Positions 1 to 44,409 of a stretch of DNA of 44,409 nucleotides are shown piece after piece; positions within the stretch are counted from its first letter, which is position 1, and each line of letters opens with the position of its first letter. Made by a program: the position numbers and the translations under genes. Source of the DNA: Flavobacteria bacterium RIFCSPLOWO2_12_FULL_35_11 (GTDB lineage: Bacteria > Bacteroidota > Bacteroidia > Flavobacteriales > Flavobacteriaceae); the NCBI GenBank assembly GCA_001800975.1, contig MGWK01000073.1, forward strand, positions 1-44,409, in the 5' to 3' direction. The notes under the pieces were generated by a model. It saw only the letters and a program-made list of their open reading frames with translations, had not been told where the DNA came from and made no database searches.

Positions 1-779
1 AGTGTTACTGTGAATGTGGCGTTTCCGTCACCTTCATTTACGGTTACATCGTTGATCACAATTCCGTTTTGGCTTCCGCCATCATTATCCGTAATGGTTC
101 CTATTCCTTGAGCATCATTGATGTCGATTAGATCAGTGCTTAACTCACTTAAATTTACAAAGAAGTTTTCTGTAGGCTCTATAAAAATGTCATCAATGAT
201 TGGAACAACCACATTATGGGTTTCTCCGTTTGTGCCAACAAAGTTTAAAGTCCCAGAAGTGCTTGTATAATCGCCCGGAGCAATGGCGCTGTTGTTTGCC
301 GTGTCATAATCAACGGTAAATCCGCCCTGAACGTTTCCAGTGAGTGTTACAGTGAATGTAGCGTTTCCGGCGTTTTCATTCACGGTTACATCGTTGATCA
401 CAATTCCGTTTTGGTCGCTTCCGTCATTGTCCGTGATTGTGCCAATTCCTTGATTGTCATTGATACCGATAAGCGTTGTGCTTAAATTGCTTAAGTTTAC
501 AAAGAAGTTCTCTGTAGGTTCTATCCAACTGTCATCAATGATTGGAACAACCACATTATGGGTTTCTCCGTTTGTGCCAACAAAGTTTAAAGTTCCAGAA
601 GTGCTTGAATAATCTCCAGGAGCAATCGCACTGTTGTTTGCCGTGGCATAAGCAACGGTAAATCCGCCTTGTACGTTTCCAGTAAGTGTTACTGTGAATG
701 TGGCGTTTCCGTCACCTTCATTTACGGTTACATCGTTGATCACAATTCCGTTTTGGCTTCCGCCATCATTATCCGTAAT
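1..779 (-). repeat. Calx-beta coding repeats, 342-bp period
   Basis: Units begin at 1, 343 and 685, exactly 342 bp (114 codons) apart; the third is seen only for its first 95 bases before the sequence changes to a diverged Calx-beta domain. Bases 1-95 and 685-779 are identical, while the middle unit differs from both at many places in the same stretch. A 50-base block (about 201-250 and 543-592) is identical between units one and two. The repeats continue past the left edge. Confidence 0.93.
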
Positions 780-3572
780 AGTAACGGTTGCAATATTTTT
801 TGTTGGATCTACATTTACTAAAGTATTTGTACTAATCAGTGTTACTATAACGGTTTCTGTTGGTTCTATGATATTGTCATCAATTACAATAACTGGAATG
901 GTAACAGAAGTTTGGTTGGCTAAAATAGTCACTTTTGTGTCTATTGTTGTATAATCAGTTCCATTGGATGCCGTGCCTGTTACGGTGTAAGTAATTTCAG
1001 TATTAATGACAAGCGGATTTGTTAATGTTAAGGTAAATAAACCATTTGTGTTCGGCTCACTTGCATTTGTTGTTGTTACAATACTGACATCAGAAACACA
1101 AATTGGATTGGTTAAAACAACATTTTCCGTGTGGTGCACCAAACAATTTGTGACACTGTTTTTTACCACAATTTGATAGGTTCCGCTTGTTAATCCATTA
1201 AAAATATTTGAAGATTGGTAAGATGAACCATTATTTATGCTGTATAACAGATTAGAACCGGTGGCACTAATCGTAATTGATCCATTATTTAAAGTCGGGC
1301 AAGTGGCAATTGTAGGATTTGTTCCTACCACCTGATTGATAATTGGCAAAGGATTTACTGTTACACTTGCTGTTGCGGTATTTGAACAGCTGTTACCATC
1401 TGTAAAACTGTAGGTAACGGTATAGGTTCCTGCTGTACTTGAAGCTAAGTTGATTGCTCCTGTGGATGAATTTAAGGAAAGACCAGCTGTTGAACTATAT
1501 GTTCCGCCTGTTTGACCTGTTTGCGTTACGGAAGCTAAACCTACCATACAATATGGTGATCCTGCATAACTAATCGTTGCTGTTGGCAAAGGATTGATTG
1601 TTACACTTGCTGATGTTGTATTTGAACAACTATTACCATCTGTAAAACTGTAAGTAACGGTATAAGTTCCTGCTGTGCTTGAAGCTAAATTGATTGCTCC
1701 TGTTGTTGAATTTATGGAAAGACCAGCCGTCGAACTATAAGTTCCGCCCGATTGTCCTGTTTGTGTTACAGAGGCTGTTCCTACTTTGCAATATGGTGAA
1801 CCTGTATAACTAATCGTTGCTGTTGGCAAAGGATTGATAGTTATACTTGCTGATGCTGTATTTGAACAACTATTACCATCTGTAAAACTGTAAGTAACAG
1901 TATAAGTTCCTGCTGTGCTTGAAGCTAAATTGATTGCTCCCGTTGATGAATTTAAGGAAAGACCAGCTGTTGAACTATATGTTCCGCCTGACTGGCCTGT
2001 TTGTGTTACTGAAGCTGCGCCTACTTTACAATATGGTGATCCTGCATAACTAATCGTTGCCGTTGGCAATGGATTTATTGTTACACTTGCTATTGCGGTA
2101 TTTGAACAGCTGTTACCATCTGTAAAACTGTAAGTAACGGTATAAGTTCCTGCTGTGCTTGAAGTTAAATTGATTGCTCCCGTTGTTGAATTTATGGAAA
2201 GACCTGCCGTTGAACTATATGTTCCGCCTGTTTGACCTGTTTGTGTTACAGAGGCTGAGCCAACTTTACAATATGGGGAACCTGCATAACTAATCGTTGC
2301 TGTTGGCAAAGGATTTACAGAAATGGTTACTTCATCCGTTGAGGTACAAATTGAAGCACCTTTTGTCGCCGTAACTGTCAAGACAAATGTTGCAGAGGAG
2401 CCGGAATTGATTGTTACATTGGTATTTAAGGCATTAGGATCACTTATTGTAGCATCTCCTGACTTTACCGACCAAAGATAAGACACACTATACCCAGAAC
2501 TTGCTGTGGCTGATCCATCAAGCATATATGATTGGCCAGAGCAAACTGAATCATCAACTCCTGCATTGGCATTTCCTATACTTATACTTGAGACCTGAAG
2601 TGGGCTGATAAAATCATTGATATTTGAATTTCCTGTTGAAGCTTTCGTTTTTACAAAAATGGTCTTAATTTTCATGTCATTACATGGATCAACAACAGCC
2701 AATAATTCTGTTAAATTAACAGCTACCTCAATAAATTGGTTGGTTGTGTAGGTGTAAGAACCAAATGCGCCATAAGGCACAGGAATTGGAGTAGCGCCTG
2801 TATTCGCGGCTGCATAAACATTTCCTGGATCCACTACTTTATCTACAAAACTTGCTCCATCCCAACTCAATAAATAAAATGAAGGGTTTGCAGAGAATTC
2901 AACGGACAGGATAAAATCACCAACCGTTCGACCGTTAGAGGTTCCTTGGGTTGTAAATGTCCCGTTATCATTCTTTATTAATGAATTCTGCAAAAATTCA
3001 AAGTCCATATATGAATTATTTGTGCCACCAGTAAGCCTGTCAGCAGCAAAAATTACCCAGACATTACCATTTGAAGAAGTTGTAAAATGAACGAAAGCAT
3101 TATTCATATCATTTTTACCTGGACTTATGGCACCCAATTGCCATAGCCAATTAGCTGGATTTTCGTTTATCTTGTAGGTTCCCGAAAACACATTATCTTG
3201 GTTGGTTCCGTCATCATAGTTATCCTTCATCCAAAAGGTTGTTCCGGGATTAACCGGAGTACCATCAGAATTAAGAACAAAACCACCGGTTCCAGTGCCA
3301 GCTAACCAATCTCCTATAGTGCTGTTTACCTTAAGTGTTCCATCGATATTAAAACCAACAGCCGGAGGATCAACTGGTGCAGTACCCGGTCCAATTTGCG
3401 CCTGTAAAACCCCTAAATTGGAAATCATAGCCAAGGTTATTATAGTCATTAAAGAATAACTTCTATTAATGGTTTTAGCTATGATTAATGTTGTAGATAA
3501 TTTGTCAAAAATTTCAATTAAAAATCTCCAAATAGCGATTGACATATTTGAATTAGGTAAGTTATTTTTCAT
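1..3572 (-). CDS. Giant repeat surface adhesin (Calx-beta, Ig-like and SprB-like repeats), partial
   Basis: The reading frame is open from ATG 3572 to the left edge (1190 codons), so the C-terminus is missing. A basic stretch (residues 33-38) and hydrophobic core (40-56) ending in LQAQ look like a signal peptide cleaved after A58; the true start may be M10 or later. Residues about 60-310 form a globular N-terminal region I do not recognise. An Ig/PKD-like segment comes next (about 330-420), then four 80-residue Ig-like repeats beginning PLPTATISY, each with two cysteines (about 424-743). A SprB-like repeat follows (about 750-805), then Calx-beta domains with DNDG and EPTE motifs, the last ones on a 114-residue period. 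Proteins of this design in Flavobacteriaceae are usually cell-surface or secreted adhesins with a type IX secretion signal at the C-terminus. That signal would lie outside the window, so export by T9SS is inference. The ligand is unknown. Confidence 0.9.
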   Translation of the reverse strand, partial: MKNNLPNSNMSIAIWRFLIEIFDKLSTTLIIAKTINRSYSLMTIITLAMISNLGVLQAQIGPGTAPVDPPAVGFNIDGTLKVNSTIGDWLAGTGTGGFVLNSDGTPVNPGTTFWMKDNYDDGTNQDNVFSGTYKINENPANWLWQLGAISPGKNDMNNAFVHFTTSSNGNVWVIFAADRLTGGTNNSYMDFEFLQNSLIKNDNGTFTTQGTSNGRTVGDFILSVEFSANPSFYLLSWDGASFVDKVVDPGNVYAAANTGATPIPVPYGAFGSYTYTTNQFIEVAVNLTELLAVVDPCNDMKIKTIFVKTKASTGNSNINDFISPLQVSSISIGNANAGVDDSVCSGQSYMLDGSATASSGYSVSYLWSVKSGDATISDPNALNTNVTINSGSSATFVLTVTATKGASICTSTDEVTISVNPLPTATISYAGSPYCKVGSASVTQTGQTGGTYSSTAGLSINSTTGAINLTSSTAGTYTVTYSFTDGNSCSNTAIASVTINPLPTATISYAGSPYCKVGAASVTQTGQSGGTYSSTAGLSLNSSTGAINLASSTAGTYTVTYSFTDGNSCSNTASASITINPLPTATISYTGSPYCKVGTASVTQTGQSGGTYSSTAGLSINSTTGAINLASSTAGTYTVTYSFTDGNSCSNTTSASVTINPLPTATISYAGSPYCMVGLASVTQTGQTGGTYSSTAGLSLNSSTGAINLASSTAGTYTVTYSFTDGNSCSNTATASVTVNPLPIINQVVGTNPTIATCPTLNNGSITISATGSNLLYSINNGSSYQSSNIFNGLTSGTYQIVVKNSVTNCLVHHTENVVLTNPICVSDVSIVTTTNASEPNTNGLFTLTLTNPLVINTEITYTVTGTASNGTDYTTIDTKVTILANQTSVTIPVIVIDDNIIEPTETVIVTLISTNTLVNVDPTKNIATVTITDNDGGSQNGIVINDVTVNEGDGNATFTVTLTGNVQGGFTVAYATANNSAIAPGDYSSTSGTLNFVGTNGETHNVVVPIIDDSWIEPTENFFVNLSNLSTTLIGINDNQGIGTITDNDGSDQNGIVINDVTVNENAGNATFTVTLTGNVQGGFTVDYDTANNSAIAPGDYTSTSGTLNFVGTNGETHNVVVPIIDDIFIEPTENFFVNLSELSTDLIDINDAQGIGTITDNDGGSQNGIVINDVTVNEGDGNATFTVT
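1344..2303 (-). repeat. Four tandem 240-bp Ig-like coding repeats
   Basis: Four units start at 1344, 1584, 1824 and 2064, each exactly 240 bp (80 codons). Each encodes an Ig-like module starting PLPTATISY with a GSPYC motif, a TGQTGGTYSS stretch and SFTDG(N)SCSN near its end. There is no length change between units, and substitutions are scattered. This is the usual sign of recent in-frame duplication with homogenisation. Confidence 0.93.
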
Positions 3573-4015
3573 GGCCTTTCAATTTAGGTTAGATACCAAT
3601 TGCATATTTTTAAGTTGATAAGTTGCATTATCAATTAATTAAAATATTTATTTATAAATAATAACCTGGGGGTTGATTGAAGTGATTTGGTGGGGTTTAA
3701 ACTTTTTAATTGCCCGAGGAGTTGGCAATATTTAATTAAAACTGTATTCTTTATTAAAAAATAAATTATATAATAATTTTTAATAATTAGAAAACTGAAC
3801 GTGAGAGACATTTATCACTTATTACAATCAAAATTATTTTATATTAAACAACCAAAAAATGATTTTCATCAAAAAGCAGGATGATACTTATCAGTTTTTA
3901 TAAAATATAGAATACTATAAAACAGTGATTTAATGGAAATTGTTTTCAAAATATTAATTAATATCAGGTAATTGTAATAATTTTGTGTTTTATATTTGCT
4001 ATATATTTACATATA
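3573..4015. other. AT-rich intergenic region between divergent genes
   Basis: This is the shared upstream region of the adhesin (minus) and the small lipoprotein (plus). It holds one possible weak hairpin (ATTGCC at 3709-3714 with GGCAAT at 3724-3729, flanked by TTAA-rich arms) in the presumed 5' leader of the adhesin, and one -7-like site for the plus-strand gene (3978-3985). I see no open reading frame of note and no convincing promoter for the adhesin. Confidence 0.6.
3978..3985 (+). promoter_or_regulatory. Putative -7 promoter element TAATTTTG
   Basis: It matches the Bacteroidota sigma-A consensus TAnnTTTG and lies 30 bases before ATG 4016. It overlaps the TTG at 3983 that could otherwise be a start codon, which favours the ATG. 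No clear TTTG lies at the usual -33 spacing. Confidence 0.45.
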
Positions 4016-4570
4016 ATGATTGTTAAGAGATTTTCATATTTCTTTTTTATAGGATTCATTGTTTCATGCAATTCCACTTCATCGTTTACAGAAATCAATC
4101 CTGCCATTTTTGATAATAAATCATCCTCTTCAACTTTTATAATACAAAGAATGGATTTTATCGAGACCTATATTTCCAAAATAGATTTTAAAGCCAATGA
4201 TTCAGATAAATTAAACACTAATGAGTTGGATGTACAAGGTGACAAAAGAATTATAACGACAAATGAATCAGAAAAAAATATTGTTTTAAGAAACAATTCA
4301 ATTGTAAGGGTTTGGTACAAAGACCACTTGGTCAATAATTTTATCAAATCGAAAGTCTTCTATTATGAAAATGATAAGTTGATATGCATCAAACTTTATG
4401 AAATTTTACCTAATGAATTTAATATAGCCACTCTTTATAAAAGGACTATTTATTTTCATAATGATCTTCCAATATCTGATTCAGATGCATTTAACCAAAC
4501 AAATAACACACAAACCCTGGCCTTTCTTGGGCGTGAATACCTTAAAAATGAATATCTTTCACTGAAATAG
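4016..4570 (+). CDS. Predicted small lipoprotein, unknown function
   Basis: This encodes 184 residues. The N-terminus MIVKRFSYFFFIGFIVSC is a lipoprotein signal with C18 as the probable lipidated cysteine, so the protein should be anchored in the inner or outer membrane. The rest is polar and rich in Asn, Lys and Ile. I recognise no domain. An in-frame TTG 33 bases upstream would add eleven residues in front of the signal; ATG 4016 gives the normal lipoprotein N-terminus and fits the promoter-like site at 3978. The gene stands alone, with the divergent adhesin on one side and a 423-bp gap on the other. Confidence 0.65.
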   Translation: MIVKRFSYFFFIGFIVSCNSTSSFTEINPAIFDNKSSSSTFIIQRMDFIETYISKIDFKANDSDKLNTNELDVQGDKRIITTNESEKNIVLRNNSIVRVWYKDHLVNNFIKSKVFYYENDKLICIKLYEILPNEFNIATLYKRTIYFHNDLPISDSDAFNQTNNTQTLAFLGREYLKNEYLSLK

Positions 4571-4993
4571 TCTCCAATTTTATTTTTGTTTATTATTTTC
4601 GATTACTGGTAAGGAAACTCCAATATTTCAAAACAAATTAAAGAAGTGATTGATAAAGAAAAAGTTTCGATAAAAATTTCAACATATAAAGCTTTGAAGC
4701 AGTTTTTACTCAGGTCTTAGAATTGCATATCTACATTTATTTTGCCAATAAATTATCGTATTTACATAAATATTAGTCCTTATGATAATTATCATTAAAA
4801 ATGTCAATTTTTTATTATACTTTTAGGATTGTATTATCGCATATCGTTTTATAGTTTAAAATAACTTGGATCTAATATTATGGTTAATATAATCGCTTGT
4901 TTTCCATATTTAACTTAACCCCATAGCTCATTAATTTACTTCATAGGGCAACTTCTTAGGTAAATTTGTTTTCATAATTCTAATTTTACGCTA
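4571..4993. other. Intergenic region, mostly featureless AT-rich DNA
   Basis: It contains a -7-like site (4961-4968) just before the small membrane protein gene. A short open stretch without a start codon (4613-4720) resembles nothing I know. No terminator hairpin is evident after the lipoprotein gene. Confidence 0.5.
4961..4968 (+). promoter_or_regulatory. Putative -7 promoter element TAAATTTG
   Basis: It matches TAnnTTTG and lies 25 bases before ATG 4994, a normal distance for a short leader. It supports the small membrane protein gene being real. No -33 match is seen. Confidence 0.4.
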
Positions 4994-5191
4994 ATGACTT
5001 CCACTAGACGAAAAACAATTGCCACAATTCTTATTGCATTGGTTTCAGTTCTTTTATTTTTTACATTTTTGTATGTAATCGCTATAAATGAAAAAAATAT
5101 TCCTATCTATTCGCCGCTTATTTTTGCTATTTTACCAGCAATGGCAATTAATTCCATATGGTATAGCAAACCAAGAAAAAGGGATATATAA
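4994..5191 (+). CDS. Small two-helix membrane protein, unknown
   Basis: This encodes 65 residues with a basic start (TSTRRKT) and a hydrophobic segment at about 8-30. A short polar loop (NEKNIP) follows, then a second hydrophobic segment (about 37-56) and a basic C-terminus (KPRKRD). The pattern predicts a hairpin in the inner membrane with both ends in the cytoplasm. I recognise no family. Support comes from the coherent topology, a promoter-like site 25 bases upstream and a terminator-like hairpin downstream at 5287. Chance coding in AT-rich DNA cannot be excluded. Confidence 0.5.
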   Translation: MTSTRRKTIATILIALVSVLLFFTFLYVIAINEKNIPIYSPLIFAILPAMAINSIWYSKPRKRDI

Positions 5192-5546
5192 CATCTGAAA
5201 TTATATCAATTTTTTAAATAATTAATAAGTGATTGGAATTGAAGAAATTTAGTTTTCAATACATTTATTAATTATCCTGTATTTTTAAGTGCGCATTTTA
5301 TTTAATGCGGCACTTTCAATTATTCCTATGCACGATTATTAAATTGTGCGATTCATTTTTTTTTAATCTTTTTCAGAAATCAGATTGAAATTATTGTAAA
5401 ATCAGTAATTTTCTCTTTTGATGAATTTGTAATAATTTGGCTAATATTTTGTTCTTCAAAATAATCTAAATATTTATTTGCAAAATAAATTCAACGAAGG
5501 AAGAATTAAACCAGTTTTTACTACTTTCATAAAAAATTAAACAACA
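5192..5546. other. Intergenic region with a terminator-like hairpin
   Basis: Apart from the hairpin at 5287-5315 I see no structure. I looked for a SAM-type riboswitch before the methionine/cysteine gene at 5547 and did not find a recognisable one. Confidence 0.5.
5287..5315 (+). terminator. Hairpin terminator candidate
   Basis: AAGTGC-GCATT pairs with AATGC-G-GCACTT across a 6-base loop with one bulged base, followed by only a short T stretch. It lies 96 bases after the small membrane protein gene. Confidence 0.5.
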
Positions 5547-6686
5547 ATGCAACAAAAGCCTAAATTCGAAACTATCGCCATTAAAAGCACTGAAAATAAA
5601 TTTAGTGATTCAACTCCGGTAAGCACGCCAATCTATTTGTCGAGCACCTATAAAAGAAATAGTGACGGATCTTATACAAATGATTTTGTTTATTCGCGTG
5701 CCAACAATCCAAATCGCGCCATCGTTGAGGAGAGCATTGCAATTTTGGAAAATGGAAAGCAGGCTTTTGCTTTTTCTTCAGGAATGGCAGCCATAAGCGC
5801 TGTTTTTCAAAGTTTAAAGGCTGGAGATCATATTCTTTTGCCTGATGATATTTATTATGCCGTTAAAAGGTTGATGGAAGAGGTTCTTAAACGCTGGAAC
5901 TTATCCTATGATTTGATTGATATGTCAAATATTGAGGCTGTAGAAAAAGCCGTAAAACCTAACACAGCTCTGATTTGGGTGGAATCACCGTCAAATCCGC
6001 AATTAAAGTTAAGCGATATTGTAGCCATTGCCGAAATTGCCCATAAAAATATGGCACTTTGCGCAGTTGATAATACTTGGCTAACGCCAGTCTTTCAAAA
6101 TCCGCTCGAACTTGGGGCAGATATTGTGGTGCATTCTACCACTAAATATTTTGGTGGGCACAGCGATGTTATTGGTGGTTGTGTTGTTATGAATGATGAA
6201 ATAATTGCTGAAAAAATTAAAAATATTCAAATTTTATCGGGTGCGGTTCCTGCGCCTTTTGATTGTTGGCTTATTGCCAGAGGAATTCAAACACTTAAAT
6301 TACGCGTCAAACAACAAAGTAAAAATGCGTTGAAATTGGCCAAGTATTTGGAAAGTCATCCAAAAATAGAAAGAGTATTGTATCCGGGATTAGAAAGCCA
6401 TCCTCAGCATTTATTGGCGAAAAAGCAGCAAAAAAAAGGATTTGGCGCAATGCTTTCAGTTTTAATCAAAGGAAATGAAGCAGAAACTACCGCAATAGCC
6501 AGTAAGTTAGTTTATTTTACGCTTGCCACCAGTTTGGGCGGCGTTGAGAGTTTGGTGGAACACCGTAAATCGGTTGAAGGCGTTGATAGTCCAACGCCAT
6601 ACAATTTACTGAGAATTTCAGTGGGGATTGAGCATATTGATGATTTGATTGCAGATTGGAAAAAAGCATTATCAAGTGAAAATTGA
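5547..6686 (+). CDS. Cystathionine gamma-synthase/lyase-type PLP enzyme
   Basis: This 379-residue enzyme belongs to the Cys/Met metabolism PLP family (fold type I), of normal length. It shows the YSRANNPNR substrate region, the FSSGMAA phosphate-binding loop, the VESPSNP motif, VDNTW, and the PLP lysine K200 in HSTTKYFGGHSD. Members catalyse gamma-replacement or elimination on activated homoserine or cystathionine, linking cysteine and methionine synthesis in the cytoplasm. Sequence alone does not separate gamma-synthase, gamma-lyase and O-acetylhomoserine sulfhydrylase; the size and the SLGGVESLVEHR region fit synthase/lyase best. The gene stands alone and faces the histidine kinase gene, whose stop is 3 bases away. 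Confidence 0.93.
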   Translation: MQQKPKFETIAIKSTENKFSDSTPVSTPIYLSSTYKRNSDGSYTNDFVYSRANNPNRAIVEESIAILENGKQAFAFSSGMAAISAVFQSLKAGDHILLPDDIYYAVKRLMEEVLKRWNLSYDLIDMSNIEAVEKAVKPNTALIWVESPSNPQLKLSDIVAIAEIAHKNMALCAVDNTWLTPVFQNPLELGADIVVHSTTKYFGGHSDVIGGCVVMNDEIIAEKIKNIQILSGAVPAPFDCWLIARGIQTLKLRVKQQSKNALKLAKYLESHPKIERVLYPGLESHPQHLLAKKQQKKGFGAMLSVLIKGNEAETTAIASKLVYFTLATSLGGVESLVEHRKSVEGVDSPTPYNLLRISVGIEHIDDLIADWKKALSSEN

Positions 6687-6689
6687 TAA

Positions 6690-7820
6690 TTATTTCTTAG
6701 CTTTTTCGAATTCCATGTTTTGGGAATTATGAATTTCTTCCTTATAAATTGGCAATGTAAATTTAAAGGCAGTTCCTTTTTCTCTATTGTTTTCAATCCA
6801 AATTTTTCCATGATTTCTTTCAACAAAGTCCTTGCAAATAATCAAACCCAAACCAGTTCCTTTTTCATTTGCAGTACCGGGTTTAGATTCGTTTAAATCT
6901 GATTTAAACAAGTTATCCTTAACGTTTTCATCCATTCCAATTCCGTTATCCGCAACCATAATTTCAACAAACTCATCTACAGGCACGGAATAGATTTCTA
7001 TTTTACCTTGACATTCCGAAAATTTAATGGCATTGGAAAGCAAGTTACGCAAAATTGATTCCAGCATATTTTTATCGGCGAACACAAAAGATTCGTTCGA
7101 ATGAAATGAGTTTATGGTAATTTGTTTTATTTGGGCGGTATCGCTCATTTGTTTAATTACATCATAACAAATTGCTGAAATATCGCAATAAGTTGGGTTA
7201 AATACGATTTGATTGGAATTGCTTCTTGCCCAATTTAACAAGTTTTCCAATAAATTATAGGTAATTCTTGCCTGAAAATACATGCTTGAAATCAGTTTTT
7301 CAGACTTTTCAACATCAAGGTTTCGCAGCCTCTTCTTCAAGAGTTCTGTAAATCCCAAGATAGAATTAAAGGGACTTTTTAAATCGTGTGCAATTATTGA
7401 AAAAACAACATCTTTAGTTGCTATTGCTTTTTCAAGCGCTTCAGTTCGCTCCTTTATGGTATTTTCCAATTCTAAATTATAATCGAAAATGTATTTGTAT
7501 AATTCATTTTTGAACACCAATCCAATAAACTTGCCGTTTTCACCAACAGGCAGCACATCCGTTTTAGCCGTATCCATTTTAAAAATTGTATTTTCTACAG
7601 AAAGCCCAGAATCAACCAATTCTTTAATGGTAAGACAGTCAATAATTAAGGTTTTCGGATTATGGGCAATATCATGCGTTGTTAAAACGCCATAAAATTG
7701 ATCCTCATCATCTTGGACGACAACGGCTAAATGCTCTAATACCTGATTTTTAACAGCATTTATACCTGAATATGGGTTTACAATTAGAAAATCCCTTCTT
7801 ACTAAATGCGCTATTTTCAT
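6690..7820 (-). CDS. Cytoplasmic sensor histidine kinase with N-terminal CBS pair
   Basis: This encodes 376 residues. Residues about 10-108 look like a tandem CBS module (AVVVQDDEDQFYGVLT and DVLPVGENGKFIGLVFKNELY), which in other proteins binds adenine nucleotides. A short helix (ELENTIKERTEALEKA) leads to a HisKA domain with H145 in IAHDLKSP. The catalytic ATPase domain then shows the N box, NGIGMDE and GTGLGLIICKDFVERNHG. There is no membrane segment, so the kinase should sense a cytoplasmic signal, perhaps nucleotide charge (inference). No response regulator is adjacent. It sits 2 bases after a small unknown gene and is probably co-transcribed with it. Confidence 0.88.
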   Translation of the reverse strand: MKIAHLVRRDFLIVNPYSGINAVKNQVLEHLAVVVQDDEDQFYGVLTTHDIAHNPKTLIIDCLTIKELVDSGLSVENTIFKMDTAKTDVLPVGENGKFIGLVFKNELYKYIFDYNLELENTIKERTEALEKAIATKDVVFSIIAHDLKSPFNSILGFTELLKKRLRNLDVEKSEKLISSMYFQARITYNLLENLLNWARSNSNQIVFNPTYCDISAICYDVIKQMSDTAQIKQITINSFHSNESFVFADKNMLESILRNLLSNAIKFSECQGKIEIYSVPVDEFVEIMVADNGIGMDENVKDNLFKSDLNESKPGTANEKGTGLGLIICKDFVERNHGKIWIENNREKGTAFKFTLPIYKEEIHNSQNMEFEKAKK

Positions 7821-7822
7821 AA

Positions 7823-8161
7823 TTATGATTCTTCAACAACAGTAAAGGATATATTAACTTTAAAATCAACTTTTATAATTTCTTTTTCTGAAACATATGG
7901 AAATACATTGGTCTCTAATATTTTCAATATTTTCTCTTTTGGCATTTTGGCCAAAATTCGTTTATTGACAAATACGCAGTCAACATTGCCATGATGGGTA
8001 TCAATAATTTCAAAACCATTTGGAATCAATAAGTCGAAGGATTTAGAAATCCCTGTTTTACCATGTGGAGAATTTTTTCCGAGCACCAAGATTTCTTCAA
8101 AAGGAGGCAATCTAATTTCCTCAAAACTTAAAGTAACGGAATATTTTATGTTGTTTTTCAT
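7823..8161 (-). CDS. Unknown small protein paired with the CBS kinase
   Basis: This encodes 112 residues from ATG 8161 (MKNNIKYSVT); an in-frame ATG at 8188 would add nine residues. There is no signal peptide or membrane segment. The sequence alternates beta-like stretches (KYSVTLSFEEI, IIKVDFKVNISFTV) with a KEKILKILE helix. I recognise no family. The stop lies 2 bases before the kinase start, so it is very likely translated together with the kinase and may modulate it, but that is inference from position. Confidence 0.7.
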   Translation of the reverse strand: MKNNIKYSVTLSFEEIRLPPFEEILVLGKNSPHGKTGISKSFDLLIPNGFEIIDTHHGNVDCVFVNKRILAKMPKEKILKILETNVFPYVSEKEIIKVDFKVNISFTVVEES

Positions 8162-8377
8162 AGTAGGAATGTTTTGTGAAATTAGCAATTATAAAGATAC
8201 TGATTATTATTTTAATTATTGTAATATTGATAAATTGAATGTTTCTAAATTGACTTTTACTTAGGAATTAGCAATATTTTATGTTAAAACACTTATTATT
8301 TTAACTTTAATTACCCTTAAAACATTGCTTTATAAATCTGAAGTTTTTTTCTCTTATATTTTTATTTGACTTGAAAA

Positions 8378-9841
8378 CTAGTCCAGTTTTGGTAAGGTAA
8401 ATTCTTTTAAAACACTTGGCAACTTCATGGCTGCTTCAATTTCTTCAGATTTTCGAGGCGCCAAAGCCGACAAATTTACCGGTCCGTTTTTGGTGATCAA
8501 AATATCATCCTCAATGCGCACGCCAATTCCCCACCATTTTTCATCGCATTCGCTTCCTGTTGGAATATAAATTCCCGGTTCCATGGTAACCACCATATTT
8601 TCTTCAAATTTCTCGTAATTTCCAGGATCGTGAACATCCAAGCCAATATGATGTGACGTTCCGTGGGGAAAATAATTATGCTTGCTGTTTTCATTTGCAA
8701 TGATGCCCAATTCGGCAAGTCCTTTATTGATAATTTTTCTTGCAATTTGATTTGGTTCTCCCATATCTTCTCCAATTTTGTAGGCTGCAATTCCTGCTTC
8801 CTGGGCATCATAAACCAAATCGTAAATTAATTTTTGTTCGGCGGAGAATTTCCCGTTGGTTGGAATTGTGCGTGTAACATCAGCAGTATATCCGTGATAT
8901 TCAGCGCCTAAATCCATTAAAATCAAATTGTTGTCGCCAATATTTGTTTTATTGTTTTCAACATAATGCAAAATGCAACCGTTATTTCCGGCACCAACAA
9001 TTGACGGATAGCCTTCGTATTCAGCACCATATTTTTTATAAACAAACTCATGAACGCCTTGCGCCTCTGTTTCAGACATATTTGGATGCATGGCTTTCAT
9101 CATTTCCAATTGCCCGATTGCGGATATATCCACCGCTTTTTTTAATAATGCCAGCTCCTCTTTTGTTTTTACTTCCCTTAAAGTAGCCATTAATTTTTGA
9201 AGTGTTTCTGTATCTATTCTTTTTTTGGTTTCGTTATACATTTTATCATTTGTTGGATTGTTTAAATGAATTAAATCAAAAGAAACTTTCACTTTAAAAG
9301 TCTTGATCAAATCATATAAATCGGCACTGTCATCTGTATCCCTGACATCATTTTTAAAGTTTTCGAACAGAATTTTGTCAAATTTGGAAAAATTGAGTTC
9401 GTAACTTTTAAATTCACCGCCGTTATAAGCAACCCTAAATCCCAATTCATCCTGCGCACCTGAAACACCCATTCGTTTTCCGTTCCACATTTCAGCGCGT
9501 TCATTGCGTTCCTGGACAAATATTACTTCGTTAAAAGTCTTGTTTCCAATTGTTTGATTCTCTTTAAAAATAAAAATCAAGGCATTTGGTTCTTTATAAC
9601 CCGTTAAATAATAAAAATTTGGATCCTGATGATACACATATTCAACATCGTTTGCCCTGTTTCTTACAGGATTTGCAAAAAATACGGAGACACTGTTATT
9701 GGGCAATTTAGCCCGAAGCTGTTCTCGCCTTTCCGCATGAAATTCTTTTTTTAAAAAATCTTGGGGTGTATCATTTTGTTGGGCAAAGCCAGTTGAAAAA
9801 ACGAAAAAAAATAAGAGCAATTTTATACTGAAGAATTTCAT
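8378..9841 (-). CDS. pepP: Secreted Xaa-Pro aminopeptidase (aminopeptidase P, M24B)
   Basis: This encodes 487 residues from ATG 9841, which gives a clean signal peptide (KLLLFFFVFSTGFAQ). An upstream in-frame ATG at 9892 would put 17 residues in front of it and lies beyond the promoter-like site at 9868. The N-terminal AMP_N domain includes NDVEYVYHQDPNFYYLTGY. The pita-bread domain carries the five metal ligands: D310 and D321 (LMDLGAEYHGYTADVTRT), H397 (GTSHHIGLDVHD), E421 (TMEPGIY) and E444 (RIEDD). The enzyme removes an N-terminal residue that precedes proline, using two divalent metal ions. A periplasmic location is inferred from the signal peptide. It is monocistronic as far as I can see. 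Confidence 0.93.
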   Translation of the reverse strand: MKFFSIKLLLFFFVFSTGFAQQNDTPQDFLKKEFHAERREQLRAKLPNNSVSVFFANPVRNRANDVEYVYHQDPNFYYLTGYKEPNALIFIFKENQTIGNKTFNEVIFVQERNERAEMWNGKRMGVSGAQDELGFRVAYNGGEFKSYELNFSKFDKILFENFKNDVRDTDDSADLYDLIKTFKVKVSFDLIHLNNPTNDKMYNETKKRIDTETLQKLMATLREVKTKEELALLKKAVDISAIGQLEMMKAMHPNMSETEAQGVHEFVYKKYGAEYEGYPSIVGAGNNGCILHYVENNKTNIGDNNLILMDLGAEYHGYTADVTRTIPTNGKFSAEQKLIYDLVYDAQEAGIAAYKIGEDMGEPNQIARKIINKGLAELGIIANENSKHNYFPHGTSHHIGLDVHDPGNYEKFEENMVVTMEPGIYIPTGSECDEKWWGIGVRIEDDILITKNGPVNLSALAPRKSEEIEAAMKLPSVLKEFTLPKLD

Positions 9842-9867
9842 GAGTTGATGTTGTTGTTTAACAAATC

Positions 9868-9875
9868 CAAATATA
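9868..9875 (-). promoter_or_regulatory. Putative -7 element TATATTTG (minus strand)
   Basis: On the plus strand it reads CAAATATA. It lies 26 bases upstream of ATG 9841 and inside the longer alternative reading frame, so it helps to choose the shorter start of the aminopeptidase P gene. Confidence 0.5.
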
Positions 9876-9923
9876 AAATAAATAGTAAACAATTTAGCAG
9901 TTATAGTGTTTAAAAAAAGTAGG

Positions 9924-9947
9924 AAGACCGAAGACCGAAGCCGGAAG
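9924..9947 (+). repeat. Short tandem repeat, AAGACCG units
   Basis: Two perfect AAGACCG units are followed by AAGCCGG and AAG. It is a small 7-bp array directly before the hairpin element. Confidence 0.7.
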
Positions 9948-9969
9948 AAAGAAAATTATCAATTTTTAA

Positions 9970-10070
9970 TTCAACCTGCGTTAAGGATAGAGCGGTTTGT
10001 TTGAGCTATTTTTTTGTTTTTCACAAAAAAAGCGAGTAGCGATAGCCTGACCTGCAAGGGAACGCCCAAA
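9970..10070 (+). repeat. Interspersed hairpin element, copy 1
   Basis: The 5' module is GCGTTAAGGATAGAGCGG and the 3' module CTGCAAGGGAACGCCCAAA. Between them a hairpin pairs TTTTTTTGT (10009-10017) with ACAAAAAAA (10023-10031), flanked by GTTTGAGCT and GCGAGTAG. Both end modules and the arm sequences recur in copies 2 and/or 3. It may be a non-coding RNA or a small non-autonomous repeat; I know of no name for it. Confidence 0.75.
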
Positions 10071-10297
10071 TTATGCTGAAGCATTAAATTGGATTTATTT
10101 ATTGAAAAAGCAAAAAAAATAAGCATTAAAAAATTTGATCTTAAAAAGGTAAATTAATACCAATACAATTCTTGAATAATTCGTATTTTAGCATCACAAA
10201 ATAATTTTAGATGAAACGAGCCTCACAAATTTTGATACACAAAAGAATGTTTAATGGCGAACTGCATCTGTACCAATAAAAAATAAAATTTAAACAG

Positions 10298-11380
10298 ATG
10301 AAAAATACTGCTTTAACTCATATTCACGAGTCATTAGGTGCTAAAATGGTACCGTTTGCAGGCTATATGATGCCTGTACAATATGAAGGAATTAATATTG
10401 AACACGAAACCGTTAGAAATGGCGTTGGTGTTTTTGATGTTTCACACATGGGAGAATTTCACTTAAAAGGGAAAAATGCCTTGGCATTGATTCAAAAAGT
10501 GACCTCAAACGATGCTTCTGTTTTGGTTGACGGAAAAATTCAATACAGTTGTTTGCCAAATAATGACGGCGGTATTGTGGATGATTTATTGGTTTACAGA
10601 ATCACGGAAGATCATTATTTTTTAGTGGTGAATGCTTCAAATATTGAAAAAGACTGGAATTGGATTTCTTCACATAACGATTTGGGTGTTGAAATGACCA
10701 ATGTTTCAGATGATTTGTCTTTACTGGCCGTTCAAGGACCTAAAGCTGCGCAAGCGCTACAATCTTTGACTGATATTGATTTATCCGCTATGGAATATTA
10801 CACGCTTAAAATTGGCACTTTTGCGGGAATTGACAATGTAATTGTATCTGCTACAGGTTATACAGGTTCTGGCGGATTTGAAATTTACTTTAAAAATAAA
10901 GATGCCGAACATATTTGGAATGCAATTTTTAAAGCGGGAGAAAAATTCGGAATTAAACCTATTGGTTTGGCCGCACGCGATACCTTGCGTTTAGAAATGG
11001 GTTTCTGTTTGTACGGAAACGACATTAATGACACTACTTCCCCTATTGAAGCTGGTTTGGGATGGATTACAAAATTCACAAAAGACTTCACCAATTCTGA
11101 AGCGTTAAAAAAACAAAAAGAAGAAGGCGTTTCAAAAAAATTGGTTGCTTTTGAAGTTGTAGAAAAAGCAGTTCCGCGTCACGATTACGAAATAGTGAAT
11201 GAAGAAGGCGAAAATATTGGTGTTGTAACATCGGGAACTATGAGTCCGTCATTAAAAAAAGGAATTGGAATGGGTTATGTGAAAACGGCTTATGCCAAGC
11301 TTGGTTCAAAAATTTTCATTCAAATCAGAAATAAAGCAATTCCTGCCGTAGTGGTTAAATTGCCTTTTTATAAAGGTTAA
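10298..11380 (+). CDS. gcvT: Glycine cleavage system T protein (aminomethyltransferase)
   Basis: This encodes 360 residues, the standard length. It is the T component of the glycine cleavage complex: it releases ammonia from the aminomethyl group on lipoyl-H protein and transfers the one-carbon unit to tetrahydrofolate, giving 5,10-methylene-THF. Family landmarks are [57 protein letters not shown], the PIEAGLGW stretch and the C-terminal [16 protein letters not shown]. gcvH and gcvP are not in the window. GlyA at 14344 uses the same folate pool. The end overlaps the convergent acyltransferase gene by 4 bases with no terminator between them. Confidence 0.97.
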
Positions 11381-11916
11381 AAGTTTTCGGGTATTTTACC
11401 CTGAACGCCTTCATAAAATTTATGAAAGAAGTTAAAGTCGTTTTCCATATTATCAGTTAAATAATAAGGTTCAGCGACTTTAACTTCTTTGTTTTTAAAA
11501 TCAAAAGAAATCATCACAATAGGCACATTTGCGCCTTTTGCAATATAATAAAACCCTGTTTTCCAGATTTCTGTCTTTTTTCGGGTTCCTTCGGGCGACA
11601 ACACTAAAATAAAATTTTCCTGAGAATTAAAGATGTTGACAATCGCTTCAACTTTATTGCTGCTGGTGCTTCTTTCAATGGGCGTTCCTCCCAGCCATCT
11701 AAATATAAATCCGAAAGGCGGCTCAAATAAAGATGCTTTTCCAATATAATTTGCCGACAATCCTTCTGCATATTTAATAAAAACACCCAAAGGAAAATCT
11801 TGCCAGTGCGTGTGCGGCGCTGCAATAATCACATATTTTTTTAAAGATCTTGGGAAACTTCCAATGACTTTCCATCCTAAAATGGTGTACAAAATAAAAC
11901 GGGCAAAAATTTTCAT
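11377..11916 (-). CDS. PlsC-like 1-acylglycerol-phosphate acyltransferase family protein
   Basis: This is a short member of 179 residues. The catalytic HX4D motif is H35-D40 (HTHWQD), followed by the GGTPIER acceptor motif (76-82) and SPEGTR (107-112). These place it in the glycerolipid acyltransferase family, which moves a fatty acyl group to an acceptor hydroxyl at the cytoplasmic face of the membrane. It is shorter than PlsC (about 240 residues) and has no obvious transmembrane helix. Compact relatives are common in Bacteroidota and their acceptor is not known to me, so I give no symbol. A -7-like site lies at 11966-11973. Confidence 0.85.
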
Positions 11917-11965
11917 ATTGTTTGTTGATAACTCAGTTTCTATTTTTCATATATCGGTTCGGACG

Positions 11966-11973
11966 CAAATATA
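11966..11973 (-). promoter_or_regulatory. Putative -7 element TATATTTG (minus strand)
   Basis: On the plus strand it reads CAAATATA. It lies 49 bases upstream of the acyltransferase ATG at 11916. No -33 element was identified. Confidence 0.45.
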
Positions 11974-12015
11974 AAATTCTTACTTTTATAAACTAATATT
12001 TATATTAAAATTGTG

Positions 12016-13350
12016 ATGACTGAGTTTTTTTTATATGTAATTATTGCCTTGGTATTTTTAGCAATTGGCTTTATAATCGGCAAATTATTAACCAAAGGTA
12101 ACTTCGAAAAAGTGACTTCTGAACTGGAGGTAAGAAATAAACTATTGCTTGAAGAAAAACAGCTTAATGAATTAAATATTAATAAGTTAATTCAAGAAAA
12201 AAATAGTTTAAATGAAGAAAAGCACCAGATAGATATTAGGCTGGCCCAGAAGGTTTCTGAGTTTCATAACCTGGAAGAAAAGCTACTGGAAAATAAGGCT
12301 GAAGTTGAAAAATTACAGGAAAAATTCAGCAAAGAATTTGAAATATTGGCCAGTAAAATATTGGAGGAGAAATCGGTTAAATTTACCGAGCAGAATAAGG
12401 AAAACCTAAAAAATATTTTAAGTCCCCTCCAGGAAAAAATCCAAACTTTTGAACGAAAAGTTGAAGATACGCATAAAGAAAGCATTGATTATCACGCCGC
12501 TTTACGTCAGCAAATACTTGGTTTAAAAGATTTAAACCTGCAAATGAGCAAAGACACCATCAATTTGACAAAAGCGTTAAAAGGCGACAGCAAAACGCAA
12601 GGAAATTGGGGTGAATTGGTATTGGAGCGCGTTTTGGAAAAATCGGGTTTGGAAAAAGACCGGGAATATTTTGTGCAGCAAAGTTTTACCAATGTGGAAG
12701 GAAAAAGAATACTTCCCGATGTGGTGATTCATTTGCCCGACGGCAAAAAAATGGTCATCGACTCAAAAGTTTCCTTAACGGCTTATGAGCAATTTGTAAA
12801 TAGTGATGACGACTATGAAAAATCACAATTTTTGAAGGAACACGTAAATTCCCTGAAACGCCATATTGAACAATTGAGCGAAAAACGATATGAAGATATT
12901 TACAAAATTGAATCGCCCGATTTTGTGTTGTTGTTTATTCCTATTGAACCCGCATTTGCAGTGGCTTTAAATACCGACAATCAATTGTACAATAAAGCAT
13001 TCGAAAGAAATATTGTGATTGTGACGCCCACTACCCTTTTGGCTACGTTACGCACCATTGATTCTATGTGGAACAATGAAAAACAACAGCGAAACGCCAT
13101 AGAAATCGCACGCCAGGCAGGTGCTTTGTACGACAAGTTTGAAGGTTTCATTGCCGATTTAACCAATGTTGGCAAAAAAATGGATGAAGCAAAAGCAGAA
13201 TATCGTGGCGCTATGAACAAGCTTTTTGAAGGAAAAGGGAATTTAATCGTAAGTGTTGAAAAGCTGAAGAAAATGGGCGCGAAATCCAAAAAATCATTGC
13301 CCCAAAATATTATAGAACGCGCTGAAGATATTGAAGATTTAGAAATATAA
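12016..13350 (+). CDS. rmuC: RmuC family DNA recombination protein
   Basis: This encodes 444 residues from ATG 12016; an adjacent GTG at 12013 is the alternative start. One N-terminal membrane helix (about 3-24) is followed by a long Glu/Lys-rich coiled coil (about 35-170). The RmuC domain then shows GNWGELVLERVLEKSGL, LPDVVIHLPDGKKMVIDSKV and the FIPIEPAFAVAL stretch. The domain has a restriction-endonuclease-like core, and in E. coli RmuC limits inversions at short inverted repeats. A role at the inner membrane is inferred from the helix. It ends at a strong bidirectional terminator shared with the convergent peroxiredoxin gene. Confidence 0.95.
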   Translation: MTEFFLYVIIALVFLAIGFIIGKLLTKGNFEKVTSELEVRNKLLLEEKQLNELNINKLIQEKNSLNEEKHQIDIRLAQKVSEFHNLEEKLLENKAEVEKLQEKFSKEFEILASKILEEKSVKFTEQNKENLKNILSPLQEKIQTFERKVEDTHKESIDYHAALRQQILGLKDLNLQMSKDTINLTKALKGDSKTQGNWGELVLERVLEKSGLEKDREYFVQQSFTNVEGKRILPDVVIHLPDGKKMVIDSKVSLTAYEQFVNSDDDYEKSQFLKEHVNSLKRHIEQLSEKRYEDIYKIESPDFVLLFIPIEPAFAVALNTDNQLYNKAFERNIVIVTPTTLLATLRTIDSMWNNEKQQRNAIEIARQAGALYDKFEGFIADLTNVGKKMDEAKAEYRGAMNKLFEGKGNLIVSVEKLKKMGAKSKKSLPQNIIERAEDIEDLEI

Positions 13351-13360
13351 TTAAAAGTAA

Positions 13361-13385
13361 AAATCCCGCAAAAGCGGGATTTTTT
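13361..13385. terminator. Bidirectional rho-independent terminator
   Basis: AAATCCCGC pairs perfectly with GCGGGATTT across a 4-base loop, with A and T runs on either side. It sits between the convergent rmuC and peroxiredoxin genes, 10 bases after one stop and 7 before the other, so it can serve both. Confidence 0.92.
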
Positions 13386-13391
13386 ATTTAT

Positions 13392-14102
13392 TTAGTTTTT
13401 TAAAACTTTACTTAAAACCAATTCTTTGTCAATTTTTCTGGTACAGAAATACCAATCTTTACAATCCATATCTTCTTTGCCTTCCATTCTGTCTTGTGCA
13501 GATCCGCAAGAACCTGCCGGGCCAATAATAACATCATCGCCAGGATTCCAGTCGGCAGGTGTCGCAACGCCAAATTCATCAGCTGTTTTTAATGCAACAA
13601 TTACCCTGTACAATTCATCAAAGTTTCTTCCCAAACTTAAAGGATAATAAATAATTGCCCTGATAATTCCTTTTGGATCCACAAAAAATACGGCTCTAAC
13701 CGCTTTTGTTGATGCTTCGTTTGGTTGGATCATTCCATATTTTTTGGCAACTTCCATGGTAATGTCTTCAATCAAAGGAAATTTTACTTCTATGTTTTTC
13801 ATTCCTTTATATTCGATTTTTTCCTTGATGGAACGCAACCAGGCAATATGGCTGTATAAGCCATCAATTGAGAGGCCCACAAGTTTGCAGCCTGCCTTTG
13901 CAAATTTATCTTCCAAAGAAGCAAATGTCATAAATTCTGAGGTGCAAACTGGCGTAAAATCGGCTGGGTGACTAAATAAGATAACCCATTCTCCTTTGTA
14001 ATCTTCCGGAAATTTTATATTTCCCTGTGTTGTAACTGCTTTAAATTCGGGAGCTTTGTCTCCAATTCTTGGCATAGATGTAATTCCTTCTGCTGTTTCC
14101 AT
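13392..14102 (-). CDS. Peroxiredoxin, Prx6/1-Cys-like
   Basis: This encodes 236 residues from ATG 14102 (METAEGITSMPRIGDKAPEF). A longer frame to 14186 adds a poor 28-residue extension, and the -7-like site at 14144 lies inside it. The peroxidatic cysteine is C53 in PADFTPVCTSE. Further cysteines are C71 and, near the end, C199, C214 and C220. The length and C-terminal layout fit the Prx6-type thiol peroxidases of archaea and bacteria, which reduce hydrogen peroxide and organic peroxides in the cytoplasm. Whether the C-terminal cysteines resolve the sulfenate, as in some archaeal relatives, cannot be told here. Confidence 0.94.
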   Translation of the reverse strand: METAEGITSMPRIGDKAPEFKAVTTQGNIKFPEDYKGEWVILFSHPADFTPVCTSEFMTFASLEDKFAKAGCKLVGLSIDGLYSHIAWLRSIKEKIEYKGMKNIEVKFPLIEDITMEVAKKYGMIQPNEASTKAVRAVFFVDPKGIIRAIIYYPLSLGRNFDELYRVIVALKTADEFGVATPADWNPGDDVIIGPAGSCGSAQDRMEGKEDMDCKDWYFCTRKIDKELVLSKVLKN

Positions 14103-14143
14103 ATTTCTAATTTTAAAATTATTTTTAATAAAATTGATGCTTT

Positions 14144-14151
14144 CAAATTTA
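14144..14151 (-). promoter_or_regulatory. Putative -7 element TAAATTTG (minus strand)
   Basis: On the plus strand it reads CAAATTTA. It lies 41 bases upstream of ATG 14102 of the peroxiredoxin gene and supports that start over 14186. Confidence 0.4.
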
Positions 14152-14301
14152 TTTATGGCATTTAAATTAATCGTTACGCTTTTCAAATTGCGATTGACAT
14201 TATGCTGATAAAAATTTGATTGTCAATCCACTAAAGTTAGTGAAAAAATCACAAAATATGGCAGTTTTGGAGACATTTAACAAAAAATTTGCAGGCATAA
14301 A

Positions 14302-14324
14302 AAATCCCGCTCAAGGCGGGATTT
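14302..14324 (-). terminator. Rho-independent terminator of glyA
   Basis: AAATCCCGC pairs with GCGGGATTT across a 5-base loop, about 20 bases after the glyA stop. The stem is the same sequence as that of the 13361 terminator. On the minus strand it is followed by a T run. Confidence 0.88.
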
Positions 14325-14343
14325 ATATTATTTAAAATGCTAT

Positions 14344-15618
14344 TTATTTTGCGAATAACGGCAAACCCGACATCATTTCATTTACTTTTTCAGCAACACT
14401 TTCCAAAACCGCTTCATCTTCATAATTAAGAATAACTTCATCAATTAAATCAACGATGGCAATCATATCATTTTCTTTCAAGCCTCTGGTTGTAACAGCT
14501 GCAGTTCCAATTCTGATACCTGAGGTTACAAAAGGAGATTTGTCATCAAAAGGCACCATATTTTTATTTACGGTAATATCAGCTTTTACCAAGGCATTTT
14601 CAGCATCTTTACCGCTAATATTTTTATTTCTTAAATCAATCAGCATCATATGGTTGTCTGTTCCGCCAGAAATAATTTCATAACCTTTTTTCATAAAAGC
14701 AGCAGCCATAGTTGCCGCATTTTTCTTCACCTGAATTTGATATGCTAAAAATTCATCTGTTAAAGCTTCTCCAAAAGCAATCGCTTTTGCAGCAATCACG
14801 TGCTCTAAAGGTCCTCCCTGATTTCCGGGAAAAACGGCAGAATCAATTAAAGCTGACATTTTTTTTAACGTTCCATTTTTTAATGTTTGTCCAAACGGAT
14901 TGTCGAAATCCTTTCCAATCATAATGATTCCGCCACGAGGTCCACGCAATGTTTTGTGTGTTGTGGTGGTCACAAAATGACAATGAGGAATTGGATCATT
15001 TAATATTCCTTTGGCGATTAAGCCAGAAGGATGGGAAATATCGGCCATTAATAAGGCACCAACAGAATCTGCTATTTCCCTAAATCTTTTAAAATCTATG
15101 TCTCTTGAATACGCCGAAGCGCCTGCAATAATTAAATTTGGTTTTTCTTTGGTGGCAGTTTCCTGAATTTTGTCATAATTTAATACACCGGTTTCTTTTT
15201 CAACACCATAAAAAGACGTTTTATACAATTTTCCTGAAAAATTTACCGGAGAACCGTGTGTTAAATGTCCGCCATGCGACAAATCGAACCCTAAAATTTT
15301 ATCTCCCGGGTTTAAAACAGCCTGATAAACCGCGGCATTTGCCTGTGAACCAGAATGAGGCTGCACATTTACATATTCTGCGCCAAAAAGTTGTTTTGCC
15401 CTGTCAATTGCAATTTGCTCAACAATATCAACCACTTCGCAACCGCCATAATAACGTTTGTTGGGATATCCTTCTGCATATTTGTTGGTCAAAACAGAAC
15501 CAGTGGCTTCCATAACTTGTTCACTTACAAAGTTTTCCGAAGCAATTAATTCCAAACCGTTAGTTTGTCTTTCTTTTTCGTCTTGTATTAAATCGAAGAT
15601 AATTTGATCACGTTGCAT
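14344..15618 (-). CDS. glyA: Serine hydroxymethyltransferase
   Basis: This is a full-length family member of 424 residues. It interconverts serine plus THF with glycine plus 5,10-methylene-THF in the cytoplasm, using PLP. Motifs seen are [26 protein letters not shown], the [13 protein letters not shown] stretch, [11 protein letters not shown], and the PLP lysine K222 in [14 protein letters not shown], followed by [11 protein letters not shown]. Together with GcvT at 10298 it covers the glycine end of one-carbon metabolism, though the two genes are not one operon. A promoter site lies at 15649 and a terminator at 14302, so it is probably monocistronic. Confidence 0.98.
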
Positions 15619-15648
15619 TAAATTTGATTTTAAAAGTTAAAATTTCCG

Positions 15649-15656
15649 CAAAAATA
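15649..15656 (-). promoter_or_regulatory. Putative -7 element TATTTTTG of glyA (minus strand)
   Basis: On the plus strand it reads CAAAAATA. It lies 30 bases upstream of the glyA ATG at 15618. Confidence 0.5.
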
Positions 15657-15666
15657 CTAATTTCAT

Positions 15667-15696
15667 TTTGCATTTAATAAGAAACTTCTATATTTG
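15667..15696 (+). promoter_or_regulatory. Fumarylacetoacetase promoter, TTTG-N18-TATATTTG
   Basis: TTTG at 15667-15670 and TATATTTG at 15689-15696 fit both parts of the Bacteroidota promoter consensus. The likely start of transcription is about 15703, leaving a leader of about 30 bases before ATG 15732. Confidence 0.65.
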
Positions 15697-15731
15697 ATAA
15701 GAAAATAATAACTACTAAATAGTTTACATAT

Positions 15732-17021
15732 ATGCAAATAGCAGCAAACAATCCAACTAGAAAGTCATGGTTAAATGTAGAAGAAAACTGCGATTTTCCC
15801 ATTCAAAATATACCTTTTGGCGTTTTTATCACCAAAGATGACATTATAACCATTGGAACAAGAATTGGCGAATACGCCATTGATTTGGGCGCTTTCCATC
15901 AATTGGGATATTTTGAAGGAATTCCGTTGACCGATGATATGTTTATGCAAGATTCCTTAAATGATTTTATTTCCGACGGAAGAAAAACTTGGAGACTGGT
16001 AAGAAACAGAATTGCGGAAATCTTTGATGCGGAAAACGCAAGTTTAAGAGACAATTTAAACCACCGGGAAGTCATTATTTTCGACGTAAATGAGGTAGAA
16101 ATGTTGTTGCCAATAAGCGTTGGCGATTATACCGATTTTTACTCGAGTAAAGAACATGCCACCAACGTTGGGGTGATGTTTAGAGGCATAGATAATGCAT
16201 TGATGCCCAATTGGCTTCACATGCCAATCGGTTACCATGGACGTTCCTCTTCAGTTGTTGTTTCCGGAACAAAAATTCGAAGACCATACGGACAAATGCT
16301 TCCAAATGGTGAAACTCAACCAATTTTCGGACCAACAAAAACTTTGGATATGGAGCTTGAAACAGCTTTTATTACCACCGATGTCAATAATTTGGGAGAA
16401 CCAATTTCTATAGATGAGGCCGCAGAATATATTTTCGGAATGGTTTTATTAAACGACTGGAGCGCCAGAGACATTCAAAAATGGGAATATGTTCCGCTTG
16501 GGCCATTTTTGGGAAAAAGTTTTGCTTCATCCATGTCGCCGTGGATTATTACGATGGATGCTTTGGAACCTTTTAAATGTGACGGGCCAAAACAAATTGT
16601 TACGCCACTTCCCTACTTACAGCAAAAAACTACAGAAAATAGTTACGACATAAAACTTCAGGTAGCAGTTGAAACTGAAAATGGCGATTTAAATCTGCTC
16701 ACTACATCAAATTTTAAATATTTATACTGGTCAATGGCACAACAATTAGCCCACCACACCAGCAATGGATGTAATGTAAGAGCCGGTGATTTAATGGGAA
16801 GCGGCACCATCTCGGGTCCGACAAAAAATAGTTATGGTTCTATGTTGGAATTAACTTGGGGAGGAAAAGAACCAATCACTTTAAAAGACGGAACCTCAAG
16901 AACATTTTTCAACGATGGCGATAATGTGATTATTCGCGGGTATTGCAAAAATGACAAAGTGAGAATTGGTTTTGGCAAATGTACCGGCAAAATAATGCCG
17001 TCCGTTAAATTAAAAAAATAA
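15732..17021 (+). CDS. fahA: Fumarylacetoacetase
   Basis: This encodes 429 residues, close to the eukaryotic and bacterial FAH length. It carries the N-terminal SH3-like domain (IPFGVFI, TIGTRIGEYAIDL) and the C-terminal hydrolase domain with PIGYHGRSSSVVVSGT, the ELETAFI metal region, LLNDWSARDIQKWEYVPLG and GSGTISGP. It performs the last step of tyrosine breakdown, splitting fumarylacetoacetate into fumarate and acetoacetate. The other genes of the pathway (hmgA, hppD, maiA) are not in the window. The gene has its own promoter and a hairpin terminator at 17047. Confidence 0.97.
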   Translation: MQIAANNPTRKSWLNVEENCDFPIQNIPFGVFITKDDIITIGTRIGEYAIDLGAFHQLGYFEGIPLTDDMFMQDSLNDFISDGRKTWRLVRNRIAEIFDAENASLRDNLNHREVIIFDVNEVEMLLPISVGDYTDFYSSKEHATNVGVMFRGIDNALMPNWLHMPIGYHGRSSSVVVSGTKIRRPYGQMLPNGETQPIFGPTKTLDMELETAFITTDVNNLGEPISIDEAAEYIFGMVLLNDWSARDIQKWEYVPLGPFLGKSFASSMSPWIITMDALEPFKCDGPKQIVTPLPYLQQKTTENSYDIKLQVAVETENGDLNLLTTSNFKYLYWSMAQQLAHHTSNGCNVRAGDLMGSGTISGPTKNSYGSMLELTWGGKEPITLKDGTSRTFFNDGDNVIIRGYCKNDKVRIGFGKCTGKIMPSVKLKK

Positions 17022-17046
17022 GAAATAATCAAATATATTGACAGAC

Positions 17047-17080
17047 TAAAAAACCTAAAATAATATTTTAGGTTTTTTTT
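17047..17080 (+). terminator. Rho-independent terminator after fumarylacetoacetase
   Basis: A long perfect AT-rich stem (AAAACCTAAAAT with ATTTTAGGTTTT, tiny loop) is followed by a T run. The next gene's -7 site starts only 3 bases later. Confidence 0.85.
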
Positions 17081-17082
17081 GT

Positions 17083-17090
17083 TATTTTTG
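17083..17090 (+). promoter_or_regulatory. Putative -7 element TATTTTTG
   Basis: It lies 33 bases before ATG 17124 and directly abuts the preceding terminator. It fits a short leader for the lipoprotein gene and supports the ATG over the earlier in-frame start at 17079. Confidence 0.5.
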
Positions 17091-17123
17091 ACAATAAATT
17101 CTTTACTGGAAAACTTAAATAAG

Positions 17124-18314
17124 ATGATAAAAAAACAGTTACTCTTTTTATTAATATTTATCACTTTTGTTGGTTGCGGAGGCGTTAAAAAAACACAGGA
17201 AGCTATTAATTACGGAAACTATGATGAAGCCATAGAAACTACTATTAAAAACTTAAGAAACAACAAGACTAAAAAAAGCAATCAGCCTTATGTAATTATG
17301 CTGCAAGAAGCCTATGAAAAAGCTACCAACAGAGATCAGAATGAAATAAATTTCCTTAAAAAGGATGGGAATCCTGCCAATTTAGAAAGTATTTATAAGG
17401 TTTATACCAATTTAAACTTAAGACAGGAACTTATAAAACCATTACTACCATTACCGATTCTTGATAAAGGAAAAAACGCCAAATTTCAATTTCATGATTA
17501 TACAAATGATTTGGTAAACAGCAAAGAGATGCTTTCCAATTATTTATACGAAAATGCTAAAAAATCGTTAGTTAAGGCTGAAAATAAAGAAGATTTCAGA
17601 AATATCTATGATGACTTAAGTTACCTAAACAACATCAATCCGAATTATAAAGATTCGCAAGATTTACTGAAGGTAGCACATGATAAAGGAACAGATTTTG
17701 TCTATGTTTTTATACAAAATCAATCAGATAAGGTAATTCCAATTCGGTTGGAAGATGATTTATTGAATTTTGACACCTATAGATTAAATAACCTTTGGAC
17801 GGTTTATCACAACAAGAAACAACCACAGTTAAAATATGATTTCGAGATAGTGTTAAATTTAAGGGAAATTAATATTTCTCCAGAAAAAATCAGCGAAAAA
17901 CAAATAGTTCAGGAAAAACAAGTGAAAGATGGATGGAAATATTTACAAGACAGCAAAGGAAATGCTGTAAAAGACAGTTTGGGTAACAATATTAAAGTTG
18001 ATAAATTTAAAACAATCCGAAGTACCTTATATCAAAACACCCAAAATAAATCTGTTCAAATAATTGGGCAAATGAGCTATTTTGACCTACTAACTAATCA
18101 ATTAATTAAAACTTTCCCCACAGAAAGCGGATTTAAATTTGAGCATAATTACGCAACTTATAGAGGTGATAAAAATGCTTTAGACCAAAATTATTTGGAT
18201 TTATTAAAGTATAAATACGTCCCATTTCCAAGCAATGAACAAATGATTTTTGACAGCGGCGAAGATTTAAAACAAAAAATTAAATATATTATTACCTCAA
18301 ATAATTTTAGATAA
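17124..18314 (+). CDS. Predicted lipoprotein with TPR-like N-terminal part, unknown function
   Basis: This encodes 396 residues. MIKKQLLFLLIFITFVGCGG is a lipoprotein signal with C18 lipidated; an in-frame ATG at 17079 would add 15 residues and overlaps the -7 site. Residues about 20-200 are helical, with TPR-like features (YGNYDEAIETTIKNL and repeated Tyr/Ala/Asn positions). The rest is probably beta-rich and ends in an IKYIITSNNF-like strand. Similar long lipoproteins are widespread in Flavobacteriaceae without known function. It is probably anchored in the outer membrane, facing the periplasm. It converges on the ytxJ gene, with a possible AGCTATAA/TTATAGCT hairpin at 18333-18353 across the end of that gene. 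Confidence 0.78.
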   Translation: MIKKQLLFLLIFITFVGCGGVKKTQEAINYGNYDEAIETTIKNLRNNKTKKSNQPYVIMLQEAYEKATNRDQNEINFLKKDGNPANLESIYKVYTNLNLRQELIKPLLPLPILDKGKNAKFQFHDYTNDLVNSKEMLSNYLYENAKKSLVKAENKEDFRNIYDDLSYLNNINPNYKDSQDLLKVAHDKGTDFVYVFIQNQSDKVIPIRLEDDLLNFDTYRLNNLWTVYHNKKQPQLKYDFEIVLNLREINISPEKISEKQIVQEKQVKDGWKYLQDSKGNAVKDSLGNNIKVDKFKTIRSTLYQNTQNKSVQIIGQMSYFDLLTNQLIKTFPTESGFKFEHNYATYRGDKNALDQNYLDLLKYKYVPFPSNEQMIFDSGEDLKQKIKYIITSNNFR

Positions 18315-18334
18315 AATCACCTATTTTTACTTAG

Positions 18335-18721
18335 CTATAACTTTTTTATAGCTTCAATTGTTATGTAATCATGTGAATCATGATAAATTACTTCTCCGTT
18401 CTTTATCACCAAAACTTGCGGAGATTGGTGCATCACGTTGAACTTTGTTGAAATATCCTGAGACAACGCTCTGTAATTCAATAAATCTAAAAAATACAAA
18501 TCCATTTCAGTTTCCGGAATGTCGTAATCACTTTCAAAATTTTTAAGCACCATCCTGCTAATGCCACATCTTGTGCTGTGTTTAAAAATTAAAACAGGTT
18601 TGGCTGAAGAAATTTTTATGATTGCTGACAATTGTGCTTCATCGTTTAAAGGCACCCAATTTATTTTCATATTATTTTCTTCTTTATCGGCACTTTTAAA
18701 AAAATTATCGAATAATCCCAT
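18335..18721 (-). CDS. ytxJ: YtxJ-like monothiol redox protein (DUF2847)
   Basis: This encodes 128 residues with a thioredoxin-like fold. VLIFKHSTRCGISRMVL places the single active cysteine at C52 where thioredoxins have CxxC. QSPQVLVIKNGEVIYHDSHDYIT gives the cis-proline loop and the last strands. The family is annotated as a bacillithiol-system redox protein because it co-occurs with that thiol, so a role in de-bacillithiolation in the cytoplasm is plausible but unproven. An internal ATG at residue 18 is an alternative start. A -7-like site lies at 18747-18754. Confidence 0.88.
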   Translation of the reverse strand: MGLFDNFFKSADKEENNMKINWVPLNDEAQLSAIIKISSAKPVLIFKHSTRCGISRMVLKNFESDYDIPETEMDLYFLDLLNYRALSQDISTKFNVMHQSPQVLVIKNGEVIYHDSHDYITIEAIKKL

Positions 18722-18746
18722 TTTAATTGTTTTATCTTTAAGTCGG

Positions 18747-18754
18747 CAAATTTA
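18747..18754 (-). promoter_or_regulatory. Putative -7 element TAAATTTG (minus strand)
   Basis: On the plus strand it reads CAAATTTA. It lies 25 bases upstream of ATG 18721 of the ytxJ-like gene. Confidence 0.45.
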
Positions 18755-18888
18755 AGAATAACTTACTTAAAAAGACAAAATGTCCTTACTTTCTTAAATG
18801 CATACGACAAAATGACTTATTTCCAATACTTTATTTAAGTGGAATATTCTTTGAGAACTTAAAATTAGATACAATTAAATATAACATT

Positions 18889-21480
18889 ATGGACTTTAAT
18901 AAATTTACCATAAAAACGCAGGAAGCCGTTCAGCAAGCGCAACAAATTGCGCTAAGTTACGGGCATCAGCAAATTGAAAATTCGCACATCTTAAAAGCCA
19001 TTTTTGAAGTGGATGAAAATGTGGTTCCTTTCATTTTTAAAAAGATAGGATTAAACATCGATTTGCTTAAAAGTTTAATAGACAAAACTTTGGAAAGTTA
19101 TTCAAAAGTAACAGGTGGTGACATTTCGTTCTCCGGAAACGCTTCAAAAATGCTGAATACAGCAACTATTGAAGCAAAAAACATGAAGGATGAATATGTT
19201 TCCATAGAGCATTTATTGCTGGCCATTTTAAACACAAAAGACACGACTTCCCAAATTTTAAAAGATCAGGGCGTCAATGAAAAAAACTTAAAATCGGCCA
19301 TTTCAGAGTTGCGCAAAGGAAGTACGGTAACATCCCAAAGTGCCGAAGAAACTTACAATTCGCTCAATAAATATGCGCGGAATTTAAATCAGCTGGCAAA
19401 CGACGGAAAATTAGATCCCGTAATTGGCCGTGATGAAGAAATTAGAAGAATTCTTCAAATTTTATCGCGAAGAACAAAAAACAATCCAATGCTTGTTGGT
19501 GAACCCGGAACCGGAAAAACTGCCATTGCAGAAGGATTGGCGCACAGAATTGTGAAAGGCGACATTCCCGAGAATTTAAAGGGAAAACAGGTTTATTCCT
19601 TGGATATGGGTGCTTTGATTGCCGGCGCAAAATATAAAGGAGAATTTGAAGAACGTTTGAAATCGGTCATCAAGGAAGTCACTTCTGCCAATGGAGAAAT
19701 TATTTTGTTTATTGATGAAATTCACACCTTGGTTGGCGCTGGTGGCGGACAAGGCGCTATGGATGCCGCAAATATTTTAAAACCGGCTTTGGCAAGAGGT
19801 GAATTGCGGGCAATTGGAGCAACCACACTTGATGAATATCAGAAATATTTTGAAAAAGACAAAGCGTTGGAACGCCGGTTTCAAAAAGTAACGGTTGATG
19901 AACCTGATACGGAAAGCGCCATTTCAATTTTGCGTGGCATCAAAGAAAAATATGAGAACCATCATAAAGTTCAAATTAAAGATGATGCCATTATTGCTGC
20001 CGTAGAACTTTCGCAACGGTATATTTCTAACCGATTTTTGCCTGACAAGGCCATCGATTTAATGGATGAAGCGGCTGCAAAATTGCGTATGGAAATCAAT
20101 TCAAAACCAGAGGAATTGGATGTTTTGGACCGTAAAATAATGCAGATTGAAATTGAAATTGAAGCCATTAAACGTGAAAAAGACGAAAAAAAATTGGCCT
20201 TTTTAAAAGAAGAAGTCGCCAATTTAAAAGAAAAACGCAATGAAATCAATGCAAAATGGGTGAGCGAAAAAGAATTGGTTGATAAAGCCCAGGCAAGCAA
20301 AGAAGCCATAGAAAATTACAAATTGGAAGCGGAACGTGCCGAACGAGAAGGAGACTACGGAAAAGTTGCTGAAATTCGCTACGGTAAAATTAAGGAAGAA
20401 CAGGATACTTTGGAAAAACTTCAAAAAGAAATGGCAAAAAATCAGGATTCCTCTTTAATCAAAGAAGAAGTTACCCGCGATGATATTGCTGAAATTGTGG
20501 CCAAATGGACCGGAATTCCGGTGACGAAAATGTTACAGAGCGAACGGGAAAAACTGCTGCTTTTAGAAGATGAATTGCATGAAAGGGTTGTTGGACAAGA
20601 AGAAGCCATCAGCGCTGTTGCAGATGCTGTGAGACGTTCCAGGGCCGGATTGCAAGACGTAAAAAAACCTCTTGGAACTTTCTTGTTTTTAGGCACAACC
20701 GGAGTTGGTAAAACGGAATTAGCAAAAGCATTGGCGGAATATTTATTTGATTCCGAAAATTCATTAACAAGAATTGATATGAGCGAATATCAGGAACGCC
20801 ACGCAGTGAGCAGATTGGTAGGGGCGCCTCCGGGGTATGTTGGCTATGAAGAAGGCGGACAATTGACTGAAGCCGTCCGCAGAAAACCTTATTCCGTTAT
20901 TTTATTGGATGAAATCGAAAAAGCGCATCCCGATACCTTTAACATTTTATTGCAAGTGCTGGATGAAGGAAGATTGACGGACAATAAAGGCCGTGTTGCC
21001 GATTTTAAGAACACCATTATTATTATGACTTCGAATATGGGATCGACAATTATTCAGGAAAGGTTTGAAAAAATGGACATGAATAAACGCGACTTAATTA
21101 CTGAAGCCACAAAAGTTGAAGTTTTAAGTCTGTTGAAACAAACAATCAGACCTGAATTTTTAAACAGAATTGATGAGATTATCATGTTTACGCCTTTAAA
21201 TGAAACAGAAATTAAACAAATTGTTAAAATCCAATTGGATGGCTTAGCTAAAATGTTGTTGACAAAAGGCATTCATATCGAATTTTCTGAAGACGTGATT
21301 GAAGCATTGGCCAACAAAGGTTACGATCCGCAATTTGGTGCAAGGCCTGTGAAACGAGTGATTCAAAAAGAAGTGCTTAATGAATTGTCAAAGGAAATTT
21401 TAGCTGGAAAAATAACAGCAGACAGCCATATTTTGCTCGATGCTTTTGATGATAAAATTGTATTTAGAAACAAAAAATAA
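18889..21480 (+). CDS. clpB: ATP-dependent disaggregase ClpB
   Basis: This is full-length ClpB (863 residues). It has a Clp N-domain (1-145), a first AAA+ module with Walker A 204-211 (GEPGTGKT) and LFIDEIHTLVGAG, and a long coiled-coil middle domain (about 405-525). The second AAA+ module has Walker A 602-609 (GTTGVGKT) and ILLDEIEKAHP, followed by the D2 small domain. The middle domain separates ClpB from ClpA/ClpC. The hexamer works with DnaK to pull apart aggregated proteins in the cytoplasm after heat or oxidative stress. A near-match to the -7 consensus with one extra base (TATTCTTTG) lies upstream. A terminator follows at once at 21487. Confidence 0.98.
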   Translation: MDFNKFTIKTQEAVQQAQQIALSYGHQQIENSHILKAIFEVDENVVPFIFKKIGLNIDLLKSLIDKTLESYSKVTGGDISFSGNASKMLNTATIEAKNMKDEYVSIEHLLLAILNTKDTTSQILKDQGVNEKNLKSAISELRKGSTVTSQSAEETYNSLNKYARNLNQLANDGKLDPVIGRDEEIRRILQILSRRTKNNPMLVGEPGTGKTAIAEGLAHRIVKGDIPENLKGKQVYSLDMGALIAGAKYKGEFEERLKSVIKEVTSANGEIILFIDEIHTLVGAGGGQGAMDAANILKPALARGELRAIGATTLDEYQKYFEKDKALERRFQKVTVDEPDTESAISILRGIKEKYENHHKVQIKDDAIIAAVELSQRYISNRFLPDKAIDLMDEAAAKLRMEINSKPEELDVLDRKIMQIEIEIEAIKREKDEKKLAFLKEEVANLKEKRNEINAKWVSEKELVDKAQASKEAIENYKLEAERAEREGDYGKVAEIRYGKIKEEQDTLEKLQKEMAKNQDSSLIKEEVTRDDIAEIVAKWTGIPVTKMLQSEREKLLLLEDELHERVVGQEEAISAVADAVRRSRAGLQDVKKPLGTFLFLGTTGVGKTELAKALAEYLFDSENSLTRIDMSEYQERHAVSRLVGAPPGYVGYEEGGQLTEAVRRKPYSVILLDEIEKAHPDTFNILLQVLDEGRLTDNKGRVADFKNTIIIMTSNMGSTIIQERFEKMDMNKRDLITEATKVEVLSLLKQTIRPEFLNRIDEIIMFTPLNETEIKQIVKIQLDGLAKMLLTKGIHIEFSEDVIEALANKGYDPQFGARPVKRVIQKEVLNELSKEILAGKITADSHILLDAFDDKIVFRNKK

Positions 21481-21486
21481 TGAAGA

Positions 21487-21516
21487 CAAAAAAAACTGCT
21501 TTTGGCAGTTTTTTTT
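21487..21516 (+). terminator. Rho-independent terminator of clpB
   Basis: AAAAAACTGC pairs with GCAGTTTTTT across a 5-base loop, 7 bases after the clpB stop. It lies inside the longer open frame of the next gene, which is why that gene must start later, at 21540. Confidence 0.9.
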
Positions 21517-21539
21517 GTTTCTTTATAAAAAATTATCAG

Positions 21540-22049
21540 ATGCGGAAAATAATTTTATTATGTTTTTTATTCATAGCAATGGCAACTTTGCAAGCGCAAG
21601 AATCGGTTGAAAAAACAACCACCTATTTTTTGATCAGACATGCTGAAAAAGTGAGGGAAAATCCTGCCGATAAAAATCCAGATTTAAACGAAAGAGGTTT
21701 TCAAAGAGCTGAGAATTGGGAAAAAGTGTTGCAGCACATTTCCTTCGATGCCATCTATTCAACCGATTACAAAAGAACGCTCAACACTGTTGTGCCTATT
21801 TCAAAAAAGTTGAATTTAGCACCCATAATTTACAATCCGTCAAAAGTTAATTTTGAACTTTTTCAACTTGAAAATTTAGGTAAAAATGTGTTGATTGTTG
21901 GTCACAGCAACACCATTCCGCAGTTTGTGAATGGATTAATTAAGCAACAGAAATATCAGGAAATGGAAGATGATGAATTTTCTCATTTGTACATTGTCAC
22001 CATTAAAGGAAAAGAAAACACTGACCTCCTATTATACTTCGATTTTTGA
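21540..22049 (+). CDS. Exported histidine phosphatase family protein
   Basis: This encodes 169 residues from ATG 21540, which gives a proper signal peptide (MRKIILLCFLFIAMATLQAQ). The open frame extends back to 21480 but runs through the clpB terminator. The catalytic RHG-type motif is LIRHAEK with H34, the second histidine is H122 in LIVGHSNTIPQ, and STDYKRT supplies an arginine of the phosphate pocket. The fold acts on phosphorylated small molecules or proteins; the substrate is unknown and the site should be periplasmic. It is shorter than the secreted phytases. The gene ends before a clear terminator at 22087. Confidence 0.88.
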   Translation: MRKIILLCFLFIAMATLQAQESVEKTTTYFLIRHAEKVRENPADKNPDLNERGFQRAENWEKVLQHISFDAIYSTDYKRTLNTVVPISKKLNLAPIIYNPSKVNFELFQLENLGKNVLIVGHSNTIPQFVNGLIKQQKYQEMEDDEFSHLYIVTIKGKENTDLLLYFDF

Positions 22050-22086
22050 TTTCGATTTATTTCCGAAGTAAATTATTTGGTATAAC

Positions 22087-22120
22087 AAAACACCTTATGA
22101 AAATTTCATAAGGTGTTTTT
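22087..22120 (+). terminator. Rho-independent terminator after the histidine phosphatase
   Basis: AAAACACCTTATGAAA pairs perfectly with TTTCATAAGGTGTTTT, about 40 bases after the stop, with a following T run. Confidence 0.92.
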
Positions 22121-22179
22121 TATGTGCTTATTTTAAATGATATCGCTCAATATTTTTTACTGTTTTATATCAACTATTT

Positions 22180-22187
22180 TAAATTTG
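22180..22187 (+). promoter_or_regulatory. Putative -7 element TAAATTTG
   Basis: It matches TAnnTTTG and predicts a leader of about 90 bases before ATG 22284, longer than for most genes here. Confidence 0.35.
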
Positions 22188-22283
22188 CACTAAAATCGGG
22201 TTCTTTTAATTGATTATAATCATTTTTATTCGCTTTGAATTTGATTAAATTTATTTTTAAAATAATTTTAAAATTCTTATAAA

Positions 22284-22955
22284 ATGAAAAAATTAGCAAT
22301 GTTTTTAATCTTTATAGTTCTGGGAACTTTAGGATTGGTTGCGCAAGACAAAGATCGCGATCGTATTATACTGGTTGATGGCGATGTTTTACAAATTAGG
22401 GATCGCGACCAGATACGATTGAAAGACAAAATCACCTTAAATGATGGAACTATTGTAAATCCAGATGGCACTTATATCACAAAAGATAAAGACCGATTTC
22501 GTCTTCGCGATGGTTCTTGCATAGATATGGACGGTATTTTATATCGTAACGAATATCAATATCAATATAAAATAAAAAACGAAAATAAAGGTTTGGCTGA
22601 AGCCCAAATTCAAGAACGCACTCAAAACAGGTATCACATTATGAATATTGATGGCCAACTTTATCAAATTAAAAATCAGGCACAAAACAAGTTAAAACAA
22701 CAACTTAAACTCAATAACAGAGTCGTTGTAAATCCTGACGGAAGCTACACAAACCGTGATGGGCAACAAGTACATCTTCGCGATGGTGAAGTTTTGAATA
22801 TGGATGGCCAAATGTTTAAAAATACCTATATGCATCGAAAAATGGTGGCTCAAAAAAATATGAATGCCAACAAAACAATGACGCAGAAAAAAGTTCAAAC
22901 AAAAGTTTCAATACCAGTTCAGAAAAAAAATATGAAAAAAGGTTCAGGTAATTAA
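22284..22955 (+). CDS. Secreted duplicated-domain protein, DUF6799-like
   Basis: This encodes 223 residues with a signal peptide ending LGLVAQ (about 1-21). The mature part is two copies of one module, about 27-90 and 116-181. Each has the order VDG/IDG, then VVNPDG(T/S)Y, then LRDG and (D/N)MDG, like the domain I recall as DUF6799. The tail (about 182-223) is Lys/Met/Gln-rich and strongly basic. The short strand-turn modules suggest a small beta structure, perhaps binding ions or a surface, but no function is known to me. It stands alone between two terminators. Confidence 0.75.
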   Translation: MKKLAMFLIFIVLGTLGLVAQDKDRDRIILVDGDVLQIRDRDQIRLKDKITLNDGTIVNPDGTYITKDKDRFRLRDGSCIDMDGILYRNEYQYQYKIKNENKGLAEAQIQERTQNRYHIMNIDGQLYQIKNQAQNKLKQQLKLNNRVVVNPDGSYTNRDGQQVHLRDGEVLNMDGQMFKNTYMHRKMVAQKNMNANKTMTQKKVQTKVSIPVQKKNMKKGSGN

Positions 22956-22971
22956 TTGTTAGCATAACAAT

Positions 22972-23000
22972 AAAAAACCACTTAAAAAGTGGTTTTTTTT
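22972..23000. terminator. Bidirectional terminator
   Basis: AAAAAACCACTT pairs with AAGTGGTTTTTT, between the convergent DUF6799-like gene and ompW-like gene, about 20 bases from each stop. Confidence 0.92.
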
Positions 23001-23022
23001 GATGCTTAAAATTTAATCGCAC

Positions 23023-23643
23023 TTAAAATTTCACGCCTATACCTACGCCAATAATCCAAGGATTGAGATCAACTTCAACAGGGATAACACCTTCGCCTGT
23101 ATCTACTTCAACATCAGTTTTCAATAACAACTTTTTGAGGTCTACATTTAAAAACCAATAATCATTTAAATCAAAATCCAAACCTCCTTGCATTGAAAAT
23201 CCGACAGCATCTTCATAATCCATTGCGTCAACGTCACCTTCATCGATTCCATAAAAAAAGGTGTAATTGATGCCTGCGCCCAAATATGGTTTTACGGTTC
23301 CGCCAGTAAAATGATATTGTAAACTCAAAGTTGGTGGCAAAATCCAAACATGGCCCAAATCAATTCCAGTTCCTAAGTCAACATCAACATTGTGTTTAGC
23401 GGTCGCCAAAATTAATTCAGCAGCCCAGTTTTCATCAAAAAAATAGGTGAAATCCAGTTCAGGAACCACAGCAGTTGAAACATCAACCTTTGCAGCATTT
23501 AAATCGTCATCAACATCGGGTATAATCGCAATAACCCTTAATCGAGCTTGCCACTTGTTAAAATCATTTGATTCTTCTTGTGCAATTGCATTTATTGAAA
23601 TTAAAGCAATGACAATAATGCTAAGTAATCGTTTTTTCATCAT
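23023..23643 (-). CDS. OmpW family outer-membrane beta-barrel
   Basis: This encodes 206 residues with a signal peptide (LLSIIVIALISINAIAQ). The mature part alternates aromatic and polar residues as expected for an 8-strand barrel. It shows OmpW-like features: RLRVIAIIPD near the N-terminus, LDFTYFFDENWAAELI, TLSLQYHF, KPYLGAGINYTFF and a terminal phenylalanine (GIGVKF) for insertion by the Bam machinery. OmpW proteins are narrow channels for small hydrophobic molecules. The loops are rich in Asp, which may bind cations. Either of two adjacent ATG codons may be the start. Confidence 0.88.
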   Translation of the reverse strand: MMKKRLLSIIVIALISINAIAQEESNDFNKWQARLRVIAIIPDVDDDLNAAKVDVSTAVVPELDFTYFFDENWAAELILATAKHNVDVDLGTGIDLGHVWILPPTLSLQYHFTGGTVKPYLGAGINYTFFYGIDEGDVDAMDYEDAVGFSMQGGLDFDLNDYWFLNVDLKKLLLKTDVEVDTGEGVIPVEVDLNPWIIGVGIGVKF

Positions 23644-23741
23644 ATTAATTTTTAAAATTTGAACTAAATTAAAAGAGAAAATGTATAGAAAAAATGATAT
23701 TCCTCAATTTAATGATGTGAGCATTTGAATGGAAATTATAG

Positions 23742-23749
23742 TACCTTTG
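23742..23749 (+). promoter_or_regulatory. -7 element TACCTTTG placed against the smpB start
   Basis: It matches TAnnTTTG exactly, with only 7 bases between it and the smpB ATG at 23757. Transcription should begin within a few bases of the start codon, giving a leaderless or nearly leaderless mRNA. Confidence 0.6.
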
Positions 23750-23756
23750 CAACAAT

Positions 23757-24215
23757 ATGCAGAAAAACATCAACATAAAAAACAAGAAAGCCCGCTTTGA
23801 ATATGAGATTCTGGATAAATATATTGCCGGAATTCAGCTAACGGGAACTGAAATAAAATCGATTCGTGAAAGCAAGGCCCGAATAACGGAAAGTTTTTGC
23901 GAGTTTAATGAAAAAGGCGAATTGTTTGCCATCAATATGTTTATTGAAGAATATATTTATGGCCACGCATTTAACCACAATCCGAAAAGTGAACGAAAAC
24001 TGTTGTTGAACAAACGCGAATTAAAAAAATTGTTGAAAGAAGTTCAAAATGCAGGGTTAACCATCGTTCCGTTACGCCTATTTTTAACCGATAAAGGCTG
24101 GGCAAAGTTGGAAATTGCGTTAGCTAAAGGAAAGAAAAACTACGACAAGCGCGAAGCCATAAAAACCCGGGACAGCAAAATTCATTTGGACAGAATTAAA
24201 AAAGACTTCAATTAG
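23757..24215 (+). CDS. smpB: SsrA-binding protein SmpB
   Basis: This encodes 152 residues, the usual length. It shows NKKARFEYEILDKYIAGIQLTGTEIKS at the N-terminus, FNHNPKSERKLLLNKRE, GLTIVPLRLFLTDKGWAKLEIALAKGKK, and a basic tail with DKREAIKTRD. SmpB binds tmRNA and places it in stalled ribosomes so that the trapped peptide is tagged and the ribosome released. The ssrA gene is not in the window. The UbiA-like gene begins 5 bases after the stop, so the two are co-transcribed. Confidence 0.98.
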   Translation: MQKNINIKNKKARFEYEILDKYIAGIQLTGTEIKSIRESKARITESFCEFNEKGELFAINMFIEEYIYGHAFNHNPKSERKLLLNKRELKKLLKEVQNAGLTIVPLRLFLTDKGWAKLEIALAKGKKNYDKREAIKTRDSKIHLDRIKKDFN

Positions 24216-24220
24216 CAGGG

Positions 24221-25132
24221 ATGAAATTGGCGGCATTTTTAAGATTAATCAGATGGAAAAATTTACTGCTGTTACTCTATATTCAATTGCTGCTCAAATT
24301 CCTTTACGTCTCCGCTTTAAACGCAACAACAAATCTTTCAGCGTTTCAGTTTATGCTATTGGTTTGCGCCATTCTTTGCGTGACTGCCGCCGGATATATA
24401 ATTAACGACATCCTTGACTTAAAAACCGATTTAATCAACAATCCGAATAAAGTAATTGTAGGCAACTTTTTTTCAATTGAAAACGCACAACGTTTTTACT
24501 TAATAACCAATACGTTAGGAATTGTTTTAGGAATTATTCTGTCAATGTCCGTTCAAAAACCAACCTATTCCTTTATTTTTATTGGCGCTTCAATGTTCCT
24601 CTATTTTTATTCCAAAAAATTAAAGTCGAAACCCTTAATTGGCAATGTAACCGTATCTTTTTTAGTGGCAATAAGCATTATAACCTTATGCTTATTCGAT
24701 TTAAATTTTTCTATTCAAAACAACGAACAACAATTGGTAATTCAGGTAACTGTGCTATTGTCCAGTTTTGCTTTTTTTACAAACCTTGTTCGGGAAGTAG
24801 TTAAAGATATTGAAGATGTAAATGGAGATTACAATATGAAAATGAACACCTTGCCTATTTTATTTGGAGTTGAAAGAACAAAAAAAATAGCAGCATTTTT
24901 ATGTCTGTTTCCCTTAGGTTTGTTATTGTTTATTGTTGCTAATTATGCTTCTGTTTATAAATTGACCATATTATATTTGGTGCTATTTTCGATGGTTCCA
25001 TTGCTATACGTTGCCCTGAAATTACTATCGGCCAAAACAAAAAAAGATTTTAAAAAATTAAGTATGCTCTTAAAACTCATTATGTTTTTGGGAATTAACG
25101 CATTGTTCCTATTCTCTATAAATACTTACTAA
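24221..25132 (+). CDS. UbiA-family prenyltransferase
   Basis: This encodes 303 residues with about eight to nine membrane helices. The first aspartate motif is NDILDLKTD (62-70), with NNPNKV just after it. The second is REVVKDIEDVNGDY. These bind the diphosphate of a prenyl donor through magnesium. Relatives in Bacteroidota are annotated as geranylgeranylglycerol-phosphate geranylgeranyltransferases, which in archaea build ether lipids. The real acceptor here is unknown and could be a quinone ring or another alcohol. It lies between smpB (5-base gap) and maf (1-base overlap, TAATG), so all three are one operon. Confidence 0.85.
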   Translation: MKLAAFLRLIRWKNLLLLLYIQLLLKFLYVSALNATTNLSAFQFMLLVCAILCVTAAGYIINDILDLKTDLINNPNKVIVGNFFSIENAQRFYLITNTLGIVLGIILSMSVQKPTYSFIFIGASMFLYFYSKKLKSKPLIGNVTVSFLVAISIITLCLFDLNFSIQNNEQQLVIQVTVLLSSFAFFTNLVREVVKDIEDVNGDYNMKMNTLPILFGVERTKKIAAFLCLFPLGLLLFIVANYASVYKLTILYLVLFSMVPLLYVALKLLSAKTKKDFKKLSMLLKLIMFLGINALFLFSINTY

Positions 25133-25710
25133 TGCTTTCAGAAAAATTAAAAAACAAAAACATCATATTGGCATCGGGTTCTCCGCGCCGCCAGGAATTA
25201 TTTAAAGAATTGGGACTGGATTTTTCCATTCAGGTAAAAGCTGTTGAGGAAATTTATTCTTCAACATTAAAAGAGGATGAAATCACCAACTATTTGGCGG
25301 AATTGAAGGCAGCTGCTTTTACGGAATTGGCGGAAAACGACATTATAATAACCGCAGATACCATTGTTTGGCTGAACAATAAAGCCATAGAAAAACCAAA
25401 GGATAAACAGCATGCAATTAAGATGCTTCAAGAACTTTCGGGCACCGGCCATAAAGTAATTACCTCAATTTGCATTAAGACTTTCCTTGCCCAAAGAGTA
25501 TTTTACGACGTAACTATGGTTTATTTTAAGTCATTGTCTATGGAAGAAATCACTTATTATGTTGAAAATTATGAACCTTTTGACAAAGCCGGCGCCTACG
25601 GAATACAGGAATGGATAGGTTTTATAGGCGTTACCAAGATTGAAGGCAGTTACTTTAATGTGATGGGATTGCCTGTTCATAAATTGTATGAAGAATTAAT
25701 GAAATTGTAA
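25132..25710 (+). CDS. maf: Maf-like nucleoside triphosphate pyrophosphatase
   Basis: This encodes 192 residues. The N-terminal ILASGSPRRQELF (12-24) is the nucleotide-binding signature. ADTIVW and KPKDKQHAIKMLQELSGTGHKV are the next conserved blocks, and EPFDKAGAYGIQEW carries the C-terminal motif. Maf proteins hydrolyse non-canonical or modified NTPs, or dTTP/UTP, to monophosphates. The residues here fit the dTTP/UTP-type subgroup, but I would not insist on it. It shares one base with the preceding ubiA stop and should be translationally coupled. Confidence 0.94.
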   Translation: MLSEKLKNKNIILASGSPRRQELFKELGLDFSIQVKAVEEIYSSTLKEDEITNYLAELKAAAFTELAENDIIITADTIVWLNNKAIEKPKDKQHAIKMLQELSGTGHKVITSICIKTFLAQRVFYDVTMVYFKSLSMEEITYYVENYEPFDKAGAYGIQEWIGFIGVTKIEGSYFNVMGLPVHKLYEELMKL

Positions 25711-25731
25711 TATCGTATCGTTTAATATCAT

Positions 25732-25739
25732 TATTTTTG
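25732..25739 (+). promoter_or_regulatory. Putative -7 element TATTTTTG
   Basis: It lies 23 bases before ATG 25763 of the transketolase subunit, in the 52-bp gap after maf. A TTG lies 24 bases upstream, slightly long for a -33 element. The transketolase gene may therefore have its own promoter. Confidence 0.45.
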
Positions 25740-25762
25740 AACGATTTTTAATAAATAAACAG

Positions 25763-26716
25763 ATGAAAAAATACACGTTTACAGAAAAAAAGGACACGAG
25801 ATCGGGATTTGGTGCAGGATTGGCTGAATTGGGCGACACAAATGAAAATGTAGTGGCGCTTTGTGCCGACTTGGTGGGCTCGTTAAAAATGGAAAAATTT
25901 ATTGAAAATCATCCTGAACGATTTTTTCAAATTGGCATTGCAGAAGCAAATATGATGGGAATCGCAGCTGGTTTAACTATTGGAGGCAAAATTCCGTTTA
26001 CAGGCACTTTCGCCAACTTTTCTACTGGAAGGGTTTACGATCAAATTAGACAATCTATTGCCTATTCTGAAAAAAATGTAAAAATATGTGCTTCACACGC
26101 CGGTCTGACTTTGGGAGAAGACGGCGCGACACATCAAATTTTGGAAGATATTGGTCTCATGAAAATGTTGCCTAATATGACGGTGATCAACACCTGCGAT
26201 TACAACCAAACAAAAGCGGCGACTATTGCCATTGCGGAACATGTTGGTCCGGTTTACTTGCGTTTTGGGCGTCCGGTTGTACCGGTATTTATGCCGGCAA
26301 ATGAAAAATTCATCATCGGAAAAGCCATTATGTTAACTGAAGGTACAGATGTTACCATTGTTGCTACCGGACATTTGGTTTGGGAAGCATTGCAAGCTTC
26401 AGAAAAACTGGAAACGATGGGAATTAGCGCCGAAGTTATTAACATTCATACCATAAAACCTTTAGATAACGAAGCCATTTTAAAATCTGTTGCAAAAACA
26501 GGTTGTATCGTAACTGCTGAAGAACACAATATTTTAGGCGGTTTGGGTGAAAGCGTTGCGCGTATTTTAGTTCAAAACAATCCGGCACCACAAGAATTTG
26601 TTGCGGTTAATGACAGTTTTGGAGAATCTGGAACTCCAGAACAATTGATGGAGAAATATGGGTTAACAGATAAAGACATTGTTTCAGCAGTTAAAAAAGT
26701 CATCGCCAGAAAATAA
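25763..26716 (+). CDS. Transketolase, C-terminal subunit
   Basis: This encodes 317 residues and corresponds to the pyrimidine-binding and C-terminal domains of transketolase. FQIGIAEANMMGIAAGL carries the conserved glutamate that activates thiamine diphosphate. SHAGLTLGEDGATHQILEDIGLM, VYLRFGRP and the C-terminal VTAEEHNILGGLGE region are also present. In split transketolases it pairs with an N-terminal subunit of about 280 residues for the non-oxidative pentose phosphate pathway. That partner gene, usually next door in this family, is not in the window. An alternative assignment as part of a DXS-like enzyme is less likely. Confidence 0.93.
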   Translation: MKKYTFTEKKDTRSGFGAGLAELGDTNENVVALCADLVGSLKMEKFIENHPERFFQIGIAEANMMGIAAGLTIGGKIPFTGTFANFSTGRVYDQIRQSIAYSEKNVKICASHAGLTLGEDGATHQILEDIGLMKMLPNMTVINTCDYNQTKAATIAIAEHVGPVYLRFGRPVVPVFMPANEKFIIGKAIMLTEGTDVTIVATGHLVWEALQASEKLETMGISAEVINIHTIKPLDNEAILKSVAKTGCIVTAEEHNILGGLGESVARILVQNNPAPQEFVAVNDSFGESGTPEQLMEKYGLTDKDIVSAVKKVIARK

Positions 26717-26745
26717 TAGCACTCTTATTTCGTTTATAGTTCATG

Positions 26746-26766
26746 CAACGCTATTTTTTAGTGTTG
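26746..26766 (+). terminator. Weak hairpin terminator candidate
   Basis: CAACGCTA pairs with TAGTGTTG (one G-T wobble) across a T-rich loop, about 30 bases after the transketolase stop. The tail has few T residues, so the call is tentative. Confidence 0.35.
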
Positions 26767-26987
26767 TTGGTTTGAAAAATTGTGATTTTTCCAGCTACTA
26801 ATAAATAGCGGTCAATCATTAATTTCAAAACAATTTTATTTATTTAATCTGTGAATTTTGCAACTTACGCTTAGAATTATATAACTTTTTTTGAATTATA
26901 TCATTCACCTTTGTAAGATTATTAACGTAAATGACAATTAAGTCATTGATTAAAAAGTAAGTATTATAAACCATAAATTTAAATCTT

Positions 26988-27596
26988 ATGAACAAAAGAA
27001 TTTTAGTGCTCTCAATTGCTTTGCTATCCACTGTATTTTATATGAATGCCCAAAGTGGCTTTGGTATAAAAGGTGGATTGAGCTATAATACAAATGGCTC
27101 ATTGAAAGATGATGTCAATACTGTTATTGACAATGAAGGAAAAGGTAAATCCGGTTATAATGTCGGTATTTACGGCAAAATTGGATTAGGCCCAATTTAT
27201 TTAAAACCTGAGTTGGTTTATACAAAAACCACCAGTGAATACGAACTTAACTCAGAGATTGTAGATTATAAAATCGCCAGATTGGATATGCCTGTTTTGG
27301 TTGGATTAAAATTAATTGGACCGCTAAGTGTATTCGCAGGACCAGCATTTCAATATACATTAGAGAACGATTTTAATGATATAAAATACGCTGATATTGA
27401 AAACGAATTTACAGTAGGTTTTAATTTTGGAGCTGGATTGGATCTTGGTAGACTAGGTTTGGATGTTAGATATGAAAGAGGCTTTAATGAGAATGAAGCT
27501 ACATTTATAGAAAATAATACCACATCTTATCGATTGGATTCAAGACCTGAACAAATTATTTTCAGTTTATCATACCGTTTATCTGGCGGTAAATAA
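26988..27596 (+). CDS. Outer-membrane beta-barrel protein, PorT/OmpX-like
   Basis: This encodes 202 residues with a signal peptide cleaved after A21 (VFYMNAQSGF). The mature protein begins GFGIKGGLSYN and alternates hydrophobic and polar residues, as in the beta-barrel family PF13568. It shows the typical IYLKPELVYTKT, RLDMPVLVGLKLIGPLSVFAGPAFQY and GAGLDLGRLGLDVRYERGF blocks, and ends in a final strand (EQIIFSLSYRLSGGK). Such small barrels are abundant in Bacteroidota outer membranes and mostly of unknown role. A second member of the family follows after a terminator. Confidence 0.88.
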   Translation: MNKRILVLSIALLSTVFYMNAQSGFGIKGGLSYNTNGSLKDDVNTVIDNEGKGKSGYNVGIYGKIGLGPIYLKPELVYTKTTSEYELNSEIVDYKIARLDMPVLVGLKLIGPLSVFAGPAFQYTLENDFNDIKYADIENEFTVGFNFGAGLDLGRLGLDVRYERGFNENEATFIENNTTSYRLDSRPEQIIFSLSYRLSGGK

Positions 27597-27643
27597 TAAT
27601 TTTTCTTCACTGAAAAATTTCCTTAGAAAAATTTTAATATCTT

Positions 27644-27670
27644 TAAAAGCCTGCAATTTGCAGGCTTTTT
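27644..27670 (+). terminator. Rho-independent terminator
   Basis: AAAAGCCTGCAA pairs with TTGCAGGCTTTT and is followed by a T run. It ends the first of two tandem barrel genes, so they are not one operon. Confidence 0.92.
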
Positions 27671-27768
27671 TATTGTTGGATGATTTTATCTTTCAAAATA
27701 AATATATAAATTTAAAATTAAATTTATATATTTATCGCATTATGATCTAAAATTATAATTATAAAACT

Positions 27769-28500
27769 ATGAAAATAAAACCCCTATTTATAGTTATATT
27801 GCTAACTACTTTCTCATTTGTACAGGCCCAAGAATATACTTTTGGCGTAAAAGGCGGAATTAATTTTAACAATATTGGAGAATTGTATCATTACGGCGAT
27901 GCCAGCGGACTGGGCATTAATGTTACCCCAAATGATGACACTGTTTTTCCGGCAGAAAAAGAAATGGGATTTCAATTTGGCGCCTTCGGGATGATTGCTT
28001 TCGACAAGTTTTTTATCAGGCCGGAAGTAATTTATGTATCTTCAAAAAATAATTATCCATTAGCACTAAAAACTGCCAATTGGACGTCGACAAAAATAGA
28101 CATTCCTATACTTTTTGGGTACAAAATTTATGATCCAGTTTCACTTTATTTAGGACCTAGTTTTAGCAGTATTTCTGACATGAAATTAGAAGGCGTGGAA
28201 AATGATCCTAATTATCCTTTTATCTTCAAAAAATCTTCGACGAGCATAAATGCCGGTATTATGGCAGAATTCGGCAGATTTGGCATTGATTTACGCTACC
28301 AATATGGCATTACAAAGGTTGCAGAACAGAGAGTAAATATAAATAGAGGCATTTACGGAACAAATATCGCCGACTTGCTGGAATACAACCCAAGCCAAAT
28401 ACAATTAAGCGTTCATATAAACATTATTAAAATAAATGGAGATGGAGGCCATAGAATAAAAAGTGGTTGGAGAGGCGGTAATCGAGGATGTTTGCACTAA
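27769..28500 (+). CDS. Outer-membrane beta-barrel protein with extended basic tail
   Basis: This encodes 243 residues with a signal peptide ending FVQAQ. It is from the same family as its neighbour: YTFGVKGGINFN at the start, FFIRPEVIYVSS, KIDIPILFGYKIYDPVSLYLGPSF and FGRFGIDLRYQYG. The last strand of the barrel appears to be IQLSVHINIIKI. After it comes a Gly/Arg/His-rich tail of about 18 residues (DGGHRIKSGWRGGNRGCLH) that the neighbour lacks and that hides the usual C-terminal aromatic. The stop lies in the A run of the terminator. Function unknown. Confidence 0.85.
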   Translation: MKIKPLFIVILLTTFSFVQAQEYTFGVKGGINFNNIGELYHYGDASGLGINVTPNDDTVFPAEKEMGFQFGAFGMIAFDKFFIRPEVIYVSSKNNYPLALKTANWTSTKIDIPILFGYKIYDPVSLYLGPSFSSISDMKLEGVENDPNYPFIFKKSSTSINAGIMAEFGRFGIDLRYQYGITKVAEQRVNINRGIYGTNIADLLEYNPSQIQLSVHINIIKINGDGGHRIKSGWRGGNRGCLH

Positions 28501-28534
28501 AAAAAAACTTACCGAAAATCGGTAAGTTTTTTTA
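28499..28534. terminator. Bidirectional terminator
   Basis: AAAAAACTTACCG pairs with CGGTAAGTTTTTT, between the convergent barrel and FKBP genes, touching the barrel stop codon. Confidence 0.92.
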
Positions 28535-28552
28535 GTTTATTTTGTTGATATT

Positions 28553-29386
28553 CTAACTGTCTTTGTCCAAGAAATTTGGTATTCCGTCACCATCAGCGTC
28601 ATCATCAAACCAATTCCCATTTTTGTTGGTGTCTTCATCTCTGGTTAATTTTCCGTCGCCATCATCATCAACATCTAAATAATTAGCAATATCATCTTCA
28701 TCAGTATCATCATCATTTATATCACCATCATTGTCAACATCTTCATCCTTAGATAAAATGCCATCATTATCATGATCAGATTCATTAATGGAATTTAGTG
28801 AAATTTCAAAAATTAATGGTGAATTTTCTGGGATAACACTTTGTGCGTTACTTCCATAGCCTAAACCTGAAGGCATAAATAAAATACCTTTTCCTGTGTT
28901 TTCAAAATAAAATGATTCATCTGAATTAATAATTTTCACACCTTCTTTAAAGTTTTCTAATCCGAAAGCGAAGCCTGAAGCTCCTGAATTTAAAACACTG
29001 GTCAAATCAAACCAAGTTAACCTACCTGGATCAAAAACAGTACTGTCAAGCAATATCCCAGTATAATCAACATAAACGGAATCAAATTTACTCGCATTTC
29101 TTCCTACTCCCTGTTCTTTAATCAAATAATACAATTTATAAGAAATATCATCTTTAGTGATATTTTGAACTTCAACTTGTTCCATCAAAGGCGTTTCCCC
29201 ATTTTTTATGGTCCAAATTCCTCCATCAGCTTCGTTTAAATAATGCTTTTGCAAATAGTCAATCAATGCCACATCATCTTCCAAAGCTTGTTTTGCAGCA
29301 TCAAATGAGGCCTCGTTATCGTCATTTTTACAAGAAAAAATTAGGGTGCTAATTGCGAGTATAAATAAAATATTTTTAATTTTCAT
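28553..29386 (-). CDS. FKBP-type peptidyl-prolyl isomerase lipoprotein with calcium-repeat tail
   Basis: This encodes 277 residues. The lipoprotein signal ends IFSCKNDDN with C19 lipidated. Residues about 90-200 form an FKBP domain (VYVDYTGILLDSTVFD, GFAFGLENFKEGVKII, then IPENSPLIFEISL). The last 75 residues are a run of Asp-rich DxDxDG-type repeats (DHDNDGILSKDEDVDNDGD and further units). These resemble thrombospondin type 3 / EF-hand-like loops and should bind calcium. The protein probably assists folding at the outer membrane or surface. Flavobacterial gliding lipoprotein GldI is also an FKBP, but I see no other gliding gene here, so I do not use that name. Confidence 0.88.
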   Translation of the reverse strand: MKIKNILFILAISTLIFSCKNDDNEASFDAAKQALEDDVALIDYLQKHYLNEADGGIWTIKNGETPLMEQVEVQNITKDDISYKLYYLIKEQGVGRNASKFDSVYVDYTGILLDSTVFDPGRLTWFDLTSVLNSGASGFAFGLENFKEGVKIINSDESFYFENTGKGILFMPSGLGYGSNAQSVIPENSPLIFEISLNSINESDHDNDGILSKDEDVDNDGDINDDDTDEDDIANYLDVDDDGDGKLTRDEDTNKNGNWFDDDADGDGIPNFLDKDS

Positions 29387-29423
29387 TCAGTTTAATTTTT
29401 AAGGGCGCAAGATACTATTTTAG

Positions 29424-29431
29424 TACCTTTG
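29424..29431 (+). promoter_or_regulatory. Putative -7 element TACCTTTG
   Basis: It matches TAnnTTTG and lies 34 bases before ATG 29466, driving the operon that starts with the S4 protein. The context TAGTACCTTTG is the same as at the smpB promoter. Confidence 0.6.
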
Positions 29432-29465
29432 TTAAAAGAGAAAAGTTACAATTTAACTTTATTAT

Positions 29466-29849
29466 ATGAGAATTGATAAATATTTGTGGTGCGTACGTTA
29501 TTATAAAACCAGAAGTCTTGCTACGGAAGCCTGCAGAAAAGGCCATATTAAACTAAATGGTGACAATGTAAAGGCATCAAAAATAGTTTTTAAAGGCGAA
29601 AAATTGATTGTTCGAAAAAACCAGATCAACTACGAAATACAAGTTATAGATACGCCCGCAAACCGTGTGGGCGCTAAGTTGGTCGATTTATACCGAATAG
29701 ATTTAACGCCGCAAGAAGAGTTTGAAAAATTAGATCTTTTGAAATATTCCAAGGATTATTATCGAAAAAAAGGTGTTGGAAGACCGACTAAAAAGGATCG
29801 TCGCGATTTAGATGATTTACAAGATGAAGGAGATGGAAATGAAGATTAA
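29466..29849 (+). CDS. S4-domain RNA-binding protein (Hsp15-like)
   Basis: This encodes 127 residues. The N-terminal S4 domain (MRIDKYLWCVRYYKTRSLATEACRKG, HIKLNGDNVKAS, about 1-60) binds structured RNA. The rest is basic and includes KKGVGRPTKKDRRDLDD. E. coli Hsp15, of similar design, binds 50S subunits that carry a blocked nascent chain; the role here is inferred from that family. The end overlaps the SDR gene by 11 bases, so the two are probably translationally coupled. Confidence 0.92.
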   Translation: MRIDKYLWCVRYYKTRSLATEACRKGHIKLNGDNVKASKIVFKGEKLIVRKNQINYEIQVIDTPANRVGAKLVDLYRIDLTPQEEFEKLDLLKYSKDYYRKKGVGRPTKKDRRDLDDLQDEGDGNED

Positions 29850-30624
29850 TTTAGAAGGCAAAAAGGCGCTTGTTGGGGCGAGCACCCAAGGTTTGGGAAA
29901 AGCAATCGCTTTACAATTGGCAAGTTGTGGCGCTTCTGTTACCTTAATGGCCAGAAATGAGGAAAAACTGAAAGCAACTATTGCCGAGTTGGACACAAAT
30001 TTTAACCAAAAACATCACTACATTGTAGTTGATTTTTATGATTTTAATGATTTCGAATTAAAAACTTCCGCCTATTTTAAACAGCATACTGTTGATATTT
30101 TGGTCAACAACACCAACGGACCGGAAGCTGGAGGTGTTTTTGAAAAAAAAACAAACGACTACCAAAAAGCCTTTGATTTGTTGTTTAAAACAACCTGTCA
30201 TTTAACCTTGCTGGCTGTTGAAAATATGAAGAAAAACAAGTACGGACGCATAATTAACACCGCTTCCTTAACCGTAAAAGAACCATTGCCGAATCTTGTT
30301 TTATCGAATACCATTAGGGCAGCAGTCGCCATTTGGGCAAAAACGCTGGCAAAAGATGTTGCGCCTTTCAGCATTACCGTAAATACCATATTAACAGGTC
30401 TTTTTGATACGGAAAGAATACAACAACTCAATAAAATTCAGGCAAGTGCCAAAGGAATTTCTTTAGAGGAAAATTTAAAATTAATGACACAGGAAATTCC
30501 TGCAGGAAGATTGGGAAAATCTGATGAATTTGGGTATTTGGTTGCCTTTTTGGCCTCAAATTATTCGTCTTATATTACAGGAACCAATATTTCAATAGAT
30601 GGCGGATTCATAAAATCATTATAA
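29839..30624 (+). CDS. Atypical SDR oxidoreductase lacking the catalytic tyrosine
   Basis: This encodes 261 residues from ATG 29839; other in-frame ATGs at 29812, 29824 and 29833 lie deeper in the S4 gene. The cofactor loop is altered (VGASTQGLGKAIA instead of the usual TGxxxGxG pattern). NNTNGPEAG stands in for the NNAG region. The active-site serine (NTASLTVK) is present, but the expected YxxxK is replaced by SNTIRA. It ends with TGTNISIDGGFIKSL. A known ketoacyl-reductase-like subgroup has exactly this loss. It may have another chemistry or be non-catalytic. It overlaps the S4 gene and is followed by the methyltransferase after 5 bases. Confidence 0.88.
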   Translation: MKINLEGKKALVGASTQGLGKAIALQLASCGASVTLMARNEEKLKATIAELDTNFNQKHHYIVVDFYDFNDFELKTSAYFKQHTVDILVNNTNGPEAGGVFEKKTNDYQKAFDLLFKTTCHLTLLAVENMKKNKYGRIINTASLTVKEPLPNLVLSNTIRAAVAIWAKTLAKDVAPFSITVNTILTGLFDTERIQQLNKIQASAKGISLEENLKLMTQEIPAGRLGKSDEFGYLVAFLASNYSSYITGTNISIDGGFIKSL

Positions 30625-30629
30625 AAATT

Positions 30630-31217
30630 ATGAAAACACGATTTGATAAAACATATTGGGAAAGTAAATACAACGCCGAAGCAACCGGCTGGGATATTGG
30701 CTATGCTTCTGCCCCACTTGTCGATTACTTTATACAGTTGACCAATAAAGAAATAAAAATTTTAATTCCTGGCGGCGGCAATTGTTATGAAGCTGAATAT
30801 TTATTTGAGCAAGGTTTTAAAAACATATTTGTCATAGATATTGTTGAACAGCCTTTAAAAAACCTAAAAGCAAGATTTCCAGATTTTCCTGACAACCAGT
30901 TAATTCACGATGATTTTTTTAATCATGAAGGAAAATATGATTTAATTGTGGAACAAACTTTTTTTTGCGCACTAGATCCTGTTTTGCGTAAAAAATATGC
31001 AGATAAAATGTATGATTTATTGGCAGAAAAAGGAAAATTGGTCGGACTCTTGTTTGATTATGAACTGACTGAAGCTGGTCCGCCATTTGGAGGTTCATCA
31101 ACAGAATATTTACAACTGTTTTCCGAAAAACTCACCATTAAAAAACTGGAAAGATGTTATAATTCCATTCAACCGAGAGCCGGAAGGGAATTGTTTTTTA
31201 TCTTTGAAAAAAAATAA
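30630..31217 (+). CDS. SAM-dependent methyltransferase, TPMT-like
   Basis: This encodes 195 residues, a class I methyltransferase of the thiopurine/halide methyltransferase group. YWESKYNAEATGWDIGYASAPL (about 9-30) is the group's N-terminal signature. ILIPGGGNCYEAEYL (44-58) is the SAM-binding glycine loop, then VIDIVEQP and LIVEQTFFCALDP. Relatives methylate halide, thiocyanate or thiol compounds; the acceptor is not known here. The gene is inside the S4-SDR-MT-PRT operon and ends 4 bases before the next start. Confidence 0.9.
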   Translation: MKTRFDKTYWESKYNAEATGWDIGYASAPLVDYFIQLTNKEIKILIPGGGNCYEAEYLFEQGFKNIFVIDIVEQPLKNLKARFPDFPDNQLIHDDFFNHEGKYDLIVEQTFFCALDPVLRKKYADKMYDLLAEKGKLVGLLFDYELTEAGPPFGGSSTEYLQLFSEKLTIKKLERCYNSIQPRAGRELFFIFEKK

Positions 31218-31221
31218 ACCC

Positions 31222-31719
31222 ATGGAAAGTTCAATTATTTTAACGAATGAGCAAATTCAGAATAAAACAAGAAGAATTGCCTATCAGATCTATGAAGTAA
31301 ATTTCAACGAAAAAGAAATTATTATCGCCGGAATTACTGGAAATGGCTTTTTGTTTGCAAAAAAAATCGCGGAAGTTTTAACAAAAATTTCCGAGTTAAA
31401 AGTGGTTTTGTGTGAAGTTAAAATAGATAAAAAACATCCTTTAAATGCCATTACAACTTCTATAAGTTCAGGTGACTACAAAAATAAATCTTTGGTTTTG
31501 GTTGATGATGTCTTAAACTCTGGAACCACCTTAATTTACGGGATAAAACATTTTTTGGAAGTGCCTCTAAAACGTTTCAATACAGCGGTTTTAATCAACA
31601 GAAATCATAAAAAATATCCTGTAAAAGTCGATTTTAAAGGAATTTCATTGTCAACTTCTTTGAAAGAGCATATTTCTGTGGTGTTTGAAAACGGCAACTC
31701 CTACGCAAGTTTAGATTAA
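31222..31719 (+). CDS. Phosphoribosyltransferase, PyrR/Hpt-like
   Basis: This encodes 165 residues from ATG 31222 (MESSIILTNEQIQ); the frame is open further upstream but only within the methyltransferase gene. VLVDDVLNSGTT (92-103) is the PRPP-binding motif of type I phosphoribosyltransferases, and EIIIAGITGNG is the first strand and loop. The layout is closest to the PyrR/uracil or hypoxanthine type enzymes. The base cannot be told. It is the last gene of the operon and overlaps convergent aroK by 9 bases. Confidence 0.88.
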   Translation: MESSIILTNEQIQNKTRRIAYQIYEVNFNEKEIIIAGITGNGFLFAKKIAEVLTKISELKVVLCEVKIDKKHPLNAITTSISSGDYKNKSLVLVDDVLNSGTTLIYGIKHFLEVPLKRFNTAVLINRNHKKYPVKVDFKGISLSTSLKEHISVVFENGNSYASLD

Positions 31720-32220
31720 CAACAGAATTTCTTCAACAATTTGATTTAACTTTTTATCATTTGCCAAAATGGTATGGTCGGCGTTCTCATAATAAGGCGC
31801 GCGTTCGAATAAATGTTTGGCAATATATTCTTTTAGGTTTTCTGTTCCAATGGCAGCAACCAAAGGGCGTTGTGAAGTTTCATTTTTTAGTCGGTCAAAA
31901 ATGGTGTCTATAGATGCTTTCAGGTAAAATGAGGTAGATTTATTTTTAATAAATTCCATATTTTTTCCATAACATGGCGTTCCGCCACCCAAAGAAATTA
32001 CCGAACTTTCATTAAAATTAAGCAACTCCTGCAAATAGTCACCTTCTTTTTTACGGAAGTAAATCTCCCCTTTTGTTTCAAAGATTTGGGTAATGGACAA
32101 GTGTTCGCGTTCTGCTATAAAATTGTCTAAATCAATAAATTGAAGGTTTAATCTTTCTGCCAGAATCTTGCCGACTGCCGATTTCCCACTTGCCATATAT
32201 CCCAATAAAACAATTTTCAT
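31711..32220 (-). CDS. aroK: Shikimate kinase
   Basis: This encodes 169 residues, the usual length. Walker A is GYMASGKS (7-14), the shikimate-binding aspartate lies in FIDLDNFIAE, the arginine in FRKKEGDYL, the SLGGGTPCYG loop follows, and SQRPLV is the lid arginine region. It phosphorylates shikimate at O3 in aromatic amino acid synthesis (cytoplasm). The end overlaps the convergent phosphoribosyltransferase gene by 9 bases. No other aro gene is in the window. Confidence 0.96.
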   Translation of the reverse strand: MKIVLLGYMASGKSAVGKILAERLNLQFIDLDNFIAEREHLSITQIFETKGEIYFRKKEGDYLQELLNFNESSVISLGGGTPCYGKNMEFIKNKSTSFYLKASIDTIFDRLKNETSQRPLVAAIGTENLKEYIAKHLFERAPYYENADHTILANDKKLNQIVEEILLLI

Positions 32221-32283
32221 AAACCAATATTTAGCGTCTAAAATACAAAAACAAATATCGTTTAAAAAAGGACATAAAAAAAC

Positions 32284-32314
32284 TTGTGAGGTACAACTAT
32301 TGATGGTATATTTG
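32284..32314 (+). promoter_or_regulatory. tRNA promoter, TTG-N20-TATATTTG
   Basis: TTG (32284-32286) and TATATTTG (32307-32314) are separated by 20 bases, the best two-part match to the Bacteroidota consensus in the window. Transcription should begin near 32320, just before tRNA-Lys. Confidence 0.75.
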
Positions 32315-32338
32315 CACTCGCATTGAGAAAGAGGAATT

Positions 32339-32411
32339 GACCTGGTAGCTCAGTTGGTAGAGCACCTCCCTTTTAAGGAGGTGGTCCTGGGTTCGAGCCC
32401 CAGCCCGGTCA
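32339..32411 (+). tRNA. tRNA-Lys (anticodon TTT)
   Basis: It folds as a 73-base cloverleaf. The anticodon stem CCTCC/GGAGG encloses loop CTTTTAA, the T arm is CTGGG-TTCGAGC-CCCAG, and the discriminator is A. CCA is not encoded. The acceptor stem GACCTGG/CCCGGTC has one mismatch, T at position 5 against C. Confidence 0.96.
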
Positions 32412-32443
32412 CAAAAAAGTTAAGTTAAGCGCTTAGCTTTTTT
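32412..32443 (+). terminator. Imperfect hairpin between the two tRNA genes
   Basis: AAGTTAAGC and GCTTAGCTT pair around the centre 5'-AAGCGCTT-3' with one wobble, followed by seven T. It may partly terminate after tRNA-Lys or act as a processing spacer. Confidence 0.45.
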
Positions 32444-32455
32444 TGTTTAAAGTAT

Positions 32456-32542
32456 GCGCGTATGGCGGAATTTTGGTAGACGCGCCAGCTTGAGGGGCTG
32501 GTGTTCGCTTAGAATGTGCAAGTTCGAATCTTGTTACGCGCA
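32456..32542 (+). tRNA. tRNA-Leu (anticodon GAG)
   Basis: It is an 87-base class II tRNA with a long variable arm. The acceptor stem GCGCGTA/TACGCGC is perfect, the anticodon stem CCAGC/GCTGG encloses loop TTGAGGG (anticodon GAG), and the T arm is GCAAG-TTCGAAT-CTTGT. CCA is not encoded. It reads CUC/CUU. Confidence 0.96.
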
Positions 32543-32552
32543 CTTAATAATT

Positions 32553-32586
32553 ACAGAACGGACAGCTATCGAGTTGTCCGTTCTGT
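32553..32586 (+). terminator. Rho-independent terminator of the tRNA pair
   Basis: ACAGAACGGACA pairs perfectly with TGTCCGTTCTGT across a 10-base loop, ten bases after tRNA-Leu. Confidence 0.85.
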
Positions 32587-32618
32587 TAAAATTCAAAAAT
32601 CACAATTTACATATCGTA

Positions 32619-32757
32619 ATTCAAGCTGCGTTAGGGATTGAACGGTCTGTTTGAGCTCTTTTTTAGTTGCCTTTCGCAACTAAAAAAAGCGAGTAGTGAA
32701 AAACCGCCCGCCTTTTCGGCGGGAACGCCTACCGAAAAGGCGGGCAGGCAGGCCCAA
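32619..32757 (+). repeat. Interspersed hairpin element, copy 2, with extra GC-rich hairpin
   Basis: The 5' module is GCGTTAGGGATTGAACGG. The central hairpin pairs 32659-32670 with 32676-32687 (12 bp, perfect). The 3' part contains GGGAACGCC and ends GGCCCAAATAATTA. GTTTGAGCT before and AAAAAAAGCGAGTAG after the hairpin are shared with copy 1, but the loop-proximal part of the stem differs and still pairs. A second stem pairs GCCCGCCTTTTCGG (32706-32719) with CCGAAAAGGCGGGC (32732-32745) and carries GGGAACGCC in its loop. Confidence 0.8.
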
Positions 32758-32771
32758 ATAATTAACTATTA

Positions 32772-33902
32772 TTATAAAATTTTATTCTTAATTTTTTTAA
32801 TGATTGGCCTTATTATAGGATTTTCGGGCATGGTGTCGCCCAATAAAAATCCCCAAGGTTTTAAGGGTTCTATATGGTCAAAAATCACTTTTATGATGGC
32901 AAGTAACGGAATTGACAAAAACATCCCCGATATGCCCCATAAAGCATTTCCGGCAAAAACCACTATTATTGCGAAAAGCGCGTTAATTTTCACTTTTGAT
33001 GAAACAACTAAAGGAACAATTAAGTTATTGTCGATTAACTGAATGATATAATAAATTCCCAAAACGTATAATGCATACATACCTGAAGTTTTGGTGGCCA
33101 GTGCAACAGCCATTGGCAATGCAACTGCAACGAGACCTCCAATATATGGGATAACGTTGAGCAATGCACCTATAATACCGAGTAAAATCGCATACTCAAT
33201 TCCAAGCGCAAATAGCGCTGCGGTATTTAAAATTGCCACAATAATGGCTTCAATAACCAGTCCGGCAAGGTATCGCTGGATAACGGTTTTGGTTTCGGAA
33301 ATAATTTTGCTGATTTGGTTTTGGTCGCTGCTGACAAATACCCGGTGAATAAACTCAATTATAAGCTTTTTGTAATATAATAATAAAAATACATAAACTG
33401 GAACCAATAACATCACAATAATGCTGTTACCTAAAGCAAACATCGTTTGGCCAACTTCCGCGCTACTTATTGTGAGAGAATCTGCTTTGGCATTTTTTAC
33501 CCATCTATTCACTTTCCATTGATTAAGGTCAAAATAGTGGGAACCCCATTGTGTAAATTCGTTGAGCGAATCTGAAAATTTTTCAATCATTATTGGCCAG
33601 GAATCGGCAAAGATGTTTGCTTGGTTGAATAGAAATGCAGTTAAAGACGCGGTGATTAATATGGTAAGAAATAAGGTGAAAATAATAGCGATTACCCTAT
33701 TTATTTTCATTCTTACAAAAAAGTTTACAATTGGGTAAAGTAAAATGGCAATCATGACTGAAAAAATGAGCGGAACAATGATATCCTGTGCGATATAAAG
33801 CATGCTTACAAACGCAAAAATACCGATTAACAGTATCGTTGTCTTTACATAAAATGGCAAGTTGAAACTTTCATTTTTATCAGTTTCCGAAGTCGATTTC
33901 AT
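32772..33902 (-). CDS. AI-2E family transporter (PF01594 type)
   Basis: This encodes 376 residues with about eight membrane helices. It has the family layout: two N-terminal helices, a soluble middle part (about 100-150, LNEFTQWGSHYFDLNQWKV), YLAGLVIEAIIVAILNTAALFALG, the LLGIIGALLNVIPYIGG block and LYVLGIYYIIQLIDNNLIVPLVV near the end. The family name comes from a proposed AI-2 exporter; other members are sodium/proton antiporters or general efflux proteins, so substrate is unknown. It is the last gene of the minus-strand envelope cluster and starts 4 bases after the preceding stop. Confidence 0.92.
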   Translation of the reverse strand: MKSTSETDKNESFNLPFYVKTTILLIGIFAFVSMLYIAQDIIVPLIFSVMIAILLYPIVNFFVRMKINRVIAIIFTLFLTILITASLTAFLFNQANIFADSWPIMIEKFSDSLNEFTQWGSHYFDLNQWKVNRWVKNAKADSLTISSAEVGQTMFALGNSIIVMLLVPVYVFLLLYYKKLIIEFIHRVFVSSDQNQISKIISETKTVIQRYLAGLVIEAIIVAILNTAALFALGIEYAILLGIIGALLNVIPYIGGLVAVALPMAVALATKTSGMYALYVLGIYYIIQLIDNNLIVPLVVSSKVKINALFAIIVVFAGNALWGISGMFLSIPLLAIIKVIFDHIEPLKPWGFLLGDTMPENPIIRPIIKKIKNKIL

Positions 33903-33906
33903 TGGC

Positions 33907-34314
33907 TTAATAATTTTCAGGTTCTTTCTCTTCGGCGGTTGATTTACTTCCGAACATTTTAAATAACTTCTTTCCCATTAGTTTGATCCCGTCTGGGTTT
34001 CTTGACACAAAATTGGTTATCCCGTACATTAATACCGATCCGAGAAGTTTCTTTACCGGACTGTTAACCACGCCCTGAAAGATCATTTTTGAAAGATAAC
34101 CTGTTCCGAAACCAACAGATGTATTTAAAAAACCATCTTTTACGAAATTTGAATCTCCAAGATCTTTTAAAGTATTTAAAATAATATTCGCAGGTTTAAC
34201 ACTGTTGTAAGCCAAATGGAATTGTTCTTTCAGTGCCCGTCCTTCATCAGATTGTTGATATTCTAAACGAATAATGGCAGCTCTAAGTTCATGTTGTGTT
34301 TTTATTGATTCCAT
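33907..34314 (-). CDS. Unknown protein of the envelope cluster
   Basis: This encodes 135 residues. The first 40 are helical and charged (ELRAAIIRLEYQQSDEGRALKEQF). Residues about 60-105 form one or two moderately hydrophobic, glycine-containing segments (SVGFGTGYLSKMIFQGVV, LLGSVLMYGITNFV). The C-terminus is Lys/Glu-rich. I do not recognise the family. It sits 8 bases after the holin-X-like gene and 4 before the AI-2E gene. Similar three-gene sets with YtxH proteins are common in Flavobacteriaceae, so a role at the inner membrane under stress is likely but unproven. Confidence 0.82.
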   Translation of the reverse strand: MESIKTQHELRAAIIRLEYQQSDEGRALKEQFHLAYNSVKPANIILNTLKDLGDSNFVKDGFLNTSVGFGTGYLSKMIFQGVVNSPVKKLLGSVLMYGITNFVSRNPDGIKLMGKKLFKMFGSKSTAEEKEPENY

Positions 34315-34322
34315 AGGTTGAT

Positions 34323-34664
34323 TTATTTAAGTGCTTGTGAAATAATTAAATTGCTCAAAGGTTTTTCAATCCATTTATGTAAAAAGAAATGTAAAATGAG
34401 TCCGGCAATTAGATAAAATGCAGCAACAATAAAGAATCCATAATAAAACTTTCCTAGAAGTTCTCCAAGGTACAGTGCAACGCAAATGTTAAAAACAAGG
34501 AGAAACATTGAAATCATAAGGATAACACTTATTCTGGCTACCACGGAAGTGGCAACAACTGTGGTGGTTTCCAATGCTTTTAGTTTCGAAATCTCATAAG
34601 TTGTTTTGCCAAAAGTTTCAGCTTTCTCAAATAGAGATTCAAATATACTGGCCCTTATTTCCAT
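34323..34664 (-). CDS. Phage holin-X-like small membrane protein
   Basis: This encodes 113 residues. An amphipathic N-terminal helix (ASIFESLFEKAETFGKTTYEISKLKALE) is followed by two membrane helices (about 40-66 and 73-96) and a short basic tail. The layout fits the Holin-X / DUF-type family often named phage holin, which in chromosomal stress clusters is probably not a phage lysis protein. It should sit in the inner membrane. It lies 11 bases after the histidine kinase stop and 8 bases before the next gene, as part of one operon. Confidence 0.8.
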   Translation of the reverse strand: MEIRASIFESLFEKAETFGKTTYEISKLKALETTTVVATSVVARISVILMISMFLLVFNICVALYLGELLGKFYYGFFIVAAFYLIAGLILHFFLHKWIEKPLSNLIISQALK

Positions 34665-34675
34665 ATGTTATTTTT

Positions 34676-36739
34676 TTAAACTAATTTATTTTGTTGCTCA
34701 AAATTAATGACAGGACTTCTAAAATGTTTTTTCATCAATCCTTCAAATGAACGATATACAAATGGTTTTGAAATGTAATCATTACAACCAGCTTCTAGAG
34801 CCTTTTCTCTGTCTCCAGTAAGCGCATAAGCCGTTTGTGCGCAAATAATGACATCTTTATTAAACTGTCGTATTTGCTTTGTAGCTTCATAGCCATTCAA
34901 TTCGGGCATTTTAATATCCATTAAAATCAAATCAATGTCAGGATTATTGCGGCAAATTTGAACAGCCTCCACTCCGTTTCTGGCAATTAAAACTTCTCTG
35001 GAATACTTTTGAATTTTTATAACAATTAACTTTTCAGTAATTTCATCATCTTCAGCAATTAATATTTTTCGTTGATTGCTTTGGTTCTTATCTTCAAATT
35101 CAGAAATAACAGTATTAATATCTATTTTTACTTTTTTTATTGATTTGTATGGTATGGTAAAATAAAAGGCAGAGCTTCCGATTTTGCCTTCAGATAAGTT
35201 TTCTGCTTCACTTTCTACCCAAATTTTTCCACCCAATAATTCAACATAAGCTTTGGAAATTGACAAACCCAATCCAGCACCTTCATAATTTCGGCTAAGA
35301 GATTCACTTCCTTGCCTAAACCTTTCAAAAATGAGGCCTATTTGTTCTTTGCGAATGCCCACGCCTGTATCTTTTACAAAAAATTCAAGGAATTTGCCTT
35401 TTTTCTCGCAGCCAAATTCAATAGAACCAAAATTAGTAAATTTAATGGCATTTTTAACAAGATTTGTCAGAATTGCATAGAGCTTTTCCCTGTCTGTTTT
35501 TATAATTACATCCTTTGTAGGCAACAAATTTTTAAAAGATATATGAATCGCTTTTTTATCTGCCTCCGACTTAAAAAAGGAATGAATGTATTCCAATTGA
35601 TCATTTATATTGGATTCAGTGATATGAACTTCTATTATTCCTGATTCTATTTTTGAAATATTTACAATATCTGTTATGATATTGAGCATGCGTTTGCCGC
35701 TATTCTCAATGATTCGTATGTACTCTTGCTGTTTTTCACCAGTAAGATTTGGTATCTTCAGCAAACTCGCAAATCCCAAAATACCATTCATAGGCGTGCG
35801 AATTTCATGTGACATATTGGCTAAGAAAGCAGATTTTAAACGATCACTTTCTTCGGCATGTTCTTTGGCAATTATCAACTCTTCAGCCCGTTTTTCCTTC
35901 TCCTCATTTTGAAAAGCCAATTCTTCATTGGCAATCACCAATTCAGCAGCCCGTTTTTCTTTCTCTTTATTCTGAAAAGCCAATTCTTTGTTTGCGATAG
36001 CCAACTCAGCAGCCCGTTTTTCTTTCACGCTGTTTTGAAAGGCAAGTTCTCTATTGGCAATTACTAACTCTGCTGCCCGTTTTTCCTTCTCCTCATTTTG
36101 AAAAGCCAATTCTTCATTGGCAATCACCAATTCAGCAGCCCGTTTTTCTTTCTCTTTATTTTGAAATGCCAATTCTTCATTGGCAATGACCAATTCGGCA
36201 GCCCGTTTTTCTTTCTCTCTATTTTGAAAAAGCAATTCTTTATTGGCAATGGCCAATTCGGCCGCCCGGTACTCTTTCTCTCTATTTTGAAAGGCAAGTT
36301 CTTTGTTGGCAATTACCAACTCAGCTGCCCGTTTTTCCTTCACTTTGTTTTGATAAGCCAATTCTTCATTGGCAATGACCAATTCAGCAGCCCGTTTTTC
36401 TTTCTCTTCATTTTGAAAAGCAAGCTCTTCGTTAGCAATAATCAATTCGGCAGCCCTCTTTTCTTTTACTTTATTTTGATAAGCAAGTTCCTCGTTGGCA
36501 ATGCTTAATTCTGATGCTCTTTTCTCTTTCTCACTATTTTGAAAGGCAAGTTCCTTGTTGGCAATAATTAACTCTGCCGCTCTTTTTTCTTTAACTTTAT
36601 TTTGATAAGCTAATTCTTCATTGGCAAGAACAAGCTCAGCAGCCCGTTTTTCTTTCTCTTCATTTTGAAAAGCAAGTTTTTTATTGGCGATAATCAATTC
36701 TGTTGCGCTTCTTAACGCAATTTTATCCTTGTCAGGCAT
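34676..36739 (-). CDS. Hybrid histidine kinase with thirteen 21-residue coiled-coil repeats
   Basis: This encodes 687 residues. Residues 12-284 are thirteen copies of a 21-residue unit (AAELVIANEELAFQNEEKEK type), exactly three heptads each, then a decayed copy (285-303). HisKA follows with H311 in FLANMSHEIRTPMNGILGF, then an HATPase domain (N box, DTGVGI, GAGLGLSISKAYVELLGG). A C-terminal receiver domain has D608 in LILMDIKMPEL. There is no PAS, GAF, CBS or membrane segment, so it is a soluble kinase whose only input region is the predicted long coiled coil. No HPt or second regulator is nearby. Such repeats occur in other Bacteroidota kinases, often beside PAS domains; here they stand alone. 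It is co-oriented with ytxH and the holin-X gene. Confidence 0.93.
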   Translation of the reverse strand: MPDKDKIALRSATELIIANKKLAFQNEEKEKRAAELVLANEELAYQNKVKEKRAAELIIANKELAFQNSEKEKRASELSIANEELAYQNKVKEKRAAELIIANEELAFQNEEKEKRAAELVIANEELAYQNKVKEKRAAELVIANKELAFQNREKEYRAAELAIANKELLFQNREKEKRAAELVIANEELAFQNKEKEKRAAELVIANEELAFQNEEKEKRAAELVIANRELAFQNSVKEKRAAELAIANKELAFQNKEKEKRAAELVIANEELAFQNEEKEKRAEELIIAKEHAEESDRLKSAFLANMSHEIRTPMNGILGFASLLKIPNLTGEKQQEYIRIIENSGKRMLNIITDIVNISKIESGIIEVHITESNINDQLEYIHSFFKSEADKKAIHISFKNLLPTKDVIIKTDREKLYAILTNLVKNAIKFTNFGSIEFGCEKKGKFLEFFVKDTGVGIRKEQIGLIFERFRQGSESLSRNYEGAGLGLSISKAYVELLGGKIWVESEAENLSEGKIGSSAFYFTIPYKSIKKVKIDINTVISEFEDKNQSNQRKILIAEDDEITEKLIVIKIQKYSREVLIARNGVEAVQICRNNPDIDLILMDIKMPELNGYEATKQIRQFNKDVIICAQTAYALTGDREKALEAGCNDYISKPFVYRSFEGLMKKHFRSPVINFEQQNKLV
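35888..36706 (-). repeat. Thirteen tandem 63-bp coding repeats in the hybrid kinase
   Basis: The period is exactly 63 bp (for example CCCG at 35950 and 36013), encoding 21 residues. Units alternate between types with ending EEKEKR, KVKEKR, SEKEKR and REKEKR; the order suggests duplication of one- and two-unit blocks. All indels are whole units, so the frame is kept. Confidence 0.95.
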
Positions 36740-36877
36740 AATTATGGATTAATTAAAAAAATGGGTTTATTGAATAGGTGTTTTTCTTATACGCATTGGT
36801 TTTAACATTAACTTTTGTTGCATTATTTTATTTTAGATTGTATCAACAATGGGATAATTTTAAAAAATAGTGCTTTT

Positions 36878-37147
36878 TTATTTTAGGGTTTCATCCAAAA
36901 TTTCTTCTGCTTCCGCTATTTTATTTTTAGCCATTTTAGTGGCTTCTTCTTTCATAGTTTCAAATTTATTTGTTGCCATGTCAACGAATTCATTGAATTT
37001 TTCTTCAAATCCTTCTAAATAATCATTTCCTTTTTTAGAAATTTTATCTCTTGTTTTTGAACCTTTATGCGGTGCAAATAAAATTCCTAAAACAGCTCCA
37101 ATCGCTGCACTGGCTAATGTTACTAAAATTACTTTTTGTGCTTTCAT
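36878..37147 (-). CDS. YtxH domain protein
   Basis: This encodes 89 residues. The N-terminal segment KVILVTLASAAIGAVLGILFAPHKGSKTRDKI is the YtxH signature: one membrane helix followed by the APxKGxxTR turn. The rest is a charged amphipathic helix (FNEFVDMATNKFETMKEEATKMAK). YtxH proteins are small membrane-associated proteins induced by general stress in Bacillus; no activity is known. It is the first gene of the minus-strand cluster, with 138 bases between it and the kinase. Its upstream region faces the ABC-F gene and contains hairpin element copy 3. Confidence 0.9.
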   Translation of the reverse strand: MKAQKVILVTLASAAIGAVLGILFAPHKGSKTRDKISKKGNDYLEGFEEKFNEFVDMATNKFETMKEEATKMAKNKIAEAEEILDETLK

Positions 37148-37287
37148 AATGTTTTATGTCCTAATGTTTTAAATTTATTTGCTTTATGCAAAGTTGCACT
37201 CCATATTTTAAAAAGTTGTTACATAATTCTATATCAGAATTACATTATTCACACATTTAACCAAACGTACAGTAAATGTTTTATATG

Positions 37288-37415
37288 TTTTTGGGCGTTC
37301 CCTTTCAGGTCGTGCTTTACGTTCCAATCCGTCTTTGGAGCGGAGCGTGGCAATCTGTTGAAATTATTCCTTAACAAACTCGCAAAACCGGGATTTCCAC
37401 TTCAATCGCTTACGC
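37288..37415 (-). repeat. Interspersed hairpin element, copy 3 (diverged)
   Basis: Read on the minus strand, it starts GCGTAAGCGATTGAAGTGG and ends CTGAAAGGGAACGCCCAAA. That end differs from copy 1 by one base in 19. AATCC near the start can pair with GGATT near the end. The centre differs from the other copies and contains TGTTAAGG...TTCAACA and a GC-rich CCACGCTCCGCTCC stretch. Confidence 0.7.
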
Positions 37416-37519
37416 AAATCGATTTTCAATTTTTGAAATTTCACCAAACCTTAATCAATAAAATAAAGTTAAATTCTGCCAACGTTGCACAGACAGCAAC
37501 AAATCGAACAAGTTTTCGT

Positions 37520-37527
37520 TATCTTTG
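37520..37527 (+). promoter_or_regulatory. Putative -7 element TATCTTTG
   Basis: It matches TAnnTTTG and lies 23 bases before ATG 37551 of the ABC-F gene. Confidence 0.6.
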
Positions 37528-37550
37528 CGCACTAATTTTCAAAAAAATCA

Positions 37551-39194
37551 ATGGTTTCAGTAGAAGGACTTAGCGTAGAATTTGGGGGAACAACCCTTTT
37601 TAAGGACATTTCTTTTGTGATAAACGAAAAGGACCGCATCGCCTTAATGGGAAAAAATGGTGCAGGAAAATCTACCTTGTTAAAAATAATTGCCGGATAT
37701 CAAAAAGCTTCCAGCGGACGCATTTCTGTCCCAAAAGATAAAATTACCGCTTATTTGCCGCAGCATTTAATGACAGAAAATGACCGAACTGTTTTTGAAG
37801 AAGCTTCCCAGGCTTTTTCTGAAATTTTAGCCATGCAAACCAAAATGGATGAACTTAACCACCAGCTCACCATTCGCACCGATTACGAATCTGATGAATA
37901 TTACAATATTATTGAACAGGTTTCTGCACTTAGTGAAAAATTATACAGCAACGGAGAAATAAATTTTGATGCGGAAGTAGAAAAAATAATATTGGGATTG
38001 GGTTTTGAACGTGCCGATTTTAACCGACCAACTTCCGATTTTAGTGGCGGATGGCGCATGCGCATTGAACTGGCAAAAATATTGCTGCAAAATCCCGACC
38101 TTATTTTATTGGATGAACCAACAAACCACCTCGATATAGATTCCGTGCAATGGCTGGAAAATTTCTTGGTAAACAGCGGCAAAGCCGTGATTGTAATTTC
38201 ACACGACCGTGCTTTTGTTGATCGCATCACCACGCGTACCATTGAAGTTACCATGGGACGCATTTACGATTATAAAGTCAATTACTCCAAATACCTTGAA
38301 CTTCGCAAAGAACGCCGTGAGCAACAACAAAAACAACTGGACGAACAGCAAAGAATAATTGCCGACACGCAGGAATTTATTGACCGATTTAAAGGCACGT
38401 ACTCAAAAACATTACAAGTGCAATCGCGCGTAAAAATGCTCGAAAAGCTTGAAATCGTGGAAGTTGATGAAATAGACACCTCGCATTTAAAACTCCGTTT
38501 TCCGCCTTCTCCCCGCTCCGGAACTTATCCGGTCACGGCAGAAAATGTTTCAAAGACTTATGAAAAGCATCTCGTGTTTGATGCCGCAACTTTTGCCATT
38601 CAACGTGGAGAAAAAGTGGCTTTTGTGGGGAAAAACGGGGAAGGAAAATCAACTTTTATCAAAGCCATTATGGGAGAAATTGAGCACGGCGGTAAACTAA
38701 CGCTAGGCCACAATACCATGATTGGTTACTTTGCCCAAAATGAAGCATCTTTGTTAGATGAAACTTTTACGGTTTTTCAAACAATCGACAATGTGGCCAA
38801 AGGCGATATAAGAACCAAAATAAAGGATTTTCTGGGCGCTTTTATGTTTGGCAGCGAAGACTGGGACAAGAAAGTGAAAGTGCTTTCGGGTGGAGAACGC
38901 ACGCGACTGGCTATGATTAAATTGCTGCTTGAACCGGTAAATCTTTTAATTCTGGATGAGCCAACAAACCATCTCGATATGCGAACCAAAGACATCTTGA
39001 AACAAGCGCTTATGAATTTCGACGGAACCTTGATTTTAGTGTCGCACGACCGTGATTTTTTAGACGGAATGGTGAGCAAGATATATGAATTTGGGAACAA
39101 ACGCGTGAATGAGCATTTTGAAGGAATTCAGGAATTTTTGGAACGCAAAAAAATGGTGCGTTTAAATGAATTGGAAAGTGATGTTAAAAAATAA
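37551..39194 (+). CDS. ABC-F family ATPase
   Basis: This encodes 547 residues with two ABC domains and no membrane part. The first Walker A is GKNGAGKST (34-42), with signature SDFSGGWRMR and LILLDEPTNHLD. The linker is a long charged coiled coil (KERREQQQKQLDEQQRII), and the second Walker A is GKNGEGKST (360-368) with LSGGERTR and LLILDEPTNHLD. ABC-F proteins act on the ribosome, resolving stalls or protecting it from antibiotics. The length and missing C-terminal coiled coil exclude Uup; the nearest group is probably YbiT/YkpA-like, not certain. It has its own promoter. Confidence 0.94.
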   Translation: MVSVEGLSVEFGGTTLFKDISFVINEKDRIALMGKNGAGKSTLLKIIAGYQKASSGRISVPKDKITAYLPQHLMTENDRTVFEEASQAFSEILAMQTKMDELNHQLTIRTDYESDEYYNIIEQVSALSEKLYSNGEINFDAEVEKIILGLGFERADFNRPTSDFSGGWRMRIELAKILLQNPDLILLDEPTNHLDIDSVQWLENFLVNSGKAVIVISHDRAFVDRITTRTIEVTMGRIYDYKVNYSKYLELRKERREQQQKQLDEQQRIIADTQEFIDRFKGTYSKTLQVQSRVKMLEKLEIVEVDEIDTSHLKLRFPPSPRSGTYPVTAENVSKTYEKHLVFDAATFAIQRGEKVAFVGKNGEGKSTFIKAIMGEIEHGGKLTLGHNTMIGYFAQNEASLLDETFTVFQTIDNVAKGDIRTKIKDFLGAFMFGSEDWDKKVKVLSGGERTRLAMIKLLLEPVNLLILDEPTNHLDMRTKDILKQALMNFDGTLILVSHDRDFLDGMVSKIYEFGNKRVNEHFEGIQEFLERKKMVRLNELESDVKK

Positions 39195-39263
39195 TCGAAT
39201 AAATTTCATTTTTTTACTTTTTTACTAATAATTAACAAGATTCTTCGTTGTGTAAAACAACAA

Positions 39264-40061
39264 ATGAAAAAAAAAGTATTGAAAGAAAAAATCAGCATTT
39301 TGGGATGTGGTTGGCTTGGAAGGCCTTTGGCAATAAGTTTAATAAAGAAAGGCTTTACTATTAAAGGCTCCACCACTTCTGAAGCCAAACTTAGCGAATT
39401 TCAAGAAGTAGGAATAACGCAATTTTTAATAAGTATTGACTATTTAACGCACAATATCTCCACATTTTTAGATTCAGAAATTTTAATTATGACTTTGTCC
39501 TCAAAAGATATTGAAGGATTTAAAAATTTGATTTGCCTGATTGAAAAATCAGCCATAAAAAAAGTTATTTTCATCAGTTCCACTTCGGTTTATGATAATT
39601 CAGATAAAATTGTGACAGAAGAATCCGAAACGCTGCCTATTGCTTTGTCAACTATTGAAATGCTTTTCAAAAATTCAACCCATTTTGAAACTACTATCAT
39701 TCGTTTTGCAGGTTTGTTTGGCTATAACAGAAAACCGGGAAACTTTTTTAAAGACGGACGAAAAATACCAAATCCGGATGGTTTTGTAAATATGATTCAC
39801 CAAGACGATTGCATTCAACTCATTGAGAAAGTCATCGAAAAAAATGCTTGGAACCAAATTTTTAACGGCTGCGCAGACACGCATCCAACAAGAAAGGAAT
39901 TCTACACAAAATGCACTTTAGATATCGGACTTAAATTGCCTGAATTTGAGGAAGTTGTACAACTTCAAAAAAAAATAATTTCGAATAAAAAATCTAAAGA
40001 AATATTGGGTTTAAACTATCAATATGGCGATCTTTTAAAGCTGAATTACGGAACTTTATAG
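39264..40061 (+). CDS. NAD(P)-binding epimerase/dehydratase-like protein
   Basis: This encodes 265 residues. The N-terminal Rossmann loop is ISILGCGWLGRPLA (GCGWLG at 14-19), as in YeeZ-like extended SDR proteins. SSTSVYDNSDKIVTEES is the usual active-site serine region, but no YxxxK follows at the expected place. RFAGLFGYNRKPG and MIHQDDCIQLIEKVI match the C-terminal SDR elements. The substrate is unknown and catalysis uncertain. It is read alone between the ABC-F gene and the convergent glutathione peroxidase. Confidence 0.82.
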   Translation: MKKKVLKEKISILGCGWLGRPLAISLIKKGFTIKGSTTSEAKLSEFQEVGITQFLISIDYLTHNISTFLDSEILIMTLSSKDIEGFKNLICLIEKSAIKKVIFISSTSVYDNSDKIVTEESETLPIALSTIEMLFKNSTHFETTIIRFAGLFGYNRKPGNFFKDGRKIPNPDGFVNMIHQDDCIQLIEKVIEKNAWNQIFNGCADTHPTRKEFYTKCTLDIGLKLPEFEEVVQLQKKIISNKKSKEILGLNYQYGDLLKLNYGTL

Positions 40062-40081
40062 ACTTAATCCGATTATCCTAT

Positions 40082-40639
40082 TTATAACAATTTAACAATT
40101 TTATCGCTTAATGGTTCTGTAATGCTATAAAAAACGTCGATTAATTTTCCGTTTTCATCCACCAAATATTTTTGAAAATTCCATTTTACTGAACTGCTCA
40201 TTACACCATTCATTTCTTTTTGGGTCAGCCAAGCATATAACGGATGCTGTTTTTCACCTTTCACGTCTATTTTTTCCGTCATCAAAAAATTCACGCCATA
40301 ATTTTTTTCACAAAAACTTTTAATTTGTGGTGACGTTCCTGATTCTTGCCCGCCAAATTGGTTACAAGGTAAACCGATCACCACCAATTTGTCTTTATAA
40401 GTTTCATGCAATTTTTGCAAATCTTTATATTGCGGCGTAAAACCGCACTCGGAAGCCACATTCACAAAAAGGATTTTTTTACCTTTAAACTGATTCAAAT
40501 CTATCTTTTCTCCAGTTAAACTATTGATTTTGATATCGTACATATTTGTAGGTTTTATGTTATTCTTTTTTTCCTGTGAACAACTTTGAAATAAGGCAGC
40601 AGAAATCAAAAGGATTGCTGTTATTTTTAATGCTTTCAT
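40082..40639 (-). CDS. Lipoprotein thioredoxin-type glutathione peroxidase
   Basis: This encodes 185 residues. A lipoprotein signal precedes C20 (ISAALFQSCSQEKK), so this enzyme is exported and anchored, unlike the cytoplasmic form. The catalytic cysteine is C65 in VNVASECGFTPQY (cysteine, not selenocysteine). The tetrad partners are Q94 (PCNQFGGQE), W153 and N154 (VKWNFQKYL). C110 lies where the resolving cysteine of thioredoxin-dependent members is. It reduces hydroperoxides using a thioredoxin-like donor. Converges on the plus-strand epimerase-like gene. Confidence 0.94.
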   Translation of the reverse strand: MKALKITAILLISAALFQSCSQEKKNNIKPTNMYDIKINSLTGEKIDLNQFKGKKILFVNVASECGFTPQYKDLQKLHETYKDKLVVIGLPCNQFGGQESGTSPQIKSFCEKNYGVNFLMTEKIDVKGEKQHPLYAWLTQKEMNGVMSSSVKWNFQKYLVDENGKLIDVFYSITEPLSDKIVKLL

Positions 40640-40643
40640 GATA

Positions 40644-40777
40644 TTAAATTTTAAAGGTTAGAATACCACAATCTAAGTTAACTATTTGTCCGGAAATAGC
40701 GTTGGAATTTTCCAAGATTAAAAAACCTGCCAAAGATGAAATATGCTCAACCAAATTTTTGGAGAACTGAAATAATT
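40644..40777 (-). pseudogene. Relic of a short-chain dehydrogenase C-terminus
   Basis: The minus-strand frame before the stop at 40644 reads FSKNLVEHISSLAGFLI, then LENSNAISGQIVNLDCGI. This matches the end of classical SDR enzymes: a helix before the FLxSxxSxxITGQ turn, the ISGQIVN strand and the usual DGG (here DCG). Nothing of the N-terminal Rossmann part is present: upstream the frame runs into the 3' end of the FAD oxidoreductase gene. It is therefore a remnant of about 45 codons left by a deletion, not a working gene. Confidence 0.7.
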
Positions 40778-42337
40778 TTATTGCAACATTTTTATGGCCG
40801 CTTCTGCACAACGTTCGCCATCCATAGCGGCGGAAACAATCCCACCGGCATAGCCTCCGCCCTCTCCGCAAGGGAAAAGTCCGGCAATTTCTGGATGTTC
40901 TAAATTTTCTTTTCTTGGAATATTTACGGGTGAAGATGTTCGGGATTCAACACCTACCACATTTGCTTCTTCAGTATAAAAACCTTTCATTTTTTTTCCA
41001 AATTCCATAAACCCCGTTCTCAATCTTCCTCCTATTAATTTTGGCAATAAGGAATGCAAAGGTGCCGATTTTAATCCGGGCTGATAAGAAGTTTCATTCA
41101 AACTTGGGGACAATCGCCCTTCCACAAAATCGGTTAGACGCTGCGCTGGGGCCGCTTGGGTTCTGCCACCTGCCAAAAAAGCCAATTTTTCCAAATCTTT
41201 TTGAAATTCCAATCCTTTCAAAACACCAAATTGCTCGTATTTGTACAAATCCTTTTCGGCATTTATTTCCACCACAATTCCGGAATTGGCAAACTTGCTA
41301 TTTCGCCTTGAAGGCGACATACCATTTACCACCACTTCCCCATTTGCTGTTGCGGCTGGCACAATAAATCCGCCCGGACACATACAAAATGAATACACAC
41401 CTCTGTCATTTACCTGATGTACAAGGCTATAAGCGGCAGGCGGCAACAGTTCATTTCGCTCATTTTCACAATGGTATTGGATAGAATCGATAATTTGCTG
41501 CGGATGTTCAACCCGAACGCCCATGGCAAAAGATTTGGCTTTTAAGGAAATATTTTTCTGATGCAATAAATAATAAATATCACGAGCTGAATGTCCGGTC
41601 GCTAAAATTAGCGCTTCAACTGGCATTTCTATATCATTTTGCAATTTTATGGCCTGAATTTTATTGTTTTTTATGATGAAATCTACCACCCTGCTTTCAA
41701 AATGAATTTCACCGCCATATTTCAACACAGTTTCCCTGATGTTTTCAACAATTTTAGGTAATTTATTGGTTCCAATATGCGGATGCGCATCTATAAGAAT
41801 TTCTTCGGTAGCGCCATGAAAAACCAAGTTTTCAAAAACTCTGCGAACATCACCGCGTTTTAAGCTTCGGGTATATAATTTTCCATCGGAATAGGTGCCA
41901 GCTCCACCTTCGCCAAAACAATAGTTGGAATCTTCATTAACAATGTGAAATTGGTTTATGGCGCGCAAATCGCGCCTTCTCTCCTGCACTTTTTTTCCGC
42001 GTTCCAATACAACAGGTTTGTAACCCAATTCAATGCAACGCAATGCGGCAAACATTCCAGCCGGTCCAAAACCGATGATATGAATCTTTTTAGCAGAAGA
42101 AACATCCTTAAAATCGAAGGAATATTCAGAAGATTCAGGCAGTTGCTCGTGAATATATACGGCAACTTTATAATTAAAAATAATTTCAGACTTTCGGGCA
42201 TCAATAGATTTTCGCAATACTTTTACGGCATTGATGTCTTTTTTAGCAATATTTAGAAAACGTGCTGCCTTTTTCTTTAAAATACCTTCAAGCTTTTCTT
42301 CTTGAATAGGGATCCGAAGCTGTATATTTTTAATCAT
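40778..42337 (-). CDS. NAD(P)/FAD-dependent oxidoreductase
   Basis: This encodes 519 residues from ATG 42337. The frame also opens at 42355, but the -7-like element (42343-42350) lies in that extra part, so 42337 is preferred. A small alpha-beta N-terminal domain (about 1-75) precedes the FAD-binding GFGPAG (89-94) and VVLERG. ALILATGHSARDIYYLLH and FPCGEGGGYAGGIVSAAMDG complete the flavoprotein fold, with CMCPGGFIVPA in the middle. It belongs to the uncharacterised FAD-dependent dehydrogenase group (COG2509). The substrate is unknown. The 3' end abuts the SDR relic. Confidence 0.9.
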   Translation of the reverse strand: MIKNIQLRIPIQEEKLEGILKKKAARFLNIAKKDINAVKVLRKSIDARKSEIIFNYKVAVYIHEQLPESSEYSFDFKDVSSAKKIHIIGFGPAGMFAALRCIELGYKPVVLERGKKVQERRRDLRAINQFHIVNEDSNYCFGEGGAGTYSDGKLYTRSLKRGDVRRVFENLVFHGATEEILIDAHPHIGTNKLPKIVENIRETVLKYGGEIHFESRVVDFIIKNNKIQAIKLQNDIEMPVEALILATGHSARDIYYLLHQKNISLKAKSFAMGVRVEHPQQIIDSIQYHCENERNELLPPAAYSLVHQVNDRGVYSFCMCPGGFIVPAATANGEVVVNGMSPSRRNSKFANSGIVVEINAEKDLYKYEQFGVLKGLEFQKDLEKLAFLAGGRTQAAPAQRLTDFVEGRLSPSLNETSYQPGLKSAPLHSLLPKLIGGRLRTGFMEFGKKMKGFYTEEANVVGVESRTSSPVNIPRKENLEHPEIAGLFPCGEGGGYAGGIVSAAMDGERCAEAAIKMLQ

Positions 42338-42342
42338 AAGTG

Positions 42343-42350
42343 CAAAAATA
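42343..42350 (-). promoter_or_regulatory. -7 element TATTTTTG placed against the FAD-oxidoreductase start
   Basis: On the plus strand it reads CAAAAATA. It ends 5 bases before ATG 42337, which predicts a leaderless or nearly leaderless mRNA and excludes the ATG at 42355 for this promoter. Confidence 0.55.
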
Positions 42351-42502
42351 CTCAAATTTCAAAGAAAAAGCTACTTGCTCGCCTTCGTTTTTATTTCAGT
42401 ATCAATCGGGTAATTTGCCTAAATTATTTCTTGTCTTTTATGAATATTTCTATATTATTTCATGATTTTCAAACAATAATTTTCTAAGACTTAATCCCGT
42501 AA

Positions 42503-43918
42503 TTAAAACTGAAAATAAATAAACTGTTCTCCGCTTCCTTGTGCAATGGCAATCAACAAAAACATAAAAGCCCAAACAACTCCTAAAACCCAAGGAGAAG
42601 TTTTTAATGAAACTTCCTTTAATGAGGTATTTCTCATCAAATAATGACAGATAAATGTGAGGGTTATTACCGTGAAAATTTTTATGATATCGAAAGAATG
42701 CAATATTTTTTCACCGTTGGGATTCATAAAAAGCATAGAACTGATCATATTTTTTGCGGTTGAAAATTCCCGGGCCCTAAAAAACACCCAGGTAAAATTT
42801 ACACAGGTAAAAGTTGTGAACGCCAAAAAAAGTCCGTTCCATTTATTGATGGTAAAAGGAATATACTTTCTTTGTAAACGTTCCAAAATCAAATAGGTAC
42901 CATGCAATCCGCCCCAAACCACAAAGGTCCACGAGGCTCCATGCCAAAGTCCGCCCAAAAGCATCGTTATCATAAGTGCGGCATACATTCTTGTAACACC
43001 ATAGCGATTTCCGCCTAAAGGGATGTACAAATAATCTTTTAACCAAGAAGACAACGTGATGTGCCATCTTTTCCAAAAGTCTGAAAATCCAAGAGACGCG
43101 TAAGGATACTTAAAGTTGTCGGGTAGCACAATTCCTAGCATTAAGGCGATTCCTATAGCACAAGTGGAATACCCTGCAAAATCAAAAAATATTTGTCCAG
43201 AAAAAGCGAGCGTGCCCGTCCAAGCATCCCAGCTATCCAATAATTTAGCGGAATCGAAAATGGTATCTGAAGTCTTGGATAATAAAGTATCAGCCAATAC
43301 CACTTTTTGAAACAAACCTATTGTCAATAAAAACAGACTCCGAATAAACTGGTTTACAGTAGCTTTTTTCTCTTCATAAAATTGAGAAATCAAATCTTGT
43401 GCGCGCACAATGGGACCAGCAACCAATTGCGGAAAGAAGGTTACATAAAGTGCAAAATCCAAAAAAGTTCTTGCCCGTTCCGTCTTTCTATTGTACATGT
43501 CTATTGTATAAGACATGGTTTGAAAGGTGTAAAATGAAATTCCCATTGGCAAAATAATGTCCATTTTTTGAGGATGGTAATAGATATCTATTGAATTTAT
43601 AAGTGCCGTGAAGTTTTCCAACAAAAAATTCCCATATTTAAAAAAGGCCAAAAAGCCCAGATTTACGAACATGCTCAAGAGCAACCACAGATTTCTTGTT
43701 CGTTGATTTTCTTCCGTGGCCAGTTTTTTACCTGTTATCCAATCGATCATTGTGGAGATCCAAAGTAAAATGACCAATGGCGGATTCCAAAGTCCATAGA
43801 ACACGTAACTTGCAAAAAGCAGCATTCTTTTTTTATTGGTCCAGCTGAATAGTTTTGCATAGTATAAAATCAAAACTACAATCAGGAATATGACGAAACT
43901 TAATGAATTGAATAACAT
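42503..43918 (-). CDS. MBOAT family O-acyltransferase
   Basis: This encodes 471 residues with ten or more membrane helices. The family histidines are H326 in GGLWHGASWTFVVWGG and H339 in GGLHGTYL. Upstream blocks LPMGISFYTFQTMSYTID and VTFFPQLVAGPIVRAQDL are typical of the AlgI/DltB/PatA type, and FWKRWHITLSSWLKDYLYIPLGGN is its signature. Such proteins move acyl groups, usually acetyl, from the cytoplasm to polysaccharides outside. The target polymer is unknown. The partial gene just upstream (2-base gap) looks like the matching AlgX/J-type partner. Confidence 0.94.
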   Translation of the reverse strand: MLFNSLSFVIFLIVVLILYYAKLFSWTNKKRMLLFASYVFYGLWNPPLVILLWISTMIDWITGKKLATEENQRTRNLWLLLSMFVNLGFLAFFKYGNFLLENFTALINSIDIYYHPQKMDIILPMGISFYTFQTMSYTIDMYNRKTERARTFLDFALYVTFFPQLVAGPIVRAQDLISQFYEEKKATVNQFIRSLFLLTIGLFQKVVLADTLLSKTSDTIFDSAKLLDSWDAWTGTLAFSGQIFFDFAGYSTCAIGIALMLGIVLPDNFKYPYASLGFSDFWKRWHITLSSWLKDYLYIPLGGNRYGVTRMYAALMITMLLGGLWHGASWTFVVWGGLHGTYLILERLQRKYIPFTINKWNGLFLAFTTFTCVNFTWVFFRAREFSTAKNMISSMLFMNPNGEKILHSFDIIKIFTVITLTFICHYLMRNTSLKEVSLKTSPWVLGVVWAFMFLLIAIAQGSGEQFIYFQF

Positions 43919-43920
43919 AA

Positions 43921-44409
43921 TTAATTGGTTTTATAATTAGTTAATGCACCATCTTTTATCATTATTTTTACCAATTCAGAAGTAAAAAATTGTGCATCGG
44001 TAGCCGATAAATGGGACCATTCCGGACATTCTAAATTTTTAAATTGCTTATAATCCTCAAAATGGTAATTTTTAACTTGCGCCTGTTGCACCAAGTCGTC
44101 ATAAAATTCTGCTCTTGGCAATCCCATATTCTCTCCCATTCGAACGCCTCCACTGGAAGGGCATCTCACCATAATAACAGTTCCTCCCCGTGCTTTAAAT
44201 TTTTTAAGATCGGCCAAAAAGAAAGCCATGGTTGCTTCTTTATCAGGTGGCGGCGCGCCTTTTCCAAAAAACAGCCAAACCTTTTTTACAGAATTGGCAT
44301 AAGCGGTATCGGTTACAGCAATTTCTTTCATCTTCAAATTTCGGTCTTTTGAGATTTCGCCAAATTCGTGAAAAGGAGGCATTGGATCAGGAACCCTTTC
44401 CCCTACTTT
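43921..44409 (-). CDS. SGNH/AlgX-J-like protein, 3' part only
   Basis: The frame is open at the right edge (nine codons before the first ATG at 44382), so at least 162 residues are the C-terminal part of a longer protein. Visible motifs are VIMVRCPSSGGVRMGENMGLPRAEFYDDL and a C-terminal CPEWSHLSATDAQFFTSELV block. The WSHL segment resembles the catalytic Asp-x-x-His region of SGNH hydrolases, though with Ser in place of Asp. The stop is 2 bases before the MBOAT start, the usual pairing for polysaccharide O-acetylation. The N-terminal half, with any signal or catalytic serine, is outside the window. Confidence 0.72.
   Translation of the reverse strand, partial: KVGERVPDPMPPFHEFGEISKDRNLKMKEIAVTDTAYANSVKKVWLFFGKGAPPPDKEATMAFFLADLKKFKARGGTVIMVRCPSSGGVRMGENMGLPRAEFYDDLVQQAQVKNYHFEDYKQFKNLECPEWSHLSATDAQFFTSELVKIMIKDGALTNYKTN

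Follow-up and report, generated by a model that had tools for sequence, protein, structure and literature searches.

Flavo-1 (RF01705) is the described family closest to the repeat analysed here, and its function is obscure. The table entry in Weinberg 2010 (PMC2864571) gives it as 'RNA? y, cis-reg? n', and Rfam types it as an sRNA, an orphan. A review (PMC9029176) places it, in the passage concerned, among abundant sRNA families without function. In those sections of a 2021 transcriptome study of F. psychrophilum that deal with it (PMC9723704), Flavo-1 matches are sense or antisense to transcripts alike, many lie outside transcripts, and no real clue to function emerges.

The window considered here, the whole stretch of 44,409 nt, is contig C73 of a 3.56-Mb genome assembled in 98 contigs (the own genome hereafter). 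A first-pass annotation had reported in it an undescribed interspersed hairpin element with conserved ends, in three copies near 9970, 32619 and 37288. All three were found there or a few bases off. The word 'undescribed' cannot be upheld: of 66 own copies put to the test, 32 reach the Flavo-1 gathering score of 42 bits (the test used 60 own sources, in which 66 of a total of 72 own copies lie). Broken down by tip class, A to E being our own pattern labels, the passes were 22/24 for B, 6/9 for C, 1/2 for B', 2/7 for D, 0/1 for E and 1/2 for unlabelled copies; sister copies scored up to 63.7 bits. None of 21 copies of class A (GTTTGAGC..GCGAGTAG), the class of window copies 1 and 2, passed the cut-off. 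Copy 1 scored 28.3 bits and copy 3 scored 33.1 bits, both under 42, copy 2 was absent from the Flavo-1 matches at E <= 5, and at Rfam cut-offs the window held no RNA family besides tRNA. Judged by our own covariance model R1, described below, the window copies would form a sister class of Flavo-1 within one family rather than an Rfam match.

Copy 1 (class A) has its core at 9977-10070 on the plus strand, from TGCGTT to GCCCAAA, and scored 97.1 bits with R1. Its outer stem P1 pairs GCGTT (9978-9982) with AACGC (10061-10065), the latter assigned by covariation; across copies, P1 pairs are either unchanged or altered on both sides. The lower part of the long arm P2 runs from AGGATAGAGC (9984-9993), which includes non-standard A-G and G-A pairs, to its covarying partner GCGATAGCCT (10039-10048). 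Between them lies a predicted class A tip hairpin (10005-10033, read from the sequence, the class being our pattern label). A small third hairpin P3 (CC..GG, 10051-10060) follows; P3 pairs in 97.9% of own-copy cells. All these parts are on the plus strand. Copy 2 (32627-32758, plus strand) is also of class A, with a P3 of type CCGCCTTTTCGGCGG and an additional GC-rich unit ahead of the final CCCAAA; R1 gave 83.9 bits for 32626-32733. Copy 3 (37290-37416, minus strand, 55.9 bits) combines the core scaffold with a REP-like centre of class D, a class whose tips we take to resemble CGTC-type REPs. As the annotation had proposed, GTTTGAGCT and GCGAGTAG are common to copies 1 and 2 and flank unlike stems, and copies 1 and 3 have similar 3' modules (27 nt in common, 89% identity). 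Two details refine its description: the centre of copy 3 is a longer REP-like module rather than another version of the hairpin in copies 1 and 2, and copy 2 has the additional GC-rich unit.

Other repeats were seen in the window. A second family of about 95 nt lies at 10211-10305 (plus strand), contains a mini-ORF, MKRASQILIHKRMFNGELHLYQ, and stops where the ORF at 10298-11380 has its start codon. Searching the own genome with the version from the related genome G010 gave 29 rows of matches, some tandem-overlapping; most of seven copies start with ATGAAACGAGC and finish with ACAGATGAAA, which makes them look as though start codons had been the place of insertion. A tandem repeat of 63 nt, or 21 residues, per unit was picked up in 12 registers at 35802-36794, within an ORF at 34676-36739 on the minus strand, and has relatives in related genomes. 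At 1-2362 the window starts with long tandem repeats (342 and 240 nt), which may belong to a large surface protein of repetitive make-up, to judge from the sequence.

Within the window, the end modules gave mixed signals. The 5' module had 2 matches, compared with 0.02 expected. The 3' module had 3 matches with up to three mismatches, a count reached by 16 of 100 shuffles and thus weak; these were copies 1 and 3 and a stray match at 26264, the scan overlooking copy 2, in which the 3' module is altered. Genome-wide, both modules stood far above control, confirming that an interspersed element with fixed ends is real. The 5' module (up to three mismatches) had 36 matches versus 0 for the backwards control, and the 3' module (up to two mismatches) had 46 versus 4, a few of the 46 lying within unrelated sequence. 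By script, we extracted from 60 module-match loci 41 distinct elements with both modules, and aligned 32 of them (alignment A1); the other nine, which had nested inserts, unusual centres or uncertain ends, were set aside. Model R1 (101 positions, 21 pairs) was built on these 32 copies. It found 75 places in the own genome at E <= 0.05, the three window copies among them, own copies matching by construction because R1 was made from own copies. The search for further copies that the annotation had suggested thus brought their number to about 75.

Comparison of the copies supports a predicted three-way junction, with P1 (GCGTT:AACGC), the long arm P2 with kept G-A pairs, and the small P3. RNAalifold on A1 returned 21 pairs, 14 of them with two-sided changes. 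In a second alignment (A3) of 73 own matches (72 distinct rows), 95.5% of 1500 cells paired, compared with 79.7% in shuffles, and 18 of 21 pairs showed two-sided changes, although A3 is biased toward the structure of R1 by construction, its rows having been fitted to that model. Each of these two counts was reached in 0 of 500 shuffles, and slid versions of A3 paired in only 35 to 55% of cells. Compensatory changes in the stems, which the annotation had set as a test, are therefore present across the aligned copies, and A1 and A3 unite classes A, B and C in a P2 arm with a covarying stem. The structural case rests on this comparison of copies and not on folding energy: single-sequence RNA folding was unremarkable for copies 1 (z -0.75) and 3 (z -0.33); copy 2 gave a moderate value (z -2.83), and its reverse strand folded better (z -4.04).

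Paired changes could also arise without selection or exchange, if quasi-palindrome correction at replication templated one side of a hairpin on the other. The abundance of two-sided changes and the scarcity of half-way states agree with such a process. Correction should, however, remove mismatches, yet two non-standard positions were kept among 185 copies from the own genome, G010 and part of G006: the first is A-G in 160 and G-A in 17 (177/185), the second G-A in 166. Neither could correction bring in unrelated tips such as the REP-like and CAGCTGG ones, and we regard this explanation as highly improbable.

Strong covariation is what would be expected if Flavo-1 were a transcribed non-coding or cis-acting RNA, with a scaffold to which a protein or some ribosome-associated factor binds and with tips drifting freely as spacer. 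Such an RNA would explain the kept G-A pairs and agrees with the Rfam classification. However, G-U barely exceeded A-C in P1-P3 (35 versus 21 of 2603 cells, counted over 187 rows, a few from overlapping loci), which gives little sign of an RNA-strand preference. Gene context tells against it as well. Among 154 elements, 79 lay between tandem genes, 47 running the same way as the genes and 32 the opposite way, a preference that was not significant (p 0.11); 30 were convergent, 31 divergent, 9 at edges and 5 inside ORFs of at least 100 codons called mechanically. A terminator or UTR role was rejected on the same ground. The F. psychrophilum matches described in the relevant sections of PMC9723704, in both senses and often outside transcripts, point the same way. 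As a separate observation on context, SAM or SAM-II riboswitches are found no more than about 130 nt away from three Flavo-1 copies (L012 1355-1459, L042 1715-1815 and L059 1608-1667).

The distribution of the element cuts both ways for an RNA. With R1 at E <= 0.001, matches were found in 28 of 40 genomes: 24 of 25 of the same genus (own included) and 4 of 15 from other families of the order. Where present in the genus, the element had 2 to 99 matches, high counts being perhaps lower bounds with about 100 candidates scored per genome. A range of 0 to 99 copies among congeners would be odd for a single sRNA gene. In the best match from each low-copy congener and from four other-family genomes, the core ends were alike and the flanks unlike. 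Class A letters recurred in two of the other-family genomes, G028 and G030, between unrelated flanks, in favour of an RNA. An exact 16-letter scan of named genomes gave, among the matches listed, mostly Bacteroidota, a few Spirochaetes and scattered other phyla; it lends weak support because about 120 chance matches are expected, by our estimate, in 257 billion bases. On this evidence we consider a functional RNA rather unlikely, if by no means fanciful.

The history of individual copies was followed at orthologous sites. We compared a 6.9-kb stretch carrying copies 2 and 3 across 38 genomes of the genus and took intergenic alignments from twelve of the best loci (L127-L138); with the own genome counted, these covered nine genomes for site 2 and eight for site 3. 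The element was present at both sites in all genomes aligned, G001 retaining only its 3' part and G016 a degenerate form at site 2; G010 had no element at site 3. At site 2, another centre was carried by most of the eight relatives in the alignment. All seven aligned at site 3 had the element, most again with other centres, so that the class of centre at these sites varies between species.

A wider comparison was made with G010, in which R1 identified 80 copies at E <= 0.01 (82 were used with flanks); 72 of the 75 own copies entered it, three weak ones being left out. The element was present in G010 at 37 of 40 own copies with both flanks syntenic, in a sample picked around G010 copies and therefore favouring presence. 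Orientation was identical at 37/37 shared sites, and one of the three sites without the element kept a 3' remnant. On five almost whole G010 contigs (0.98 Mb), which were not chosen by element, it was present at 10 of 13 sites, the three absences lying within longer replaced or rearranged stretches. Sharing was thus demonstrated for part of the copies. G010 orthologs were established for only 37 of 72 own copies, and since only 10 of the 23 elements on the five contigs match own copies, about half of the copies are without demonstrated sharing. When four unmatched G010 copies were traced, two own sites held the element (one with a single flank kept) and two did not.

At orthologous sites the arms of the element were inherited. 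For 34 of the 37 ortholog pairs (three were dropped for poor arm match), identity was 0.869 in the left arm, compared with 0.809 +- 0.009 when pairs were shuffled, and 0.859 in the right arm, compared with 0.770 +- 0.014; neither value was reached in 5000 shuffles. Tip class, by contrast, did not agree beyond chance, being equal in 26% of pairs where 23% were expected (p 0.35). In the 25 pairs of unlike class, arms were closer to the ortholog than to non-orthologs of the same class (mean +0.079, Wilcoxon p 1.8e-4). The alignment score of the centres was nevertheless higher at orthologs than in shuffles (0.278 versus 0.193, p 0.003), so tips are not fully randomised. Taken in four-letter blocks, the ortholog excess in unlike-class pairs was 0.02 in the conserved left outer stem, close to 0.1 along the lower arm and between 0.01 and 0.13 above it; as it has no sharp end at the arm top, the edge of any exchange is blurred. 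We conclude that positions and lower stems are inherited at many sites and that tips turn over.

The tips themselves differ between genomes chiefly in P3. By our patterns, P3 tips of the CAGCTGG type occurred in 61 of 82 G010 copies versus 1 of 72 own copies, and single copies of G001, G005, G022 and G024 had related ones. The 13-letter form CGCCAGCTGGCGG had 61 matches in 1.03 Mb of G010, all within elements, in a count over both strands in which one palindrome may count twice; for the 10-letter palindrome GCCAGCTGGC, 37 of 40 G010 matches were within elements. Clustering by genome was not significant for the other tips (A, p 0.054; B, 0.77; C, 0.057; D, 0.90), which weakens simple genome-wide homogenisation. 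The copies compared yielded no known donor-recipient exchange of tips. In the open PMC literature, as distinct from subscription papers, we found no report of tip exchange or such behaviour. Beside these tips, a small CCCTTCGGCTNCGCTCAGGGTAAAC-like palindrome is nested within the arm of several Flavo-1 copies, both in the own genome (L023, L019, L032 on the minus strand, and L230) and in G010 (L235:3511, L237:10319, L242:16790, L248:11695, L250:5413, L290:9951 and L291:780); in two cases it is missing from the orthologous G006 copies.

The reading we favour, with a confidence slightly above even, is that of an old, DNA-level, REP-like structured repeat of the Flavo-1 kind, whose scaffold is mostly inherited in place and whose tips are swapped between copies, perhaps in a gene-conversion-like manner. 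The scaffold would be the three-way junction formed by the outer stem P1, the arm P2 and the small hairpin P3. Copies would have dispersed long ago, many now sitting at inherited sites. At each site P1 and lower P2 would be handed down, and the tips of P2 and P3 may give way to small palindromic repeats or to tips taken from other copies. Replacement could proceed by a gene-conversion-like template switch, in which shared arms anneal as single strands and non-homologous tips are carried over. Copy number, structure, the shared sites with their orientation, the inherited arms, the chance-level agreement in tip class and the prevalent P3 tip of G010 are observations; we infer how copying proceeds, that the element works as DNA rather than as RNA, and that it was mobile in the distant past. 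The kept G-A pairs, the conserved unpaired letters and the class A letters in two other-family genomes would fit a functional RNA too. One may go further and propose that Flavo-1 sites are docking scaffolds, at which a putative structure-recognising activity cuts or copies at the top of the P2 arm and at P3 and so swaps tips as cassettes among fixed places in the genome, a version that we think speculative and unlikely. Such in-place exchange of cassettes would, to our knowledge, have no counterpart among other intergenic repeats.

Mobility in the present would be a different matter, and the annotation had suggested a small non-autonomous element moved in trans. A still active transposon, of MITE or HUH type, would have as its mobile unit a longer form with the Flavo-1 core inside, and a subset of copies does have such a form, with outer inverted repeats of about GGYTTAATTCTAATA..ACAGCA. 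One long-form G010 copy, with outer ends resembling inverted repeats, is absent at its own-genome site; the own alignments overlap there by 5 nt and TATTT stands on both sides. This repeat is compatible with insertion, but equally with deletion between short repeats in the own genome. At a second own site without the G010 element, the missing stretch is 341 nt versus 11 nt and not element-precise. Many sites are moreover common to the own genome and G010. The outer repeat occurred only twice in the own genome, both times beside Flavo-1, and in 3 of 299 family genomes, own included, the other two having a match at 2 mismatches each. An autonomous partner sought through it was accordingly rejected, no bearer being seen at the own matches, to which this inspection was confined. 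There are two near-identical pairs of G010 copies; in the first, one member is next to the end of a contig, so that the pair may reflect the assembly.

The own genome gave six Y1-transposase matches, of which two are RAYT genes (NCBIfam NF047646). Another is a fragment truncated where its contig stops, at a distance of about 1.4 kb from a Flavo-1 copy, which speaks for a transposon. No Flavo-1 was met in the flanks examined of both RAYT genes, one of which ends 16 nt from a contig end, with its far side outside view. Mobilisation of Flavo-1 by RAYT was rejected, the modules occurring only near the contig-end Y1 fragment and as one stray match in an ORF. One RAYT gene (locus L066, 1240-2210) is flanked on either side by another palindrome, GCACGAGCGGGACGCTCGCGCCAGCGGGG, which is likely to be the REP that belongs to it. 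With many sites common to species, no element-precise empty site and RAYT flanks free of the element, movement in trans found no support, and we think an active transposon improbable.

These results extend the anatomy of Flavo-1 by P1 and P3, add a class of copies missed by the public model, and reveal inherited positions and lower stems with turnover of tips at many sites. This combination of inherited sites and arms with tip turnover makes RNA, selfish DNA and exchange scaffold directly testable against one another. It also cautions that the step from a covarying stem to an RNA gene may fail in dispersed repeats.

How, then, does the element compare with known systems? MITEs are small, non-coding and dispersed, and the element is alike in this; a subset of its copies carries outer inverted repeats. 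It differs in that no target duplication and no autonomous partner could be demonstrated for its core. Integron attC sites share a core, GTTRRRY; an attC likeness was dropped because the GTT and AAC ends of the element, as read from its sequence, are in the opposite order. Like REPs and BIMEs (PMC3733652, which in the part concerned treats GTAG- and CGTC-tagged REPs), the element is short, palindromic, intergenic and present in high copy number. It differs from them in forming a probable three-way junction of roughly 85-135 nt with no demonstrated tag end, and from REP/RAYT systems in that the two RAYT genes of its genome lack Flavo-1 in the flanks examined. With Flavo-1 it shares the P2 arm and its letters; the Rfam model covers 76 positions and a single hairpin, to which the element described here adds the outer stem P1 and the third hairpin P3.
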